The notes below the pieces were generated by a model. The model saw only the letters and a program-made list of their open reading frames with translations, was not told the origin of the DNA and searched no databases. A DNA stretch of 64,000 bases from Alphaproteobacteria bacterium (GTDB lineage Bacteria > Pseudomonadota > Alphaproteobacteria > Ferrovibrionales > Ferrovibrionaceae): assembly GCA_017307375.1 (NCBI GenBank), contig JAFKFH010000008.1, forward strand, positions 186,001-250,000. Direction: 5' to 3'. The position numbers were made by a program, and so were the translations under genes. Positions 1 through 64,000 of this stretch are shown here, in pieces (the stretch's first letter is position 1; every line of letters starts with the position of its first letter).

Positions 1-1203
1 CGCGGTCTCGAACTCCTCGGCCAGCGCGATCAGCGTCTTGCGCCGCTGCTGCTCGAATTCCGCATCGCGCAACTTCGCGGCGGTGATGTCGGTGGCGAAC
101 TTGATCACCTTGTAGGGCTTGCCGGACGCATCGAAGATCGGGTTGTAGGAAGCCTGGATCCAGATCTCGCGGCCCCCCTTGCCCAGGCGCTTGTATTCGC
201 CGGCATCGAATTCGCCGCGCCCCAGCCGTTCCCACAGCCGGGCGTAGTCCGGCGAGGCGACGAACGCCGGCTCGCAGAACATGCGGTGATGCTGGCCGAC
301 GATCTCCTCGCGCCGATACCCCATGGCGGCACAAAAGTTGTCATTGGCATCGAGCACGCGGCCGCCGAGGTCGAACTCGATCACCGCCTGCACCCGGCTG
401 ATCGCGGCCACCTTGCACTCGAATTCCGAGGTCCGCGCCTTCTGGGCGGTAATGTCGGAGGCGAACTTGACGATCTTCACCGGTCTGCCGGCCGCATCGA
501 GGATCGGATTGTAGGTCGCCTGCAACCAGACATCCCGGCCGTCCTTGCCGATGCGGCGATACTCGCCGCTGGCAAACTCGCCGCGGCCCAGCCGGGCCCA
601 GAAGTTGCTATAATCCATCGAGCCGACGAAGTCCGGCGCACAGAACAGGCGATGATGCCGCCCGCGAATCTCGTCGAGGGCATAACCGGTGGCCGCCAGG
701 AAATTCTCGTTGGCGGTGAGGATCGTGCCGTCCAGCGCGAACTCGATCACCGCCTCGGCGCGGCTGATAGCACGCATCTTGCCGTCGGACTCGATGCAAT
801 GGGTCTTCTGCGCGGTGATGTCGGTCGCGAAGGCGACGATCTTGAGCGGCTTGCCGCGCGAGTCGGCGACCGGCATGTAGGAGGCCATCAGCCACAACTC
901 GCGGCCATTTTTGCCGAGGCGGGGATATTCGCCGCTCTCGCACTCGCCGCGCGCCAGACGCGACCAGAAGTCGCGGTATTCGGGGGAAGCCGCATGCTCG
1001 GGCGTGCACAGCATCCGATGATTCTGGCCCTGGATCTCGCCGAGGCTGTAGCCGACCGCCTTGAGGAAATTGGCATTGGCCGTGAGGATCTTGCCGTCGA
1101 CATCGAGTTCGATCAATGCCTGGGCACGATCGACGGCTTTCCACAGCGCGGTGACGGTCGTCAGCTTGTCCTTGTCGACACCACCGAAATTCAGGAACGA
1201 CAT
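1..1203 (-). CDS. PAS-repeat methyl-accepting chemotaxis protein (partial, C-terminus beyond left edge)
   Basis: The reading frame is open from ATG 1203 to the window edge (401 codons), so it is partial. Three consecutive PAS domains (about residues 15-125, 135-245 and 255-370) each show a core like AVIEFxLxGxxLxANxNF followed by GYxxxEIxGxxHR, and each ends near ATDITA. The last visible residues, about 385-401 (KTLIALAEEFETA), resemble the linker that precedes the methyl-accepting signalling domain in PAS-type chemoreceptors. No signal peptide or membrane segment is visible, so a cytosolic sensor signalling to CheA is inferred. The output domain is outside the window; another PAS-driven output is possible. 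The three PAS units look like internal duplications. Confidence 0.8.
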   Translation of the reverse strand, partial: MSFLNFGGVDKDKLTTVTALWKAVDRAQALIELDVDGKILTANANFLKAVGYSLGEIQGQNHRMLCTPEHAASPEYRDFWSRLARGECESGEYPRLGKNGRELWLMASYMPVADSRGKPLKIVAFATDITAQKTHCIESDGKMRAISRAEAVIEFALDGTILTANENFLAATGYALDEIRGRHHRLFCAPDFVGSMDYSNFWARLGRGEFASGEYRRIGKDGRDVWLQATYNPILDAAGRPVKIVKFASDITAQKARTSEFECKVAAISRVQAVIEFDLGGRVLDANDNFCAAMGYRREEIVGQHHRMFCEPAFVASPDYARLWERLGRGEFDAGEYKRLGKGGREIWIQASYNPIFDASGKPYKVIKFATDITAAKLRDAEFEQQRRKTLIALAEEFETA

Positions 1204-1305
1204 CTCTACCCCCGTCTGTCAATGGGCCCGGTCGACGTCGCGGAGTTCATGGCGCGCTAGCCGTTTTGGTTTCTCGCGTGTCGGCGTGCATCCGATGAAC
1301 GGAAG

Positions 1306-1321
1306 ATACGCAGAGGCGTAT
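1306..1321. promoter_or_regulatory. Inverted repeat upstream of the chemoreceptor gene
   Basis: A perfect 6-bp dyad, ATACGC-AGAG-GCGTAT, lies about 100 bases before the chemoreceptor start, in the 233-base gap 1204-1436. It could be an operator or part of a terminator for the EamA gene that ends at 1437. Nothing else is evident in this gap. Confidence 0.3.
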
Positions 1322-1436
1322 TTATCGGGGTCAAGACTTGTAACGAGTTATCGTCGTTTGCTTCGGCCCGATACATTATTGGGTACCCAACAATCTTGCG
1401 GACTGGGCCCCCGGGCGGTCACCGCCGCAACGTGGC

Positions 1437-2315
1437 TTATGCCAGGAAGATCAATGCCGTGCCGGCAACCGCGAGCGCGGCACCGATCCAGGCCTGCCAC
1501 GGTGGCGCGTGCCCAGACCGCCACCACACCATCGGCAGGACCGCCACCGGCGTCATCGCCGCCAGGGTCGAGACCACCGCGACGCTGCCCCGGGCAAGGG
1601 CCGCCATCAACAGCAGCATGCCAAGGCCCGATCCGATCAGCGCGCCGGCCGCGGCCAGCCGGAAGGCCGGCCAGGAAAAGCCGCCGTCGGGCCCGCCGCG
1701 GCGGAAAGCCGAGATCGTCACGAGGATGGTTGCCGCCACCCCGCAGCGAACGGCCATCGCCGCAAACGGGCTGACATGATCGGCCATTGCCGGCTGTGCG
1801 CTGAGCGCGCCGCCCGCCTGCCCGGCGGCCGCGATCAGGGCGAACAGGACACCCCGGCTGCGCCGCGGTGCCGACGCCGCCCCGACCCGCCGGTCGCGCG
1901 GGCCACCGTAGAGCACGGCGAGCACGACGCCCCCGACGACCAGGGCAATCCCGCAGACCTGCATCACCCCGAGCCGTTCGCCCAGCAGCACGACGCCGAA
2001 GAGCGCGGCCATCGGCGCGTTGAGCGAAAAAACCAGCATCGTCGGACGCGGTCCGATGTCGAAGATAGCCGCGTTCAGCGCGGTTTCCGCAATGATGATG
2101 CCGGTGATCGACGAGATGGCGAGCCAGACCAGATGCCAGGGCTGCAACCCGGCCCAGCCGCCGACCGCGGTGGTCAGACCGACCATGGCCGTCGTCACCA
2201 CGAGTTGCCGCCACCGCGTCATCGTCACCACGTCGATGCGTCCGGCCAGTTCGGCGGACAGCATGGACGACAGCGCAATGCAGAGCGCAGTGCCGAGAGC
2301 AAACAGTTCCGGCAT
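1437..2315 (-). CDS. EamA (DMT superfamily) membrane transporter
   Basis: A 292-residue very hydrophobic protein with about ten predicted membrane helices in two halves, the usual architecture and length of EamA/DMT metabolite exporters (RhaT/YdcZ-like). The first half holds the FSLNAPMAALFGVVLLGERL segment typical of an EamA repeat end. Substrates in this family are usually amino acids or other small metabolites; none can be assigned here. It lies between the chemoreceptor (same strand) and the divergent SRPBCC gene, and appears monocistronic. Confidence 0.85.
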   Translation of the reverse strand: MPELFALGTALCIALSSMLSAELAGRIDVVTMTRWRQLVVTTAMVGLTTAVGGWAGLQPWHLVWLAISSITGIIIAETALNAAIFDIGPRPTMLVFSLNAPMAALFGVVLLGERLGVMQVCGIALVVGGVVLAVLYGGPRDRRVGAASAPRRSRGVLFALIAAAGQAGGALSAQPAMADHVSPFAAMAVRCGVAATILVTISAFRRGGPDGGFSWPAFRLAAAGALIGSGLGMLLLMAALARGSVAVVSTLAAMTPVAVLPMVWWRSGHAPPWQAWIGAALAVAGTALIFLA

Positions 2316-2453
2316 GAGAAGAAGACCAAGGCCGCAGGAAGGAACGGCAGTCTAGCATGCGAACAAAAAAAGTCGGGCGGCGTTGTCGGCAGGAGCCCGC
2401 TACCGTCGTCCTAGGGGCACGAACGAACGCAGCCCTGACTGGAGGAAATGACG

Positions 2454-2921
2454 ATGACCATCGAAACCGCCGGCCACGCCCTGGTCCTCGAACGCATCTT
2501 CGACGCACCGCCCGAGAAGGTCTGGCAGGCCTGGTCGACGCCGGAAATCCTGGTGCAATGGTGGGCGCCGCAGCCCTGGTCGACCCCGATCTGCGAGATG
2601 GACATGCGCGCCGGCGGCAAGTTCCGTACGGTGATGAAGGGTCCGAACGGCGAGGAATTCGACAACACGGGGGTGTTTCTCGAGGTGGTGCCCGGTCGCC
2701 GCATCGTCACGACCGACGCCTTCAGGCCAGGCTGGATTCCGGCTGGCCCCTTCATGGTCGCGGTGGTGACGATCGAACCGGTCGAAGGTGGCAAGACCAG
2801 ATACACCGCGACGGCCATGCATTGGACCGCCGAAGCGCGCGAACAGCACGAGAAGATGGGCTTCCACGAAGGCTGGGGCAAGGTCGCCGACCAGCTGGCC
2901 GCGCTGCTGAAGACGCTGTGA
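2454..2921 (+). CDS. SRPBCC / AHSA1-like (START-fold) protein
   Basis: About 155 residues with the AHSA1/SRPBCC signature: LERIFDAPPEKVWQAW at the N-terminus, the WWAPQPW segment after helix 1, and a C-terminal GWGKVADQLAALL helix. These small helix-grip proteins bind hydrophobic ligands or act as stress-related chaperone-like domains; the true ligand is unknown. Two in-frame ATGs exist, at 2448 and 2454. The Shine-Dalgarno GGAGG at 2441-2445 is eight bases from 2454 but only two from 2448, so 2454 is preferred. Confidence 0.8.
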   Translation: MTIETAGHALVLERIFDAPPEKVWQAWSTPEILVQWWAPQPWSTPICEMDMRAGGKFRTVMKGPNGEEFDNTGVFLEVVPGRRIVTTDAFRPGWIPAGPFMVAVVTIEPVEGGKTRYTATAMHWTAEAREQHEKMGFHEGWGKVADQLAALLKTL

Positions 2922-2926
2922 ACCGA

Positions 2927-2950
2927 GCGGGGCGGCCGTGGCCGCCCCGC
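2927..2950. terminator. GC-rich hairpin between convergent genes
   Basis: Perfect 11-bp stem (GCGGGGCGGCC paired with GGCCGCCCCGC) around a 2-base centre, located between the ends of the SRPBCC gene (2921) and the acyl-CoA dehydrogenase gene (2960). There is no T-run on either side; its position suggests a bidirectional terminator. Confidence 0.6.
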
Positions 2951-2959
2951 CGGTGACGA

Positions 2960-4141
2960 TCAGTGCCGCGGGCCGGCTTTTGCCCGCTTGATCCGCTTGG
3001 CCATCGACCAGCGATGGACCTCCGACGGGCCGTCGTAGATGCGGAAAGCCCTGATGTCGCGGAAGATCTGGTGGACCGGCGTGTCATCCGACACGCCGGT
3101 GCCGCCAAGGACCTGGACGCAGCGATCGGCGACACGATAGAGCGCCTCGGACACCGAGACCTTGGCCAGGCTCGATTCCGCGGTGCCGGCGCCATGGCCG
3201 GCATTGTCGAGCACCCAGGCGCACCAGTCGATCACCAGTTCCGCCTGCTTGAGGTCGATCTCGTTGTCGGCCAGCATAAAGCCGACGCCCTCGTGATCGA
3301 CCAGCGGCTTGCCGAAGGCCTGGCGCGTGCAGGCATAGTCGACGGCGATGTCATGGGCACGCTTGGCCGCGCCCCACCAGCGCATGCAGTGGGTCAGCCG
3401 CGCCGGGGCAAGACGGACCTGGGCATAGCGGAATCCCTCGTCGACTTCGCCCAGGATCTGGTCGGCGGAAACGCGCACATCCTGCAGCGTCATCACGGCA
3501 TGGCCGCCCGGCATCGTGCGATCGATGGTGTCGAGAACCCGATCGATGCCGATGCCCGGCGTGTCCATGTCGGCCAGGAACATCGTCGCGCCGCGGTCGG
3601 TCTTGGCCATGATGATGCCGAAACCCGCGCCCTTGGCGCCGGTGATGAACGTTTTGCGCCCGTTGATCACCCAGTGGTTGCCGTCAAGCCGCGCCGTCGT
3701 CTTCATCATCGACGGATCCGAGCCAGCGCCGCCGTCCGGTTCGGTCATCAGGAAGGCCGAGCGCGTCTTGCCGGCGGCCAACGGTCGCAGGAAGCGCTCC
3801 TTCTGCTCGGTGCTGGCGACCTTTTCGAGCAGCGCCATGTTGCCCTCGTCCGGGGCCATGATGTTCAGTGCCACCGGCCCCAGCAGCGAATAGCCCGCCG
3901 AGCGGAAGACCGTGGCGATCTCGCGGTGATTGAGGCCATGGCCGCCAAATTCCTCGCCGACATGCGGCGACAGCAGGCCGGCATCCCGGGCCTTGGCCTG
4001 CAACTCGCGGCACAGTTCGTCCGAAGGACCATGCGCATCGATGCGCGGATCGCGTTCGCAGGGAATGACCACGTCCCGGATGAAGGCATCGACCCGTTCG
4101 GCCAGCGCCGTCTCGCGCTCGCCCCGCTTCAATTCGATCAT
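2960..4141 (-). CDS. Acyl-CoA dehydrogenase family protein
   Basis: A full-length (393 residues) FAD-dependent acyl-CoA dehydrogenase: helical N-domain, middle beta domain with FLMTEPDGGAGSDPSMM and HWVINGRKTFITGA, and C-terminal helical domain with TRQAFGKPLVDHEGVGFMLA and QVLGGTGVSDDTPV. The C-terminal IYDGPSEVHRWSMAKRI resembles the ACAD10/11-like branch, where the position occupied by the catalytic Glu of medium-chain enzymes is Asp. It oxidises an acyl-CoA at C2-C3; the substrate is unknown. A strong GGAGGAGG lies upstream of ATG 4141. It stands alone, convergent with the SRPBCC gene. Confidence 0.9.
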   Translation of the reverse strand: MIELKRGERETALAERVDAFIRDVVIPCERDPRIDAHGPSDELCRELQAKARDAGLLSPHVGEEFGGHGLNHREIATVFRSAGYSLLGPVALNIMAPDEGNMALLEKVASTEQKERFLRPLAAGKTRSAFLMTEPDGGAGSDPSMMKTTARLDGNHWVINGRKTFITGAKGAGFGIIMAKTDRGATMFLADMDTPGIGIDRVLDTIDRTMPGGHAVMTLQDVRVSADQILGEVDEGFRYAQVRLAPARLTHCMRWWGAAKRAHDIAVDYACTRQAFGKPLVDHEGVGFMLADNEIDLKQAELVIDWCAWVLDNAGHGAGTAESSLAKVSVSEALYRVADRCVQVLGGTGVSDDTPVHQIFRDIRAFRIYDGPSEVHRWSMAKRIKRAKAGPRH

Positions 4142-4324
4142 GCTGGTTTCCTCCTCCGACCGTGGACGGGCGGCACCTTAATCGGGCGCGCGGCAAAAGC
4201 CAATATATTGACATGAAGCCCGGAAACCGGCCGCGCCTGGGATGAAAATCCTGGATCCGGCCATAGGCGGATGCCCGCTGCGCAAGGAACAGGTCAAAAA
4301 TCATGCAATCCGGAACAATACGAA

Positions 4325-4384
4325 TTGACGAAAAATTATACTCGTTCCTATTGTAAAATCGTATGCAAGTAAGATTGATTTGCA
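4325..4384 (+). promoter_or_regulatory. Promoter with Fur-like dyad upstream of fbpA
   Basis: A sigma70-like TTGACG (4325-4330) is followed after 18 bases by TATTGT (4349-4354). Directly downstream lies an imperfect dyad, TGCAAGT (4364-4370), 7-base centre, ATTTGCA (4378-4384), similar to the TGCAAAT half-sites of alphaproteobacterial Fur-family boxes. This would place an iron-responsive repressor over the transcription start of the iron transporter. The 315-base gap 4142-4456 is clearly AT-richer than its flanks, as expected of a promoter. Confidence 0.45.
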
Positions 4385-4456
4385 CCAGAAATAGGACGGG
4401 ACTACGGTCACCGCCTTTCACCGACGCCCGGCGGAACCGGGCAGCATGAGGTAGCC

Positions 4457-5497
4457 ATGACAGTATCCCGCTTACCCGCCCCGATCCGCCTGGCCCAGAC
4501 GCTGGCGGTGATCGGCACCCTGATCGCCCTGCCGTTCGCCGCGGTCGCCCAGACCGCCCCCGCCGATGGCGAAGGGATCGTCGTCTACAACGCGCAGCAT
4601 GTCAGCCTGATGCAGGCGTGGACGCAGGGCTTCACCCGCGATACCGGCATCAAGGTGACGGTGCGCAAGGGCAGCGACATGGAGCTCGGCAACCAGATCG
4701 TGCAGGAGGGCGCGGGCTCGCCCGCCGATGTCTTCGTGACCGAGAATTCGCCCGCGATGGCGCTGGTCGACAATGCCGGGCTGTTCGCGCCGATCGAGCC
4801 GGGGACGCTTGCCCAGGTGCCGGAAAACTTCCGCCCCGCCAACGGCCACTGGGTCGGCGTCGCAGCGCGATCGACGGTATTCGCCTACAACACCAGCCTG
4901 CTCAAGCCCGACCAGTTGCCCAAGTCGCTGCTCGACCTGGCCCAGCCGGAGTGGAAGGGACGGTGGGCGGCCTCGCCGGCCGGTGCCGACTTCCAGGCGA
5001 TCGTTTCGGCGCTGCTGCAGTTGAAGGGCGAGGCCGCCACGGCCGCCTGGCTCAAGGGCATGAAGGAAAATGCGCGGTTCTACCGCGGTAACGGCGTCGT
5101 CCTGAAGGCGATCAATGCCGGCGAAATCCCGGGCGGCGTGATCTATCACTACTACTATGTCGGCGATCAGGCCAATACCGGGGAGAATTCGAAGAACGTC
5201 GCCCTGCACTACTTCCGCAACGGCGACCCCGGCGCCTTCGTCTCGATCTCGGGCGCCGGCGTGCTGAAGTCGAGCCGTCACGCCAAGGAAGCCCAGGCTT
5301 TCGTCAAGTGGATGACCGCGACGCCCGGCCAGGAAATTCTCAAGACCGGCAATTCGTACGAATATGCCGTCGGCAACGGCGCGGAATCGAACCCGCGTCT
5401 CGAACCGCTCGACAAGCTCGGCGCCCCGGTCGTGGCGCCTGACAAGCTGAACAACAAGGCTGTCACCGACATGATGACCGCCGCCGGCCTGATGTGA
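4457..5497 (+). CDS. fbpA: Ferric iron ABC transporter, periplasmic iron-binding protein
   Basis: A 346-residue periplasmic binding protein with a signal peptide (residues 1-31, cleavage after AVAQ). The mature protein starts with GIVVYNAQH, where the His is a likely iron ligand, and carries the tyrosine cluster YHYYY at residues 230-234, matching the adjacent Tyr ligands of FbpA/FutA proteins. It captures Fe3+ in the periplasm for the permease FbpB and ATPase FbpC encoded downstream. Length and domain order are normal. Iron-dependent repression is inferred from the dyad upstream, and higher expression than its partners from the hairpin after its stop codon. Confidence 0.92.
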
Positions 5498-5501
5498 CCG
5501 T

Positions 5502-5534
5502 CCGGCCGCGGCGCGCCCTGTGCGCCGCGGCCGG
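5502..5534 (+). other. Intercistronic hairpin after fbpA
   Basis: A perfect 13-bp stem (CCGGCCGCGGCGC with GCGCCGCGGCCGG) and a 7-base loop begin five bases after the fbpA stop and end ten bases before ATG 5545. No T-run follows. Such hairpins between binding-protein and permease genes (as in malE-malF) usually stabilise upstream mRNA or attenuate downstream expression. Confidence 0.65.
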
Positions 5535-5544
5535 CCACTCGCTG

Positions 5545-7110
5545 ATGACCAGCTTGCTCCCCTCTGCCAAGCCCACCCTGCGCCGTGCCGGCCGCTGGCC
5601 GCACGCTCCGGCGTTCGCCCTGGCCGGCATCGTCGCGCTGGTGGCACTGCTGCCGCTCGGGTTCGTCGCCTGGGTGACGATCCAGACCGGCTGGCAGACC
5701 GTCCAGGCGCTGGTCTTCCGCGGCCGGGTCGGCGATCTGCTGGTCAACACCCTGCTGCTCGAGATCGCCACCATCCCGATCGCCATCGCACTGGCGGTTG
5801 CGCTGGCCTGGCTGACCGAGCGCAGCGACCTGCCGTGGGGGCGTTTCTGGGCCTGGCTCGCCGTCGCCCCGCTGGCCGTGCCCGCCTTCGTCCACAGCTA
5901 TGCCTGGGTCACGGTGGCGCCCGGACTGCATGGACTGTGGGCCGCGACGCTGGTCTCGGTCCTGGCCTATTTTCCGTTCCTCTATCTTCCCGTGGCCGCG
6001 CAACTGCGTCGCCTCGATCCGGCGATGGAGGATGTCGCGGCCTCGCTCGGCCTGAGCCCGTTTCAGGTATTCCTGCGCGTCGTGCTGCCGCAGTTGCGCA
6101 TCGCCATCCTCGGCGGCGCCCTGCTGGTCGGCCTGCATCTGCTGGCCGAATATGGCCTCTACGTGATGATCCAGTTCGACACCTTCACGACCGCGATCGT
6201 CGACCAGTTCCAGTCGTCGTTCCAGGGTGCCGCCGCGAACATGCTCGCCGGCGTGCTCGTCGTCTGCTGTCTCGCGCTGCTCGGGCTCGATCTGCTGCTG
6301 CGCGGCGGTGGCCGCTATGCCCGCGTCGGCGCCGGCGCTGCGCGCCTGGCGCCGCGTCATCGACTGGGTCTCGCCACCCTGCCCTGCCTGGTCCTGCCGG
6401 TGGCCACCGCGACGCTGGCACTGGGCATCCCGCTCCTGACCCTCGGCCGCTGGCTGGCCATCGGCGGCGCCGGGATCTGGCAGGCCGGACCGATCGGCGA
6501 CGCGATCGGCCAGACCGTCATGTTCGCGCTGGGTGGCGCCGCACTGACCACGGTGATCGCCATCCCGATGGCCTGGCTTTCGGTGCGGTCGCCGGGCCGG
6601 CTGCAGCGGCTGCTGGAAGCCTGCCACTATTATGTCGGCGCGCTGCCCGGCGTCGTCGTCGCGCTGGCGCTGGTCACGGTGACGGTGCGCGTCGCTCATC
6701 CGCTATATCAGACGGTTTTCACCGTCCTGCTCGCCTATGCCCTGCTGTTCCTGCCGCGCGCGCTGATCGGCCTGCGCGCCAGCATCGCCCAGGCGCCGGT
6801 CGAGCTGGAACGGGCGGCCATGGCGCTGGGGCGGCCGCCACTGTCGGCGATCTGGGCGACGACGATCCGCCTGGCCGCGCCGGGTGCTGCGGCCAGCATG
6901 GCGATGGTGGCGCTGGGCATTTCCAACGAACTGACGGCGACGCTGTTGCTGGCGCCGAACGGCACGCGCACGCTCGCCACCGAATTCTGGGCCGCGACGG
7001 CCGAGATCGACTATACCGGCGCCGCGCCCTACGCGGTGATGATGGTCGTCGCCTCGCTGCCGCTTGTCTTCATGCTTCACGCGCAATCGAAACGGGCTGC
7101 CGGGCGATGA
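5545..7110 (+). CDS. fbpB: Ferric iron ABC transporter, fused permease
   Basis: About 521 residues with two repeated permease units and roughly twelve membrane helices, as in FbpB-type transporters where both transmembrane domains are one chain. Two EAA-type cytoplasmic loops are visible: [20 protein letters not shown] in the first half and [20 protein letters not shown] in the second. They contact the ATPase FbpC. A GTG at 5494 would extend the protein and overlap fbpA, but the 13-bp hairpin would then lie inside the coding region, so ATG 5545 is preferred. The gene end overlaps fbpC by ATGA. Confidence 0.9.
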
Positions 7111-8129
7111 CGGAACTGGTCCTTCGGGGTGTCGGCAAACGCTACGGCGCGGTGACCGCGCTGGCCGGCATCGACCTCACCATCTCGGGCGGCGCCCGCA
7201 CCGCCGTGATCGGCCAGTCGGGATCGGGCAAGACCACGCTGCTGCGCATCATCGGGGGCTTCGAGGCACCCGATGCCGGGCGCGTCACGCTCGACGGCGA
7301 AGTGCTGGCCGACGGCCCGGCGATCGTGCCGGCCCATCGCCGCGGCATCGGCTTCGTGCCGCAGGATGGCGCGCTGTTTCCGCACCTGACCATCGCCGAG
7401 AACATCGGGTTCGGCATCGAGCGCGGCGCTGCCGATCGCGAAGCCCGGATCGTCGGGCTGATCGACATGGTCGAGCTGGATCGCCGGGTGCTGGCGCGAC
7501 GACCGCACGAACTCTCCGGCGGCCAGCAGCAGCGTGTCGCACTGGCCCGCGCGCTGGCCCGGCGCCCCCGCCTGATGCTGCTCGACGAACCCTTCTCGGC
7601 GCTCGACACCGGCCTGCGCGAGGCCATGCGCAAGGCCGTGGCGACGATCCTGTCGCAGGCCGGCATCACCACGATCCTGGTGACGCACGACCAGGCGGAA
7701 GCGCTGTCCTTCGCCGATCAGGTCGCGGTGCTGCGCAACGGCGAACTGGCCCAGGTCGGTCCGCCGACGCAGCTTTATCATCACCCGCGCGACCCGGCGA
7801 CGGCCGCCTTCCTCGGCGATGCCATCATCCTGCAGGCCGAGCTCGGCGACGGCGTGGCCAGTTGCGCGCTCGGCCGTATCGCCGCCCATACCGGCACGCG
7901 GCGCGGCCAAGCCCAGATCATGCTGCGACCCGAGCAATTGCGGCTGACGCCGGCGCAAGGTCCGGGCGACGCCCGCGTCACCGAGGTCGAGTTCGGCGGG
8001 GCGAGTTGCCGCGTCACCGTGGCGCTGCCCGACGCGACGACTTTTCCGGTCGGCGTCTCCAGCCTCGACCTGCCGCTGATCGGCGCGCCGGTGGATATCG
8101 CCGTCCAGGGCGCGGCGCACGTCTTCTAA
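7107..8129 (+). CDS. fbpC: Ferric iron ABC transporter, ATP-binding protein
   Basis: A 340-residue ABC ATPase: Walker [10 protein letters not shown] near residue 35, Q-loop [12 protein letters not shown], signature [15 protein letters not shown], Walker [13 protein letters not shown], and H-loop [11 protein letters not shown]-terminal extension of about 100 residues resembles the regulatory/TOBE-like domain of FbpC and related importers. ATG 7107 overlaps the fbpB stop (ATGA), so the two are translationally coupled. It energises Fe3+ import. A longer open frame upstream of 7107 runs through fbpB in another frame and is not coding. Confidence 0.93.
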
Positions 8130-8159
8130 TACGGCGCCTCAACCGCTAGGCTCGACGCC

Positions 8160-9262
8160 ATGGACCGCCTGGATCTGCCCCTCAGCCCGGCACCTGGCCT
8201 CGATGGCCTGCGCGCCGAAGTCCGCGCCTTCATCGCCGATCATTCGGCGGGCTGGTCGCCTGTCGAACGCGCGCGATCATGGATGTCGTTCGACCGTAGC
8301 TTCAGCCGGGCGCTCGGACAGCGCGGCTGGATCGGGATGACCTGGCCGGCTGCCTATGGCGGCCATGGCCGCAGTGCGATCGAACGTTATGTCGTGCTGG
8401 AGGAATTGCTCGCCGCCGGCGCGCCGGTCGGGGCCCACTGGATCGCCGATCGGCAGAGCGGCCCGCTGATCCTGCGGGTCGGCAGCGAGGCGCAGCGACG
8501 CGCCATCCTGCCGCGGATCGCGGCCGGCGAGCTCAGCTTCTGCATCGGGATGAGCGAACCCGATTCCGGGTCCGACCTCGCCTCGATACGCGCGCGCGCC
8601 CGGCGCCGGGACGGCGGCTGAACGGCACCAAGCTCTGGACCACCGGCGCCCATCGCGCCGACTACATGATCGGCCTGTTCCGGACGGGCGACGACATCGA
8701 GGGGCGCCAGCAGGGGCTGAGCCAGTTTCTGATCGACCTGAAGACGCCGGGCATCGCCATCCGTCCGATCGCCGATCTCGGCGGGCACGACGACTTCAAC
8801 CAGGTCACGTTCGACGACGTCGATCTGCCTGGCGATGCGCTGCTGGGCATGGAAGGCGAAGGCTGGACGCAGGTGACGTCCGAATTGGCGCTGGAGCGCA
8901 GCGGGCCCGAACGGCTGCTGTCGTCGTTTCCGCTGCTCGCTGCGGCAGCCCCCCGGACCGATGACGCCACGCTTGGAACGCTGGTCGCGGAGACCATGGC
9001 GCTGCGGCAGATGTCGCTGGCGATATCGGCGATGCTGCAGGCCGGCCAGGCGCCGGCGCTGCAGGCCGCCCTGGTAAAGGACCGCGGCACCGTCTTTGAA
9101 CAATCGGTGCCGGAACGGCTGCGCGCTGTGCTGGCCGAGGCCGACGGCGATCTCGCCGCGATGTACCGGGCGACGATGCAGGTGGCCCCGAGCTTCACCT
9201 TGCGGGGCGGCACGACGGAAGTCCTGCGCGGCATCGTCGCCCGCGGGCTGGGGCTGCGCTGA
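8160..9262 (+). pseudogene. Acyl-CoA dehydrogenase interrupted by a single-base frameshift
   Basis: The first part (8160-8621) encodes an acyl-CoA dehydrogenase N-domain and start of the beta domain (FCIGMSEPDSGSDLASIRAR), then hits TGA at 8619. The rest (to 9262) continues one frame back with RRLNGTKLWTTGAHRADYM, and ends with FTLRGGTTEVLRGIVARGLGLR. Restoring one base in the G/C run near 8605-8615 gives a continuous RRDG-RLNGTKLW junction and a normal-length enzyme of about 367 residues. It may be a recent pseudogene, a sequencing error or programmed slippage. It is coupled (TGATG) to a short paralogue, suggesting a heteromeric pair. Confidence 0.75.
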
Positions 9263-9969
9263 TGATCGTCGAAACCGTCGACCGCCTGCTGCGCGACAAG
9301 GCCGGTGCCACGCCGGCCACCGTTGCCCAGGCCCTGGAGGACCTGGGGCTGCCGGCGATGCTGGTCCCCGATGGCGATGGCCCTGGCATGGCCACGCCGG
9401 GCGAGGCGGCGGATGTCGTGATTCGCATCGGCTACCACATGGCCCCTGTATCGATCGCCGACATGATCCTCGCCGCCGGTGGCCGGCTCTGCTCCGAGCG
9501 AGGTGCCCTTTCGAGATCGCTGCTGATGGCGGGGGCGTTGAGCCGTCTGCTCGACGATTGCGTCGACTACGCCGGAACGCGCAAGCAGTTCGGCCGGCCG
9601 ATCGGCAATTTCCAGGCCGTCCAGCAGATGTTGGCCGTTCTGGCCGGCGAGGCCGCGGCGGCCGGCATCGGCGCCCGCTTCGCCGCCTCGCGGCTCGGCC
9701 GCCCGGATTTCGGCCTTGCCGTGGCCGCCGCCAAGATCCGCTGCGGACAGGCCGCCGGCCGCGGCATGCGCATCGCCCATCAGGTATTCGGCGCCATCGG
9801 TTTTACCCGCGAACACCACCTGCATCGCCTGACGAACGGCTTGCGCGATTGGCGGGACGATTTCGGCACCGAACATCATTGGGCCGAGCATCTCGGCCAA
9901 GCCGCACGCCAGGCCGGCGCGCTGTGGCCGTTCATCACGGCAATCGGGTCAGACGGCAGTCCGCAGTAG
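9262..9969 (+). CDS. Short acyl-CoA dehydrogenase-like partner protein
   Basis: A 235-residue protein with the C-terminal helical domain of acyl-CoA dehydrogenases (DYAGTRKQFGRPIGNFQAVQ, then HQVFGAIGFTREHHLHRLT) but only a much shortened N-terminal part. The central beta domain between them is essentially missing. ATG 9262 overlaps the TGA of the preceding gene, implying joint production. Paired acyl-CoA dehydrogenase genes encoding alpha2beta2 enzymes are known, for example in actinobacterial sterol side-chain breakdown, and this pair may be similar; the substrate is unknown. The 3' end overlaps the convergent VWA gene by 21 bases. Confidence 0.7.
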   Translation: MIVETVDRLLRDKAGATPATVAQALEDLGLPAMLVPDGDGPGMATPGEAADVVIRIGYHMAPVSIADMILAAGGRLCSERGALSRSLLMAGALSRLLDDCVDYAGTRKQFGRPIGNFQAVQQMLAVLAGEAAAAGIGARFAASRLGRPDFGLAVAAAKIRCGQAAGRGMRIAHQVFGAIGFTREHHLHRLTNGLRDWRDDFGTEHHWAEHLGQAARQAGALWPFITAIGSDGSPQ

Positions 9970-11304
9970 CTCCGCCACCACCCGTTCGAGGTCGCGCAGC
10001 GATGCGCAGGTCAGCGCCCGGTCGCAATGCGGCGCCAGGCGCTTCATTTCGCTGTCGCCCGAACCCCAGAGGCCGCGCGGCTCGGGGTTGAGGAACAGCA
10101 CGCGCCGGGCCCGGTCATGGATCTGCTTGAGAATGTCGGCACGCGGGTCGCCGTAGTTCGAGCGGGCATCGCCCAGAATCAGCACGGTGGTCCGATGGTC
10201 GACATCGGCCATCGCGTGTTCGGCGAAGTCGGCGAAGGCGCGGCCATAGTCGGTCGAGCGGCTGCCATAGCGGTCTAGCGCCTCGCCCAGCGCCGCCTCG
10301 ATATCATCGCCGACAAGCAGGTCGGTGATCTCGCCAAGTTCGCCCGAGAACGCGAACGAACGGACCTGGGGCAGCACTTCCTGCAGGCTGTGCAGGAACA
10401 TCAGCAGAAACCGGGACACGGCGGCGACCGAGCCGGAGACGTCGCAGATCGCCATGACCTTGGGCCGGTCGACGCGATGCTTCTTCCAGACGGTATGGAA
10501 CAGATGCCCGTCGAACTCGATGTTGGCGCGGATGGTGCGGCGGACGTCGAGCTGGCCACGGCGGGCACGCCGGGCACGGCGCGAATGCAGCGCGATCAGC
10601 TTCCTGGCCATGCGCCGGACCAGCCCGCGCATGATGGCCATGTCGCGGCGGTCGATGTTTGACAGCCGCAGGCGCGACAACATGTCCTCGCGCAGTTGCC
10701 GCCCGGCATTGGCGGCAACCAGTTCCAGCTGCCGCTCGACGTAGTCGTAGACCTGGGACTGCAGGCGGGCGCGGGCCTCGATCAGCCGGTCGGCAACTGC
10801 CGGATCGTTGTCGATCCGCTCGTCCAGCCCGGCCAGGCCCATCGCCTCCATGATCCGCCGGGTAAACTGCCCGCGCTGGGTGAAGATGCGGATCTGGTTG
10901 AGCTGGACGGCGCGCGCCGCCTCGGCCAGCGCCATCTGCAGCCCGGCCTGATCACCGCCGAGCAGCATGTCGGCGAGGTCGCCAGCCGGCTGCCCCTGGC
11001 CGCTGCCGGTACCCCCGCCAGGCAAGCCGCCGGCCCCCGGCACCGCATCTCCTGCATCGGGCTGGTCATCCGGGTTCTCGCCGGCAAAGGGCGTGAAGCT
11101 GAAGAAGCGGTCGAACACGTCGGTGAAAGCCGACTTCTCGCCCTCGGTCTTGGCCAGCACCTGCGACAGGGCATCGTGCAGCACGGCCCGATCGTCATAG
11201 CCGACCAGGCCGAGCACCGCGCCGGCATCGATCGCCTCGGCAGTCGAGATCCGGATGTCGGCCGCGCGCAGCGTGCGGATGAAGTCACCGAGGACGGCAG
11301 TCAT
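9949..11304 (-). CDS. VWA domain protein (CoxE-like)
   Basis: A 451-residue protein. The C-terminal half is a von Willebrand factor A domain with a MIDAS-type DVSGS motif (AICDVSGSVAAVSRF), preceded by a long helical segment and a Gly/Pro-rich linker (about residues 85-110). VWA proteins of this CoxE-like type act with a MoxR-family ATPase to remodel or load metal into partner enzymes. That ATPase is encoded immediately upstream, and ATG 11304 overlaps its stop as ATGA. No CO dehydrogenase-like target gene is present in the window, so the client is unknown. Confidence 0.85.
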   Translation of the reverse strand: MTAVLGDFIRTLRAADIRISTAEAIDAGAVLGLVGYDDRAVLHDALSQVLAKTEGEKSAFTDVFDRFFSFTPFAGENPDDQPDAGDAVPGAGGLPGGGTGSGQGQPAGDLADMLLGGDQAGLQMALAEAARAVQLNQIRIFTQRGQFTRRIMEAMGLAGLDERIDNDPAVADRLIEARARLQSQVYDYVERQLELVAANAGRQLREDMLSRLRLSNIDRRDMAIMRGLVRRMARKLIALHSRRARRARRGQLDVRRTIRANIEFDGHLFHTVWKKHRVDRPKVMAICDVSGSVAAVSRFLLMFLHSLQEVLPQVRSFAFSGELGEITDLLVGDDIEAALGEALDRYGSRSTDYGRAFADFAEHAMADVDHRTTVLILGDARSNYGDPRADILKQIHDRARRVLFLNPEPRGLWGSGDSEMKRLAPHCDRALTCASLRDLERVVAELLRTAV

Positions 11305-12251
11305 CCGGCCTTGCGCGCCCGGGCCACCAGCGCGTGCAACTCCGCCTCGGCCGTATCGATGTCGTCCTGGAACTTGAGCAGCACGTTGAGCGTCTGGCGC
11401 ACCAGCTCGGGCTCGATCTCGCGGGCGTGCAGCAGGACCAGCGCGCGGGCCCAGTCGATCGTCTCGCTGACCGCCGGCTTCTTCTTCAGGTCTAGCCCGC
11501 GCAGGCCCTGGACAAAGGCGACGAGCTGGGCGCGCAACCGGTCCTCGGCATCCGGCACCCGCGCCCGGATGATCCGCTGCTCCAAAGCCGGATCGGGGAA
11601 CGGGATGAACAGGTGCAGGCAGCGCCGCTTCAGGGCATCGCCGATCTCGCGGGTGTTGTTCGAGGTCAGGAAGACGATCGGAATGGTCTTCGCCTTGATC
11701 GTGCCGAGTTCGGGAATCGATATCTGGAAGTCCGAAAGCAGTTCGAGAAGAAATGCCTCGAACTCGTCGTCCGACTTGTCGATTTCGTCGATCAGCAGCA
11801 CCGCGCCCTCGGGCGCCCACAGCGCCTTGAGCAGCGGCCGGGGTTCAAGAAATTCCTCGTTGAAGAAGGTGTCGTCGAACTCGTGCAACCGGGCGATCGA
11901 CTCCTTCAGGCCCTGCGCACCGGCGAGCAGATCGCCGAGCTTCTCCTTCAGCACCTGGGTGTAGAGCAGTTGCTTGCCGTATTTCCACTCATAGAGCGCC
12001 TTGGCTTCGTCGAGGCCTTCGTAGCATTGCAGCCGGATCAGCGGCTTGCCGGTCAGCGCGGCCGTGGCCTTCGCCAGTTCGGTCTTGCCGACGCCTGGCG
12101 GCCCCTCGATCAGCAGCGGCTTTTCCAGCTTCTGGGCCAGAAAGATCGCCGTGGCGATCGACCGGTTGCAGATATAGCCGGCGGTGGCGAAGGATTGCTC
12201 GATGGCGCCGATCGCGGCGAGCGGAGAGACTTGGTCAGTCGACTGGTTCAT
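11301..12251 (-). CDS. MoxR-family AAA+ ATPase (CoxD-like)
   Basis: A 316-residue AAA+ ATPase with Walker A GPPGVGKTE, Walker B AVLLIDEIDKSDDEFE, sensor-1 FLTSNNTRE and an arginine-finger-like region DALKRRCLHLF. MoxR/CoxD ATPases pair with VWA proteins as chaperones in cofactor insertion. The start at ATG 12251 is chosen because the frame upstream lies inside the DUF1810 gene; the two genes overlap by 17 bases. It belongs to the leftward unit xthA, DUF1810, MoxR, VWA, in which all four genes overlap. Confidence 0.88.
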   Translation of the reverse strand: MNQSTDQVSPLAAIGAIEQSFATAGYICNRSIATAIFLAQKLEKPLLIEGPPGVGKTELAKATAALTGKPLIRLQCYEGLDEAKALYEWKYGKQLLYTQVLKEKLGDLLAGAQGLKESIARLHEFDDTFFNEEFLEPRPLLKALWAPEGAVLLIDEIDKSDDEFEAFLLELLSDFQISIPELGTIKAKTIPIVFLTSNNTREIGDALKRRCLHLFIPFPDPALEQRIIRARVPDAEDRLRAQLVAFVQGLRGLDLKKKPAVSETIDWARALVLLHAREIEPELVRQTLNVLLKFQDDIDTAEAELHALVARARKAG

Positions 12252-12690
12252 GGCGGCCACCATGCCATTCCAGGCCGAGGAGGTCGAGTGTCCGCTGATC
12301 GGGCCGGCCACCGCACAGCCTGTCGACAGCCTCGCGGAACGGCCCGTCGCCGGCCAGGGCGAACAGGGTCATCGACGAGCGGAATTTCACGTCGTCGGGC
12401 GAACCGAATATCTCGTGCAGGCCGCGCTCCGCCACGGCCAGAACCAGCCCGGTGCAATGGCGAAGCCGCGGCCCCAGCAGCGGATGAGCCAGGTAGGCCC
12501 GCGCCTCGGCGAGCGAGGCGAGGCCATAGCGCAGTGCCGTCGCCGATGTCCCCAGGCCCTTCAACTGGGGAAACACGAACCACATCCAGTGGCTGCGCTT
12601 GCGGCCGGCGGCCAGTTCGGCCTGGGCTGCACCGATCGCCGGCTGCTGGGCGACCACGAAGCGGTCGAGATCGAACGGGTCGCGGGTCAT
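12235..12690 (-). CDS. DUF1810 family protein
   Basis: A 151-residue protein with hallmarks of DUF1810: DPFDLDRFVVAQ at the start, GRKRSHWMWFVFPQLKGLG, then a run of HPLLGPRLRHC. The family is widespread and poorly characterised, with no proven activity. ATG 12690 overlaps the TGA of xthA (ATGA) and has AGGAGA upstream, so it is likely co-translated with exonuclease III. Its end overlaps the MoxR ATPase start. Confidence 0.82.
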   Translation of the reverse strand: MTRDPFDLDRFVVAQQPAIGAAQAELAAGRKRSHWMWFVFPQLKGLGTSATALRYGLASLAEARAYLAHPLLGPRLRHCTGLVLAVAERGLHEIFGSPDDVKFRSSMTLFALAGDGPFREAVDRLCGGRPDQRTLDLLGLEWHGGRHEPVD

Positions 12691-13481
12691 CGGCGTCTCC
12701 TGATCCTTGCCGGCCGCAATTCGATCCAGACCGGCGCATGGTCGCTTGCCTTCTCCCAACCGCGGACATGGCGGTCGACCTGGGCATCCTGCAGATCGAC
12801 CGCCAGCCCGGGGCTCAGCAGCAGATGGTCGATCCGCAATCCGGCATTCCGGGCATAGGCATTCCGGAAATAGTCCCAGAATGTATAGATCGGCACGCCG
12901 GGATGAAGGTGGCGCAACGCGTCCGTCCAGCCTTGCGCGACAAGCTCGCGGAAGGCCGCGCGAACCTCCGGGCGGAACAGCGCGTCCTTGACCCAGCGCT
13001 GCGGCTTGTAGACGTCGATGTCGGCAGGCATGACGTTGAAATCGCCGGCCAGAACGACAGGCAGGTCGAGCTCGATCAGTTCCGCGGCGTAATCGGCCAA
13101 GCGGGCGAACCAGCGCCGCTTGTAGTCGAATTTCGGGCCTGGCGCCGGATTGCCGTTGGGTAGGTAGAGGCACCCGATCAAGATACCGTCGACGACGGCT
13201 TCGATGTAGCGGCTGTGGGCGTCGTCGGCGTCGCCGGGCAGGCCCCGCCGGCTTTCGACCGGCGTTGCGCCCCGTGCCAGGATGGCAACGCCGTTCCAGC
13301 TCCTCTGGCCCTGCCAGATCGCGCCGTAGCCGGCCGCCTCGATTGCCGCGACCGGAAACTTCTCGTCCGGTGCCTTCAACTCCTGCAGGCAGACGACATC
13401 GGGTTTGGCCTCGCCGAGCCATCGCAGCAGCAGTTCCAGCCGGCCATTGACGCCGTTGACGTTGAACGTGGCGATTTTCAT
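12687..13481 (-). CDS. xthA: Exodeoxyribonuclease III
   Basis: A 264-residue endonuclease/exonuclease/phosphatase-fold protein: MKIATFNVNGVNGRL, CLQELKAPDEKFP (metal-binding Glu), LAGDFNVMPADIDVY (catalytic Asp and Asn) and the terminal ASDHAPVWIEL (catalytic Asp-His). It cleaves the backbone at abasic sites and trims 3' ends in base-excision repair. Length and motif order are those of XthA. It is the first gene of the leftward unit with DUF1810, MoxR and VWA; whether that co-expression means anything functional is not evident. Confidence 0.93.
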   Translation of the reverse strand: MKIATFNVNGVNGRLELLLRWLGEAKPDVVCLQELKAPDEKFPVAAIEAAGYGAIWQGQRSWNGVAILARGATPVESRRGLPGDADDAHSRYIEAVVDGILIGCLYLPNGNPAPGPKFDYKRRWFARLADYAAELIELDLPVVLAGDFNVMPADIDVYKPQRWVKDALFRPEVRAAFRELVAQGWTDALRHLHPGVPIYTFWDYFRNAYARNAGLRIDHLLLSPGLAVDLQDAQVDRHVRGWEKASDHAPVWIELRPARIRRRR

Positions 13482-13640
13482 CGGAAGCGCAACCCGCTCA
13501 GCAACTTGACCGGGCCAACCCGGCCAGCGGCCATCGGGTTCCGGCAGGGCTAAGGCGGTTCTAGTTCCAATTTTGATTTGACCGAGAATTGATCGGCAGT
13601 TCAGAAACAAGCCGATTGCCTTAAAGGGGGAGTAATCATC

Positions 13641-14375
13641 TTGCAAGCAAGCCGTCTTGCCATTGTTGCCGCGGCCGTCATCGGGCTTGGCATCACCGCC
13701 GCCCAGGCCGAACCCGCCGGGCTCTACCTGCGCGGCGAAGCCGGCTGGTCCTGGGCGCATTCCAACGATTTCAGCGATCGCCAGGGCCAGTACGCGAACG
13801 GTTGCGTCATCTGCAATTCGCCGGGCCCGTCGGGTCTTGGGTCGTCGGCGCTGCTCGGCGCCGGCGTCGGCTATCGGCTGACCGACCTGTTCCGGGTCGA
13901 GGCGATGGTCGACTACCGGGGCTGGTACAAGCTGGACGGCACCGACGGCCAGGGCACGCAATACCGCGCCGATGCCTCGTCGCTCGCCGGCATGCTGAAC
14001 GGCTATGTCGACCTGCCGTGGAACCTCGGGCCGGTGAAGCCCTATCTGGGCGCCGGCCTCGGCGTCGCGCACAACCGCCTCGGCGCAATCACGCAGAGCT
14101 TCACGATCCCCGGCATCGGCGCCGGCTACGAGAACGATCCCGGCGGCAGCCGCACGAACTTCGCCTGGCAGGCGATGCTGGGCCTCTCCTGGGCGGTAAG
14201 CGACCGGATCACGGTGGATGCCGGCTATCGCTATTTCGACGGCGGCAAGATGCAGTCGTCGGCCGGGACCTCCACCTTCGGCGTCGCCGGTTCGGCCATC
14301 AACGTCCCGACCGACGGGATTTCGGGCCGGTTTACCGCCAGCGAGGCCGTCATCGGCCTGCGCTACCGTTTCTGA
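13641..14375 (+). CDS. Outer-membrane beta-barrel protein
   Basis: A 244-residue exported protein. It probably starts at TTG 13641, ten bases after a purine-rich AAAGGGGGA. The signal peptide ends at AQA near residue 22. The mature part shows alternating beta-strand patterns and the terminal aromatic GLRYRF that closes many outer-membrane barrels. It resembles small opacity/OmpW-like barrels (about eight strands). It precedes another exported protein by 11 bases. Function unknown. Confidence 0.75.
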   Translation: MQASRLAIVAAAVIGLGITAAQAEPAGLYLRGEAGWSWAHSNDFSDRQGQYANGCVICNSPGPSGLGSSALLGAGVGYRLTDLFRVEAMVDYRGWYKLDGTDGQGTQYRADASSLAGMLNGYVDLPWNLGPVKPYLGAGLGVAHNRLGAITQSFTIPGIGAGYENDPGGSRTNFAWQAMLGLSWAVSDRITVDAGYRYFDGGKMQSSAGTSTFGVAGSAINVPTDGISGRFTASEAVIGLRYRF

Positions 14376-14386
14376 GGATTTCGCCT

Positions 14387-15496
14387 ATGAACTGGTTCAA
14401 GCGCCTGGCGCTCACCCTGTCGCTGCCGCTGCTGTTCGCCGCCGGCGAAGCGTCGGCGCGCACTTCCGTCTTCATTCTCAATTACGACGTCTCGACGAAC
14501 GGCCAGGGCACCCCCACAGCGACCTTCAACCCGCCGGGGTCGAGTTGCTCGCTCGGCCTTTTTTCCAATTGCACCGTCGACGTGCAGGCCGGCCAGACGC
14601 TGTCGATCTCGATCGGCCTGCCGACCGGCCAGGTCGTGACGGGCTGGAGCGGGCTCTGCGCCGCGGCCGGCACCGCCACCAGCGCGACGATCACGATTCC
14701 CGCAAACTCGGGGTCCGCCCCGACCTGCGGCGTCGTCGTTCGCAGCGTGGCCCCGCCGACGCCGCAGACCGGCTGGTGGTGGGCGCCGGGCGAAGGCGGC
14801 TCGGGCTACGCGCTTGCCGTCAACGGCAATGACAGCATGTTCATCGCCTTCTTCGGCTATCGCGACAACGGCCAGCCGCTGTGGCGGGTCGCCACCGCCC
14901 CGCGGGTCACGACGGCGCCGTCGGCCCGCGCCTATCGCGGCACCTTGCAGGAAATGGCCGGCGGCGGCACGCTGGCCGGCGGCGAGCGGGGCAATGCCCA
15001 GCCCGTGAACAGCTCGGTCGAGCTGACCGCGAACTTCACCTCCGCCACGGCCGGCCGGCTGACCCTGCGCAACGCCGCCACCGGCCAGTCGGAGACCAAG
15101 CTGATCCAGCGCTACCCGATCAGCGGCTCGACGGTGCAACCCTCGCCCGACAACGCCATCTGGACCGGCTGGTACTGGGACAGCAACCAACCGGGCGTCG
15201 GCTATTTCATCGAGCAGCAGGGCAACGCGGCCTTCATCGGCGCCTTTGCCTACGACACGACCGGCGCGCCAATCTGGTATGTCAGCAGCGGCACGGTCTT
15301 GCCGACCGGTGCCGGCTATCAACTGCAGGCGCCGCTGAACTCCTATACCGGCGGCTCGCCGTTCGGCACCCGGCCCCCGGTCAACACCCCGACACCGGTA
15401 TCGGCCGGATCGCTGACCGCGAACCTCGCCCGCGCCGGGCTGACGCTGCAGCTCTCGACGGGTCGCGGCATCGTTCCCGGCTTCTACAACTGGTGA
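14387..15496 (+). CDS. Secreted protein with duplicated Trp-rich repeats
   Basis: A 369-residue protein with a signal peptide (cleaved after GEASA) and an internal duplication of about 40 residues. The first copy is TGWWWAPGEGGSGYALAVNG followed by FFGYRDNGQPLWR; the second is TGWYWDSNQPGVGYFIEQQG followed by FAYDTTGAPIWYVSSG. Similar Trp/Gly repeats occur in secreted proteins of unknown role in other proteobacteria. An N-terminal segment has four Cys that may form disulfides. Function not recognised; co-location with the outer-membrane barrel suggests an envelope or extracellular role. Confidence 0.7.
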   Translation: MNWFKRLALTLSLPLLFAAGEASARTSVFILNYDVSTNGQGTPTATFNPPGSSCSLGLFSNCTVDVQAGQTLSISIGLPTGQVVTGWSGLCAAAGTATSATITIPANSGSAPTCGVVVRSVAPPTPQTGWWWAPGEGGSGYALAVNGNDSMFIAFFGYRDNGQPLWRVATAPRVTTAPSARAYRGTLQEMAGGGTLAGGERGNAQPVNSSVELTANFTSATAGRLTLRNAATGQSETKLIQRYPISGSTVQPSPDNAIWTGWYWDSNQPGVGYFIEQQGNAAFIGAFAYDTTGAPIWYVSSGTVLPTGAGYQLQAPLNSYTGGSPFGTRPPVNTPTPVSAGSLTANLARAGLTLQLSTGRGIVPGFYNW

Positions 15497-15531
15497 TACC
15501 GGGTTAGCGAGAACGCCTCGCACTTGCAAAA

Positions 15532-15569
15532 CCTGATCATCGCTGCCATCCATGGCGGCGATGATCAGG
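15532..15569 (+). promoter_or_regulatory. 38-bp near-perfect palindrome before the ECF sigma gene
   Basis: Two 18-base arms (15532-15549 and 15552-15569) are complementary except for one T opposite G, which still pairs as G-U in RNA; the centre is CC. It ends eight bases before GTG 15578. It could form a very stable mRNA hairpin or bind a dimeric regulator. No T-run follows, so it is not a classical terminator, although it also lies 36 bases after the preceding gene. Confidence 0.6.
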
Positions 15570-15577
15570 CCCGCTGC

Positions 15578-16075
15578 GTGACTCGACCGATCGACCTCGT
15601 CGCCCTCGTGCGCACCCATGGCGCGGCATTGCGCCGTTTCCTGCGGCGCCAGCTTGATTCGGCCGACGCGGCCGAGGACCTGTCGCAGGAGACCTATCTG
15701 CGGCTTGCGCGGCTCGGCGATGGCGACGATATCGCCGACCAGCGCGGCTATCTGTTCACCATCGCCTCGAACCTCGCCCGCGACCATCGGCGCCGCCTGC
15801 GGCGCGAAGGCACGACCGAGCCGGTGGCAACCCTCGAGGTGCTGCACTGCCCGGCCCCCGATCCGGAACGCACCGTCGCTGCGCGGCAGGAACTGGCGGC
15901 ACTCGAGCAGGCGATCGCCGCCCTGCCCCCGCGAACCCGGGAAATCCTGCTGCTGTTCCGGGTCGAGGGCTGGACCCGGCGGCAGATCGCCGACCATCTC
16001 GGTCTCTCGCCAAAGACCGTGGAGTACCACGTGCAGCAGGCGATGCTGCGCTGCCGGGCCGCCATCGATGGCTGA
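15578..16075 (+). CDS. ECF RNA polymerase sigma factor, FecI-like
   Basis: About 165 residues with sigma region 2 (SADAAEDLSQETYLRLARL, then DQRGYLFTIASNLARDHRRR) and region 4 (ALPPRTREILLLFRVEGWTR, then GLSPKTVEYHVQQAMLRC). It belongs to the iron-starvation FecI group, whose genes precede fecR and a TonB receptor as here. A TTG at 15524 would also open the frame, but it would place the 38-bp palindrome inside the coding sequence; GTG 15578 is favoured. The gene overlaps fecR by eight bases. It should direct polymerase to the downstream receptor promoter. Confidence 0.88.
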   Translation: MTRPIDLVALVRTHGAALRRFLRRQLDSADAAEDLSQETYLRLARLGDGDDIADQRGYLFTIASNLARDHRRRLRREGTTEPVATLEVLHCPAPDPERTVAARQELAALEQAIAALPPRTREILLLFRVEGWTRRQIADHLGLSPKTVEYHVQQAMLRCRAAIDG

Positions 16076-16997
16076 GCGCGGCTTTACCGAACAGGACTTC
16101 GCCGAGGCCGGTCTGTGGCTTGCCCGCCTGTCCGATGCCACGGCGGCCGAGCGGCGCGACTTTGCCGCCTGGCTTTCCGCCAGTGCCGGCCATCGCGCCG
16201 CCTGGGCGGCCACCCAGGATCTTTATGGTCGCCTGGCCGTCCCCGCCGCCAGATCCCGTCGCCGCCAGTCAAGACGCCTTCCCGGGCCGCTGATGGCAGC
16301 GGCAGCGATCCTGGTCGCGGTCGTCCTGCTTTGGGGGCCGGGCTGGATGATCGCCCTGGAAAGCGATGTCCGCACCACGGTCGGACAACGTGGCGAGCAT
16401 GCCCTACCCGACGGCTCGCGGCTGGAAATCGGCCCGGACAGCGCCGTCGCCTTCGACTTTTCGGCCGAACGGCGCGCCATCAGGCTGATCCGCGGCGAGG
16501 TCTACCTGACCGTGACGCCGAGCGATCGCCGCCCGTTCATCGTGACAGCCGGCGGTGGCGAGACCCGGGTCACCGGGACCGCGTTCGCCGTGCGCACGAT
16601 CGAGGATGGCGCCGTGGTGACGGTGGCCGAGGGCCGGGTCAGGGTCGCCGCCGTCGCCGCGGCGGCGGCCAGCGTCGCCTTGTCGGCCGGTCAGTCGGTG
16701 CGCTACGCCCGCGGCCGTGTCGGCCCGGCGATGACGATCGACGTCGCCACCGACCTTGCCTGGCGGCATGGCCAATTGGCTTTCGTGCAAACCCCGCTGG
16801 CGGAGGTCGCGGCGACGCTGGAACGCTATCTGCCCGCGCGCTTCGTCATTCTCGATCGCGATCTCGGCGACCGGCGCCTGACTGCTGTGTTCGAACAAGG
16901 GCGGCTCGACGACGCGATCGATCGTATCGCCGACAGTCTCGGCCTGACGGTCACGCGATTGCCCGGTCGGTTCATCCTGCTGCAATCCGCCAAGTAA
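16068..16997 (+). CDS. fecR: FecR-family anti-sigma / sigma regulator
   Basis: A 309-residue inner-membrane protein. A cytoplasmic DUF4880-type N-domain (DFAAWLSASAGHRAAW) holds the sigma factor, one membrane helix lies near residues 78-98, and the periplasmic FecR domain has VGQRGEHALPDGSRLEIGPD and IRLIRGEVYLTV. A C-terminal secretin/TonB short N-domain-like segment (FEQGRLDDAIDRIADSLGL) would contact the receptor. It transmits siderophore occupancy from the TonB receptor to the ECF sigma factor encoded just upstream, with which it overlaps. Confidence 0.9.
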   Translation: MAERGFTEQDFAEAGLWLARLSDATAAERRDFAAWLSASAGHRAAWAATQDLYGRLAVPAARSRRRQSRRLPGPLMAAAAILVAVVLLWGPGWMIALESDVRTTVGQRGEHALPDGSRLEIGPDSAVAFDFSAERRAIRLIRGEVYLTVTPSDRRPFIVTAGGGETRVTGTAFAVRTIEDGAVVTVAEGRVRVAAVAAAAASVALSAGQSVRYARGRVGPAMTIDVATDLAWRHGQLAFVQTPLAEVAATLERYLPARFVILDRDLGDRRLTAVFEQGRLDDAIDRIADSLGLTVTRLPGRFILLQSAK

Positions 16998-17047
16998 ATT
17001 TTTCGCGCCGGCCCTAGGCGATCCCCCACGGCCGTCGTCCTGTCTAT

Positions 17048-17070
17048 TGATGCGAGTGCGTCTCATTAGA
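17048..17070 (+). promoter_or_regulatory. Fur box before the TonB receptor gene
   Basis: The sequence TGCGAGTGCGTCTCATTA, with flanking bases, closely matches Fur boxes of the TGCGAAT-N-TTCTCATTA type. It lies 26-48 bases before ATG 17096 and upstream of the ribosome-binding GAGGGGGA. It predicts iron repression of the receptor and PepSY genes independently of fecI-fecR. Confidence 0.6.
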
Positions 17071-17095
17071 TGAATTGTGAGGGGGATACGTACAA

Positions 17096-19495
17096 ATGGG
17101 GATCGTCGTCCGTGGAGCCGCTGCGGTACTGGCCGCCGGGCTGCTTGCCACCATGCCCGCACCGGCCATGGCGCAGCCGTCACCGGCGCAGGCCGCCGCA
17201 GCAGTCGATTTCGACATTCCGCCGCTGCCCCTCGACCAGGCGATCACCCGCTTTGCCGTCCAGAGCCGCCTGCAGATCGTCGCGCCCGGCGACCTGACCG
17301 CCAACCGGCGCAGCCCCGGGGTGCGCGGCGTGCTCGCCCCCTCCGCAGCGCTCGACCGCCTGCTGGCCGGAACCGGCCTGGTGGCCCGCTTCACCGATAC
17401 GGCGACCGCGACCCTGGTGGCGGCACCGGCAGCGGGTGGTACCGCCACGGGGGCCGACATCGTCACCCTGGGCGCCGTCACGGTCGACGGCCGCACGGCA
17501 GCACCGCTCGAAACGGCATGGAGCCCGGTCGATGGTTTCGTCGCAACCCGAAGCGCCACCGGCACCAAGACCGATCTGCCGCTGATCGAGACGCCGCAGA
17601 CGATCAACGTGATCACCCGCGACCAGATCGACGCCCAGGCAGCTCAGACCATCGGCGACGCATTGCGCTATACCGCCGGCGTCACCAAGGTGCAGGGGTT
17701 CAACCGGACCGACGATGCCGTCAACATCCGCGGCTTCCAGTCGTCGGCCTCCAACCTGTTCCGCGACGGGACGCGCCAGCAGTACAACGTCTATGACGGC
17801 ATGGCCGAGCCCTATGCACTGGAACGTATAGAGGTGCTGAAGGGCCCAGCCTCGGTCCTCTACGGGCAGAGCGCCCCCGGCGGCGTGATCAACCTGGTTA
17901 CGAAGCGGCCGAAATTCGCTAGCTTCGGCGAGGTCGAAGTCGAAGGCGGCAATTTCCGGCGCAAGCAGGCGGCGACCGATTTCGGCGGCAATCTCGATGC
18001 CGCGGGAACCTGGTCCTACCGGCTGACCGCGCTAGCCCGCGACAGCGACACGATGGTCGACTACATCCCGGACAACCGCCTCTTCGTCGCCCCTTCCCTG
18101 GCATGGCGCCCGACCGCCGACACGACACTGACCTTCCTCGGCAACTATATGAAGTCGAAGACGGTCTACAACTACGGCTACCCGACCCAGGGCACGGTGC
18201 TGGCCAATCCGAATGGCCAGATCGCGACCTCGCGCTTCATCGGCGAGCCCGACTACAACAAGTGGGACCGGACCTCGCGCTCGATCGGCTACCTGTTCGA
18301 GCATCGCTTCGACGAGGTCTGGCAGGTCCGCCAGAACTTCCGCTATGCCGACTACAAGAACGACTATGCCGACGTGGCCTTCCTCGCCTGGCAGCCCGGC
18401 ATGCGCAGCATTACGCGCAGCGCCTATTCCCGCTTCGACCAGTCGCAGAACATCGCGTTGGACAACCAGGCCCAGGCCGACATTTCGACCGGTCCCATAC
18501 GGCACACGCTGCTCGCCGGCCTGGACTGGAACAATTGGCAATGGGGCCGCACGCAGTACAGCGGCACCCTCGGCCCGCTCGATCTCTACAACCCCGTCTA
18601 CGGCTCAGCCGTGCGCATGGGCTTCACCCCGGTCACATCGACCCGCGCGACCGGCAGCCAGATCGGCCTCTACGCCCAGGACAATCTGAAGATCTTCGAC
18701 CGCCTGATCCTGCAGATCGGCGGGCGCCAGGACTGGGTCGATCAGAGCAACAAGAACCGGCTGGCCAACGTGACGGCCAAGCAGGACGACGCGGCCTTCA
18801 CCTGGCGGGCCGGCGCGCTCTACGCCTTCGATTCCGGCGTATCTCCCTATGTCAGCTATGCCGAATCGTTTGCGCCGGCCACCGGCACGACCTATGGCGG
18901 CGCGGCTTTCCAGCCGACGACGGGCCAGCAATACGAGGCCGGCGTGAAATTCGAGCCGCGGGGGCTCAATGCCTCGTTCACCGCGTCGGTCTTCGACCTG
19001 AAGCAGCAGAACGTCGCCACGCCCGATCTGGCCCATCCCGGCTTCAGCGTCCAGGCCGGCGAGGTCCGCTCGAAGGGTGTCGAGTTGCAGGCCGTCGCTT
19101 CGCTGACCGACCGGCTCGACCTTGTCGGTGCCTATACCTACACCGACGCCAAGGTCTCGAAGTCGAACGGCGCCGATCTCGGCCGCCGGCCGGCCGGGGT
19201 GCCGCAGCAGATGGCGTCGCTGTGGCTCGACTACACGATCCGTGACGGCATGCTGGCTGGCCTCGGCTTCGGTGGCGGCGGGCGTTACGTCGGCGCCACC
19301 TGGAACACCGCGAACAATGCCCAGGCACCTTCCTACACCGTCGCCGACGCGCTGATCCGCTATGACATCGGCCAGGTGGGCCTGTCGCTCAATGCGATCA
19401 ACCTGTTCGACCGCGACTATGTCGAGGCCTGCACCTATGCCTGCTTCTATGGCGACCGCCGCACCGTCATCGCCCGCCTGAAGTACCGCTGGTGA
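17096..19495 (+). CDS. TonB-dependent siderophore receptor with signalling domain
   Basis: A 799-residue outer-membrane receptor of the FecA/FpvA transducer type. It has a signal peptide (cleaved after AMAQ), an STN domain at about residues 38-110 (LPLDQAITRFAVQSRLQIVA), a plug with LIETPQTINVITRDQI and VLKGPASVLYGQSAPGGVIN, and a 22-strand barrel ending in ARLKYRW. The sequence ATRSATGTKTDLPL is typical of ferri-siderophore receptors. STN plus upstream sigma/FecR genes indicates cell-surface signalling. The siderophore is unknown; the phosphopantetheinyl transferase further downstream hints that the organism may make one. The stop overlaps the PepSY gene as TGATG. Confidence 0.93.
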   Translation: MGIVVRGAAAVLAAGLLATMPAPAMAQPSPAQAAAAVDFDIPPLPLDQAITRFAVQSRLQIVAPGDLTANRRSPGVRGVLAPSAALDRLLAGTGLVARFTDTATATLVAAPAAGGTATGADIVTLGAVTVDGRTAAPLETAWSPVDGFVATRSATGTKTDLPLIETPQTINVITRDQIDAQAAQTIGDALRYTAGVTKVQGFNRTDDAVNIRGFQSSASNLFRDGTRQQYNVYDGMAEPYALERIEVLKGPASVLYGQSAPGGVINLVTKRPKFASFGEVEVEGGNFRRKQAATDFGGNLDAAGTWSYRLTALARDSDTMVDYIPDNRLFVAPSLAWRPTADTTLTFLGNYMKSKTVYNYGYPTQGTVLANPNGQIATSRFIGEPDYNKWDRTSRSIGYLFEHRFDEVWQVRQNFRYADYKNDYADVAFLAWQPGMRSITRSAYSRFDQSQNIALDNQAQADISTGPIRHTLLAGLDWNNWQWGRTQYSGTLGPLDLYNPVYGSAVRMGFTPVTSTRATGSQIGLYAQDNLKIFDRLILQIGGRQDWVDQSNKNRLANVTAKQDDAAFTWRAGALYAFDSGVSPYVSYAESFAPATGTTYGGAAFQPTTGQQYEAGVKFEPRGLNASFTASVFDLKQQNVATPDLAHPGFSVQAGEVRSKGVELQAVASLTDRLDLVGAYTYTDAKVSKSNGADLGRRPAGVPQQMASLWLDYTIRDGMLAGLGFGGGGRYVGATWNTANNAQAPSYTVADALIRYDIGQVGLSLNAINLFDRDYVEACTYACFYGDRRTVIARLKYRW

Positions 19496-20706
19496 TGGAC
19501 GTCCGTGGCATCCTGGTCCGGCTGCATCGCTGGGTCGGCCTCACCATCGCCCTGTTCCTGGTGGTGGCGGGGCTGACCGGAAGCGTGCTCGTCTTCCGCG
19601 ACGAGGTCGACGAATGGCTCAACCCCGATCTGTTCTCGAGCCCCGGCCGCGGTGCGGTCCTGGAACCTTCGGCGCTGAAGCAGGCTGTCGAGAGGACGGA
19701 CCCGCGCCTGATCGTGGCGGCCCTGCCCCTGACGCCGACCGCGGGTGTCGCGGCGCGCATGTTCGTGCAACCCCGCCGCGACGAGGCGACCGGCAGGCCC
19801 TACGTGCTCGGGTTCAACGAGATCTTCGTCGACCCGGTCGATGGCCGGATCCTCGGGCGCCGCGACATCGCCGGGTGCTGTGATCGCACCACCCTCGTCC
19901 CCTTCATCTACCGGCTGCATTTCAGCCTGCACCTGCCCGGCCGCTGGGGCGTCTGGCTGCTCGGGGCGGTCTCGATTCTCTGGCTGCTCGACTGCTTCGT
20001 CGGTGCCTGGCTGACCCTGCCGCGGCATCGACCTTTCTGGCGCAAATGGCGGCCGTCCTGGTCGATCAAGCCCGGGGCTGGCAGTTACCGGCGCAATCTC
20101 GACCTCCACCGCGCAGGCGGATTGTGGCTATGGGGCATCCTGGCCATGCTGGCCCTGACGTCGGTCGCGCTGAACCTGCGGCGCGAGGTCTACCTGCCCG
20201 TCGTCGCCCTGCTCAGCGACGTCACCCCGACACCGTTCGACCTGCCGCGCCGGCGCACGCCCGGGCCACTTCTGCCGATCGACGATATCGCGGCCCGGGC
20301 GCGGGCCGCGGCCGACGCCAAGGGCTGGCCGGCACCCGGGCCGATGTTTCATTCGATGGCCACCGGCGTGGTCATGGTCCGCTTCGTCGACCGCGGCGGC
20401 GACCAGCCGCTGGGTGCGCCGCGGCTCTATCTCGACGACGTCGACGGACGCGAACTGATGGCCGTCGAACCGGGTCGGGGCACGGCTGGCGATCTCGCCC
20501 TGAACCTGCCGCTGCCGCTGCATTCCGGCAGGATCGCCGGCATGCCCGGCCGCATCGCCATCGCGGTCGCGGGTATCGTCGTCGTCATGCTCGGCATCAC
20601 CGGCACGATCATCTGGTGGAAGAAGCGCGCCGGTCGGCGCGCCCATGCCATGAAGAAGCACTCGACCCGCAGCAAGACCCTGTCAGCGCTAAGAATATCA
20701 TCCTGA
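19495..20706 (+). CDS. PepSY-associated transmembrane protein (siderophore reductase-like)
   Basis: A 403-residue inner-membrane protein. LHRWVGLTIALFLVVAGLTG at the start, the YRLHFSLHLPGRWG segment, and a final helix followed by WWKKRAGRR are typical of PepSY_TM proteins. Such proteins are often encoded next to TonB receptors and are implicated in periplasmic reduction of ferri-siderophores. Several His on the membrane segments could ligate heme. ATG 19495 overlaps the receptor stop (TGATG), so it is translationally coupled. The preceding GTG at 19492 is a less likely start. Confidence 0.88.
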   Translation: MDVRGILVRLHRWVGLTIALFLVVAGLTGSVLVFRDEVDEWLNPDLFSSPGRGAVLEPSALKQAVERTDPRLIVAALPLTPTAGVAARMFVQPRRDEATGRPYVLGFNEIFVDPVDGRILGRRDIAGCCDRTTLVPFIYRLHFSLHLPGRWGVWLLGAVSILWLLDCFVGAWLTLPRHRPFWRKWRPSWSIKPGAGSYRRNLDLHRAGGLWLWGILAMLALTSVALNLRREVYLPVVALLSDVTPTPFDLPRRRTPGPLLPIDDIAARARAAADAKGWPAPGPMFHSMATGVVMVRFVDRGGDQPLGAPRLYLDDVDGRELMAVEPGRGTAGDLALNLPLPLHSGRIAGMPGRIAIAVAGIVVVMLGITGTIIWWKKRAGRRAHAMKKHSTRSKTLSALRISS

Positions 20707-20731
20707 GATTCGTGGTCGGCGTGATGACCTG

Positions 20732-20753
20732 CGGCAAGCGAAATGCCTTGCCG
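20732..20753 (+). terminator. Hairpin after the receptor/PepSY operon
   Basis: Perfect 7-bp stem CGGCAAG/CTTGCCG with an 8-base loop, starting 26 bases after the PepSY stop. There is no T-run, but the position fits operon termination. Confidence 0.4.
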
Positions 20754-20843
20754 ATCAGATGTCGCAGGCTAGTCTGATGCCACGCGCCCCCCGGACTTCA
20801 AGTTGCCGCGTGCAAGGGGGCTGCGCCGAGATTGGCGAGGCCG

Positions 20844-21494
20844 ATGCTGCGACTGCTGACGACGCCGAATGAACGCGAGTGGACGGCTGGCGAGCGCGCC
20901 GCGGCCACGGCGCTGCTGCCGCCGGCAGACCTCGATCGCAGCCGCCGCTATCGACGCTGGCAGGATGCCCAGGCAACGCTGCTGGGCCGGTTGCTGCTGC
21001 GCCGCGCGATCATCGACGACGACCTCGATCCCGGCCTGCTCGCCTGGATCGCGATCGATGCCGCCGGCCGCCCATCGCTTCCCGTCGCGATCGACTTCAG
21101 CATCAGCCATGCCGAGGGGCTGGTCGCGCTGGCAACCAGCGGCGACGGACCGGTCGGCATCGATGTCGAACTCTTGCGCCCGCTCGATCCGGACGACCTC
21201 GGCCCCGCGCTGACACCGTGGGACCGCCGCCGCATCGCCGCGGCTTCCGACCCGGTCGCGGCGACGCTGCAATGCTGGACGGCCAAGGAGGCCGTGGTGA
21301 AGGCCGCGGGTCTCGGCATCACCATCCCCGAACTGCCGGTTTGGGAGGATGGATCGATGACCTGTGCCGGCAGAACCTGGTGGACGGCCAGTTGGCGCCG
21401 GCCGTCCCATCTCCTGACCCTGGCTCACGACCGGCCGTTCGCGCCGCCCGGGATCATTCCCGTGCGGCTCGATGCGCTGCTTGCTCAGATCTGA
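20844..21494 (+). CDS. 4'-phosphopantetheinyl transferase (Sfp type)
   Basis: About 216 residues with Sfp-type motifs: GRPSLPVAIDFSISHAEGLV, the metal-binding GIDVELLRPLD and the CWTAKEAVVKAAGLGI helix. It transfers phosphopantetheine from CoA to carrier proteins of non-ribosomal peptide, polyketide or siderophore synthases; no such synthase is in the window. Position after the siderophore uptake operon is suggestive only. ATG 20844 is taken as the start, with TTG 20832 as an alternative. It overlaps the convergent SDR gene by ten bases. Confidence 0.85.
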   Translation: MLRLLTTPNEREWTAGERAAATALLPPADLDRSRRYRRWQDAQATLLGRLLLRRAIIDDDLDPGLLAWIAIDAAGRPSLPVAIDFSISHAEGLVALATSGDGPVGIDVELLRPLDPDDLGPALTPWDRRRIAAASDPVAATLQCWTAKEAVVKAAGLGITIPELPVWEDGSMTCAGRTWWTASWRRPSHLLTLAHDRPFAPPGIIPVRLDALLAQI

Positions 21495-22237
21495 GCGGCG
21501 CCACCGTCGACGAACAGTTCGATCCCATTGACGAAGCTGGCATCGTCGGACGCCAGGAAGACCGCGGCCCGGCCGATCTCGTCGGGCCGACCCAGCCGCC
21601 CCATCGGCACCTGGGCCACGATCTGCCCTTCGAACTGCCGCCATGCGTCGTCGGTGGTGGCCAATCCCTGCAGCCCCGGTGTCAGCACCGGGCCGGGACT
21701 GATCGCGTTGACGCGGATATGCCGATCCTTGAGATCCAGGATCCAGTGGCGCGCAAAATTCCGGATCGCGGCCTTGGTCGCGCCATAGACGCTGAAGGCG
21801 GGGATGGCCCGGACCGTCGCCGTCGACGACGTCAGGATGACCGACGCACCATCGCGCAGCAGCGGCAACGCCTTCTGCACCGTGAACAGCGTGCCCTTGA
21901 CGTTGATCGCGAAGGTCCGGTCGAACTGTTCCTCGGTGATGGCGCCCAGCGGGGCGAACTCTCCGCCACCGGCATTGGCGACCAGGATGTCGATATGCGA
22001 GGCGCGGGCCCGGACCGTGGCGTAGAGGTGATCGAGATCGGCCAGTTGCGCGATGTCGGACCGCACGCCGATCGCGTCGGCGCCGATCTCGGCAACCGCG
22101 GCATCGAGTTCTGCCTGGCGCCGGCCGGTAATGAACACGGTGGCCCCCTCGGCCGCGAATTGCCGGGCGATGCCCAGGCCGATCCCGGTACTGCCGCCGG
22201 TGACCACGGCGACCTTGCCTGCGAGCTTGCTACCCAT
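21485..22237 (-). CDS. SDR family oxidoreductase
   Basis: A 250-residue classical short-chain dehydrogenase: TGGSTGIGLGIA cofactor motif, ANAGGG, catalytic Ser in LTSSTA, YGATK (Tyr-x3-Lys), and C-terminal FVDGGAAQI. Arg in TGRRQ after beta-2 suggests NADP preference. The substrate is unknown. AAGGAG lies nine bases before ATG 22237. It is divergent from a LysR gene, an arrangement in which the regulator usually controls the dehydrogenase. Confidence 0.9.
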   Translation of the reverse strand: MGSKLAGKVAVVTGGSTGIGLGIARQFAAEGATVFITGRRQAELDAAVAEIGADAIGVRSDIAQLADLDHLYATVRARASHIDILVANAGGGEFAPLGAITEEQFDRTFAINVKGTLFTVQKALPLLRDGASVILTSSTATVRAIPAFSVYGATKAAIRNFARHWILDLKDRHIRVNAISPGPVLTPGLQGLATTDDAWRQFEGQIVAQVPMGRLGRPDEIGRAAVFLASDDASFVNGIELFVDGGAAQI

Positions 22238-22328
22238 CCGACTACTCCTTGATGGCGCGGAATTGCGCCGCTGCAGGAGAGGTATTTGCGGGACGCCGAT
22301 GCGTGTAGACAGCCGATATGGCACTCTG

Positions 22329-22346
22329 CGTTCTACCGATAGAACG
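22329..22346. promoter_or_regulatory. Putative LysR operator
   Basis: Perfect dyad CGTTCTA-CCGA-TAGAACG in the 120-base divergent region between the SDR and LysR genes, ending 11 bases before the LysR ATG. It has the T-N(10-12)-A shape of LysR-type sites and may mediate autorepression and control of the SDR. Confidence 0.55.
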
Positions 22347-22357
22347 ATGAACGTGTC

Positions 22358-23269
22358 ATGCGGGATCTGAACGACATATTCTATTTCAGCGAAGTGGTTG
22401 CCCATGGCGGGTTCGCGGCGGCGGGCAGGGCGCTGAAGCTGCCGAAGTCGAAGCTCAGCCGGCGCATCGCCCAATTGGAGCGGCGACTGGGCGCCCGGTT
22501 GATCGAGCGATCCTCGCGCCGCTTTCGCGTGACCGAGGTCGGGCAGGCCTATTACGAGCATTGCCGGGCGGCGCTGGCCGAAGTCGAGCGGGGCGACACG
22601 CTGGTGGCGGAGGCCCAGGCGGAGCCCCGCGGCATGGTGCGGTTCGCCTGCCCGACCGGCCTTGTCGAGCTCGCCGGGACGGCGATGTCCGACTTTCTCA
22701 AGCAGTATCCGCGCATCACGCTGCGCATCGTCGCCACCGATCGCGTGGTCGATCTGATCGCCGAACGGATCGACGTCGCCATGCGGGTCCGGGTCAGGCT
22801 CGAAACCGATGCGGCATTGACGGTCCGGACACTCGGGCACAGCCGGCGCATCCTCGTCGCCAGCCCCGCCCTGGCCGACACCATCGCCGAACCGGACGAT
22901 ATCGCCGCCCTCGCCCGGATCCCGACGCTCAGTTCGGATGACGGATCGGCCCCGGTGACCTGGGTGTTCGAGGCGACCGACGGACGCCGCCGGCAGATCA
23001 TCCACCAACCGCGTATCGCCTGTGCCGACTTCGGCGCCCTGCGGACTGCCGCGCAGGCCGGGCTCGGCGTCGCGCTGCTGCCCGATCATGCATGCGCCGA
23101 CGGGCTGCGCAGCGGCACGCTGGTCCGCGTCTTCCCCGACTGGCATGCCGAGCCTGGCATCGTCCATCTGGTCTTCACCACGCGCACCGGTCTGCCGCCG
23201 CAGGTCCGCGCCTGGATCGACCATCTGGCCGACCATGTCCGGCGCAATGCGATCTTCGCGGGACCCTGA
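22358..23269 (+). CDS. LysR-family transcriptional regulator
   Basis: A 303-residue LTTR. The winged HTH lies in residues 1-60 (AAAGRALKLPKSKLSRRIAQ, LERRLGARLIERSSRRF). The substrate-binding domain follows, with GMVRFACPTGLVE and DFLKQYPRITLRI. It belongs to the large CrgA/DsdC-like proteobacterial group often paired with divergent oxidoreductases. The effector is unknown. It probably controls the divergent SDR via the dyad at 22329-22346. Confidence 0.92.
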   Translation: MRDLNDIFYFSEVVAHGGFAAAGRALKLPKSKLSRRIAQLERRLGARLIERSSRRFRVTEVGQAYYEHCRAALAEVERGDTLVAEAQAEPRGMVRFACPTGLVELAGTAMSDFLKQYPRITLRIVATDRVVDLIAERIDVAMRVRVRLETDAALTVRTLGHSRRILVASPALADTIAEPDDIAALARIPTLSSDDGSAPVTWVFEATDGRRRQIIHQPRIACADFGALRTAAQAGLGVALLPDHACADGLRSGTLVRVFPDWHAEPGIVHLVFTTRTGLPPQVRAWIDHLADHVRRNAIFAGP

Positions 23270-23293
23270 CGGGCATCTGGCGCGTTTGGCGGC

Positions 23294-23980
23294 ATGGACT
23301 TGCCCGACGATCCGCCCCTGCCCCATTCCACGACCGAGTTCGTCAACGTCGTCGCCCACTATTATCGCGGCGAACTCGGCCGCATGGCCGGCTGGCGCGA
23401 CCGGATGGACCGGACGACGAACTGGGCGATCACCGTCGTTGCCGCGATGCTGTCGGTATCGCTGTCGACGCCGACGGCGCATCACGGCGTGCTTCTCTTC
23501 GCGATGGTGCTGGTCCTGCTGTTGCTGGTGATCGAGGCGCGGCGCTATCGCTTCTTCGACGTCTATCGCGTCCGCGTGCGGCGGATCGAGCGCAACTACC
23601 TGTCGGCGGTCTTCGACCCCGGTGCCGCCAGGGCGACCGGCTGGTCGGCACAGCTTGGCCAGGATCTGCGCCGCCCGATCTTCCTCACCACCACGGCGAC
23701 CGCATTTTCCCGCCGCCTGCGCCGGAACTACGGCTGGCTGTTCCTGATCCTGCTGGCTGCCTGGACCCTCAAGATTTCATCGATCAAGCTGCAGCAGGCG
23801 GGCGTTCGCTTCGAATTCGTCCAGTCGCTCTGGGAAATCGTCGACAATGCCGCGCTGGGGCCGATTCCCGGGCCGGCCGTCGTCGTCGGGGTGGCATTGT
23901 TCCATGGCTGGCTGGCCTGGTGCGCCCTGCGGCCCGACGAACGGATCGGCGAGATGGCCCATGGCGACGTTCATGTCTGA
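23294..23980 (+). CDS. DUF2270 membrane protein
   Basis: A 228-residue membrane protein with the DUF2270 pattern: HYYRGELGRMAGWRDRMDRT followed by TNWAI, then two hydrophobic helices (about residues 48-85), a basic loop RVRVRRIERNYL, and two further helices near 140-160 and 195-215. Function unknown in the family. It overlaps the convergent small gene below by ten bases. Confidence 0.8.
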   Translation: MDLPDDPPLPHSTTEFVNVVAHYYRGELGRMAGWRDRMDRTTNWAITVVAAMLSVSLSTPTAHHGVLLFAMVLVLLLLVIEARRYRFFDVYRVRVRRIERNYLSAVFDPGAARATGWSAQLGQDLRRPIFLTTTATAFSRRLRRNYGWLFLILLAAWTLKISSIKLQQAGVRFEFVQSLWEIVDNAALGPIPGPAVVVGVALFHGWLAWCALRPDERIGEMAHGDVHV

Positions 23981-24264
23981 TCGTCACCGCCGGCCCGCCC
24001 GACCGCCGCGGCGATCGACGAATAGGTCTTGGGTGGTCCGGCCTTGCCGGCCGCCTGGAGGAAGCGAATTGGAAAGGCTACCGCCTCGGCGTTGGCCGCG
24101 CTCAGCGCGGCGACACGCTGGCGGTCGTTGTCGACCCCTTTGGCCGCACGGGCCAGCAGGTCGTCCACTTCCTGCCGGCTGACCACGCCCCGAGCCCGCA
24201 GGGTGGAAAGCAGTTCATCGAGGACCAGCAGAACGCCGGCAAGCTGCAGATTGGCTGTGTTCAT
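23971..24264 (-). CDS. Small hypothetical protein
   Basis: A 97-residue Ala/Leu-rich, probably helical protein starting MNTANLQLAGVLLVLDELLS. It contains a segment RGVVSRQEVDDLLARAAKGV that could be a helical hairpin. No family recognised. The start at ATG 24264 follows the point where the frame takes on coding-like composition. It lies downstream of, and on the same strand as, the monooxygenase-like gene, separated by 22 bases. Confidence 0.5.
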   Translation of the reverse strand: MNTANLQLAGVLLVLDELLSTLRARGVVSRQEVDDLLARAAKGVDNDRQRVAALSAANAEAVAFPIRFLQAAGKAGPPKTYSSIAAAVGRAGGDDQT

Positions 24265-24286
24265 GCGCCCGGAACGCCCGGTGCGA

Positions 24287-24613
24287 TCAGTTCGTTCCGG
24301 CCGGTCCCGCCCCGTAGGCAACCTCGTAGTGGGTGACGAAGTCGTCGAATTCGGCAAGCACGGCATGCGCTGCCGGCTCGACGACGGCCAGACCGATATC
24401 ATCGCCGGCGAATGCCTTCACTGCCTCGAGCGACGACCAATAGGTGACCGCGAGAAATTCGATGCGATCGTCGATCCGCCGTTTCAACAGGCGGGCACCG
24501 AGATTGCCGGACAGTGCCAGCACCCCGGGAAACACCTTGCCGGTCACATGCGACTCATAGGCCTGGGCGTCGGATCCGATGACGGCCGAGCCTCGCCACA
24601 TTCGCACGATCAT
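24287..24613 (-). CDS. Antibiotic biosynthesis monooxygenase (ABM) domain protein
   Basis: A 108-residue ferredoxin-like dimeric alpha-beta protein: MIVRMWRGSA, LLKRRIDDRIEFLAVTYWSS, LEAVKAFAGDD, and a conserved C-terminal His in FDDFVTHYEVAY. ABM-fold proteins include cofactor-free monooxygenases and heme-degrading enzymes; no specific activity can be assigned. GGGGAGGA lies just upstream of ATG 24613. Confidence 0.75.
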   Translation of the reverse strand: MIVRMWRGSAVIGSDAQAYESHVTGKVFPGVLALSGNLGARLLKRRIDDRIEFLAVTYWSSLEAVKAFAGDDIGLAVVEPAAHAVLAEFDDFVTHYEVAYGAGPAGTN

Positions 24614-24719
24614 GCTGTCCTCCCCGCTGATCGGAGCAGCATGCCGGCATCGACGTACAGCCACCAGTCCGGCGATTAATAGCCTGCCATGCGGTGGGAT
24701 GCGGTTGTGGCGCTGCCGT

Positions 24720-25532
24720 TCAGCCGTTCGCCGTCGCGCGTGTCAGGACGAAGCCGTCGGCCGACACCGCGGCAAGCTGCAGGCCCGCACCGTCGCGCCG
24801 GCCGATCAGCGTGATCGGCCGGCCGGCGAAGGTCGGCCTCACGCCGCGATAGGCAAACCGCTTCAGCGGCACGCCACCCCAGCGTTCCGCGGCCTGCATC
24901 AGCCAGGTCGCGATCAGCGGGCCATGGACGACGACGCCGCCATAGCCCTCGACCTCGGTGGCATAGGGGTAGTCGTAGTGAATGCGGTGGCCATTGCCGG
25001 TCAACGCCGAATAGCGGAACAGCGTGACCGGGTCGGGCGTCACTTGCGCCTGCCAGTCCGGGGCAAAGCCCGGTGCCTCCCCGGCCGTGCTGCCCGGCGC
25101 GGCATCGGGCTGCAGGAAGGCGATGTCCTGGCGCTCGTCGACGACCGGCGTTCCATCTACCGTCAGGCGGTGGCGCAGGCTGGCCAGCATGAATGGGCCG
25201 ATGCGGCCCTGCTTGACCGACGCGCGCTCGACCGTGGTGAGGCGGCGAACGTCGCTGCCGGTGGCCACCGGTGCCAGCCAGGCAACCTCGCCGCCGGCCC
25301 ACATGCGCCGCGGGAACGGCAGCGGCGGGAACGGCGCCATCGTCAGCGGATGACCGTCATGGCGCAGCGCGCGCTGGAACCGGCCGAACATCGCCCAGTG
25401 AAAGCCCGGGGGCCAGGGGCGGACCGGTTCCCCGATGGTGGCGGCAAAATCGTCGAGGTCGTTGCCGGTCACGCGATCATGGGCCTCGACGCTGAGGCCG
25501 ATCAGGGTCAGGGGATCGAAACTTTCGCTCAT
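24720..25532 (-). CDS. MaoC/HTD2-like hot-dog acyl-CoA hydratase
   Basis: A 270-residue double hot-dog protein with an N-terminal FAS1-like dehydratase domain and a C-terminal catalytic hot dog: RYSALTGNGHRIHYDYPYAT then EGYGGVVVHGPLIATWL. The His/Asp in GNGHRIHYD is the hydratase motif of the mesaconyl-C4-CoA hydratase and HTD2 group. It should hydrate an enoyl- or mesaconyl-type CoA ester. It is divergent from an acyl-CoA dehydrogenase and a class III CoA-transferase, which fit one pathway. The start is ATG 25532; ATG 25544 is also possible. Confidence 0.82.
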   Translation of the reverse strand: MSESFDPLTLIGLSVEAHDRVTGNDLDDFAATIGEPVRPWPPGFHWAMFGRFQRALRHDGHPLTMAPFPPLPFPRRMWAGGEVAWLAPVATGSDVRRLTTVERASVKQGRIGPFMLASLRHRLTVDGTPVVDERQDIAFLQPDAAPGSTAGEAPGFAPDWQAQVTPDPVTLFRYSALTGNGHRIHYDYPYATEVEGYGGVVVHGPLIATWLMQAAERWGGVPLKRFAYRGVRPTFAGRPITLIGRRDGAGLQLAAVSADGFVLTRATANG

Positions 25533-25748
25533 CTGCCGATGCATTCGTTGATTGTGGCGACCGTCATCGCGGCCGGGACCGGGCGGCACCATCGCGATCG
25601 TAGGCGACGCGGCGGTTTCCGCGACAGAAGAATCCGACGTCATCGACACTGGATGCTCGCGATATCGATTGCGGCCGCTCACGCGTGGCGGGAAGCCGGG
25701 ACAGCCGATAGACTGCGATCGCAATCTTCATCTTCGGGAGTATCGCCC
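25533..25748. promoter_or_regulatory. Divergent promoter region of the CoA-ester cluster
   Basis: A 216-base region between the hydratase and acyl-CoA dehydrogenase genes. The palindrome TGCGATCGCA at 25714-25723 lies 25 bases before the dehydrogenase start and may be an operator. No clear -35/-10 pair was found. Confidence 0.35.
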
Positions 25749-26897
25749 TTGTCCGACCATGCCGAGATTCGCCAATCCGTGCGCCGCCTGTGCGAAGGAT
25801 TTCCTGGCGAATACTGGCGCGCCCTCGACCGCGACGGCACCTATCCGCAGGAATTCGTCGCGGCCCTGACCGAGGCCGGCTTTCTCGCCGCGCTGATCCC
25901 GGAGACCTATGGCGGCGCGGGGCTTAGCCTGTCGGCTGCCGCCGCGATCCTGGAGGAAATCCAGCGGGCGGGGTGCAACGGGGCGGCCTGCCATGCCCAG
26001 ATGTACATCATGGGGGCGTTGCTGCGGCATGGTTCGGAGGCGCAGAAGCGGCAATGGCTGCCCGAGATCGCGGCCGGGCGGCTGCGCCTGCAGGCCTTCG
26101 GGGTGACCGAACCGACTTCGGGTACCGACACCACCTCGATCAAGACTTTCGCCCGGCGCGACGGCGAGCGCTACGTCGTCTCCGGCCAGAAGGTCTGGAC
26201 CTCGCGGGCCGAACATTCCGATCTGATGCTGCTGCTGGCACGCACCACCCCGCGCGACCAGGTGGCCAAGCGCACCGACGGGCTGTCGGTCTTCCTGGTC
26301 GACATGCGCGAGGCATTGCGCAACGGCATGTCGATCCGCCCGATCCGCACGATGATGAACCATTCGACCACCGAGATTTTCTTCGACGACGTGCCGGTGC
26401 CGGCCGCAAACCTGGTCGGCGAGGAAGGCAAGGGATTCCGCTACATTCTCTCCGGCATGAACGCCGAACGCATGCTGATCGCGGCGGAATGCATCGGCGA
26501 CGCCAAATGGTTCATCGACAAGGCGACCGCCTATGCCGGCCAGCGGGTCGTGTTCGGACGACCGATCGGCCAGAACCAGGGTATTCAGTTTCCGATCGCG
26601 CGGGCCTATGCGGAAATGCGCGCGGCCGAACTCATGGTCCACGACGCCATCGCCCGGTTCGAGGCCGGCGCCGATTGCGGCCCCGAGGCCAACATGGCGA
26701 AGATGCTGGCCGCCGAGGCCAGCTGGCACGCGGCCGAAGCCTGCGTCCAGACCCATGGCGGCTTCGGCTTTGCCGAGGAATACGACGTCGAGCGCAAGTT
26801 CCGCGAGACCCGCCTCTACCAGGTCGCCCCGATCTCGACCAACCTGATCCTGTCCTATCTGGCCGAGCATGTCCTCGGCCTGCCCCGGTCGTACTGA
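25749..26897 (+). CDS. Acyl-CoA dehydrogenase
   Basis: About 382 residues, full length: N-domain EAGFLAALIPETYGGAGLSL, beta domain FGVTEPTSGTDTTSIKTFA and VVSGQKVWTSRAEHSDLMLL, C-domain GQRVVFGRPIGQNQGIQFPI and TGGFGFAEEYDVERKFRE-like ending (here QTHGGFGFAEEYDVE). It oxidises a CoA thioester with FAD and electron-transfer flavoprotein. The start appears to be TTG 25749 (SDHAEIRQSV), with GGGAG about nine bases upstream. It is followed after one base by a CoA-transferase gene, which probably activates its substrate. Confidence 0.9.
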   Translation: MSDHAEIRQSVRRLCEGFPGEYWRALDRDGTYPQEFVAALTEAGFLAALIPETYGGAGLSLSAAAAILEEIQRAGCNGAACHAQMYIMGALLRHGSEAQKRQWLPEIAAGRLRLQAFGVTEPTSGTDTTSIKTFARRDGERYVVSGQKVWTSRAEHSDLMLLLARTTPRDQVAKRTDGLSVFLVDMREALRNGMSIRPIRTMMNHSTTEIFFDDVPVPAANLVGEEGKGFRYILSGMNAERMLIAAECIGDAKWFIDKATAYAGQRVVFGRPIGQNQGIQFPIARAYAEMRAAELMVHDAIARFEAGADCGPEANMAKMLAAEASWHAAEACVQTHGGFGFAEEYDVERKFRETRLYQVAPISTNLILSYLAEHVLGLPRSY

Positions 26898-26898
26898 G

Positions 26899-28014
26899 AT
26901 GGGCGCACTCGACGGCCTGCTGGTCGTGGCGCTGGAACAGGCGGTCGCGGCCCCCTACTGCACCTCGCGGCTCGCCCAGGGCGGCGCCCGCGTGATCAAG
27001 ATCGAGCGGCCGGAGGGCGACTTCGCCCGCGGCTACGACCGGGCGGTCGGCGGCCAGTCGAGCTATTTCGTCTGGCTCAACGCCGGCAAGGAATCGATCG
27101 CGCTGAACCTGAAGGATGCGGCCGATCTGGCGTTGCTCGAACGCATGCTCGCCCGGGCCGACGTCTTCGTGCAGAACTTTGCCCCCGGCGCGGTCGACCG
27201 GCTGGGCTTCGACGCCACCCGGCTCGAACGGCTCAACCCGCGGCTGATCACCTGCGCCATCACCGGCTATGGGACATCAGGGCCTTATGCCGGCATGAAG
27301 GCCTATGATCTGCTGATCCAGGCCGAGAGTGCCCTTTGCGCCGTGACCGGCGGGCCGGAGGCGCCGTCGCGCGTCGGCATATCGGTCGTCGATATCGGCA
27401 CGGGCATGCAGGCTTATGCCGCGATCCTCGATGCGCTGATCGCCCGCGGTCGCGACGGCCGGGGTCGGCGCATCGATCTGTCGATGTTCGACTGCACGGC
27501 CGAATGGATGGCGGTGCCGCTGCTGCAGACCCGCTATGGCGGCAGCGCGCCCAGACGGGTCGGCGTCGCCCACCCGACCATCGCACCCTATGGCGCGTTC
27601 CGGGCGCGCGACGGGCGCCAGGTGGTGATCTCGATCCAGAACGAGCGCGAATGGGTCCGCTTCGCCGACCGCTTTCTCGGCGCGGGCGTCGCCACCGACC
27701 CGCGCTTCGACCACGGGGTTGCCCGGGTCGCCAACCGGACCGTGCTGGACGCCCTGGTGGCCGAGGCCTTCGCGCAATACGACATCGCCACGCTCGCCGC
27801 CGCACTGGCCGGCATCGATGTCGCCTTCGGCCGACTGCGCAGCGTCGAGGAGACGCTGGAGCATCCGGTGCTGGCCTGGGCACCGATCGATACCCCCGAA
27901 GGCCGATTCGAGGTGCCGCGCCCCGGCAGCTTCATGCCGGAAGACTGGCGCGGGCGCGTGCCCGCGATCGACGAACATGGGCAAGCCTTGCGCCGGGAAT
28001 TCGGCGCGTCATGA
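26899..28014 (+). CDS. Class III (CaiB/BaiF) CoA-transferase
   Basis: A 371-residue family III CoA-transferase: VVALEQAVAAPYCTSRLAQG, GARVIKIERPEGDFARGYD, LNAGKESIALNLKD, and the catalytic Asp in MKAYDLLIQAESALCAVTGG. It moves CoA between carboxylic acids via an aspartyl-CoA anhydride. Neighbours (acyl-CoA dehydrogenase, HTD2-like hydratase) resemble modules for itaconate, mesaconate or methylated dicarboxylate metabolism, but no lyase gene is adjacent. The gene starts one base after the dehydrogenase stop and overlaps the next gene as ATGA. Confidence 0.92.
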   Translation: MGALDGLLVVALEQAVAAPYCTSRLAQGGARVIKIERPEGDFARGYDRAVGGQSSYFVWLNAGKESIALNLKDAADLALLERMLARADVFVQNFAPGAVDRLGFDATRLERLNPRLITCAITGYGTSGPYAGMKAYDLLIQAESALCAVTGGPEAPSRVGISVVDIGTGMQAYAAILDALIARGRDGRGRRIDLSMFDCTAEWMAVPLLQTRYGGSAPRRVGVAHPTIAPYGAFRARDGRQVVISIQNEREWVRFADRFLGAGVATDPRFDHGVARVANRTVLDALVAEAFAQYDIATLAAALAGIDVAFGRLRSVEETLEHPVLAWAPIDTPEGRFEVPRPGSFMPEDWRGRVPAIDEHGQALRREFGAS

Positions 28015-28874
28015 CATCGGTTGCGTCGCTTCGGACTGAAACTATGCGTCATCAAGATCTGCCGGACGGACCGATTCTTGTCACCGGCGGTACCGGGCGG
28101 CTCGGCCGCCTTGTCGTCGCCGGCCTGCGGGCACGCGGCGCCGGCTTCCGGGTTCTGACGCGCGATGCCGAACGGGCGGCGCGCGTTCTCGGGCCCGATG
28201 TCGCTTTGGTCCAGGGCGATCTCGCCGATGTCGATCCCGGCGGATTCGCGCGGATATTCCTGCTGTCGCCGATCGCGCCGGATATCGTCGAGCAGCAGAC
28301 GGCGCTGATCCGCCGTGCCGGCCGGGCGCGGATTCTTAAACTCTCGGGCTCCGACTGGACCCTCGGCGCCTCCTGGTCGGGCAATGCGCATCAGAGGATC
28401 GAGGCCGCGCTGAGGCCCGGTGATCTCGCCGTCCGCCCCAGTGTCTGGACGCAAGGCGCGCTGGCCGGCATGGTGGCGCAACTCGCCCAGGGCGACAGCT
28501 TCACCTCGTCGCGCGGCCCGATCGCCTATATCGACATGCGCGACATCGCCGATGCCGTCTTGGCCCTGCTGCTGGCCGAGACCTGGCCCGCAAATCCACC
28601 GGTGCTGACCGGCCCTCGCGCCCTCGATCGCGCGGCGCTGGCCGGGCTGGCAGCCGAAATCACCGGCCGGCCGATCCGCGGCGTACCGCTGAGCCTCGAG
28701 GACCAGGCCGCACAGCTTGCCACAAGCGGGGCCTCACCCTTCGTCCAGCACTATCTGGGCGACTTCGCCCGGTTGATGCACGGCGACGCGGCGGCAGCGG
28801 TCACCGGCACCCTGCCCGCGCTGCTCGGCCGTCCCGCGCGCGACGTGGCCGACTATCTGCGCGAAGTGCTGTAG
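28011..28874 (+). CDS. NAD(P)-binding NmrA-like protein
   Basis: A 287-residue atypical SDR: Rossmann motif ILVTGGTGRLGRLVV, VLTRDAERAARVLG, FLLSPIAPDIVEQQTALIRR, then IDMRDIADAVLALLLAETW, as in NmrA/QOR2-type proteins that sense or use NAD(P)H. The catalytic Tyr-x3-Lys of classical SDRs is not seen. ATG 28011 overlaps the CoA-transferase stop (ATGA). An internal ATG at 28044 (MRHQDL) may be the real start. Confidence 0.8.
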   Translation: MTSVASLRTETMRHQDLPDGPILVTGGTGRLGRLVVAGLRARGAGFRVLTRDAERAARVLGPDVALVQGDLADVDPGGFARIFLLSPIAPDIVEQQTALIRRAGRARILKLSGSDWTLGASWSGNAHQRIEAALRPGDLAVRPSVWTQGALAGMVAQLAQGDSFTSSRGPIAYIDMRDIADAVLALLLAETWPANPPVLTGPRALDRAALAGLAAEITGRPIRGVPLSLEDQAAQLATSGASPFVQHYLGDFARLMHGDAAAAVTGTLPALLGRPARDVADYLREVL

Positions 28875-28892
28875 GCCCGCCCGGTGGCGAGA

Positions 28893-29216
28893 TTACCGTT
28901 CGGCGTGAACGTAGAGCGTCGGGCGCTGCGCCGCGCGCAGCACCGCGGCGCGCGACCGCGCCCAGGCGGCCACCAGTGTCGCCCAGGCCCTGCCATGTTC
29001 GAAAGCGTCGGGGTCCACGGCCAGGTCATGGGCAAACCGGTCGAGCACGTCGGCGTCGCGGATGCCGAGGCTGCGTTCGACAAGCGCCCGTTCGGCGATC
29101 GTATCGAGCGCGCGGCGGAAGTCGGGAGGCAGGCTGGCGATCATGGCGTCGTCGTCGAGGGCGAGATCGACGATGACGCGGCGATCGCCGGACGTGATCG
29201 AGACGGAGGGCTGCAT
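28893..29216 (-). CDS. Small hypothetical protein
   Basis: A 107-residue protein starting MQPSVSITSGDRRVIVDLAL, mostly alpha-helical and acidic in the middle, with a basic C-terminus. GAGGAA stands nine bases before ATG 29216, which supports real translation. No family recognised. Convergent with the NmrA-like gene. Confidence 0.5.
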   Translation of the reverse strand: MQPSVSITSGDRRVIVDLALDDDAMIASLPPDFRRALDTIAERALVERSLGIRDADVLDRFAHDLAVDPDAFEHGRAWATLVAAWARSRAAVLRAAQRPTLYVHAER

Positions 29217-29480
29217 CGGCTATTCCTCATGTCGGGCGCCGAAGCGCTGCGAGGGGAAACGATCGGCACCGGCGCCGGTTCCGGTCGGCCGCTAGAGCGT
29301 TATGGGACTAGGTGCGCTCATATCCAGTATTCGAGAGATAGGTATGGCCCATGACGACCGTGCGTTGACATGGGCCGAAAACCGCAACGCGCTCTCTTCA
29401 ACCTCACGAACACTCATCTAACGTCTTCAAGCAGAGTCGGTCTTGATTCATATCTTATTCAGTTTCATGACACGGCAAGA
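29217..29480. other. Intergenic region, nothing recognised
   Basis: 264 bases between two leftward genes. Composition shifts from GC-rich to noticeably AT-richer around 29.3 kb. No gene, RNA or clear hairpin was found. Confidence 0.4.
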
Positions 29481-29864
29481 CTAGGGGGCCGGAGCCTCAA
29501 GAACGAAGATCTTGAAGCTGGCATATTTGTCACCGATCTTGCGCGCGTCACGATAGGCCTCCGAGGCGAAGGTTGCCTTTGCCTTGTCGACACTGTCGAA
29601 ACGAATGATTGCCACGCGCTTCGGCGCGATGTCGTCGATGGCGACGGGAGCGGTAGGCCTGGCAACAAAAACACCGCCCGCCTCGGCAAAGATCTTGGCC
29701 GCCAACGGAAAGAATTCCTTGCTGAATTCTTCCGGCTGACGAACATCCAGCTCCACCACGGCATAGGCGACTGTTTTAGTCTGGGCTTCAGCGGAAGATA
29801 AAAACAAGGACAAGGTTGCGACAAAGACACCGAGCGCAAACAGCGCACGACACAACATCTTCAT
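29481..29864 (-). CDS. Exported DUF1330-type protein
   Basis: A 127-residue protein: signal peptide MKMLCRALFALGVFVATLSL with cleavage after AEA, then a dimeric ferredoxin-like DUF1330 domain (AYAVVELDVRQPEEFSKEFF, RVAIIRFDSVDKAKAT, YRDARKIGDKYASFKIFVLE). DUF1330 proteins are normally cytosolic; a signal peptide is unusual. GGGGAGAG lies upstream of ATG 29864. Codon use is less GC-biased than in neighbours and the flanks are AT-rich, suggesting acquisition by transfer. Role unknown. Confidence 0.75.
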   Translation of the reverse strand: MKMLCRALFALGVFVATLSLFLSSAEAQTKTVAYAVVELDVRQPEEFSKEFFPLAAKIFAEAGGVFVARPTAPVAIDDIAPKRVAIIRFDSVDKAKATFASEAYRDARKIGDKYASFKIFVLEAPAP

Positions 29865-30059
29865 TATAACTCTCCCCTTATTTTGCAATGATATTCTCAT
29901 ACTACATTATCTGCTTCTATTTTGAAAATTTTTTATTATGAAATAACGAATTAATTGCTCTGTAATTTCAACAATCTTCACACCAAGGGTAAGTAAGCTT
30001 CGTCGCCCGTCAACGGAATATTTTGCGCATATCAGCCGATTGCCCCGGCCCTGCACCGA
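29865..30059. promoter_or_regulatory. AT-rich promoter region of the DUF1330 gene
   Basis: 195 bases, strongly AT-rich between 29880 and 29980 compared with the rest of the window. No clear -35/-10 pair was fixed, but it must carry the promoter for the leftward DUF1330 gene. Confidence 0.35.
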
Positions 30060-30533
30060 TCAGGCGACGACCGCCGCCACCACGGCCTGCAGCACCGCCG
30101 CCGCATCCTGCGGCTTCAGCCGCACCTGCAGGCCGCGCTGACCGCCGTTGATGTAGACGAGGTCATGGGCCAGCGCCTGCGCCTCGATCGCGGTGGGCAG
30201 GCGCTTCATCTGGCCGAACGGGCTGATGCCGCCGATCTTGTAGCCCGACAGGCGCTCGGCATCGGCAGGCTTCATCATCTGCGCCGCCTTGGCGCCGAAG
30301 GCCGCGGCCAGCTTCTTCATCGAGACTTCGTGGTCGGACGGCACGATGACGACGACGGGCCGGCCATCGGCCAACGCCATCAGGGTCTTCAGGACGCGGG
30401 CCGGCGCCTCGCCCAGCGCCTCGGCCGCCTGCATGCCGATCTGCTCGGCATCGGGGTCGTAGTCATAGCCGTGCACGGTGAAGGCGACCCCCGCCTGCTG
30501 CAGCATCTTCGTCGCGCGCGTGACCTTGGACAT
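30060..30533 (-). CDS. ybaK: Cys-tRNA(Pro) deacylase, YbaK/EbsC family
   Basis: A 157-residue YbaK-type editing protein: KMLQQAGVAFTVHGYDYDPD at the N-terminus, VLKTLMALADGRPVVVIVPS (functional Lys), and GYKIGGISPFGQMKRLPTAI, the hallmark GG.SPFG loop. It hydrolyses Cys mischarged on tRNA-Pro. Normal length. It lies downstream of asd behind a strong terminator, so it likely has its own promoter in 30534-30577 or relies on read-through. Confidence 0.9.
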   Translation of the reverse strand: MSKVTRATKMLQQAGVAFTVHGYDYDPDAEQIGMQAAEALGEAPARVLKTLMALADGRPVVVIVPSDHEVSMKKLAAAFGAKAAQMMKPADAERLSGYKIGGISPFGQMKRLPTAIEAQALAHDLVYINGGQRGLQVRLKPQDAAAVLQAVVAAVVA

Positions 30534-30577
30534 CGGCTTTTCCTAGAATGCCCGGCCGGGGCTTGCAAGGCCGCACG

Positions 30578-30604
30578 GCCCCCTTGCGCGGCGCGCAAGG
30601 GGGC
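30578..30604 (-). terminator. Strong hairpin terminator of asd
   Basis: Perfect 12-bp stem (GCCCCCTTGCGC with GCGCAAGGGGGC) and a 3-base loop, starting nine bases after the asd stop. No long T-run follows, as is common in this GC-rich genome. Confidence 0.7.
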
Positions 30605-30613
30605 TGGCGTCGA

Positions 30614-31639
30614 TCAGCGCGGAAACAGCTGCTCGGCGATCTGCACGGCGTTGAGCGCCGCGCCCTTGAGCAACTGGTCGCCGGACACGAACAGCGCGAT
30701 CGAGCGGCCGGAAGGGTCGCCGATATCCCGGCGGATTCGCCCGACCAGCACGTCGTCGCGCCCCGACGCCTCGGAAGGCATCGGGAAGTGATTGGCCGAC
30801 CGGTCGTCGACCAGGGCGACGCCCGGAGCCTTGGCGAGCAGGGCGCGCGCCTCTTCCGGGGCGAGGGGCTGGTCGAACTCGATGGTCAGCGCGATCGAAT
30901 GGGCACGCAGCACCGGCACCCGGATGCAGGTGATGCTGATCGGCAGGTCAGGGGTGCCGAGGATGCGCCGGGTTTCGGCCATCGCCTTCAGTTCCTCGCC
31001 GTTATAGCCGGTCTCCTCGTCGATCGCGGCATTGTGGCTGAACAGGTTGAAGGCGTAGGGATGCGGCAGGACCTTGTGTTCGAACGGCCGGTCCGCGAGG
31101 TAGGCTGCAGTGGCCTGGCGCAGTTCCTCCATCGCCGCGGCGCCGGCGCCGGACGCCGACTGGTAGGTGGCGGCATGGACGCGGCGAATCGGGCGGGCGC
31201 GATGCAGCGGCGCCAGCGCCATCACCATGATCGCGGCGACGCAGTTCGGATTGGCGATGATGCCGGCATGCTTGCCGGTGGTCTCGCCGTTGACCTCGGG
31301 CACCACCAGCGGCACCTGCGGCTCCATCCGGAAGGCGGAAGAATTGTCGACGACCACCGCGCCCGCCTCGACCGCGATCGGCGCGTAGCGGCGCGAGATC
31401 GAGGCGCCGGCGGAAAACAGCGCGACGTCGATGCCCTTGAAGCTGTCTTCGGTCAGCGTCTCGATCGCGACCTCGCGACCGGCGAACGGCAGGGTGCGCC
31501 CGGCCGATCGGGCCGAGGCGAGCAGGCGGATGTCGCCGACGGGAAAATTGCGCTGCTCGAGGCATCGCAGGATCTCGATGCCGACGGCACCGGTGGCACC
31601 GACCACGGCAACCGCGGGATTACGGGGTGAGATGGACAT
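30614..31639 (-). CDS. asd: Aspartate-semialdehyde dehydrogenase
   Basis: A 341-residue Asd: NADP-binding VAVVGATGAVGIEILRCL, catalytic Cys133 in IIANPNCVAAIMV, and the active-site HAATYQSASGAGAAAMEEL. It reduces aspartyl phosphate to aspartate semialdehyde, the branch point to threonine, methionine, isoleucine, lysine and diaminopimelate. The Shine-Dalgarno GGAAGGAAG is located five bases before ATG 31639. Upstream lies a threonine-rich leader peptide and hairpins (31647-31812), so expression is probably attenuated by threonyl-tRNA supply. It is monocistronic, with a strong terminator. Confidence 0.95.
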   Translation of the reverse strand: MSISPRNPAVAVVGATGAVGIEILRCLEQRNFPVGDIRLLASARSAGRTLPFAGREVAIETLTEDSFKGIDVALFSAGASISRRYAPIAVEAGAVVVDNSSAFRMEPQVPLVVPEVNGETTGKHAGIIANPNCVAAIMVMALAPLHRARPIRRVHAATYQSASGAGAAAMEELRQATAAYLADRPFEHKVLPHPYAFNLFSHNAAIDEETGYNGEELKAMAETRRILGTPDLPISITCIRVPVLRAHSIALTIEFDQPLAPEEARALLAKAPGVALVDDRSANHFPMPSEASGRDDVLVGRIRRDIGDPSGRSIALFVSGDQLLKGAALNAVQIAEQLFPR

Positions 31640-31646
31640 CTGGACT

Positions 31647-31719
31647 TCCTTCCATGTGGACCGGGAAGGACGGTTGGCGGTGCTTTGGCCCGCTGGCCCC
31701 GTCCGTTTCCGGCGGGGCC
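31647..31719 (-). promoter_or_regulatory. Candidate attenuator between Thr leader peptide and asd
   Basis: Two hairpins can form in the leader mRNA. The first (31719-31695) has a 7-bp GC stem GGCCCCG/CGGGGCC, a bulged A, three more pairs and a GAAA tetraloop. The second (31670-31647) pairs TCCTTCC with GGAAGGA, which is the asd ribosome-binding site itself. A ribosome stalled at Thr codons upstream could change which structures form. There is no T-run after the first hairpin, so control of translation initiation or Rho access is more likely than classical termination. Confidence 0.55.
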
Positions 31720-31737
31720 TCTGCGCTTATGTCGTGA

Positions 31738-31812
31738 TCAACCGACGCCGCACAGATCGCCCGCCGGAGCGGTCGTCTTGGTAGTGCGGGTGGTTTTGGT
31801 CATGGTCGACAT
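31738..31812 (-). CDS. Threonine-rich leader peptide upstream of asd
   Basis: A 24-codon open frame from ATG 31812 to TGA 31738, ending 98 bases before asd on the same strand. Eight of codons 3-14 are Thr (core MTKTTRTTKTT), written with ACC, ACT and ACG. This is the composition of thr-operon attenuator peptides such as ThrL. An internal ATG at 31803 is an alternative start, and an in-frame ATG at 31830 could also be used. Upstream, TTGCAT and TGCTAG elements between 31825 and 31850 may form the promoter. Too short for usual gene finders; assigned from composition and position. Confidence 0.7.
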   Translation of the reverse strand: MSTMTKTTRTTKTTAPAGDLCGVG

Positions 31813-31858
31813 GGGCGCGGAAGCTAGCATCGCGACCGGGCGGAATGCAATGGCCTTG

Positions 31859-33127
31859 TCACGACCGCCCCGGCACCAGCCGGACACGGCCGGGACCGGC
31901 CGCCCAGATCGCCGCGATCGACACGAGCGACAGCAGGATCGCGGCGACGAAGGCCGGCACATAGCTGCCGGTCAGGTCGTGGACGACACCGGTCACCCAC
32001 GGACCCACCGCCCCGCCGCCCATCAGCGGGATGGTCAGCACGCCGAAGATGGTCGCGTATTGCGGCCCCTCGAACATCTCGACGACGATCGCCCCCATCA
32101 CCGAGGTCAGGCCATAGCCGAGCGCCCCCTGGCAGGCGACCATGACGTAGAGCAGCAGCCGGTCGGGATGGTCTTCCAGCCCGATCAGGCAGGCATAGCA
32201 GACGACGAAGCCGATGCAGCCGATCGTCCAGATCCATTCGCGGCCGATCCGGTCGGACAGCGCGCCCAGCGCGATCTGCCCCGGAATGGCGACGGCCGCG
32301 ACCGCCCCGAGCGCCCAGGCCGCGGTCAGCGGATCGAAGCCGCTCTCGATCAAGTACTTGGTCTGGTGCACCTGCACCGCATACCAGGCGAACATCGCGC
32401 TGAAGAAACCAAGGCCCAGCAGCCAGAAACGGGCGCTGCGCGTCGCCCGCCCGATGGTCCAGTCGGTGGCGGCCCAATGCGCGTCGACGATCCGCGCGCG
32501 CCGCCGCGGGGGCGCGCCTGCCGCGGGGACACCGTCGGGCACCAGTCCGATATCCTCCGGCCGGCGGCGCAAGGCCAGGTTGATCGGGCCCAGCACCACC
32601 AGCACCATGACGCCGAGCGCGGTGCAGGCGACCCGCCAGCCCTCGCCCGCGACGATCGCCTGCAGCCAGGGCATCAGCACGATCGCGCCGACGCCGGCAC
32701 CGGAGAATGCGATGCTGATCGCCAGCGCCCGCCGCCGGGCGAACCAGTGCGGCAGGTATTGCGACTGCGTGGTGTAGGTCAGGCAGCCCGCCCCCAGGCA
32801 GAGCAGCAGGCCGAGCGTCACGTAGAGCTGCCAGGGCCGATCGACGAAGGCGGCGAGCAGCAGGCCGGCGGCCAGCATCGCCACGCCGCATTCGATCACG
32901 AAACGCGGCCCCCGCCGATCCATCAGCCGGCCGATCAGCGGGCTGGCCAGCGCATTGACGAAAAAGCCGAAAGAAAAGGCACCTGCGGTGAGGCCCCGGT
33001 CCCAGCCGAACTCGTCGACGATCGGCGGCAGGAACAGCGAAAAGGCCGTGCGCGCGGTGACGCCGATCGCCATCGTGACGAAGGCGACGGCCACGATGAT
33101 CCAGCCATAATAGATCGGCAGCTTCAT
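31859..33127 (-). CDS. MFS transporter
   Basis: A 422-residue, 12-helix major facilitator: YYGWIIVAVAFVTMAIGVTA at the start, the motif GRLMDRRGPR after helix 2, PHWFARRRALAISIAFSGAG in the fourth-fifth helix region, a central loop rich in Arg, and GALSDRIGREW after helix 8. It resembles monocarboxylate/OFA-like porters. ATG 33127 overlaps the heme oxygenase stop (ATGA), making it the last gene of the phytochrome operon. The substrate is unknown; a link to heme or bilin is not shown. Confidence 0.9.
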   Translation of the reverse strand: MKLPIYYGWIIVAVAFVTMAIGVTARTAFSLFLPPIVDEFGWDRGLTAGAFSFGFFVNALASPLIGRLMDRRGPRFVIECGVAMLAAGLLLAAFVDRPWQLYVTLGLLLCLGAGCLTYTTQSQYLPHWFARRRALAISIAFSGAGVGAIVLMPWLQAIVAGEGWRVACTALGVMVLVVLGPINLALRRRPEDIGLVPDGVPAAGAPPRRRARIVDAHWAATDWTIGRATRSARFWLLGLGFFSAMFAWYAVQVHQTKYLIESGFDPLTAAWALGAVAAVAIPGQIALGALSDRIGREWIWTIGCIGFVVCYACLIGLEDHPDRLLLYVMVACQGALGYGLTSVMGAIVVEMFEGPQYATIFGVLTIPLMGGGAVGPWVTGVVHDLTGSYVPAFVAAILLSLVSIAAIWAAGPGRVRLVPGRS

Positions 33128-33681
33128 GCTTCCGCCCCCGCGAACGCGCGTTCCATCCCTGCGGCAAAGAAGCCGAAGGCCGCGTTCGCCGCCGCCACCA
33201 TCGCCTCGTCTTGCACCGGCGTGAGGGTAAGCGCGTTCAGCGTTTCGGTGAAGCGGCGCCAGTCCCGCGCCCGCGCCTCGCCCTGCCCCGCCAGATGCCG
33301 GGCGCCGAACCCGGCATCGAGGCCAAGCCCTGCCACCGCCCTGAACAGGATGGCGGCGCCGAGCTTCGAACCCTCGGCGACGTAGAGCCAGCCGGCGGCA
33401 GCCGGAGCCGACATGTCGGCGCCGGCGTCGTCTCCGACCGGCTCCAGCCCGAGATCGCGCAGGTCGGCCTCGATCAGGGCCAGGCGCGAGCCATGGCCGC
33501 CGCCCGGCAGCAGATCCTGGCGATAGAGCGGTTCGACATGGCAGTGAAACTGCAGCTGGGCACGAAGGAAACGGCCATAGCGCGCCCGCGTCGCGAACGG
33601 GCGCAGGGCCGTCAGCCGGGTTTCCACCGCCGCATGGGCAACGGCGGTCCGCGACTTGAGCAAGGCGGCACGGGTCGACAT
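33124..33681 (-). CDS. bphO: Biliverdin-producing heme oxygenase
   Basis: A 185-residue bacterial heme oxygenase: TAVAHAAVETRLTAL, where the first His is the likely proximal heme ligand, then ARYGRFLRAQLQFHCHVEPL, and GWLYVAEGSKLGAAILFRAV matching the distal-helix region of the BphO/PigA group. It cleaves heme to biliverdin, the chromophore of the bacteriophytochrome encoded upstream in the same operon. It starts 17 bases after the hybrid kinase gene and overlaps the MFS gene by ATGA. Confidence 0.85.
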   Translation of the reverse strand: MSTRAALLKSRTAVAHAAVETRLTALRPFATRARYGRFLRAQLQFHCHVEPLYRQDLLPGGGHGSRLALIEADLRDLGLEPVGDDAGADMSAPAAAGWLYVAEGSKLGAAILFRAVAGLGLDAGFGARHLAGQGEARARDWRRFTETLNALTLTPVQDEAMVAAANAAFGFFAAGMERAFAGAEA

Positions 33682-33698
33682 CGACGGCGCAACCCGGC

Positions 33699-36065
33699 CT
33701 ATTCGACCCGATCGGGGCGGATGCCGAGGCGTGCCAGCGACCGGATGACGTCGTCGGACTGGTAGGGCTTGCCGACGAAGTCGACACGATCTTCGCTGCC
33801 GAACCGGCGCCGCACCACGTCGGTGTCCTGGCCGCTGGCCACCACGATGGGCAATCCGGGATGCAGCCGCCACAGATCGGCGGCAACGCGATCGCCGGGC
33901 ATGTCCGGCAGGCCGATGTCGACGATGGCAGCGGCCAGCGTGCCCGCGCGCTCGCGGGCCTTGGCCAGCGCCTCGGCGGCATTGCCCGCCTCATCGACCT
34001 CGAAACCGGCTTCCTGCAGCAATTCGGCTGCGACCATGCGCACCAGTTCCTCATCCTCGACCAGCAGGATCCGTGGCGCGGCCGGCCCCGCCCCGGCCGG
34101 ACGATCGAGCAGGCCGCGCACGCGCCGGGCCAGCCCGTCGAAGGTGAAGGGCTTGGTGATCAGCTCGGTGCCGGCCGGCATCTGGCCATCGTGATCGACG
34201 ACGCTGCGGGCATAGCCCGAGACGAACAGCACCTTCAGCCCCGGCAGCAGCCGGCGTGCCAGGACGGCCAGCTGTTCCCCGTCCATCCCCTTGGGCAGGC
34301 CGAGATCGCTCAGCAGCAGCGCGACCCCGGGGTGCCGCCGCAGCATGTCGAGCCCGGCCGGCCCGTCGGCCGCCGCCAGCACCCGATAGCCGAGTTCTTC
34401 CAGGATCGCGGTGGAATGCGCGCGGACCCGATCCTCGTCCTCGACGACCAGAATGGTCTCGCGACCGCCCGGCGGCGCCGACGGGGCGACATCTGCCCGC
34501 TCGACGACGCCCGCCGGCATATCGCGCCGCGGCAGGTACAGGCGGATGGTCGTGCCCGCGCCCGGCGCCGAGAAGATGCGGACATGACCGCCCGACTGCT
34601 TGGCGAAGCCGTAGACCTGCGACAGTCCAAGTCCGGTGCCCTGGCCGATATCCTTGGTGGTGAAGAAAGGGTCGAAGGCGCGGGCCTGCACCTCGCTGTC
34701 CATGCCGTCGCCGGTGTCGCCGACGAAGATGCCGACATAGGCGCCCGGCTCGACATCGTCGTTGTCGCGGCAATAGGCATCGTCCAGCACGACATTGGCG
34801 GTCTCGATCGTCAGGGTGCCGCCGCCGGGCATCGCGTCTCGCGCGTTCAAGGCCAGATTGAGGATGGCGGATTCGAGCTGGTTGGCATCGGCATGCGCGG
34901 TCCACAGGCCCGGCTGCAGCACGGTCTCGACGCGGACCCGTTCGGTCAGCGACCGGTCGAGCAGATCGGACATGCCCGCGATCTGGGCGTTGGCGTCGAT
35001 CGGCCGCGGGGCCAGCGGCTGGCGCCGGGCGAAGGCCAGCAGGCTCGAGGTCAGCAGTGCCGCGCGCCGCGCGCCGTTCATCGCGTTGTCGACCGCCCCC
35101 CGCCCACGCTCGGACAGCGCGTCGGCCTCGCGCCGCTGCAACATTTCGAGATTGCCGATGATCACGGTCAGCAGGTTGTTGAAATCATGGGCGACCCCGC
35201 CGGTCAGCTGGCCGATCGCCTCCATCTTCTGGGCCTGGCGCAACTGGTCCTGGGCGCGGGCGATCGCCTCGGTCTGCACCTTGGCCTCGGTCACGTCGCG
35301 GCCGACGGCGAAGATGCGGCCGTTCTGCGGCGCGGCCGCCCGCCAGGCGATCCAGCGATGGCCGCCGTCGCGATGGCTGTAGCGCACGACGGTGTCGACG
35401 ATCGCGTCGCCTTCCTGGCCGGCCGGCCGGATCGGGATGTGGCGATCGGCCGGGTACTTGAAATCGGCGTTTGCCCGGCCCTCGACGGCGGCCGGGCTCC
35501 ATCCCAGCACCGCCTTCCACGCCGGGTTGGCGCTGAGGATGCGATCCTGCAGGTCGAAGACCGCGAACAGGTCCTGGCTCAGCCGCCAGATCCGGTCGCG
35601 CTCGCCGGTACGCTCGTCGATGATCGTCTCGAGATGGGCGTTGATATCCTCCAGGCGGCGTTCGGCGCGCTCGCGCCCGGCACGCTCGGCCGCCTCGTTC
35701 AGGGCGCGGCGCACCGCGCCGGGCAGGCGGCGCAGCCGTTCCTTGACGACGAAGTCGCTGGCACCCTGGCGCATCGCCTCGATCGCGGCTTCCTCGCTGA
35801 GGGTGGCGGAGGCGAGAATGAACGGAATCTGCGGGGCCCTGGCCCGGGCGATCTTGAGGGCCGACAGGCCATCGAAGCTCGGCAGCGTGTAGTCGGCCAG
35901 GATCAGGTCGTGGCGGCGACGGTCGAGGGCCGCCACGAAATCGGCCTCGGTCCACACCCGGTCGAAGACATGGGCGATCGCGGCGCGCCGCAGATGTTCG
36001 CCCATCAGTTCGGCATCGAGCGTCGAATCCTCCAGCAGCAGAATCTCGATCGGGGCGCCGCTCAA
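33699..36065 (-). CDS. Hybrid histidine kinase with N-terminal and two C-terminal receiver domains
   Basis: About 788 residues in the order receiver (residues 5-125, acceptor Asp in LILADYTLP), coiled linker, PAS (about 175-280), HisKA with His293 in GQLTGGVAHDFNNLLTVI, HATPase (NLALNARDAMPGGG, GDTGDGMD, GTGLGLSQVYGF), receiver 2 (ILVVEDED, LLLSDLGLPKG) and receiver 3 (ILLVEDEE, AAIVDIGLPDMPGD). It starts at TTG 36065, overlapping the preceding regulator stop; no upstream ATG is compatible with the neighbouring gene. It is probably the second stage of phytochrome signalling, accepting or passing phosphate within the operon. Confidence 0.88.
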   Translation of the reverse strand: MSGAPIEILLLEDSTLDAELMGEHLRRAAIAHVFDRVWTEADFVAALDRRRHDLILADYTLPSFDGLSALKIARARAPQIPFILASATLSEEAAIEAMRQGASDFVVKERLRRLPGAVRRALNEAAERAGRERAERRLEDINAHLETIIDERTGERDRIWRLSQDLFAVFDLQDRILSANPAWKAVLGWSPAAVEGRANADFKYPADRHIPIRPAGQEGDAIVDTVVRYSHRDGGHRWIAWRAAAPQNGRIFAVGRDVTEAKVQTEAIARAQDQLRQAQKMEAIGQLTGGVAHDFNNLLTVIIGNLEMLQRREADALSERGRGAVDNAMNGARRAALLTSSLLAFARRQPLAPRPIDANAQIAGMSDLLDRSLTERVRVETVLQPGLWTAHADANQLESAILNLALNARDAMPGGGTLTIETANVVLDDAYCRDNDDVEPGAYVGIFVGDTGDGMDSEVQARAFDPFFTTKDIGQGTGLGLSQVYGFAKQSGGHVRIFSAPGAGTTIRLYLPRRDMPAGVVERADVAPSAPPGGRETILVVEDEDRVRAHSTAILEELGYRVLAAADGPAGLDMLRRHPGVALLLSDLGLPKGMDGEQLAVLARRLLPGLKVLFVSGYARSVVDHDGQMPAGTELITKPFTFDGLARRVRGLLDRPAGAGPAAPRILLVEDEELVRMVAAELLQEAGFEVDEAGNAAEALAKARERAGTLAAAIVDIGLPDMPGDRVAADLWRLHPGLPIVVASGQDTDVVRRRFGSEDRVDFVGKPYQSDDVIRSLARLGIRPDRVE

Positions 36066-36532
36066 GCTTCGGTCACCTTCATCGGCTGCTGGCGACGCGG
36101 CGGATGCGGCTCGTTCAGGATGGCCCAGAACATGCCGACCTCCTGGATCGCCTTGAAGAAATCCTGGAACCCGACCGGCTTGACCACGAAGGCGTTGACC
36201 CCGAGCTTGTAGGAGCGGACGAGGTCGCTTTCCTCGCGCGAGGCCGTGAGCATGACGACCGGCACGTGGCGGAATTCCTCGCTGGTCTTGATGCGCTCCA
36301 GCACCTGCAGGCCATCGATCTTCGGCAGCTTGAGATCGAGCAGCACCACCGCCGGGTCGCCCGAGGTGCGCCTGGCATGCGGCCCCCGGCACATCAGCCA
36401 GTCCAGCGCCTCGGCGCCGTCGCGGGCGGTGATCACCTCGTTGGCCAGCTGGCTGCGTTCGAGTGCCGCCAGGGTCAGCTCCAGGTCCTTGGGGTTGTCC
36501 TCGACCAGCAGGATCTGCTTCAGCGCGGCCAT
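36062..36532 (-). CDS. Phytochrome-associated single-domain response regulator
   Basis: A 156-residue CheY-like protein: acidic pair in ILLVEDNPKDLELTL, acceptor Asp in AVVLLDLKLPKIDGLQVLER, VVMLTASREESD, and Lys in NAFVVKPVGFQDFFKAIQEV. This is the Rcp1-like group that receives phosphate from bacteriophytochromes. It lies one base after the phytochrome gene and overlaps the hybrid kinase gene. No output domain, so it likely acts by protein contact or phosphorelay. Confidence 0.92.
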   Translation of the reverse strand: MAALKQILLVEDNPKDLELTLAALERSQLANEVITARDGAEALDWLMCRGPHARRTSGDPAVVLLDLKLPKIDGLQVLERIKTSEEFRHVPVVMLTASREESDLVRSYKLGVNAFVVKPVGFQDFFKAIQEVGMFWAILNEPHPPRRQQPMKVTEA

Positions 36533-36533
36533 G

Positions 36534-38789
36534 TCACTCCCTCGCCTGGTTCGGTAGCGCAAAGCGGAAGGTCGCGCCCTTGTCGACCTCGCCCTCGGCC
36601 CAGGCCCGTCCGCCATGGCGTTCGACGATGCGGCGGACGTTGGCCAGCCCGATGCCGGTGCCTTCGAAATCTTCCATGCGATGCAGCCGCTGGAACACGC
36701 CGAACAGCTTGTCGACATAGGCCATGTCGAACCCGGTGCCGTTGTCGCGCACCCAATAGACGGTTTCCTTGGCACCACGCTCGCTGCCGATCTCGATCCG
36801 GGCCAGGGCGCGCGGGCGGGTGTACTTGACCGCGTTCGACAGCAGGTTCTGGATCACCAGCCGCAGCATGCCGGGATCGCCCCAGCATGGCTCAAGCTCG
36901 GCGATGCGCCACTCGACCCGCCGGTCGGCCAGGTCGGGCCTGATCATCCGGCGCACTTCGTCGACCAGCCGGTTCATGTCGACCCTGATCGGCACCAGGG
37001 TCGCCCGGCCCATCTGCGAGAAGCCCAGGAGGTCGTCCACGAGCTTTCCCGCCGAGAACGCGGACTCGATGATGGTGTCGAGATAGCGCCGCCCCCGCTC
37101 GTTCAGCTCGACGCCGTCGTCGCTCTTCAACAGCTCGGCATAGCCGACGATGTGGCGGAACGGCGCGCGCAGGTCGTGGCTGACCGAATAGGAAAAGGCT
37201 TCCAGCTCCTTGTTGCTGCGCGTCAGCTCGTCGGTCAGTTGGGCCAGTTCCTCGGCCTTGCGCATGACGATGCCGACGATGGCGTTGCGCAGGCTGGCGG
37301 CGGTATCGATCTCGGCGCCCGACCAGGGCAGCGACCGCAGCCGCACGGTCTCCTTCCACTGCTCGAACGACTTGCGCGGATGCAGGCGGAGGGCATCGGC
37401 CCCGGCCGCCACGGGCTTGTGGGGGTCGCCGCCCCAGCTCACCGTCCGGACCACTTCGGGCCGGAACCACAGCACGTAGCTCGGATGCAGCTGCGAGATC
37501 GCGATGGCCAGCAGGCCGCTGGCCGTCTCGGCGAAGGCTTCGGCGCCCGGCATCGCGGCGGCGAGCGTCTCGGTATGGAAGATGTCGTGCTGGCCCCTGC
37601 CCAGCCAGTCGACGATCGCGCGGACCCTGGCCTCGCCGGGCGTGCGGCCGAGCAGGGCGCAGGCACCGTTGAACACGACCGCCGCCCCCTCGGCACCGGC
37701 CAGCGCCATCAGCTCGGCCGGGTGCTTGATCAGGCCGTGGATGAACTGGTCTTCCGCCGCCATGAACGCCAGCAGCCGGGTCTGGATCGCCTGGCGCTCG
37801 ACCCGCAGCGCCGTGTCGGCCGCCCGCGACGTGGCCGAGATCTGCATGGCCAGGACCTGGCCGAGGAAGTCGCAGGCGGTTCGGACATGGACCGGCACCT
37901 TGCGGGGTGCCGCATGATGACAGGAAATCAACCCCCAGAGCCGCCCGTCGACGACGATCGAAATCGACATCGACGCGGGGGTCCCCATGTTGCGCATGTA
38001 TTCGAGATGCAGCGGCGAGACGCTGCGCAGCACCGAGAAGCTGAGGTCGAGCGGCCGGCCGGTCGCGGGGTTGGCCACCGGCAGGATCGGCACCGGCACA
38101 TAATCGGCATCGGGAATCAGCCGCAGCCGGTTCAGCCGGTACAGCTCGCGCGCCTGGGCCGGAATGTCGGAGGCGGGAAAGCGCAGGTCGAGATAGGACG
38201 GCAGCCGGTCGTTGCGATCCTCGGCGACGACCGTGCCATGCCAGTCCTCGTCGAAGCGATAGATCAGCACGCGGTCGAAACCGGTCAGGTGCCGCACCTC
38301 GGCCGCGGCGATCGCCGTCGTCTCCTCGATCGACGGGGTCGAGCCCAGCACGTCGACGAAGGTGCGGATCCGGGGATAGAGCGCGTCGAGCGAGCCGCCG
38401 GCCGCCGGGTCGCTCTCCTCGAATTCGAGGATCAGGGCGCCGTCGGCCCGATGAACGATCACGTGACGGCAGTGGCCGCCGACCGCGACCTGGCCCAGCA
38501 AGGCGGTCCCCTTGTCGGGTACCCGCTCGGGCACAAGCTGGGCCAGCAGCGGCAGGGCTTCGTCGACGAGTGTGTCGCGCAGGGACCGGCCGATCGCCGC
38601 GCCGACCTCCGCCTTCAGGACTATGCCGGCATTGGCGCTGCCTTGCAGAATGCGGAAATCGTCGGCGGCAACGGCCAGCAACAGGCCGTGCGGCTGAATG
38701 CTGCCGGGTATGTGAATCGGTTCCTTGGCGCAGTCGGCGACATCGACCGCACGCGGGCTTGCTGAAACTGCCACCTGCTCGCTTTCCAT
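36534..38789 (-). CDS. bphP: Bacteriophytochrome histidine kinase
   Basis: A 751-residue red/far-red sensor. Biliverdin-binding Cys20 sits in DVADCAKEPIHIPGSIQPHG. PAS, GAF (FPASDIPAQARELYRLNRL, with the conserved Asp contacting the bilin) and PHY (SYVLWFRPEVVRTVSWGGDP) follow in order. Then come HisKA with His538 in YSVSHDLRAPFRHI and HATPase (NLLSNAVKYT, DNGTGFDMAY, GTGIGLANVRR). It is soluble. It is the first gene of an operon with a response regulator, hybrid kinase and heme oxygenase for its chromophore. GGAGGG lies about ten bases before ATG 38789. Confidence 0.95.
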   Translation of the reverse strand: MESEQVAVSASPRAVDVADCAKEPIHIPGSIQPHGLLLAVAADDFRILQGSANAGIVLKAEVGAAIGRSLRDTLVDEALPLLAQLVPERVPDKGTALLGQVAVGGHCRHVIVHRADGALILEFEESDPAAGGSLDALYPRIRTFVDVLGSTPSIEETTAIAAAEVRHLTGFDRVLIYRFDEDWHGTVVAEDRNDRLPSYLDLRFPASDIPAQARELYRLNRLRLIPDADYVPVPILPVANPATGRPLDLSFSVLRSVSPLHLEYMRNMGTPASMSISIVVDGRLWGLISCHHAAPRKVPVHVRTACDFLGQVLAMQISATSRAADTALRVERQAIQTRLLAFMAAEDQFIHGLIKHPAELMALAGAEGAAVVFNGACALLGRTPGEARVRAIVDWLGRGQHDIFHTETLAAAMPGAEAFAETASGLLAIAISQLHPSYVLWFRPEVVRTVSWGGDPHKPVAAGADALRLHPRKSFEQWKETVRLRSLPWSGAEIDTAASLRNAIVGIVMRKAEELAQLTDELTRSNKELEAFSYSVSHDLRAPFRHIVGYAELLKSDDGVELNERGRRYLDTIIESAFSAGKLVDDLLGFSQMGRATLVPIRVDMNRLVDEVRRMIRPDLADRRVEWRIAELEPCWGDPGMLRLVIQNLLSNAVKYTRPRALARIEIGSERGAKETVYWVRDNGTGFDMAYVDKLFGVFQRLHRMEDFEGTGIGLANVRRIVERHGGRAWAEGEVDKGATFRFALPNQARE

Positions 38790-39305
38790 CAGGCGGATCC
38801 CTCCTCGTTCGCCCGCCGACTGGCCGGGCGCCGCAATGTCACCGCCGTTTCCGCTGCATCAGATCGGGATCGGAGCCACCGCACATGGCTGCGCCGCACG
38901 GCAGGGACCGGGCGGCTGCAGCCGCAGCGTAACCGCCGAAGGTCTCTTCCCGTTCCCGTTGTCCGCCGTGGACTTGTCGGCCCGGACGGTGACATTCACC
39001 GTAAGGAACGTCAACGCCGGCATGGCGGTGGCCCGCACCGACACTACCATGCCACCGCAGGCCTAGATCGTCCGGAGGAGGAGCGGCCGCGCCGGGCGGC
39101 GGTCCCGGCGAATCACGGCCCGCCGGCGGGTGCCGGCGGCCGAATCATCCGGCCGGCAAATTCCCTCAGCTTGGCCGACGATTGCAAGGGTCGGACGTTG
39201 CAAGAGCCGGGGGATCGCGGCAGAAAACCGGCGATTTTCGGGGGCTTGCGAGTTTCGCTTGCTTTCCCGGCCGGCTGCCCGTACAAACCGCGCCGTTCGG
39301 CCGCT
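38790..39305. other. Intergenic region between bphP and tRNA-Glu
   Basis: 516 bases. It must hold the bphP and tRNA promoters, but no convincing -35/-10 pair, gene or long hairpin was identified. Open frames here lack coding character. Confidence 0.4.
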
Positions 39306-39381
39306 GTCCCCATCGTCTAGAGGCCTAGGACGTTACCCTTTCACGGTAAAGACACGGGTTCGATTCCCGTTGGGGACGCCA
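39306..39381 (+). tRNA. tRNA-Glu (anticodon TTC)
   Basis: Acceptor stem GTCCCCA/TGGGGAC, anticodon loop CTTTCAC giving TTC, T-loop GGTTCGATTCC, and an encoded CCA end at 39379-39381. It folds as a normal 73-base body plus CCA. An integrase remnant begins 95 bases downstream, so its 3' end was probably used as an attachment site. Confidence 0.95.
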
Positions 39382-39399
39382 CCGACCACTCTCGCGCTA

Positions 39400-39418
39400 G
39401 CAAAGTCAAAGACTTTGC
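39400..39418 (+). terminator. Small hairpin after tRNA-Glu
   Basis: Perfect 8-bp stem GCAAAGTC/GACTTTGC with an AAA loop, 18 bases beyond the tRNA. It may end the tRNA transcript; no T-run follows. Confidence 0.4.
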
Positions 39419-39475
39419 AATATCAGAGCGTTAGCATCCGACCGAAGCGATACATCGGGTGCACAGGAGTGGCGG

Positions 39476-39632
39476 ATGGGTCGCGAAGTTCAGGACCTCA
39501 CCAAACGCAACGGGATCTGGTGTGCCGGGCAACTCGTACGCTGCCTGGCATGTCCGCGATCGCCTGGGCAATAGAGAGCTTCTCCAGAGCCTGCAGACCA
39601 AAGACCGCAAGCACGGCATTCCGATCGAATGA
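39476..39632 (+). pseudogene. Remnant of a tyrosine-recombinase (phage integrase) N-terminus
   Basis: AGGAG six bases before ATG 39476 opens MGREVQDLTKRNGIW, then a frame change leads into VRDRLGNRELLQSLQTKDRK and a stop at 39630. Joined, these match the N-terminal pattern of tyrosine integrases that start with a short Leu-Thr-Lys-Arg strand and a RDRLG.RELLQSLQTKD helix. The catalytic domain is absent. Its location directly after tRNA-Glu fits a decayed island integrase. Assigned by eye. Confidence 0.6.
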
Positions 39633-39930
39633 AGCGATGAGCAGGCAGCCGCCTGCCCTGGCGCTCTACTCCATCGCGATCCAGGAAGATGCTGCTGCTG
39701 ATCAGCAGCCCCCCATCGGCAGCGGCGGCACCGACGGCACCGACGGCACCCATGCGCTGATCTGGGGTTGAGCACACGTCCATAAGCCAATACGGGGAGT
39801 GGCGCCGTGGCGAAGAACCGACGCCAAATGCCGGTGTTGCCCCGGAATTTGCCTAGCGTAGCTCTCACATATTGACAGGTATAGTCACACGAAGATTGAA
39901 AGCATAACATATCCAGTTATATTTAAGGGC
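39633..39930 (+). promoter_or_regulatory. Region upstream of the DUF6516 gene with a TTGACA element
   Basis: No gene supported. A consensus -35 TTGACA at 39872-39877 lies in an AT-rich stretch; the -10 is unclear (ATTGAA at 17 bases, or a later CATAAC). The -35 overlaps a small dyad TGAC-N7-GTCA (39873-39887) that could be an operator for the downstream HTH protein. A short GGCACCGAC tandem repeat occurs near 39725. Confidence 0.4.
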
Positions 39931-40323
39931 ATGAGCGACGACAGCGTCGACGCCGCAACGCTGGACTACCTGCTCAGCCTCGACGGCGACCGGGTCATGC
40001 TGATGGATGGATATTGGCTGAAGTTCGAGGCCAAACGGGTCGGGCCGACGAAGGCCAGGCCGCATGGCATCGCCTATTCGTTCAGCCTGCACGATCCGGA
40101 AAACGAGCGGATCTTCGGCATGGACAATGCCCATGGCGTCGACCACCGCGGCGGTCGCTATGTCGCCCGTCCCGTGGCCCACGACCATGAGCACCGCGAC
40201 GAGAACGACGAGGGCCGCCCCTACGGCTACACGAACGGCGAGCGGTTGCTTGCCGATTTCTTCGCCGGCGTGGCCCGCCGGCTCGCCGATCTCGGGCGTG
40301 GCCCGGATGGAGGACTGATATGA
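39931..40323 (+). CDS. DUF6516 family protein, putative toxin component
   Basis: A 130-residue protein with the DUF6516 pattern: DGDRVMLMDGYWLKFEAKRV, then RPHGIAYSFSLHDPENERIF, GMDNAHGVDH, a His-rich HDHEHRDEND, RPYGYTNGERLLADFF. Members are usually encoded beside a small winged-HTH protein and are regarded as putative type II toxins; their activity is not established. ATGA overlap with the next gene supports a two-gene module. Confidence 0.75.
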   Translation: MSDDSVDAATLDYLLSLDGDRVMLMDGYWLKFEAKRVGPTKARPHGIAYSFSLHDPENERIFGMDNAHGVDHRGGRYVARPVAHDHEHRDENDEGRPYGYTNGERLLADFFAGVARRLADLGRGPDGGLI

Positions 40324-40703
40324 ACTACGCCATCAAGAGCATCGACCAGATCCGCGAGGAAATGCTCGCCATTGCCCGCGGCGAGGTCGAGCCCGCCCCC
40401 AACCGACCGAAGGTCACCTTCGTCTCGGAGGCCGCATTGATGCAGGTCCTGACGCCCGAGAACCGCAAGATCCTCGGGCATATCCTGCGCGACAAGCCGG
40501 CCACCGTCACCGAACTGATGGCGCTGACCGGCAAGACCCAGCCCAACGTCTCCCGCGCCCTGGCGGCGCTGGAGCGGGCCGGCTTCATCGCCCTGGAGCA
40601 GACCGGCACCACCAAGCGCCCGATCGCCCTGGTCAGCCGCGTCCATGTCGATTTCGACCTCACCGCCGACCGCGTCGACATGGCGCTCGAAGCCGTCGCC
40701 TGA
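40320..40703 (+). CDS. Winged-HTH regulator, putative antitoxin (HVO_A0114 type)
   Basis: A 127-residue protein. Its centre is a MarR/ArsR-like winged helix: LTPENRKILGHILRDKPATV, TELMALTGKTQPNVSRALAA, LERAGFIALEQTGTTKRPIA. N-terminal IKSIDQIREEMLAIARGEV is typical of this DUF6516 partner group. It likely represses its own operon and counteracts the partner. ATG 40320 overlaps the DUF6516 stop. A hairpin ends the unit. Confidence 0.8.
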   Translation: MNYAIKSIDQIREEMLAIARGEVEPAPNRPKVTFVSEAALMQVLTPENRKILGHILRDKPATVTELMALTGKTQPNVSRALAALERAGFIALEQTGTTKRPIALVSRVHVDFDLTADRVDMALEAVA

Positions 40704-40706
40704 CTC

Positions 40707-40736
40707 GTCCCACCTTTCGTTTCGAAAGCGTGGGAC
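40707..40736 (+). terminator. Hairpin after the DUF6516/HTH pair
   Basis: Stem of 7 bp (GTCCCAC/GTGGGAC) plus 6 bp (CTTTCG/CGAAAG) separated by one bulged C, with a TTT loop; it begins three bases after the stop codon. Confidence 0.65.
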
Positions 40737-40758
40737 CAGTACCGAAAGGGTTGCGCGC

Positions 40759-40985
40759 ATGATCAGCCAGGACCAGACCAACCTCGCCGCCGGCATCCTC
40801 GACGACTTGGCCGCTGCGGCGCAGGCCTTGGCCCCCTGATCCGCACCACGCCGGGCCTGGAGCGGAAAATCCTCGACGCCGCCACCGGCCTCGATTTGGC
40901 GGCAACTGGCCGCCTCGACCTCGACGACACCGGCCGGGCCCGCGTCGCCATGCTGGCCCAGCACGTCCGAGCCCCGGGGCGCTGA
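40759..40985 (+). pseudogene. Small gene with frameshift, function unknown
   Basis: ATG 40759 opens MISQDQTNLAAGILDDLAAA and stops at 40837. In the neighbouring frame a coding-like stretch IRTTPGLERKILDAATGLDL and TGRLDLDDTGRARVAMLAQH runs to TGA 40983. A one-base change in the CCCCC run at 40832-40836 would join them into about 75 residues. No family recognised. Confidence 0.45.
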
Positions 40986-40995
40986 GCGTCGCGAC

Positions 40996-41016
40996 GAGCG
41001 ACAAACTCGCGAAAAA
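40996..41016 (+). repeat. GCGACAAA direct-repeat element, copy 1
   Basis: GAGCGACAAACTCGCGAAAAA: two half-sites spaced about one helical turn apart, the second degenerate. It lies 47 bases before the small gene at 41063. Two better copies occur at 41444 and 41522. Confidence 0.6.
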
Positions 41017-41062
41017 GATCGCTGTTGCAGGTGTGCCGATACTCAGCGCGCAAGGTAGGACC

Positions 41063-41311
41063 ATGATCTCCATCAATCGGATCGAGGCGGCAGCCGACCT
41101 CCTCGAGGCTATCGCCGCCGGCGGGCAGGCAAGCCGCGCCGCCGCCGTCGGCGCTGCGCTGACGATCGCCGACCTATCTCGCGCAACAGCCTGCCGGGAC
41201 ATGGGCGACGCCGCGGCCATCATCAGTCGGCACCTGGGCAATCACCTCGACCTAGCAGACCGGGTCCGCGCCAGCGAGGTCGCGTTGCTGGCAAGGATCC
41301 GGGCTCTATGA
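41063..41311 (+). CDS. Small hypothetical protein of the accessory region
   Basis: An 82-residue Ala-rich helical protein starting MISINRIEAAADLLEAIAAG and containing LTIADLSRATACRDMGDAAA. AGGTAGGA lies just upstream of ATG 41063. The start resembles the MISQDQ start of the broken gene at 40759, so both may come from one small family. No function recognised. Confidence 0.45.
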   Translation: MISINRIEAAADLLEAIAAGGQASRAAAVGAALTIADLSRATACRDMGDAAAIISRHLGNHLDLADRVRASEVALLARIRAL

Positions 41312-41443
41312 CGGGGCCGCAGGCTCGGTCACCATCACCCAGACCACCGATGCCGCCGCCTGGGCCCGGCCAGCGCCGTCCAGGCCGAGGCGGTCGTGCT
41401 CGCCGCCCAGGTGCGCGCCCTGCGGCCGTAGCTGACGGATATC
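41312..41443 (+). other. Decayed coding remnant
   Basis: Short coding-like pieces in different frames (GAAGSVTITQTTDAAAW, then ASAVQAEAVVLAAQVRALRP before TAG) suggest another frameshifted small gene. No start codon or ribosome-binding site is convincing. Confidence 0.3.
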
Positions 41444-41466
41444 GAGCGACAAACTCGCGACAAAAA
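41444..41466 (+). repeat. GCGACAAA direct-repeat element, copy 2
   Basis: GAGCGACAAACTCGCGACAA followed by AAA: two GCGACAAA half-sites with starts 11 bases apart. 78 bases before copy 3 and upstream of the XRE gene. Confidence 0.65.
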
Positions 41467-41521
41467 CCGCATTCTCGTGGCCGGAGACCCGCAGAAAACT
41501 GCGAAACAGGTGGCCGAAGTC

Positions 41522-41542
41522 GAGCGACAAATTCGCGACAAA
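41522..41542 (+). repeat. GCGACAAA direct-repeat element, copy 3
   Basis: GAGCGACAAATTCGCGACAA with a further AAC: same two half-sites and spacing as copy 2. It lies about 43 bases before the TTGACA promoter element of the XRE gene. Confidence 0.65.
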
Positions 41543-41584
41543 CAGGTGAAAATACATCATCAAACATCTCATGAAAATCTTATA

Positions 41585-41638
41585 TTGACATAGGGTGATG
41601 TGCAAGAATATCCATGGGCGATTATCTGTCGCCCATGG
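41585..41638 (+). promoter_or_regulatory. Promoter and 10-bp dyad before the XRE gene
   Basis: Consensus TTGACA (41585-41590) with an AT-rich GAATAT-like -10 about 16 bases on. Directly after comes a perfect dyad CCATGGGCGA (41612-41621), 7-base loop, TCGCCCATGG (41629-41638). Its 3' arm touches the GGAG Shine-Dalgarno at 41637-41640, so it could be an operator, an mRNA hairpin hiding the start, or both. Confidence 0.6.
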
Positions 41639-41646
41639 AGTCGCCT

Positions 41647-42195
41647 ATGTCGGACAGCGTGATCACCCCCGGCCAGGTCCGCGCTGCCCGCGCCCTCCTG
41701 GAATTCAGCCAGGAGCAGCTCGCCAAGCTCGCCGGCGTCGGCATCAATTCGGTCCGCGACATCGAGAGCCAGCGCCGGCCCGCCGAGGCCGGCACGTTGA
41801 AATCGATCAGCCGGGCCCTGAATAGTGCCGGGGTCCGCTTCGTTCCTGGCGATGATCAAGGCGGGCCCGGCGTGCGGCTGGTCGCCGACAGGCCGAGCAT
41901 CATCCGCCGCCCGACCGTCATGTCGATGTGGGACGGCATGCCCGTCGATATCGAGTTCCGCGGCCGCAAGCTGACCGGCTTCCTGCGCCGCGACGACCTC
42001 GACGACATGGGCCGCGTCCCCGGCGGCGCCAAGATGACCGACGCCGACTATGTCGCGATCGTCGAAAAGAACCTCGGCGACATCCTCGATGCTCTGGCCA
42101 AGGCCGCTGCCGATCCGTCGGCCTACAACGAGCGCGACCGGTCGGGCACGCAGTTCTATGTACGATCGAGCGACTATCGGGAGGGGCTGCTGTGA
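41647..42195 (+). CDS. XRE-family HTH regulator with C-terminal extension
   Basis: About 182 residues. N-terminal HTH_XRE: ITPGQVRAARALLEFSQEQL, AKLAGVGINSVRDIESQRRP, SISRALNSAGVRFVPGD. The unusual C-terminal half of about 110 residues (MWDGMPVDIEFRGRKLTGFL, KMTDADYVAIVEKNLGDILD) is not recognised. ATG 41647 is chosen because GGAG sits six bases upstream; earlier ATGs at 41614 and 41635 lie inside the dyad. It overlaps the DUF4238 gene (GTGA), suggesting a two-gene regulatory or defence-like module. Confidence 0.8.
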   Translation: MSDSVITPGQVRAARALLEFSQEQLAKLAGVGINSVRDIESQRRPAEAGTLKSISRALNSAGVRFVPGDDQGGPGVRLVADRPSIIRRPTVMSMWDGMPVDIEFRGRKLTGFLRRDDLDDMGRVPGGAKMTDADYVAIVEKNLGDILDALAKAAADPSAYNERDRSGTQFYVRSSDYREGLL

Positions 42196-43139
42196 TCAGC
42201 GAAACCCCTGGAACCCTTGCGACGCAACACTCGGCGGCAGCCGCCGTTAGCGCGCCCGGGGCCAACCAGAACCAGCACTACGCGCCGCAATTCCTGTTCA
42301 AGCCCTGGGTGGGTAGCGACAGTCTCGTCGAGACCTTCACGGTCAAGCATGGTCGTCTGGTAACCAAACGCAAACCCCGCAAGCGCATCGGCTACGAACC
42401 GAATCTGACGACCGTAGCGAGCCTGCCGGGCGCCGAGCGTCACTTCGTCGAGACCGACTACTACAAGCCGATCGACGACGAAGCCGCCCTGGTCCATCAG
42501 GCGTTAATCCTCCCCGACGTCCCCGATCTGACGGCCGGCCAGCGCATGACATGGGCGATGTTCATCCTGTCGCTCATCCTGCGCTGGCCTGAGACCGTGG
42601 CGTATGGCGCTGAAGAATTCGCGAAAGGGGTATCCGAGAATCTGGCCAAGCGCGGGGGCCAGTTCCACCCTGACCCGCGCACCGGTCTATGGTTACGTGT
42701 GAACCTTGAAGAATGGGGTCGGGCAAACCAGCCCGGCCGGATTGAGTCCTTCCCTTATGCCGGCGTGGCCGAACTAGCGTTCGACCAGCGCAACTTCCTG
42801 CCGGTCGCGAGGGCGGACTGGTTCCTCATCGACAGGCCTGCATCGGAGCCCGAATTCCTAACCTCGACACGACCATACCTGCTGTCCAAGGACGGCAACT
42901 TCCCGCACTGCAGGTGGGTGATGCTGCTACCAATCTCTCCCGATAGGGTGCTCAGGATGGAGTCCAGCGCCGAGATCGATCCCGGCGTGCAGGCGCTGCC
43001 GGCCGCGGCGTTCGTGCGCGCGATGAACGTCTCCACCATTCGGAACGCCGAACCCTACGTGATCGCCAGCGATCGATCGCAGCAGGATCTCATCGCCAGC
43101 GTCTGGCGCGCCGCCGGCCGGATCCGGGAGCCGGCATAG
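42192..43139 (+). CDS. DUF4238 domain protein
   Basis: A 315-residue protein with the DUF4238 opening NQNQHYAPQFLFKPWVGSDS, then ERHFVETDYYKPIDDEAALV and a core helix MTWAMFILSLILRWPETVAY; the C-terminal part includes LLPISPDRVLRMES. DUF4238 proteins are scattered on mobile regions in bacteria; no activity is established. The GTG start overlaps the XRE stop. About 20 N-terminal residues before NQNQHY are low-complexity. Confidence 0.78.
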   Translation: MISETPGTLATQHSAAAAVSAPGANQNQHYAPQFLFKPWVGSDSLVETFTVKHGRLVTKRKPRKRIGYEPNLTTVASLPGAERHFVETDYYKPIDDEAALVHQALILPDVPDLTAGQRMTWAMFILSLILRWPETVAYGAEEFAKGVSENLAKRGGQFHPDPRTGLWLRVNLEEWGRANQPGRIESFPYAGVAELAFDQRNFLPVARADWFLIDRPASEPEFLTSTRPYLLSKDGNFPHCRWVMLLPISPDRVLRMESSAEIDPGVQALPAAAFVRAMNVSTIRNAEPYVIASDRSQQDLIASVWRAAGRIREPA

Positions 43140-43766
43140 CTCTGTTGGCACCCCACGATCTTTGGCAAATCATAAAGTCCGCCTAGTCGCCATTGTATTT
43201 CAATACTCTTCTATTGCCTTGACGTAAGAGCAGGTCTTCGTCGGGCAGCAACGCGTCTTTACATGAACAATTTTCATTCTCGCAAGTGCGGTCCGCCCAT
43301 AGTGCGACATCGAAGTGTAGTTTGAAGCACTCATCACTGAGATCTTTCATAGCCAGTGAATCATGCTTACTCAGATCTGTGCGGCGCAAGTAATCGTCCA
43401 AAATATCGTATGGATCGTGTTGTCATTCAACCACTCCGTTTCAAGGCGGAATCTAGCCCCGATATCCGGCAATACAAGGCCAGTCCAGCAGCCTTCGGCA
43501 GGACGTCACAGCGTGCTCAGCACCAGGGATGCGTGGCTCAGTACAACTTGCAATTCAAGCAATCCATGATGTCACAAACCGAGTGACACGATGCTGTTGC
43601 ACATCGCCGCGAGCAAGGTTGAATTCCTTAATGCAATCAACGACTAATGCTGGGGAACGTCACCTCTCGTTGGGCACGCCCCCCACCTTCGTTCCTATCT
43701 CCCGATTGGCGATTACGGCACGACGAGCGCACCGGCACCTCGTCGTTCAACGGCCATGAGCCGCCG
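43140..43766. other. AT-richer accessory tail, mostly without genes
   Basis: 627 bases with lower GC than the flanks and many short open frames without coding signs, apart from the fragment described below. Probably the decayed end of the accessory region. No repeat of the tRNA-Glu 3' end was found here, so the right junction is not fixed. Confidence 0.4.
43183..43401 (-). pseudogene. Possible gene fragment, unknown
   Basis: 72 codons from a TTG; the frame extends a little upstream as HDPYDILDDYLRRTDLSKHD and continues DECFKLHFDVALWADRTCEN with several Cys. Composition is protein-like and clearly non-random, but there is no ATG or ribosome-binding site. It may be the C-terminal remnant of a larger gene. 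Confidence 0.3.
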
Positions 43767-44165
43767 TCACCGGCTGCCGAAACGCTGCCGCGCCGCCTCG
43801 GTCACCGGCGTGAACAGCGACACGAGGCTGCCTTCCGGATCCCGGAACTGCACGGTGCGGTTGCCCCAGGGCAGCGTCTTGGGCGCATGCACCACATCGG
43901 CCCGGTCCTTCAGCCGCTCGAACGCGGCATCGGCGTCGTCGACCATGAATTCGAGGATCGCCGAACGGTTGGCGGCGGGCAGCGCGCTGCCCGGCTGAAA
44001 CAGCGCGACCGTCTCGGCGCTGCCGATTGCCAGGATCGCGGCAGGCGTCACGATCTCGGCAAATTGCGGCGCCAGCCAGTCGGCGGCCGAGCCGGTGACC
44101 ATTTCGTAGAAGGCCACCATGGTCTTGATGTCGCCGGCAATCAGCCGGATCGAGGCGAGTTTCAT
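43767..44165 (-). CDS. VOC (glyoxalase/bleomycin-resistance fold) protein
   Basis: A 132-residue VOC protein: MKLASIRLIAGDIKTMVAFY, EMVTGSAADWL, ILEFMVDDADAAFERLKDRA, FRDPEGSLVSLFTPVTEAA (metal-site Glu). Typical roles are glutathione-linked isomerisation, dioxygenation or antibiotic binding; none can be assigned. An upstream in-frame ATG at 44186 is an alternative start. Confidence 0.82.
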   Translation of the reverse strand: MKLASIRLIAGDIKTMVAFYEMVTGSAADWLAPQFAEIVTPAAILAIGSAETVALFQPGSALPAANRSAILEFMVDDADAAFERLKDRADVVHAPKTLPWGNRTVQFRDPEGSLVSLFTPVTEAARQRFGSR

Positions 44166-44256
44166 CTGTCGGTCCCATGCCGTCATGCGGGGACCATCGT
44201 TGTCGCACGGGCCTGCTGACAGCATGGTGGCAACAGGCCGGGCGCGGCGCAGCGGG

Positions 44257-44874
44257 CTAACGCCGCGACTTCAGCACCCAGACGATCACGCCGGTCACCA
44301 CGATGCTGCCGGCCAGGATGGCGATCGTCAGCCCGCCGAGCGACCCGGCATCGTCGATCACCGTCTGCGCGCCCCGCGTCGCCAACCACCCCGGGGCGAG
44401 CAGCACCGGCGCCCACAGGATGGCCGAGCCGGCATTGGCGGCCTGGAAGCGGCCGCGCTTCATCTTCAGCATGCCCGCCACCAGCGGCACCGTCGAGCGC
44501 AGCGGGCCGAGGAAGCGGCCGATGAACACCGCGGCAAAGCCGTATTTGCGGAAGAACAGCCGCGATTTGGCCACCTGCGCCCGATAGCGCGACAGCGGAC
44601 GCCGGTAGACGATCGCCGGGCCGCACCAGCGCCCGAGGCTGTAGGAAGCCGCATCGCCCAGCGTCGCGCCGACGATGGCGCCGACCAGCACCGGCACCGG
44701 TTCGACGATGCCGAGGCCGAGCAGCGTGCCGAACACCATCATCAGCGCGGTCGCCGGCACCACGAGGCCGACGATCACCAGCGATTCGCAGAAGGCGACC
44801 AGCGCGATGGCCGGCCCGGCCCAGGCGCGATGACGCTGGAGGAATTCGGTAGCGAGTTCGACGAGGGATTCCAT
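44257..44874 (-). CDS. DedA/VTT-domain membrane protein
   Basis: About 205 residues. The VTT (SNARE-associated) fold is clear: AFCESLVIVGLVVPATALMM, GATLGDAASYSLGR, FFRKYGFAAVFIGRFLGPLR, STVPLVAGMLKM, then two C-terminal helices. DedA proteins are inner-membrane phospholipid flippase-type proteins needed for envelope homeostasis. An upstream GTG at 44889 would add five residues. Confidence 0.88.
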   Translation of the reverse strand: MESLVELATEFLQRHRAWAGPAIALVAFCESLVIVGLVVPATALMMVFGTLLGLGIVEPVPVLVGAIVGATLGDAASYSLGRWCGPAIVYRRPLSRYRAQVAKSRLFFRKYGFAAVFIGRFLGPLRSTVPLVAGMLKMKRGRFQAANAGSAILWAPVLLAPGWLATRGAQTVIDDAGSLGGLTIAILAGSIVVTGVIVWVLKSRR

Positions 44875-45014
44875 CTGGCGGATCTGCACCTGGTAGACGA
44901 CAACGATGCCGGCCGCGATGCGGACAGCCTAGGTTTACGCTTGGCGATCGGGCGATAATCCCCGGGGGCATCCGGCCCGCATGGCGTGTGCGCAGCCCGG
45001 CGGTATCGGGAGGG

Positions 45015-45110
45015 TGGCGGAAGAGAGTAGGAGTCGAACCTACCCGGAGCCGTCTGACGACCCCAACCGGGTTTGAAGCCCGGCCGCCCCACCGGAGGCG
45101 ATTCCCTTCC
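45015..45110 (-). tRNA. selC: tRNA-Sec (anticodon TCA)
   Basis: A 96-base tRNA on the minus strand: 8-bp acceptor stem GGAAGGGA/TCTCTTCC, anticodon loop CTTCAAA giving TCA, a long variable arm, T-loop GGTTCGACTCC and encoded CCA. The eight-base acceptor and long extra arm distinguish selenocysteine tRNA from serine tRNAs. It lies 21 bases after selB and is probably cotranscribed with it. Confidence 0.95.
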
Positions 45111-45131
45111 CCAAAGACCGGCCCTATCGTC

Positions 45132-47051
45132 TCACGCCGGGCCGGCGCCGAACAGATCCCGCTTTTCCGGGCGCGGCCGGCGCAGGTCGCCCTGGCGCAG
45201 CGTCACGCCCATGCGATCGAAGAATTCCAGGATCAGTATGGCAAGCTTGCGCCCGGTGCCGATCCGGTCGCGGAACTGCGCCGCGGTGATCTGGCCGCCC
45301 GGCGTCGCTGCCGCGATCGTCCCGACCATGCCGGCCATCTCGGCCACCACCGGCCGGGGATAGAAATGGTCGGGCGCCACCTCGACCAGCCGTCCCATCC
45401 GGGCCAGCCGGCGCATGAGCCGGCGCACCTCCTCCTCGCGTTGGTTCAGCCGGCCGGCGATGTCGCGCACCCGCGGCGGGTCGTAGCGGTCGGCGGCCAG
45501 CAGCGGCTCGATCCGCGCCTGCAGCTTCTGGTCGGCCGGCGACAGGGCGACCTTGTGCCCCTGCAGGCAGATCCAGGGGCCGTCGAGGCGGATGGTGCCG
45601 CCGGCGACGGCGGCGACGACCAGCGCGGCGAACAGCGCCTCGGGCAGGCGCACCGGCAAGGCCAGGCGCAGGCGCCGATGCTCCAACCCGGGCTGTTCCG
45701 GCGCCGCCTGGTGATGGCGGGCCAGCGCCTCGGCCAGCATGCCGGTCCATTCGGCGGCCCGGGACGGGGCCACGGCATGGCCGCCGAGGTCCTGGAACGC
45801 GACGATTTCGTGCAGGACCGACAGATCCTCGGCCGGCAGGTTCCAGGCCAGCGCGAAAGGCTCCAGCGCGACATGATGCGGCGGCAGGGCCAGCAGCCGT
45901 TCCAGCGCCGCCTCGGCGGTCGGGGCCTCCAGGGCGGCCAGCGCCGCCAGCCGTTCGGGCCGCCGGCGCCCGCGGGCCGGCGGAAAGGGGTCGAGCACCA
46001 GCCCGCCGCCGACGGTGCGCCGCGCCGTCTGGTCGCGCAGCACGAAGCGGTCGCCGCGCAGCGCCGAAAGCGGCGCGTCCAGCACCAGTTGCGCCAGCGC
46101 CGCGGCGCCGGGCTCCAGCGCCTTGTCCTGCAACAGGGCGACCCGGCCGGTCAGGTCGGAAGTACCGAGGTGGACATGCACCGGCGTCCAGTGCCGCATC
46201 GCCCGCGGTTCGGCGGCGAGCAGACGCAGCCGCACGTCGAGGCGGTCGGTGGCGCGGTCGAGACGCGGGGCCAGCAGCGCATCGCCACGATGGATACGAT
46301 CGCGCGCCACCTCGGCCCCGGCGAGGTTGACCGCACAGCGCTGCCCGACCCCGCCACCCTGGGCCGGCCGGTTCTGGACATGCAGCCCGCGCACCCGCGC
46401 CCGGCGGCCCCCCGGGCACAACACGAGGTCGTCACCGACCGCCACCCGGCCGGCCAGCACCGTGCCGGTGACCACCGTGCCCGCGCCGGCAATGGTGAAG
46501 CAACGGTCGACCTGCAGGCGGAAGTCGCCGGCCGGCGGCCGCGCCGGCAGGCCGGCCGCCAGGGCCAGCAACCGGCGTTCCAGCGCCGCGATGCCCTGCC
46601 CCGTGGCCGCCGACACCGCATGCAGTTCGAGCCCGGCCAAGCCCGTCGGCGCTAGCAATTGGCGGATCTCGGCCTCGACCGCGGCCAGCCGCGCCGTATC
46701 GGCCAGGTCGGCCTTGGTGATCACGGCAAGGCCGCGGGTCAGCCCGAGCAGATCGAGGATCTGGACATGCTCGACCGTCTGGCGCCGCACGCCGTCATCG
46801 GCTGCCACCACCAGCATCACCAGGTCGATGCCGGTCGCGCCCGCCAGCATGTTGTGGATGAAGCGCTCGTGGCCCGGCACGTCGACGAAGCCGAGCATGT
46901 CGGCGGCGCCGAGCGGGCGATAGGCGAAGCCGAGATCGATGGTGATGCCGCGCGCCTTCTCCTCGGGCAGGCGGTCGGCATCGACGCCGGTCAGGGCGCG
47001 CACCAGCGTGGTCTTGCCGTGGTCGATATGGCCGGCCGTGCCGACGATCAT
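45132..47051 (-). CDS. selB: Selenocysteine-specific elongation factor
   Basis: A 639-residue SelB. G1 [21 protein letters not shown]3 [17 protein letters not shown]4 [11 protein letters not shown]-Tu-like domains 2 and 3, then the C-terminal winged-helix repeats ([20 protein letters not shown] at the end) that bind the SECIS hairpin. It delivers Sec-tRNA to the UGA codon of the formate dehydrogenase encoded in the same gene cluster. ATG 47051 overlaps the stop of the Sel1-repeat gene. Confidence 0.96.
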
Positions 47052-47827
47052 GGCGGTCCGTCCGGACCCCAGCCGGCGGCCTCGGCCCGCTCGACCAGCG
47101 TCACCTGCTCCTCGACATGGGCAAGGAATCCCAGGGCCGCATCGACGCCGGCGCGCCGCGCGCGGTCGAGCCAGTAGAGGGCGCGCGCCTGGTCGGCCGG
47201 CACGCCGACGCCGAGGTGACAGGCTGCGCCCAGCATCATCTGCGCCTCACCGTCGCCGGCCCGCGCCGCCCGCTCGAACCACTGGCAGGCGAGCGCCGGG
47301 TCGCGCGGCACGCCGCGCGCGTCGTGATGGATCTGGCCCAGCCGGGTCATCGCCGTCGCCACGCCCTGGGCCGCCGCCGCCTCGGCCCAGCGGCGCGCCC
47401 CCGCCTCGTCCACCGTGCCGCCCTCGCCCGTCAGCAACAGGTGGCTCAGCATGTCCTGGGCCTGCGCCAGCCCCGCCTCGGCCGCGACCGCATACCACCG
47501 GGCGGCGGCCGCCGCGTCCGGCGCGGTGCCGCGCCCCTGGTAGTGCATCAGCGCCAGGTTCTGTGCGGCGACCGCATCGCCCAGCGCGGCCGCCCGGTCA
47601 AACAGCGCCAGGGCCCGCGCATCTTCGCGCGGCAGGCCCAGCCCCTCGGCATGCAGCCCGCCCAGATTGGCCATCGCCCGGGCATGGCCGGCGGCGGCCA
47701 ACCGCGACCAGCCGGCCGCCGCCGCGTCGTAATCGCCGGCATCGAACGCGGCACGCGCCCGGGCCATCAGCGCTTCGGGGCCAGGGTCGTCGTCAGGCCG
47801 CAGCCAGCGGCGGAGACGGTCAAGCAT
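47048..47827 (-). CDS. Sel1-like repeat (TPR-type) protein
   Basis: A 259-residue protein made of about five Sel1-like repeats: [99 protein letters not shown]. Such solenoids mediate protein contacts. No signal peptide. The gene is wedged between selA (8-base overlap) and selB (4-base overlap), so it is made together with the Sec machinery; its role there is unknown. The name Sel1 has nothing to do with selenium. Confidence 0.88.
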
Positions 47828-49178
47828 CGAGCTGCGCCACGAAGGCCGCCTCGTCGTCGAGGCAGCGGCAGTCGAGCAGCAGGGCGCCGTCGGCGATCCG
47901 CCCGACCACCGGCCAGGCGAGGCCGCGCAGCCGGGCCGCCAGCGCCTCCAGTGCCGCGCCGGCCCGCCGCCCCGCGGGGCGCAGCGCCACCGCCGCGCTG
48001 GGCAGCAGGTCGACCGGCAGCGCGCCCGAGCCGATCTGGCTGCGCGCCGGCACCACCGTGACCTGCCAGTCCGCGCCGGCCCAGCGTGCCAGCAGCGGCG
48101 CCAGTCGCGCCGCCTGCGCGGCGATTTCGTTCTCGCCCCGGGTCAGCATCCGCAAGGTCGGCAGGCGTTGCGCCAGCCGGTCGGGGTCGTCGTAGAGCGC
48201 CAGCGTCGCGGCCAGGGCGGCCAGCCGCGCCTTGTCGAGACGCAGGGCGCGCTTCAGCGGATTCTTGTCGAGCCTGGCGATCAGTGCGGCGCGGCCGACG
48301 ACGATGCCGCATTGCGGCCCGCCCAGCAGCTTGTCGCCCGAGAAGGTGACGAGGTCGGCCCCGGCGGCGATCGCCTCGGCCGGCGTCGGCTCGTGCGGCA
48401 GGCCCCAGCGTTCCAGCCCCACCAGCGTGCCGGCACCGAGGTCAATGGCGAAGGGCAGCCCCGCATCATGGGCGATCCGCGCCATTTCGCGCTCGGGCAC
48501 CGCCTTGGTGAAGCCGGTCACGGCATAGTTCGACGGATGCACCTTCATCACCAGCGCGGTGCGCGGCCCGATCGCCCCGGCATAGTCGGCCGCGTGCGTG
48601 CGGTTGGTGGTGCCGACCTCGACCAGCCGGCATTGCGCGCGGGCCATGATGTCGGGCATGCGGAAGGCGCCGCCGATCTCGATCAGTTCGCCCCGGCTGA
48701 CCACGACCTCGCGCCGCGCCGCCAGCGCATTGAGCAGCAGCAGCACGGCGGCGGCGTTGTTGTTGACGACGGTCGCAGCCTCCGCCCCGGTCAGGCGGCA
48801 GAGCCGCGCGCGGACATGGGCGTCGCGCTCGCCGCGCCGGCCGGTGTCGAGGTCGAATTCGAGGTTGGCGAAGGCGATGCTGGCCTCATAGGCGGCGCGC
48901 GCGGCGGCCTCGGCCATCAGCGCCCGGCCGAGATTGGTGTGCAGCACCGTGCCGGTCAGGTTGAAGACGCGGCGGAGCGAGCCGAGCGCCTCGCGCGCCA
49001 GGCGATCACCTGCCGCGGCCAGCACCTGCTCGGCATCGGCGGCTGCCCGCGCGGCGCGGAAGGCGGCGGTGATGCCGCGAATCGCCCCCAGCACCGCGGC
49101 GCGGCCATGTCGCTCGATCAGCGCCGCGGCCTCCGGCCGGCCGAGGATCTGGTCGACCGACGGCAGCGGCGAGGTCAT
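47820..49178 (-). CDS. selA: L-seryl-tRNA(Sec) selenium transferase
   Basis: A 452-residue PLP enzyme: [53 protein letters not shown], and PLP-binding Lys283 in [16 protein letters not shown]. It converts Ser-tRNA(Sec) to Sec-tRNA(Sec) with selenophosphate from SelD. ATG 49178 overlaps the fdhE stop (ATGA). Length matches bacterial SelA. Confidence 0.95.
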
Positions 49179-50035
49179 CGCGGCCGTTCGGCGGCGAGAT
49201 AGGGATTGGGCCAGGCGCGTGCCCAGCCCGCCTCGCCGACCAGCAGGTCGAGGCCGAGGGTGGCGAGATCGTCGGCAACCGGATCGGTCGCGGCGTCGCG
49301 GGCCAGATAGAAGATCTTGCCATAGGCGCCGCAGCCGTCGCAGGTCTCGGCCTTGGCGGCGCCGCCGCCCCCCTCGATCTCGTGATAGGCGATGCCCGCG
49401 GTTCCCTCGCAGACCGCGCATTTGACGCGCAGGAAATGCCAGGCAGTGCCGCACAGCCCGCAATGGAGATAGCGGCTGCCGGAGAGCGACCCGGTAGCCT
49501 CGACGGTCGAGGCGACGGGCAGCGCGCCGCAGGCGGGACAGGTCGTCAGCGACCGTTCGTGGCCGAGATCGCCAGGGTCGAGCATCGCGGCCATGCGGGT
49601 GAACCAGACTTCGAGGGCGGCGTGCACGAACGGCGCCAGCGCCAGGTCGTCGGGCCGGGGATCATGCGCCAGCACCCGGTCGGCCAGCGCCTCGACATCG
49701 ACGGGCAGCGTCAGGTCCGGACGCAGATCAGCCAGCATGCCGCGCAACACCGGCAGCCAGCCCTGGTCGCCGCGCGGCGCCCTGTGGTCGAGCGGCGTGC
49801 GTCCGGTCGCGGCCGGCATCGTGCCCGGCCCCAGCCGCCCCAGCGCGTCCTGCTGGGCGGCGGCGATGCGGGCCAGCAAGGCGAGGTAATCGCCGAGCGG
49901 ATGACCATCGGCGAGATGGCCCAGCCGGGCGGCGCGGCGGGCGAAGCGGTTGCGCAGATCGGGCAGGCGGACGAAGGGGGGCGGGCTGGCTGACGTGCCG
50001 ATATCGGCCTGGTCGACGACGCTACCTGTGGGCAT
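49175..50035 (-). CDS. fdhE: Formate dehydrogenase accessory protein
   Basis: A 286-residue FdhE with four CxxC iron-binding motifs: [35 protein letters not shown]. FdhE is required for activity of membrane formate dehydrogenases, probably acting on the catalytic subunit after folding. It lies 39 bases after the cytochrome b gene and overlaps selA. Confidence 0.92.
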
Positions 50036-50074
50036 GAACGCTCTACCAACCCTCCGCCATCATCGGGAAACGCG

Positions 50075-50719
50075 CTAGTCGCCGGTGCCCTTGGCCGGCG
50101 TCCGGATCTCCTCGCGCAGCCATTTGCGGTGATGCTTCCAGGCCCAGCCGCCGGTCACCGACCCGCGCGTCATCGCCCTCAGCGTTCCCTTGACCCAGAA
50201 CGCCGCGTAGACGTGGACGATCAGGATGAAGCAGAACAGCACCGCACCGGCGGCGTGCAGCACCCCGGCCAGGCGCTTCTGGTCGACGGTGAAATAGGCC
50301 GCGAAGTACTCGTCCCACAGCACCAGGCCGGAAACGAACATCAGCAGCACGGCAAGCGACATCAGCCAGAACACCAGCTTCTGCCCGGCATTGTAGCGCC
50401 CGACCTCGGGCAGCCGCTCCTCGCGGTTGTTGATCACGTCGTTGATCGAGGCCATCCACCGCGAATCCTCGCGCCGCCAGAGGTTATGGTGCCAGAAGCG
50501 GAGGAACAGCCCGAGGAACGACAGCATCAGCACGACGCCGATCCAGGGATGGATGATCCGGGTCCATACCCCGCCGCCGAACAGGTCGGTCAGGAAGAAC
50601 AGCGACGGATGGAAGAATGCCATGCCCGACAAGGCCAGCAGGATCAGGCAGATCGCCGTCAGCCAGTGATTGGCGCGCGAGCCGGCGGTATAGCGCCCGA
50701 CGGTGCCGCCGCCCTTCAC
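50075..50719 (-). CDS. fdoI: Formate dehydrogenase gamma subunit (cytochrome b556)
   Basis: A 214-residue four-helix membrane cytochrome: [20 protein letters not shown] (heme His), [40 protein letters not shown], and [20 protein letters not shown] with its conserved His. It anchors the complex and passes electrons from the beta subunit to quinone. It starts at GTG 50719, overlapping the beta-subunit stop as GTGA. Confidence 0.93.
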
Positions 50720-51624
50720 GACCGGCCCCCGTTCTCGCGGTCGGCCATGGCACGCGCCTTCTCCTCGTCTTCCTCCTCGACCTCGTTCGGCCCCTTGGTG
50801 ACGTAGTGGAAGAAGCCGAGCAGGGCGGCCAGGCCGATACCGGCCAGCGCCACCGGCTTGGCCATGCCCTTCCACAGCTCGACCAGCGGGCTGATCCGCG
50901 GATTGGCCGGCAGGCCGCTATAGTCGGTCGGCCGGTCGCCATAGGGCAGCACGTACATCACGTGGGTGCCGCCGACGCCGGGCGGATCGTACAGCGCCGC
51001 GGTCTGGTAGCCGCGGGACTTCAGGTCCTGCAGGCGCCCGTCGGCATGGTTCTTCATGTCGGTCTTGGTGCCGAAATAGATCGCCTGGGTCGGGCAGGCC
51101 TTGGCGCAGGCCGGAATCTGGCCGACGGCGACCCGGTCGGAGCAGAGGCTGCACTTGTAGGCCTTCTGGTCGCGGGCCGAGATGCGCGGGATGTTGAACG
51201 GACAGCCCTTCACGCAATAGCCGCAGCCGATGCAGTTTTCCGAGATGAAGTCGACGATGCCGTTGGCGTACTGCACGATCGCGCCGGGCGACGGGCAGGC
51301 CTTCAGGCAGCCCGGCTCGCTGCAATGCATGCAGCCGTCCTTGCGGATCAGCCAGGCCAGGTTCTCGCCGACCTCGATCTCGTTGAACCGCATCACGGTC
51401 CACGAGGCCGGGGTCAGATCGGCCGGGTTGTCGTAGACGCCGACATTGTGGCCGACCTCGTCGCGCAGGTCGTTCCATTCCATGCAGGCGGCCTGGCAGG
51501 CCTTGCAGCCGATGCATTTGGAAATGTCGATCAGCTTGGCGACCTCGGCGCTCTCGCGCACCGAGGGCGACGGGGCGGTGGTGGCCGAGCGGCGCTTGAT
51601 GTCGAGGGATTGCAGCGTGGACAT
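50716..51624 (-). CDS. fdoH: Formate dehydrogenase beta subunit (iron-sulfur)
   Basis: A 302-residue protein with four [4Fe-4S] Cys groups: [65 protein letters not shown]. One C-terminal membrane helix ([20 protein letters not shown]) precedes an acidic tail, as in FdnH/FdoH. It wires electrons from the catalytic subunit to the cytochrome. The gene begins 13 bases after fdoG. Confidence 0.95.
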
Positions 51625-51637
51625 GGCTCAATCCCCC

Positions 51638-54600
51638 TCAGACCGACGGCGCCGACAGGCGTTCGACATTGACCAGGAACGCCTTGAATTCCGGCGTCTC
51701 GATATTGGCATCGCCGACGAACGGGGTCAGGGTGTTGGTGGCATACCCCTTCCGCGTCTGGCCGACGAAACCCCAGTGGATCGGCAGGCCGACCGTATGC
51801 ACGGTGCGGCCGTCGACCTGCAGGGCCTTGATGCGCTTGGTCACCACCGCGACCGCCTCGATGTCGCCGCGCTTCGACCGCACCCGGACCCAGTCGCCCG
51901 CCTTGATCCCCTTCTCGCGCGCCAGCGCCTCGCCGATCTCGACGAACTGCTGCGGCTGCAGGATCGCGTTGATCTTGGTGTGCTTCGACCAGTAGTGGAA
52001 ATGCTCGGTCAGGCGGTAGGTCGTCGCCACATAGGGGAAGTCGGCCGCCGTGCCGAAGGTCGCCCGGTCGCCGGGAAAGACCCGGGCGACCGGATTGGCC
52101 GACACCTTCGGGTGCAGCGGGTTGGCGATCGGCGCCTCCATCGCCTCGTAATGCTCGGGGAACGGTCCCTCGCGCAACATGCCGCGGGTGAACAGCCGCG
52201 CGGTACCCTCGGCATTCATGATGAACGGCCCCATGCCGTCGGACGGCTTGGAGGTGACGACGAAGTCCGGCACGTCCGGGCCGGTCCAGCGACTGCCGTT
52301 CCACCAGACCAGGCGATGCTTCGGGTTGAACGGCTGGCCCTGCGCGTCGCAGGAGGCGCGGTTGTAGAGGACGCGGCGGTTGGCCGGCCAGCACCAGGCC
52401 CAGTTCGGGGCCAGCCCGGTGTCATAGGGATCGGCGGTGTCGCGCCGGGCCATCATGTTGCCGCGCTCGGTGAAGCTGCCGGAATAGATCCAGCAGCCGC
52501 AGGCGGTGCTGCCGTCGTCGCGCAGCTGGGCGAAGCCGTCGAGCTGCAGGCCCGCGGTCAGCAGCATCTTCGACGGATCGTTCGGGTCCGGCACGCTTTC
52601 GACGACATAGCCGTTGGTCTCGCGGGCGATCTCCTCGGCCGTCGGCTCGTCGGGCAGGCGGTAGGGCCAGTGCAGGTTCAGCACCGGATCGGCGAACGTC
52701 CCGCCCTCCTTGGCGTAGAGGCCGCGGATCCGGCGGTAGATGTCCGCCATGATGCGGATATCCTCGCGCGCCTCGCCCGGGGCATCGGCCCCCTTCCAGT
52801 GCCACTGCAGCCAGCGGCCGGAATTGGTCAGCGAGCCTTCCTCCTCGGCAAAGCAGGTCGAGGGCAGGCGGAACACCTCGGTCTGGATATCCTCGGGCTT
52901 GACGTCGTTGTAGCGGCCGTGGTTCTGCCAGAATTCCGACGTCTCGGTCGACAGCGGGTCGATCGTGACCAGGAACTTCAGCTTGGACAGCGCGGCGGTC
53001 AGCTTGGCCTTGTTGGGGAACGACATCAGGGGGTTGAAGCCCTGGCAGATATAGCCGTTCAGCTTGCCCTGGTGCATCAGCTCGAACGCGCGCAGCACGT
53101 CGTAGACGACGTCGAGCTTGGGCAGCCACTGATAGGCGAACTCGTTGTCCTTCGTCGCCGCCTTGCCGTACATGGCTTTCTGGAAGGAGACGAAGAACTT
53201 CGAATAGTTCTGCCAGTAGCTCAGCTGGCCGGGACGCATCGGCTTGAAGTTGCGCCGGCCGATATAGGTGGCGTAGTCGACTTCGGCGTCGACCGGCAGG
53301 TTGAGATAGCCGGGCAGCAGGTTCGACATCAGGCCGAGATCGGTCAGGCCCTGGATGTTCGAATGGCCGCGCAGCGCGTTCATGCCGCCGCCGGCGACGC
53401 CGATATTGCCCAGCAGCAGCTGGACCATCGCCATCGCGCGGATGTTCTGCGACCCCTTCGAATGCTGGGTCCAGCCCAGCGCGTACATCGAGGTCATCGC
53501 CTTGTCGGGGGCCGAGGTCTCGGCCATCCACTGCGCCGCCATCAGGAACTTGTCCTTGGGCGTGCCGCAGATGCGCTCGACCATCTCGGGCGTGTAGCGG
53601 CTGTAATGCTGCTTCATCAGCTGGTAGACGCAGCGCGGGTCGGTCAGGGTGTTGTCGATCTTGACGTAGCCCTGCTCGTCCAGCTCGTAATCCCAGCTCG
53701 ACCTGTCGTAGTCCTTGCGCTCCTCGTTCCAGCCGGAGAACAGCCCTTCCTGGAAGCCGTAGCCCTGCTTAACGATATAGGCGGCGTTGGTATAGTTGAG
53801 GACGTATTCCTTCTGGATCTTGTCGTTGTCCAGCAGGTACTTGATGACGCCGCCCAGGAAGGCGATGTCGGTGCCCGGCCGGATCGGCATGTAGAGGTCG
53901 GCGACGGCGGCCGAGCGGGTGAAGCGCGGATCGATGACCAGCAGCTTGGCGGCGTTATGCGCCTTGGCCTCGGTCACCCATTTGAAGCCGCACGGATGCG
54001 CCTCGGCGGCATTGCCGCCCATGATCACCACCAGGTTGGTATTCTTGATGTCCCCCCAGGTGTTGGTCATCGCGCCGCGGCCGAAAGTTGGGGCCAGACT
54101 GGCCACCGTCGGTCCGTGTCATACTCGGGCTTGGTTATCGAAGACGATCATCCCCATCGAGCGCACGACCTTGTAGGTCAGGAAGGCCGTTTCGTTCGAG
54201 GAGGCCGAGGCCGCCAGCATGCCGGTCGAGGTCCAGCGGTTCACCGTCTGGCCGGCCTGGTTCTTGGCGATGAAGTTCTTGTCGCGATCGTCCTTCATCA
54301 GCCGGGCGATGCGGTCCAGCGCGAAGTCCCACGACACCCGCTTCCACTCCTTGGCGCCGGGCGCGCGGTATTCCGGATAGGTCAGCCGCGTCGGGGCATG
54401 GACGAAGTCGAGCAGTGCCGCACCCTTCGGGCACAGCGTGCCGCGATTGACCGGGTGGTCCGGGTCGCCCTCGATATGGATGATCGACGACCGCGAGTTC
54501 TTGGCCCGGTCACCGGTCGAATACATCAGCACGCCGCAGGACACCGAGCAGTAGGGGCAGGTGTTCCGGGTCTCGGTGGTGCGGGCCAGCTTGAACGGCC

Positions 54601-54715
54601 TGACCTGGGCCAGCGCCGGCGTGGGCGAGAAGCCCAGCGCAGTCAAGGACGAAGCGCCGAGCGCCGCACCGGAATAGCGGAAGAATTGACGACGGGAAAC
54701 CGACATCGCACCCAT
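51638..54715 (-). CDS. fdoG: Formate dehydrogenase alpha subunit, selenoprotein (Mo/W-bisMGD)
   Basis: 1025 residues including selenocysteine at codon 199, an in-frame TGA at 54119-54121 in the context NQARV-Sec-HGPTVASLAPTFG, which matches FdnG/FdoG (Sec196 in E. coli). Without recoding the gene appears as two open frames. A Tat signal (SVSRRQFFRYSGAALGASS) directs export, and a [4Fe-4S] site is at CPYCSVSCGV...C. The start is ATG 54715, seven bases from GGGAGGAGG; ATG 54706 is an alternative. It oxidises formate to CO2 in the periplasm. Oddity: none beyond the Sec codon. Confidence 0.96.
54085..54121 (-). promoter_or_regulatory. Bacterial SECIS element in fdoG
   Basis: Directly after the TGA, the mRNA can form a hairpin whose apical part is GGCC-AGTCT-GGCC (54104-54092), with the same AGUCU loop as in E. 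coli fdnG. SelB binds this structure to deliver Sec-tRNA. Confidence 0.8.
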
Positions 54716-54929
54716 GCCCCAGCCTCCTCCCAGAGGTCTCGTTCGAGCCGGACGGGCACTGCGACTGCCGTGAACGCGAAGCACTCAGAAACGGGGGTAA
54801 GCCAATACGGCAGCAATCCCAGACCCGCGACTCTAAACCAGCGAACTGATCGTTTGTTGAAGTGCAGCGTACACTTGTCCCGGACCGTGTCAATTGCGCG
54901 ACCCGGGATTTCCCGCGATAGTCGAACAC
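54716..54929. promoter_or_regulatory. Divergent promoter region between fdoG and selD
   Basis: 214 bases holding the promoters of both arms of the locus. A short dyad AAGTG-N7-CACTT near 54859-54875 is the only symmetric element noticed. No clear -35/-10 or -24/-12 pair was fixed. Confidence 0.4.
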
Positions 54930-57116
54930 ATGCCCGCGATGCCACCGGAACGTCCTGTCCGCGACCTCGTCCTCGTCGGCGGCGGCCATTCCCATATCGA
55001 GGTCCTGCGGCGCTTCGCGCTGGGCCCCGAACCGGGCGTGCGGCTGACCGTCGTCAGCACGGCGACGCTGACGCCCTATTCCGGGATGCTGCCGGGTTAC
55101 CTCGCCGGCCACTACCGGCGCGAGGACTGCCATATCGATCTCGAGCCGCTGGCCCGCAGCGCCCGCGCCCGGCTGATCCGCGCCGCCGCGACCGGCCTCG
55201 ATCCCTCCGCCCGCCTGCTGCACTGTGCCGGGCGGCCGCCGCTCGCCTATGACGTCCTGTCGCTCGACATCGGCTCGACCCCGCGGCTCGACGTCATCCC
55301 CGGCGCGCGCGAGCATGCCCTGCCGGTCAAGCCGGTCGACGCGTTCCTCGACCGCTGGGAAGCGATCGAGGCAAGGCTGCGCCGGCAACCGGAAGGGCGG
55401 ATCCTGATCGCCGGGGGCGGGGCCGGCGGGGTCGAACTGGCGCTGAGCCTGCGCCACCGCCTGCGCGATCTCGGCCATGTCCGCTTCGTTCTGGCCGCCG
55501 GCTCACAAGGCCTGCTGCCGCGCCATCGCGCCGGCGTACGGGCCCGGCTGGCCCGGGCGATGGCCGAAGCCGGCATCGATCTGATCCCGGCAGCGCTGGC
55601 GGCGGTCGGCGCCGATCATGCCGTTCTCGCCGATGGCCGCCGGATCGCGGCCGACGCCGTGCTTTGCGCAATCGACGCCGCCCCAGCCCCCTGGCTGCGC
55701 GACAGCGGCCTCGCGATCGACGAGCGCGGCTTCGTCGCGGTCGATGCGACACTGCGGTCGACCAGCCACCCGGCTGTCTTCGCGGCCGGCGATTGCGCTG
55801 CCTTCACGCCCCGGCCGCTCGCCAAATCGGGCGTCTATGCCGTCCGGCAGGGCCCGGTGCTCGCCGCCAACCTGCGGCGCGCGCTGCGGACCGTACCGCT
55901 GCGGCCCTACCGTCCCCAGCGGCGCTTTCTGACCCTGATCTCGACCGGCGCTCGGCATGCCGTCGCCGCGCGCGGCATCTTCGCCGCCGAAGGCGACTGG
56001 GTCTGGCGCTGGAAGGACCGGATCGACCGCCGCTTCATGGCCATGTACCGGATGCCGCCGATGGCCGCCGGTGCCGGCATGAAGATGCCGGCGATGCGCT
56101 GCGGCGGCTGCGGCGCCAAGCTCGGGCCCGACCTGCTGCGCCGCGTGCTGTCCGACCTGCCCCGCCGCAACCTGCCCGGCATGGCGGTCGGCCTGGACCA
56201 GCCCGACGATGCCGCCGTCGTCGCCCTGCCGCCGGGACGGGTGCTGGTCACGTCGGTCGATTTCCTGCCCGCCCTGGTCGACGACCCCTACCGGTTCGGC
56301 CGCATCGTCGCCCATCACGCGCTGGGCGATCTCTATGCCATGGGGGCCGAACCGGCGAGCGCCCTGGCCATCGCCAGCCTCGCGCCCGCGTCCGAGGCCG
56401 CCCAGGAAGCCGATCTGCGCGCCCTGCTGGCCGGCGCCGACGACGTCCTGGCCGCTGCCGGGGCCGGGCTGATCGGCGGCCATAGCGGCGAAGGGCTGGA
56501 GCTTGCCTTCGGCCTGACCGTCAACGGCCATGCCGATCCCGGCCGGCTGACCGTGAAGGGCGGGTTGCGCCGGGGCGATCGCCTGATCCTGACCAAGCCG
56601 CTCGGCATCGGCACCCTGTTTGCCGCGGCGATGAGGGGGGCCGCGACCGGTCCATGGATCGATGCGGCACTGGCGAGCCTCGACCAGCCCGGCGCGGCAC
56701 CGGCCCGCATCCTGCGGGACCATGGCGCCGCCGGCGTCACCGACGTCACGGGGTTCGGCCTGATCGGCCATCTGCTGGAAATGCTGCGGGCCGCGGGCCT
56801 TGCCGCCACCCTGTCGCCCGCTGCGGTCCCTGCCCTGCCCGGTGCGCTCGACTGCCTGCGCGCCGGTCACGCCTCGTCGCTCGCCCCCGCCAATCTCCAC
56901 CAGGGGGTAGCGGTCGAGAATGCCTCGGCCGCGCCGGCCGAAAGGATCGCCCTGCTCTACGATCCCCAGACCGCCGGCGGGTTCCTGGCCGGCGTCGCCA
57001 CCGAACAGGTCGAGGCCTGCCTGGCCGCACTGCGCGACGCCGGCTGTACGGCCGCCGTGATCGGCGAGGTCGCCGCAGCGCAGGGCAGCGCGGCGCCGAT
57101 CCGCCTGATAGACTGA
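54930..57116 (+). CDS. selD: Fused FAD/NAD(P) oxidoreductase and selenide, water dikinase
   Basis: About 728 residues. The N-terminal half (residues 1-375) is an NDH-2-like pyridine nucleotide oxidoreductase (LVLVGGGHSHIEVLRRF, ILIAGGGAGGVELALSL, VFAAGDCA). The C-terminal half is SelD: MRCGGCGAKLGPDLL (catalytic Cys, Lys), LDQPDDAAVVALP, HALGDLYAMGAEP, GGHSGEGLELAFG. SelD makes selenophosphate from selenide and ATP; the fused reductase may supply reduced selenium. The catalytic residue is Cys, not Sec. ATG 54930 is preferred over the upstream TTG 54894. Confidence 0.93.
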   Translation: MPAMPPERPVRDLVLVGGGHSHIEVLRRFALGPEPGVRLTVVSTATLTPYSGMLPGYLAGHYRREDCHIDLEPLARSARARLIRAAATGLDPSARLLHCAGRPPLAYDVLSLDIGSTPRLDVIPGAREHALPVKPVDAFLDRWEAIEARLRRQPEGRILIAGGGAGGVELALSLRHRLRDLGHVRFVLAAGSQGLLPRHRAGVRARLARAMAEAGIDLIPAALAAVGADHAVLADGRRIAADAVLCAIDAAPAPWLRDSGLAIDERGFVAVDATLRSTSHPAVFAAGDCAAFTPRPLAKSGVYAVRQGPVLAANLRRALRTVPLRPYRPQRRFLTLISTGARHAVAARGIFAAEGDWVWRWKDRIDRRFMAMYRMPPMAAGAGMKMPAMRCGGCGAKLGPDLLRRVLSDLPRRNLPGMAVGLDQPDDAAVVALPPGRVLVTSVDFLPALVDDPYRFGRIVAHHALGDLYAMGAEPASALAIASLAPASEAAQEADLRALLAGADDVLAAAGAGLIGGHSGEGLELAFGLTVNGHADPGRLTVKGGLRRGDRLILTKPLGIGTLFAAAMRGAATGPWIDAALASLDQPGAAPARILRDHGAAGVTDVTGFGLIGHLLEMLRAAGLAATLSPAAVPALPGALDCLRAGHASSLAPANLHQGVAVENASAAPAERIALLYDPQTAGGFLAGVATEQVEACLAALRDAGCTAAVIGEVAAAQGSAAPIRLID

Positions 57117-57121
57117 CCGGC

Positions 57122-57907
57122 ATGACGCGTCTCGCCCGTTCCGTTCCCGCCCGCCGCCTCGGCCAGGCCGAGGGGGTATCGCTTGCCGTGCCGGAAGAAT
57201 TGCCGGTGGCCATGGTCTATGACGACGTCTCCTACGCCGTGATGATGGCGACACCCGCCGACCTCGAGGACTTCGCCTACGGCTTTTCGCTGACCGACGG
57301 GATGATCGCGCATGGCGGCGAGATCGACCGGGTCGCGGTGAACCCGACCGACCAGGGCATGGAGATCGCGATCACCCTGGCCGACAGCTGGCTCGAGACG
57401 ACCGCCCGCCCGCGCCGGCTGACCGCAGGCTCGGCCTGCGGCCTCTGCGGCGTCGACGCGCTGGCCAAGGTCAAGCCGGTGATCGAGACCGTGCCGCGGC
57501 GGCTGAGCGTTCCCAGGGCCAGTATCGTCGCCGCCGTACGCGACCTGGCCGACCACCAGCCCCTGAACCGCGAGACCCATTCGGTGCATGCGGCCGCCTG
57601 GGCCGATACCGCGGGCCGGATCCTGCTGGCCCGCGAGGATATCGGCCGCCACAACGCCCTCGACAAGCTGGTCGGCGCGCTGATGCGGGCCGGCATCGAT
57701 CCGGCCGGCGGTTTCTGCCTGATCACCAGCCGCTGCTCCTACGAGATGGTGCAGAAGGCGGTCGCCTACGGCATCGAAATGCTGGTCGCGGTCTCCGGGC
57801 CCTCCGGCCTGGCGCTCGATCTCGCCGCCACCGCCGGGCTGACGCTCGTTGCCATCGCCCGCGACGATGGCCAGACCGTGTTCGCCGGCGGCGAGAGGAT
57901 CACCTGA
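57122..57907 (+). CDS. fdhD: Formate dehydrogenase sulfurtransferase
   Basis: A 261-residue FdhD: VYDDVSYAVMMATPADLEDF, YGFSLTDGMI, catalytic Cys pair in GSACGLCGVDAL, ETHSVHAAAW, LAREDIGRHNALDKLVGAL, SRCSYEMVQKAV. It transfers sulfur from IscS to the molybdenum cofactor of formate dehydrogenase before its insertion. It begins five bases after selD, so the two maturation genes are one unit, and its stop overlaps the next start as TGATG. Confidence 0.95.
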   Translation: MTRLARSVPARRLGQAEGVSLAVPEELPVAMVYDDVSYAVMMATPADLEDFAYGFSLTDGMIAHGGEIDRVAVNPTDQGMEIAITLADSWLETTARPRRLTAGSACGLCGVDALAKVKPVIETVPRRLSVPRASIVAAVRDLADHQPLNRETHSVHAAAWADTAGRILLAREDIGRHNALDKLVGALMRAGIDPAGGFCLITSRCSYEMVQKAVAYGIEMLVAVSGPSGLALDLAATAGLTLVAIARDDGQTVFAGGERIT

Positions 57908-58656
57908 TGACGGCGCGCTACCCGTCGCTCATCGGGCGGACGGTCTTCGTCACCGGCGGGGCCAGCGGCATCGGCGCCTGCCTCGTCGAAAGTTTCGTCA
58001 CGCAAGGGGCGCAGGTCGCCTTCGTCGACATCGATCTCGACGCGGCCGCCGAACTGGTCGAGCGGCTGGACAATGCACCGCTGTTCCTGCCCTGCGACAT
58101 CCGCGAGGTCGACACCCTGCGGCGCGCCGTCGCCGCGGCCGGCGAACAGCTCGGCGATATCGCCGTGCTGGTGAACAACGCGGCCTCCGACGACCGCCAT
58201 GACTGGTCGATGGTGACGCCGGATTACTGGGACGACCGCATGGCGATCAACCTGCGGCCGCAGTTCTTCGCGGCCCAGGCGGCGATCCCGCAGATGCGGC
58301 GGCGCGGCGGCGGCGCGATCGTCAATCTCGGCTCGATCAGCTGGAAGGTCGGCCTGGGCGGCCTCGTCGCCTACACCACCGCCAAGGCCGCGATCCACGG
58401 CCTGACCCGCAGCCTCGCCCGCGATCTCGGCCCCGACAATATCCGGGTCAACACGATCCTGCCCGGCGCGATCGAGACCGAGCGCCAGCGGCGGCTGTGG
58501 ACCGGGCCGGAGGCCGACGGCCAGATCCTGGCCGCCCAGTCGCTGAAATTCCGGCTGCAGCCGCATCACGTCGCCAGCATGGCGCTGTTCCTCGCCGCCG
58601 ACGACAGCGCCGGCTGCACCGCCCAGGAATTCACCGTCGACGGGGGATGGGTCTGA
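57907..58656 (+). CDS. SDR sugar 1-dehydrogenase (xylose/arabinose type)
   Basis: A 249-residue SDR: VTGGASGIGACLVESF, Asp at VAFVDID (NAD preference), NNAASDDRHDWSMVTPDYWD, LGSISWKVGLGG, YTTAK, ILPGAIETERQRRLW, DGGWV. The DDRH and SISW segments closely follow the Caulobacter-type xylose dehydrogenase and related arabinose/galactose dehydrogenases. It should oxidise an aldose to its lactone. The partner galM two bases downstream fits. Translational coupling to fdhD is unexpected. Confidence 0.85.
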   Translation: MTARYPSLIGRTVFVTGGASGIGACLVESFVTQGAQVAFVDIDLDAAAELVERLDNAPLFLPCDIREVDTLRRAVAAAGEQLGDIAVLVNNAASDDRHDWSMVTPDYWDDRMAINLRPQFFAAQAAIPQMRRRGGGAIVNLGSISWKVGLGGLVAYTTAKAAIHGLTRSLARDLGPDNIRVNTILPGAIETERQRRLWTGPEADGQILAAQSLKFRLQPHHVASMALFLAADDSAGCTAQEFTVDGGWV

Positions 58657-58658
58657 CC

Positions 58659-59606
58659 ATGCAGGAAATCCGACTGACCGGGCCGGACGGCAGCACCGCC
58701 TCGGTCCTCGACTGGGGCGCCACGCTGCGCGACCTCGTCGTGCCCGGCCCCGGCGGGCGGCGGCGGCGGGTGGTGCTGGGCTATCAGCGCCTCGACGACT
58801 ACCTGGCCAATCCGTCGTATTTCGGCGCCATCGCCGGCCGCCATGCCAACCGCATCGCCGGCGGCCGCTTCCGGCTCGATGGCCGCGACCACCAGCTCAC
58901 CCTGAACGAGGCGGGCCGCACCCACCTGCATGGCGGCATCAGGGGCTTCTCGCATCAGCCGTGGCGGATCGTGGCTCATGACGCGGCGTCGGTCACGCTG
59001 GCACTGACCTCGCCCGACGGCGACCAGGGCTATCCCGGCGCGGTCGAGGCACGCTGCACCTACACGCTGGTGGCACCGGCGACCTTGCGAATCGAGCTGG
59101 AGGCCAAGGCCGACGCGGCGACGCCGGTGAACCTCGCCCATCACTCCTATTTCACCTTGGAGGACGGCGCCGACATCCGCAGCCACCGGCTGCAGATCGG
59201 TGCCGCCTCCTATACCCCGGTCGACGACGCGCTGATCCCGACCGGCGCCGTCACGTCGGTCGCCGGCACGCCCTACGATTTCCGGGCGGCGCGGCCGATC
59301 GATATCGCGCTGGACCACAATTTTGTCCTGTCGGGCGACGGTCCGGCGGCGATCGTCACCTCGGCCGACGGCCGCACGCGGCTGACCGTCACCACCGATG
59401 CGCCGGGGCTGCAGGTCTATGACGGGCGGGGGGTGAAGGCGCTGGGGCCGGGCATCGGCGGCCAGCATCACTTTCCCTATGCCGGCCTCGCCCTCGAACC
59501 CCAACTGTTTCCCGATGGACCGAACCACCCGCAATTTCCGGACGCGATCCTGCGGCCGGGGCGGATCTGGCGGCAGCGCAGCGACTTCCGCGTCGAGACA
59601 GGTTAG
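58659..59606 (+). CDS. galM: Aldose 1-epimerase
   Basis: A 315-residue mutarotase: FGAIAGRHANRIAGGRFRLD, THLHGGIRGF, catalytic His in VNLAHHSYFTL, and catalytic Glu in GLALEPQLFPDGPNHPQFP. It interconverts anomers so that the adjacent dehydrogenase gets the right form. It starts two bases after the dehydrogenase gene and overlaps the convergent iclR gene by four bases. Confidence 0.92.
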   Translation: MQEIRLTGPDGSTASVLDWGATLRDLVVPGPGGRRRRVVLGYQRLDDYLANPSYFGAIAGRHANRIAGGRFRLDGRDHQLTLNEAGRTHLHGGIRGFSHQPWRIVAHDAASVTLALTSPDGDQGYPGAVEARCTYTLVAPATLRIELEAKADAATPVNLAHHSYFTLEDGADIRSHRLQIGAASYTPVDDALIPTGAVTSVAGTPYDFRAARPIDIALDHNFVLSGDGPAAIVTSADGRTRLTVTTDAPGLQVYDGRGVKALGPGIGGQHHFPYAGLALEPQLFPDGPNHPQFPDAILRPGRIWRQRSDFRVETG

Positions 59607-60403
59607 AAAAGCTGGTCCTTGAGGTCGGCCGCCTCGCGGCGCAGCACGGGCAGGAATTCCTCCATCATGCGCCCGGTCGCCACCTGCTCGGCCCGGACGC
59701 CGACATTGATCGCGCAGACGACCGCGCCATCGAAGCGCTGGACCGGCACCGAGATCGAGCGGAAGCCCAACTCGGCCTCCTGATCGACCAGCGAGTAGCC
59801 GGCCGCGCGGGTCGCGACGATGGCGGCGCGCAGATCGTCGCGCCGGGTCAGGCTGCGCGGCGTCGGCGCCGCCGGCTGCAGATCGTCGAGAAAGCGATCC
59901 ACCGCCGCATCGTCCAGCGCGCCGAGCAGCACCCGGCCGAGCGACGTGCAGAAGGCCGGCAGGCGAAAGCCGACGCCCGGCCCGACCGCAATGAAGCGCG
60001 GCGGCGAGGCATGGGCGATCATCACCACGTCCTGGCCGTCGAGCACCGCGGCCGAGCAGGCCTCGGCAAACTGCTTGCACAGCCGCTCGCAAGCCGGCTG
60101 CAGGATCGTGGACACGGCGTTCGACGTCAGATAGGCGGCGGCCAGGCGCAGGATGCGGGGGCTGAGCCGGAACAGCTTGCCATCGGTCTCGACATAGCCC
60201 AGCCGGGTCAGCGTGAACAGCGCCCGCCGCGTCGTCGCCCGCGGCAGATCGATCGCCTTGGCCACGTCCGACAGCGTCATCTGCCGGCGCTCGGCATCGA
60301 AGGCGGTAATGACGGTCAGGCCACGGGCCAGCGCCTCCGAGAAATCCGGCCCGAAATCATTCTCCTGACGCTTCTCGGCGTCGGCCTGTCGCAGTCGCGC
60401 CAT
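59603..60403 (-). CDS. IclR-family regulator, PcaR/PcaU-like
   Basis: A 266-residue IclR protein. N-terminal winged HTH: SEALARGLTVITAFDAERRQ, MTLSDVAKAIDLPRATTRRA, LGYVETDGKLFRL. The C-terminal effector domain has ACSAAVLDGQDVVMIAHASP and RLPAFCTSLGRVLLGAL. The pattern is that of the PcaR/PobR group controlling aromatic acid catabolism. ATG 60403 has AGGGA eight bases upstream. Likely targets are its divergent neighbour and the Rieske oxygenase, both preceded by the same palindrome. Confidence 0.9.
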   Translation of the reverse strand: MARLRQADAEKRQENDFGPDFSEALARGLTVITAFDAERRQMTLSDVAKAIDLPRATTRRALFTLTRLGYVETDGKLFRLSPRILRLAAAYLTSNAVSTILQPACERLCKQFAEACSAAVLDGQDVVMIAHASPPRFIAVGPGVGFRLPAFCTSLGRVLLGALDDAAVDRFLDDLQPAAPTPRSLTRRDDLRAAIVATRAAGYSLVDQEAELGFRSISVPVQRFDGAVVCAINVGVRAEQVATGRMMEEFLPVLRREAADLKDQLF

Positions 60404-60512
60404 CGTTCGATCCCTGCATTTCCCCGGGGCGGCAGCGATCAAATCCGCGCCATCGCCCTTGATATTGTTGCCCCGCGCACAAGCATTCCGTACACGAAGT
60501 TGTCGATACAGT

Positions 60513-60537
60513 GTTCAATTAACGAACTGTTGTTCGT
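60513..60537. promoter_or_regulatory. IclR-type operator in the divergent promoter
   Basis: GTTCAATTAACGAAC (60513-60527) fits GTTC-N7-GAAC, the size and form of PcaR/PcaU sites. An overlapping dyad ACGAAC-TGTT-GTTCGT (60522-60537) could be a second half-site arrangement. The same 15-base form recurs before the Rieske gene. Confidence 0.6.
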
Positions 60538-60585
60538 CAGCAATAGTTTGATCGCGACGCAACTGCAAGGCCCGGACAACACCGC

Positions 60586-61215
60586 ATGGATGAGATCTAC
60601 GACGCCGGCCTCGTACGGCTGCTGGTCGGGCGCCGTGGCCGACTCCACGCCTTTCCGGCGATCGAGCCTGGCCGTACCGCGGTCGTCGTGCTCGATGCGG
60701 TGCCGTCCGCCCTCGATGGAAACCCGATCGTCACGGCCGCAATCGAAACCCTGGCGGCCGGGGCACGCGCCGCGGGCGCCACGATCTGCTGGATCAAGCC
60801 GACGCCGCCGGCAAGCTGGCGATCGTCGGACGCCGCCGATGCGATACTGGGCGGCGAGGCCCTGGCCTTGGCGACCGAACGGATGGAACCCGGTGCGCCG
60901 GACAGCGGGATCGCCGACGGCCTCTGCCCCGAACCGTCCGACTGGATGGCCCACAAGGCCGGGTACAGCGCTTTCTTTCCCGGCAACTGCTCGCTGCCCG
61001 ACTGGCTCGGCGCCCACGGGCTCGACACCGTCGTCCTGGCCGGCAGCGGCATCGCCGCCACGGCTTCCGCCCGAGACGCCTTCGAGGCGGGTTTCCGCGT
61101 CATCGTCTGCAGCGACGCGACGACGGTGGCCGACACGAAGGTCCTGCGCGACATCGCGCGCGACCATGGCGACGTGCGGCCGGCCGCCGACATCGTCGCG
61201 CTAATGCTCAGGTGA
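60586..61215 (+). CDS. Isochorismatase-fold protein lacking the catalytic cysteine
   Basis: A 209-residue cysteine-hydrolase fold: VVVLDAVPSALDGNPIVTAA (the Asp present), MAHKAGYSAFFPGNCSLPDW (the Lys present), LDTVVLAGSGIAATASARDA, then GFRVIVCSDATT. In active relatives the last motif carries Cys six residues before RDA; here that position is Ala and no nearby Cys replaces it. It is therefore probably inactive as an amidase/isochorismatase, or uses another mechanism. Divergent from iclR and next to the operator. Confidence 0.8.
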   Translation: MDEIYDAGLVRLLVGRRGRLHAFPAIEPGRTAVVVLDAVPSALDGNPIVTAAIETLAAGARAAGATICWIKPTPPASWRSSDAADAILGGEALALATERMEPGAPDSGIADGLCPEPSDWMAHKAGYSAFFPGNCSLPDWLGAHGLDTVVLAGSGIAATASARDAFEAGFRVIVCSDATTVADTKVLRDIARDHGDVRPAADIVALMLR

Positions 61216-61273
61216 CGCGAATTGCTTGTTGTTGCTATAACCGGGACGTGAGCCCCCTGGCGCCAACCTACCG

Positions 61274-63013
61274 ATGATGCTCGACACCGCGACGCTGTTT
61301 ATCGTCGCCACCGCGGTGAACGCCGTCGTTGCGCTGCTGGTCGTCGGGTTGTGGCGGGGCAGCGGGTTTGCCGGCACCGCGGAAATCAAGATCGGGCTGT
61401 CGGCGATCGCGGTCGGGCTGACGCTCGGCGCGCTGCGATCGGTCCTGCCCGGACTGATCTCGATTGCGCTGGGCAATGCCCTGATCACCTGCGGCCAGGT
61501 CGCCGCCCTGAACGGCGCGCTGCTGCTGGCCGGGCGCCCCACCTTGTGGCGGCTGCACGCCGTGGCGGCGACCGTGGCGATTCTGGTGCTGTTCTATTTC
61601 CTGTGGCTGAGCCCGTCCCTGCCGGCGCGCACCGTCGCCGTCGCGAGCTGGGGGGCGCTGGGCTGCCTGACGACGGGCTGGCGGCTGTTGTCGGGGCCGG
61701 GCCTCGGATCCCGGGCAACCCGTATCGCGCTGGGCGTGCTGCTGGTGCTCCACAGCCAGCTCGAACTCTATCGGGCGGCGCGCTTCTTCCTCCTCGACGC
61801 CGCCTACGACCTGACCCAGCCCAACTCCACCACCGCGATCTTCATGGCCGAGGTCGTCCTGTTCTCGGTCAGCCTGTGCACGATTCTGGTACAGCTCTAT
61901 TCGGAACGCCTGCAAGCCGACCTGCGCCGCGCCGAGGAGCGGCTGGCCGCGGCATTCGGCGTCGCCTCCGACGCCTTCGTCGTCTTCGATCCGGACGGGC
62001 GGCTGATCGTCGCCAATCCCCGCTTCGCCGAACTCTTCCCCGTCGCCGCCCCGGCGTTGCGCCCGGGGGCGACGCTGTCGGAAGTCTTCAACGCCGAACC
62101 GCGGCGCTTCGGTCTCGACCTCTACTGGTTCGCCCAGCGCCTGGCCGGGCGCGAGCCGTCGCGCCCGATCGACCAGGTGCGCCAATTGCCCGACGGCCGC
62201 TGGCTGCATCTGGCGATCACACCGTCGCCCGATGGCGGCCTGGTGATGTGCTGGAGCGACGTGTCGGACTTCAAGCGTACCGAGGGCGCGCTGGCAACGG
62301 AACTGGCGCGCGAGCGCGACCTGGCGGCGATGCAGCGCTCGTTCGTGTCGATGGCCTCGCATCAGTTCCGCACCCCCCTCGCCATCATCGACGTCAACGC
62401 CCGCCTGCTGACACCGCGCGACGGCAAGCTGCCCGAGGCCGACGAACTCAAAGGCCGGCTTGATCGTATCCGCCGCACCGTCGGGCGCATGGCCGGGTTG
62501 ATCGAAACGATCCTGGGCGCCGCCAGCACCGAGGCCGGGCGGATCCGGGCCGACATGGGGCCCTGCGATATCGCGGGACTGGTGCGCGAAGCCTGCGACC
62601 GCGCCAACGAGAACAGCGACGGGCCCCGCGTCGAGGCCGATCTGACCGGTCTGCCCTCGGTCATCACCGGCGATGCCATGCTGCTCGACCAGGTGATCGG
62701 CAATCTGCTGTCCAACGCGATCAAATACGCGCCGGGCACCGAGCGCGTCATCGTCACCGGCAGGACAGGCAACGGCATGGCCGAGATCGCGGTGACCGAC
62801 TTCGGCGTCGGCATCGCGCCGGCCGACCTGCCCCGCATCTTCGACCGCTTCTACCGCGCGGCCAACGCCCAGGGGTTCAGCGGCACCGGCATCGGCCTGA
62901 CCCTCGCCCGCACCATCGTCGAGCTGCACGGCGGCGCGATCGAGGTGACGAGCAGCGAAGGTGCCGGCAGCACCTTCACCGTCACCCTGCCGATCGAACG
63001 TTCCACGACCTAG
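61274..63013 (+). CDS. Membrane histidine kinase with PAS domain
   Basis: A 579-residue sensor kinase. About seven hydrophobic helices fill residues 5-205, then a coiled segment (LYSERLQADLRRAEERLAAA), a PAS domain (AFVVFDPDGRLIVANPRFAE), HisKA with His363 in SMASHQFRTPLAIIDVNARL, and HATPase (NLLSNAIKYAPG, DFGVGIAPADLPRIFDRFY, GTGIGLTLARTIVELHGG). No response regulator is adjacent, so its partner lies elsewhere. The stimulus is unknown. Confidence 0.9.
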   Translation: MMLDTATLFIVATAVNAVVALLVVGLWRGSGFAGTAEIKIGLSAIAVGLTLGALRSVLPGLISIALGNALITCGQVAALNGALLLAGRPTLWRLHAVAATVAILVLFYFLWLSPSLPARTVAVASWGALGCLTTGWRLLSGPGLGSRATRIALGVLLVLHSQLELYRAARFFLLDAAYDLTQPNSTTAIFMAEVVLFSVSLCTILVQLYSERLQADLRRAEERLAAAFGVASDAFVVFDPDGRLIVANPRFAELFPVAAPALRPGATLSEVFNAEPRRFGLDLYWFAQRLAGREPSRPIDQVRQLPDGRWLHLAITPSPDGGLVMCWSDVSDFKRTEGALATELARERDLAAMQRSFVSMASHQFRTPLAIIDVNARLLTPRDGKLPEADELKGRLDRIRRTVGRMAGLIETILGAASTEAGRIRADMGPCDIAGLVREACDRANENSDGPRVEADLTGLPSVITGDAMLLDQVIGNLLSNAIKYAPGTERVIVTGRTGNGMAEIAVTDFGVGIAPADLPRIFDRFYRAANAQGFSGTGIGLTLARTIVELHGGAIEVTSSEGAGSTFTVTLPIERSTT

Positions 63014-63180
63014 CTCCCTGCGATTTCCCCTGGGCCCGGCCGGCACCGTGGAGGTGCGCGCCGGTCGGCATGCCTGCGCCGGCCGCGATGCTTTGCCCTT
63101 GCACGATTGACCGCCAAATCGTATTATCGCACCAACGTTCGTTAATCGAACAAACTGAGCCAGCACGGGAGATGCCAGCC
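63014..63180. other. Intergenic region before the Rieske gene
   Basis: 167 bases. The right part is AT-richer and contains the IclR-type palindrome described separately; GGGAG at 63167-63171 is the Rieske ribosome-binding site. Nothing else recognised. Confidence 0.4.
63137..63151. promoter_or_regulatory. IclR-type operator before the Rieske oxygenase
   Basis: GTTCGTTAATCGAAC has perfect GTTCG/CGAAC arms around TTAAT and is nearly identical in form to known PcaR sites and to the site at 60513. It lies 29 bases before ATG 63181. Confidence 0.65.
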
Positions 63181-64000
63181 ATGATCAGCGCCGAGCAGAA
63201 CGATCTCATCACCCGGATCGGTCCGGGCACCCCGGCCGGGAAGCTGATGCGGCTCTACTGGCAGCCGGTGGCGCTGGCCGACGAACTGGCCGGCGACCGG
63301 CCGGTCAAGGCCGTCAAGCTGCTGGGCCAGGACTTCGTGCTGTTCCGGGACGAGCAGGGGCGGCTCGGGCTGCTCGATCGCGATTGCCCGCATCGCGGCG
63401 CCGACCTGGCGATGGGCCGGCTGGAGGATGGCGGGCTGCGCTGCCCGTTCCACGGCTGGCTGTTCGACACCACGGGGCAATGCCTGGAGACGCCGGCCGA
63501 ACCGGAAGGCTCGCGCATGTGCACCCGCATCCGCCAGCAGTCCTATCCGGTGGTCGAGCGCAGCGGCATCATCTTCGCCTATGTCGGCGCCGGCGACGCC
63601 CCGGCTTTCCCCGCCCTCGACTGCTTCGAGGCGCCGGATGCCTACACCTTCGCCTTCAAGGGCCTGCTCGAGTGCAACTGGCTGCAGGCGCTCGAGGTCG
63701 GCATCGACCCGGCCCACGCGTCCTACCTGCATCGCTTCTTCGAGGACGAGAATCCCGAGGACAGCTACGGCAAGCAGTTCCGCGCCGCCTCGGCCGGCTC
63801 GGACATGCCGATGACCAAGGTGCTGCGCGAATACGGCCGGCCGCAGATCGAGGTCGAGCGCACCCCCTGGGGCATGCGGCTGACCGCGCTGCGGCACCTC
63901 GACGAGGCGCATACGCATGTACGCGTCACCAACCAGCTGTTCCCGCACGCCTTCGTCATCCCGATGTCGGCCGAGATGACGATCACCCAGTGGCACGTGC
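63181..64000 (+). CDS. Rieske non-heme iron oxygenase, phthalate dioxygenase-like (partial)
   Basis: 273 codons visible; it continues past the right edge. Rieske [2Fe-2S] ligands are in RDCPHRGADLAMG and LRCPFHGWLFD; the mononuclear iron motif is VGIDPAHASYLHRFF (D-x2-H-x4-H). The opening GPGTPAGKLMRLYWQPVALA is typical of the phthalate 4,5-dioxygenase oxygenase group. It should hydroxylate or O-demethylate an aromatic acid using electrons from a reductase not seen here. ATG 63181 is nine bases after GGGAG; ATG 63172 is too close. Control by the IclR protein is suggested by the palindrome upstream. Confidence 0.9.
   Translation, partial: MISAEQNDLITRIGPGTPAGKLMRLYWQPVALADELAGDRPVKAVKLLGQDFVLFRDEQGRLGLLDRDCPHRGADLAMGRLEDGGLRCPFHGWLFDTTGQCLETPAEPEGSRMCTRIRQQSYPVVERSGIIFAYVGAGDAPAFPALDCFEAPDAYTFAFKGLLECNWLQALEVGIDPAHASYLHRFFEDENPEDSYGKQFRAASAGSDMPMTKVLREYGRPQIEVERTPWGMRLTALRHLDEAHTHVRVTNQLFPHAFVIPMSAEMTITQWHV

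Follow-up and report, generated by a model that had tools for sequence, protein, structure and literature searches.

The asd gene in a 64,000-nucleotide stretch of alphaproteobacterial DNA (the window) is likely controlled by a ribosome-mediated attenuator: a Thr-rich upstream open reading frame (uORF) would sense threonyl-tRNA and, through a relay of RNA helices, act mainly on the initiation of asd translation. If this is true, alphaproteobacteria sense threonine at the point where the syntheses of lysine, methionine, threonine and isoleucine diverge, and a single leader-peptide design has had its output moved between transcription and translation. The leader would also offer a compact, testable case in which one helix after another carries a ribosomal stall to a ribosome site some way off.

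A threonine-rich frame upstream of asd

The regulated gene and the elements at the 5′ end of its leader are as follows.

30614..31639, minus strand: asd, aspartate-semialdehyde dehydrogenase, 341 aa (NCBIfam TIGR01296 and NF011456, both above cut-off)
31771..31806, minus strand: Thr codon cluster, codons 3–14, the proposed stall region, overlapping arm 1 of the 1:2 helix
31812 (ATG) to 31738 (TGA), minus strand: Thr-rich leader peptide uORF, 24 codons, MSTMTKTTRTTKTTAPAGDLCGVG (read from the sequence; homologous frames in relatives)
31822..31827, minus strand: -10-like CTAGCT, 9 nt 5′ of the leader ATG, a spacing that would imply a leaderless or nearly leaderless uORF (read from the sequence)
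31845..31850, minus strand: -35-like TTGCAT, 17 nt from the -10-like element (read from the sequence)

A sequence-only reading of this DNA had described a 24-codon frame with eight Thr codons among codons 3–14, ending 98 bases before asd. The minus-strand sequence bears this out: Thr occupies uORF codons 3, 5, 7, 8, 10, 11, 13 and 14, and exactly 98 nt separate the stop codon from the asd ATG (31639). Of the 24 codons in the uORF, 8 specify Thr, an end product of the pathway that asd serves, as is expected of a leader-peptide attenuator. Such a composition is exceptional in its surroundings. When ATG frames of at least 12 codons were scanned on both strands of the window, the asd leader frame (with three nested ATGs) stood alone among 1471 in having at least eight Thr in 12 codons, and five mononucleotide shuffles of the window yielded zero frames of this kind. 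At an assumed Thr frequency of 5.3%, the binomial probability that any one set of 12 codons includes at least eight Thr is about 2.5e-8.

The uORF is probably leaderless or nearly so, because the leaders share promoter-like positions: a T-rich -35 position is common to 45 non-redundant leaders, and an A/T-rich -10 position lies about 9–13 nt 5′ of the leader ATG. A strict sigma-70 scan did not pick up the -35-like element of the asd leader. On the other side of the gene, 80 nt 3′ of asd, lies a frame (30060–30533, minus strand) that is possibly co-transcribed with it; we take its product to resemble a YbaK-type deacylase.

Pairing arms between the leader frame and asd

The sequence-only reading had also placed two structures between the uORF and asd: a GC stem with a GAAA loop, and a second hairpin having the asd Shine–Dalgarno sequence (SD) as its 3′ arm. 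Both are present, at 31719–31695 and at 31670–31664 paired with 31653–31647. Beyond that reading, we find alternative helices, 2:3 and 4:5, that connect the two hairpins. The arms are listed below in 5′ to 3′ order, with the analyses that bear on each.

31750..31764, minus strand: arm 2, GGCGGG..UCUGUGC, within leader codons 17–21 (swap tests of 2:3 and of its variable half, 2b:3a)
31711..31726, minus strand: arm 3, GCGCAGA plus (GGC)CCCGCC, whose partner is either arm 2 (antiterminator-like) or arm 4 (swap tests)
31695..31719, minus strand: 3:4 hairpin, terminator-like, with a GAAA loop and no U-tract, GGCCCCGCCG-GAAA-CGGaCGGGGCC (covariation)
31699..31710, minus strand: arm 4, the loop and 3′ arm of 3:4, GGAA(ac)GGACGG, SD-like and able to pair with arm 5 (covariation, swap test)
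31664..31673, minus strand: arm 5 (anti-SD), CCGUCCUUCC, whose partner would be arm 4 (ON) or the SD (OFF) (swap test, accessibility, covariation)
31645..31653, minus strand: arm 6, the asd SD, GGAAGGAAG, 5 nt before the ATG (5:6 swap test, SD accessibility)

In the SD hairpin, UCCUUCC (31670–31664) pairs with GGAAGGA (31653–31647); this 5:6 helix hides the asd SD, an arrangement that defines SD-sequestering translational attenuators. The leader as a whole folds with a z-score of -3.28, and 0 of 200 shuffles were equally stable. The mark of an intrinsic-terminator attenuator, a U-tract following 3:4, is missing from the window, where the 12 nt that follow the stem contain 0 U, and is found in some relatives and in thrS leaders; a terminator scan of the asd leader in the window was likewise negative. 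An Rfam search of the asd leader gave no match to RF00506, either at the gathering threshold or at E values up to 5, and since it matched no described Rfam family, explanations by such a family or by a riboswitch or T-box of a known class were rejected.

Conservation and covariation of the leader

Related asd loci were collected from named genomes with 350 nt upstream of each, and a Thr cluster was defined as at least three Thr in 12 codons. A homologous short Thr-rich frame, typically ..TKTTA.AG.., precedes about 67 of the 79 loci; one locus (L015), in which the match overlaps asd on a cut contig, was left out of this count. Many of these frames also hold Ile, Met and Lys codons, i.e. codons for other aspartate-family residues. 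With KTT as the anchor, the third position is the only one to vary in the Lys and first Thr codons, the anchor itself fixing positions 1 and 2; at the unselected codon -2 (Thr in 24 of 31), variation is again found mostly at position 3 (0.06, 0.33 and 0.63 for the three positions). It is mainly the Thr/Lys-rich stretch and the pairing arms that are conserved, while the peptide ends differ in length and sequence.

Pairing was assessed with a swap test, in which the duplex energies of native partners were compared with those of partners exchanged among 43 non-redundant leaders (<75% identity). All four helices of the proposed relay favored native partners in this set, whose shared phylogeny is not fully corrected for: -31.6 vs. 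-26.8 for 2:3, -19.4 vs. -17.2 for 3:4, -21.6 vs. -18.7 for 4:5 and -13.9 vs. -11.6 for 5:6, each with 0 of 20000 permutations. The 1:2 helix also passes (0/20000). For the control pairs 2:5, 3:6, 2:6 and 3:5 in the same leaders, native partners were not better (p = 0.39, 1.0, 0.055 and 0.24, respectively).

The GGCGGGG/CCCCGCC core of 2:3 is conserved and displays no covariation. When it is left out, the variable half (2b:3a) still distinguishes native from swapped partners (-11.0 vs. -7.3 kcal/mol; 0/50000); examples of this pairing are UCUGUGC:GCGCAGA in the window and UUUUUGAGG:CCUCAAAAA in the relative L077. Five of the 10 pairs in 3:4 are changed on both sides, as are five of the eight core pairs in 4:5, where the covariation score was reached in 0 of 500 shuffles. 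Helix 5:6 was judged by the swap test; a pair count on alignment A2 was dropped, as the rows of that alignment do not keep the SD in register. Mutual information calculated by column across the full gapped alignment was noisy and was set aside as evidence. The swap tests, along with the covariation of 3:4, support mutually exclusive 2:3 and 3:4 helices that overlap the end of the uORF, the 2:3 core contributing no covariation.

At the level of sequence, the uORF is conserved, and its arms are mutually exclusive and covary across species. The sequence-only reading had named a lack of conservation in relatives as the finding that would count against it; instead, both the Thr frame and the hairpins are widely kept. 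Because the design recurs in many alphaproteobacteria, the asd leader is probably a real, little-described threonine sensor.

A proposed helix relay to the asd ribosome site

From the sequence we infer that the uORF is translated without a leader, that ribosomes stall on it, that threonine is what is sensed, and which way asd responds. With charged tRNA-Thr in short supply, a ribosome would stall on the Thr codons and leave arm 2 unpaired. Free arm 2 would then form 2:3, so that arm 4, itself unpaired, could capture arm 5; with arm 5 so held, the SD (arm 6) would be exposed and asd would be ON. When threonine is ample, the ribosome would reach the uORF stop codon and cover arm 2, whereupon 3:4 would form, arm 5 would pair with the SD and asd would be OFF. 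The OFF state may be strengthened by Rho acting on the untranslated message.

Folding predictions are consistent with this relay. Across the 43 leaders, mean predicted SD accessibility was 0.50 when 2:3 was assumed to be in place, leaving arm 4 free, vs. 0.28 with arm 3 free, rising in 31 leaders and falling in three (p = 7e-9); for the window leader the predicted values are 0.61 (ON) and 0.15 (OFF). In these predictions, the SD is more exposed with the native arm 4 than with a swapped (p = 8e-5) or shuffled (p = 3e-7) one. Little or no predicted gain is seen in some relatives, among them L027, L059, L061, L064, L078 and L082. When folding from arm 2 onward is treated at equilibrium, the SD difference is modest (0.38 vs. 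0.29). The window leader, so treated, still folds 3:4 and switches incompletely; the ON state would therefore need 2:3 to form co-transcriptionally.

The principal competing explanation is classical transcription attenuation, in which 3:4 terminates without a U-tract or with the help of Rho and the SD pairing is secondary. Several leaders do look the part: U-tracts follow 3:4 in the asd relatives L039, L065, L072, L075 and L080 and in thrS leaders, including one in the window's own genome. However, the 12 nt after the window's 3:4 hold no U and most relatives have few, the terminator scan was negative, and 4:5 and 5:6 covary. Moreover, the relay's predicted gain in SD accessibility is smaller in leaders with a U-tract (p about 0.01) and larger in those without. 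We regard this explanation as unlikely. Since its 3:4 hairpin lacks a U-tract, asd control in this genome is probably translational; the suggestion in the sequence-only reading that the leader acts on translation rather than termination gains support here from the SD relay and the lack of a U-tract. Termination is the probable output of the thrS leaders and of those relatives that have U-tracts.

Two other explanations carry far less weight. The uORF could encode a small protein, or the leader could yield a trans-acting sRNA, in either case doing more than controlling asd in cis; peTrpL and rnTrpL of Sinorhizobium meliloti are precedents (PMC10117765, PMC7298713), but the peptide ends vary and conservation sits in the Thr/Lys stretch and the pairing arms, which makes such a role quite improbable. 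Least credible of all is a chance origin. Folding comes easily to GC-rich sequence, yet the frame is unique in the window, is absent from shuffles and is kept, with covarying arms, in many alphaproteobacteria.

Relation to known attenuators

The gammaproteobacterial thrL leader (RF00506) encodes a peptide rich in Thr (and Ile) codons and pits 2:3 against 3:4 helices to control aspartate-family genes. The asd leader has in common with it the Thr codon-rich peptide, the alternative 2:3 and 3:4 helices and an aspartate-family target. It differs in its lack of an Rfam match, its stand-alone asd, its leaderless-type uORF, the missing U-tract in the window and the additional 4:5 and 5:6 helices that extend to the asd SD. 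In the translational attenuators of erm and cat genes, ribosome stalling in a uORF frees a sequestered SD, with an antibiotic as the signal; there the stall frees the SD directly, whereas for asd we propose an additional relay through 2:3 and then 4:5.

Within the alphaproteobacteria, the closest description concerns SEP5 of S. meliloti, a small ORF with a cluster of codons, six for Thr and three for Lys, that lies in the 5′-UTR of a gene named aspartate dehydrogenase in the paper (PMC10117765). Its translation was detected by Ribo-seq and Western blot, and one passage of that 2023 paper suggests a leader peptide; SEP5 is described there as conserved only in Sinorhizobium, and the paper offers no RNA mechanism for it (PMC10117765). 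SEP5 is possibly related to the asd leader: as described, it shares the Thr/Lys codon cluster in a 5′-UTR and the suggested leader-peptide role. The trpL uORF of S. meliloti is a leaderless leader-peptide uORF in an alphaproteobacterium (PMC10117765); unlike the asd leader, it senses tryptophan in a transcription attenuator whose released sRNA and peptide act in trans. Mycobacterial polycysteine uORFs, to the extent that they are described in a citing paper (Canestrari 2020, as cited in PMC9094748), are likewise leaderless short ORFs in which a codon run serves as an amino-acid-responsive attenuator, the differences being the amino acid, cysteine, and the host, actinobacteria. Our search, which covered a collection of open-access papers, found no other account of a Thr attenuator for asd or thrS in alphaproteobacteria; an earlier prediction may exist elsewhere. 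The sequence-only reading had considered a Thr attenuator for a stand-alone asd in an alphaproteobacterium to be new. Little described it is, but the claim of novelty is tempered by the S. meliloti Thr/Lys ORF suggested in 2023 (PMC10117765) and by the U-tract relatives, which look like ordinary terminators.

Further copies of the leader design

The peptide end and hairpin were made into a covariance model (R1) that took no account of gene context; it matched in 38 of 385 genomes of the class. Of its 45 matches, 33 lie upstream of asd (22) or of a short thrS (11), which encodes threonyl-tRNA synthetase. In a phylum-wide sample, R1 matched five genomes outside the class. Four of these matches were inspected: two (L139 and L146) precede thrS, and the other two (L143 and L145, in two genomes) are Thr-run leaders before a gene that we take to be isochorismatase-like.

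In the window's own genome, the second-best R1 match (E = 4e-5) lies before a 398-aa thrS, whose leader has the Thr frame MAHPVSMTLTTTTTAVRRSRWARASI and a U-tract terminator. This short thrS (L132/L148, G000:C16:253302-254350) matches TIGR00418 only from profile position 171; similar leaders also precede short thrS genes in other genomes. We looked for a leader before the genome's second asd copy and for a Thr-rich frame upstream of its full-length thrS, and saw neither. Because those copies have no Thr leader, the comparison of upstream sequences suggests that the extra copies (the window's asd and the short thrS) are the threonine-responsive ones.

The same genome holds a dapA-like gene (L149/L153, G000:C37:106125-107172; NCBIfam dapA TIGR00674, 204.2 bits, just below the cut-off of 206.15) preceded by a leader of the same chassis, its frame containing KAKK (MFGHSAHAKAKKGPFTGTGDRRAR) and its hairpin bearing a U-tract. 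A homologue occurs in 13 of 240 genomes, several having one to three Lys codons at that place; these are too few to claim a Lys attenuator. It is about an even call whether these leaders represent one modular alphaproteobacterial chassis, a leaderless uORF and a conserved GC hairpin, carrying Thr codons before asd and short thrS and possibly Lys codons before the dapA-like gene, and whether its output has shifted, over evolutionary time, between intrinsic termination and a helix relay that exposes the SD.

The R1 matches L112, L121 and L124, whose leaders are not Thr-rich, precede small proteins that presumably resemble DUF1127. Elsewhere in the window, Rfam places a tRNA-Sec at 45019–45110 and a SECIS_3 element at 54066–54124, both on the minus strand.
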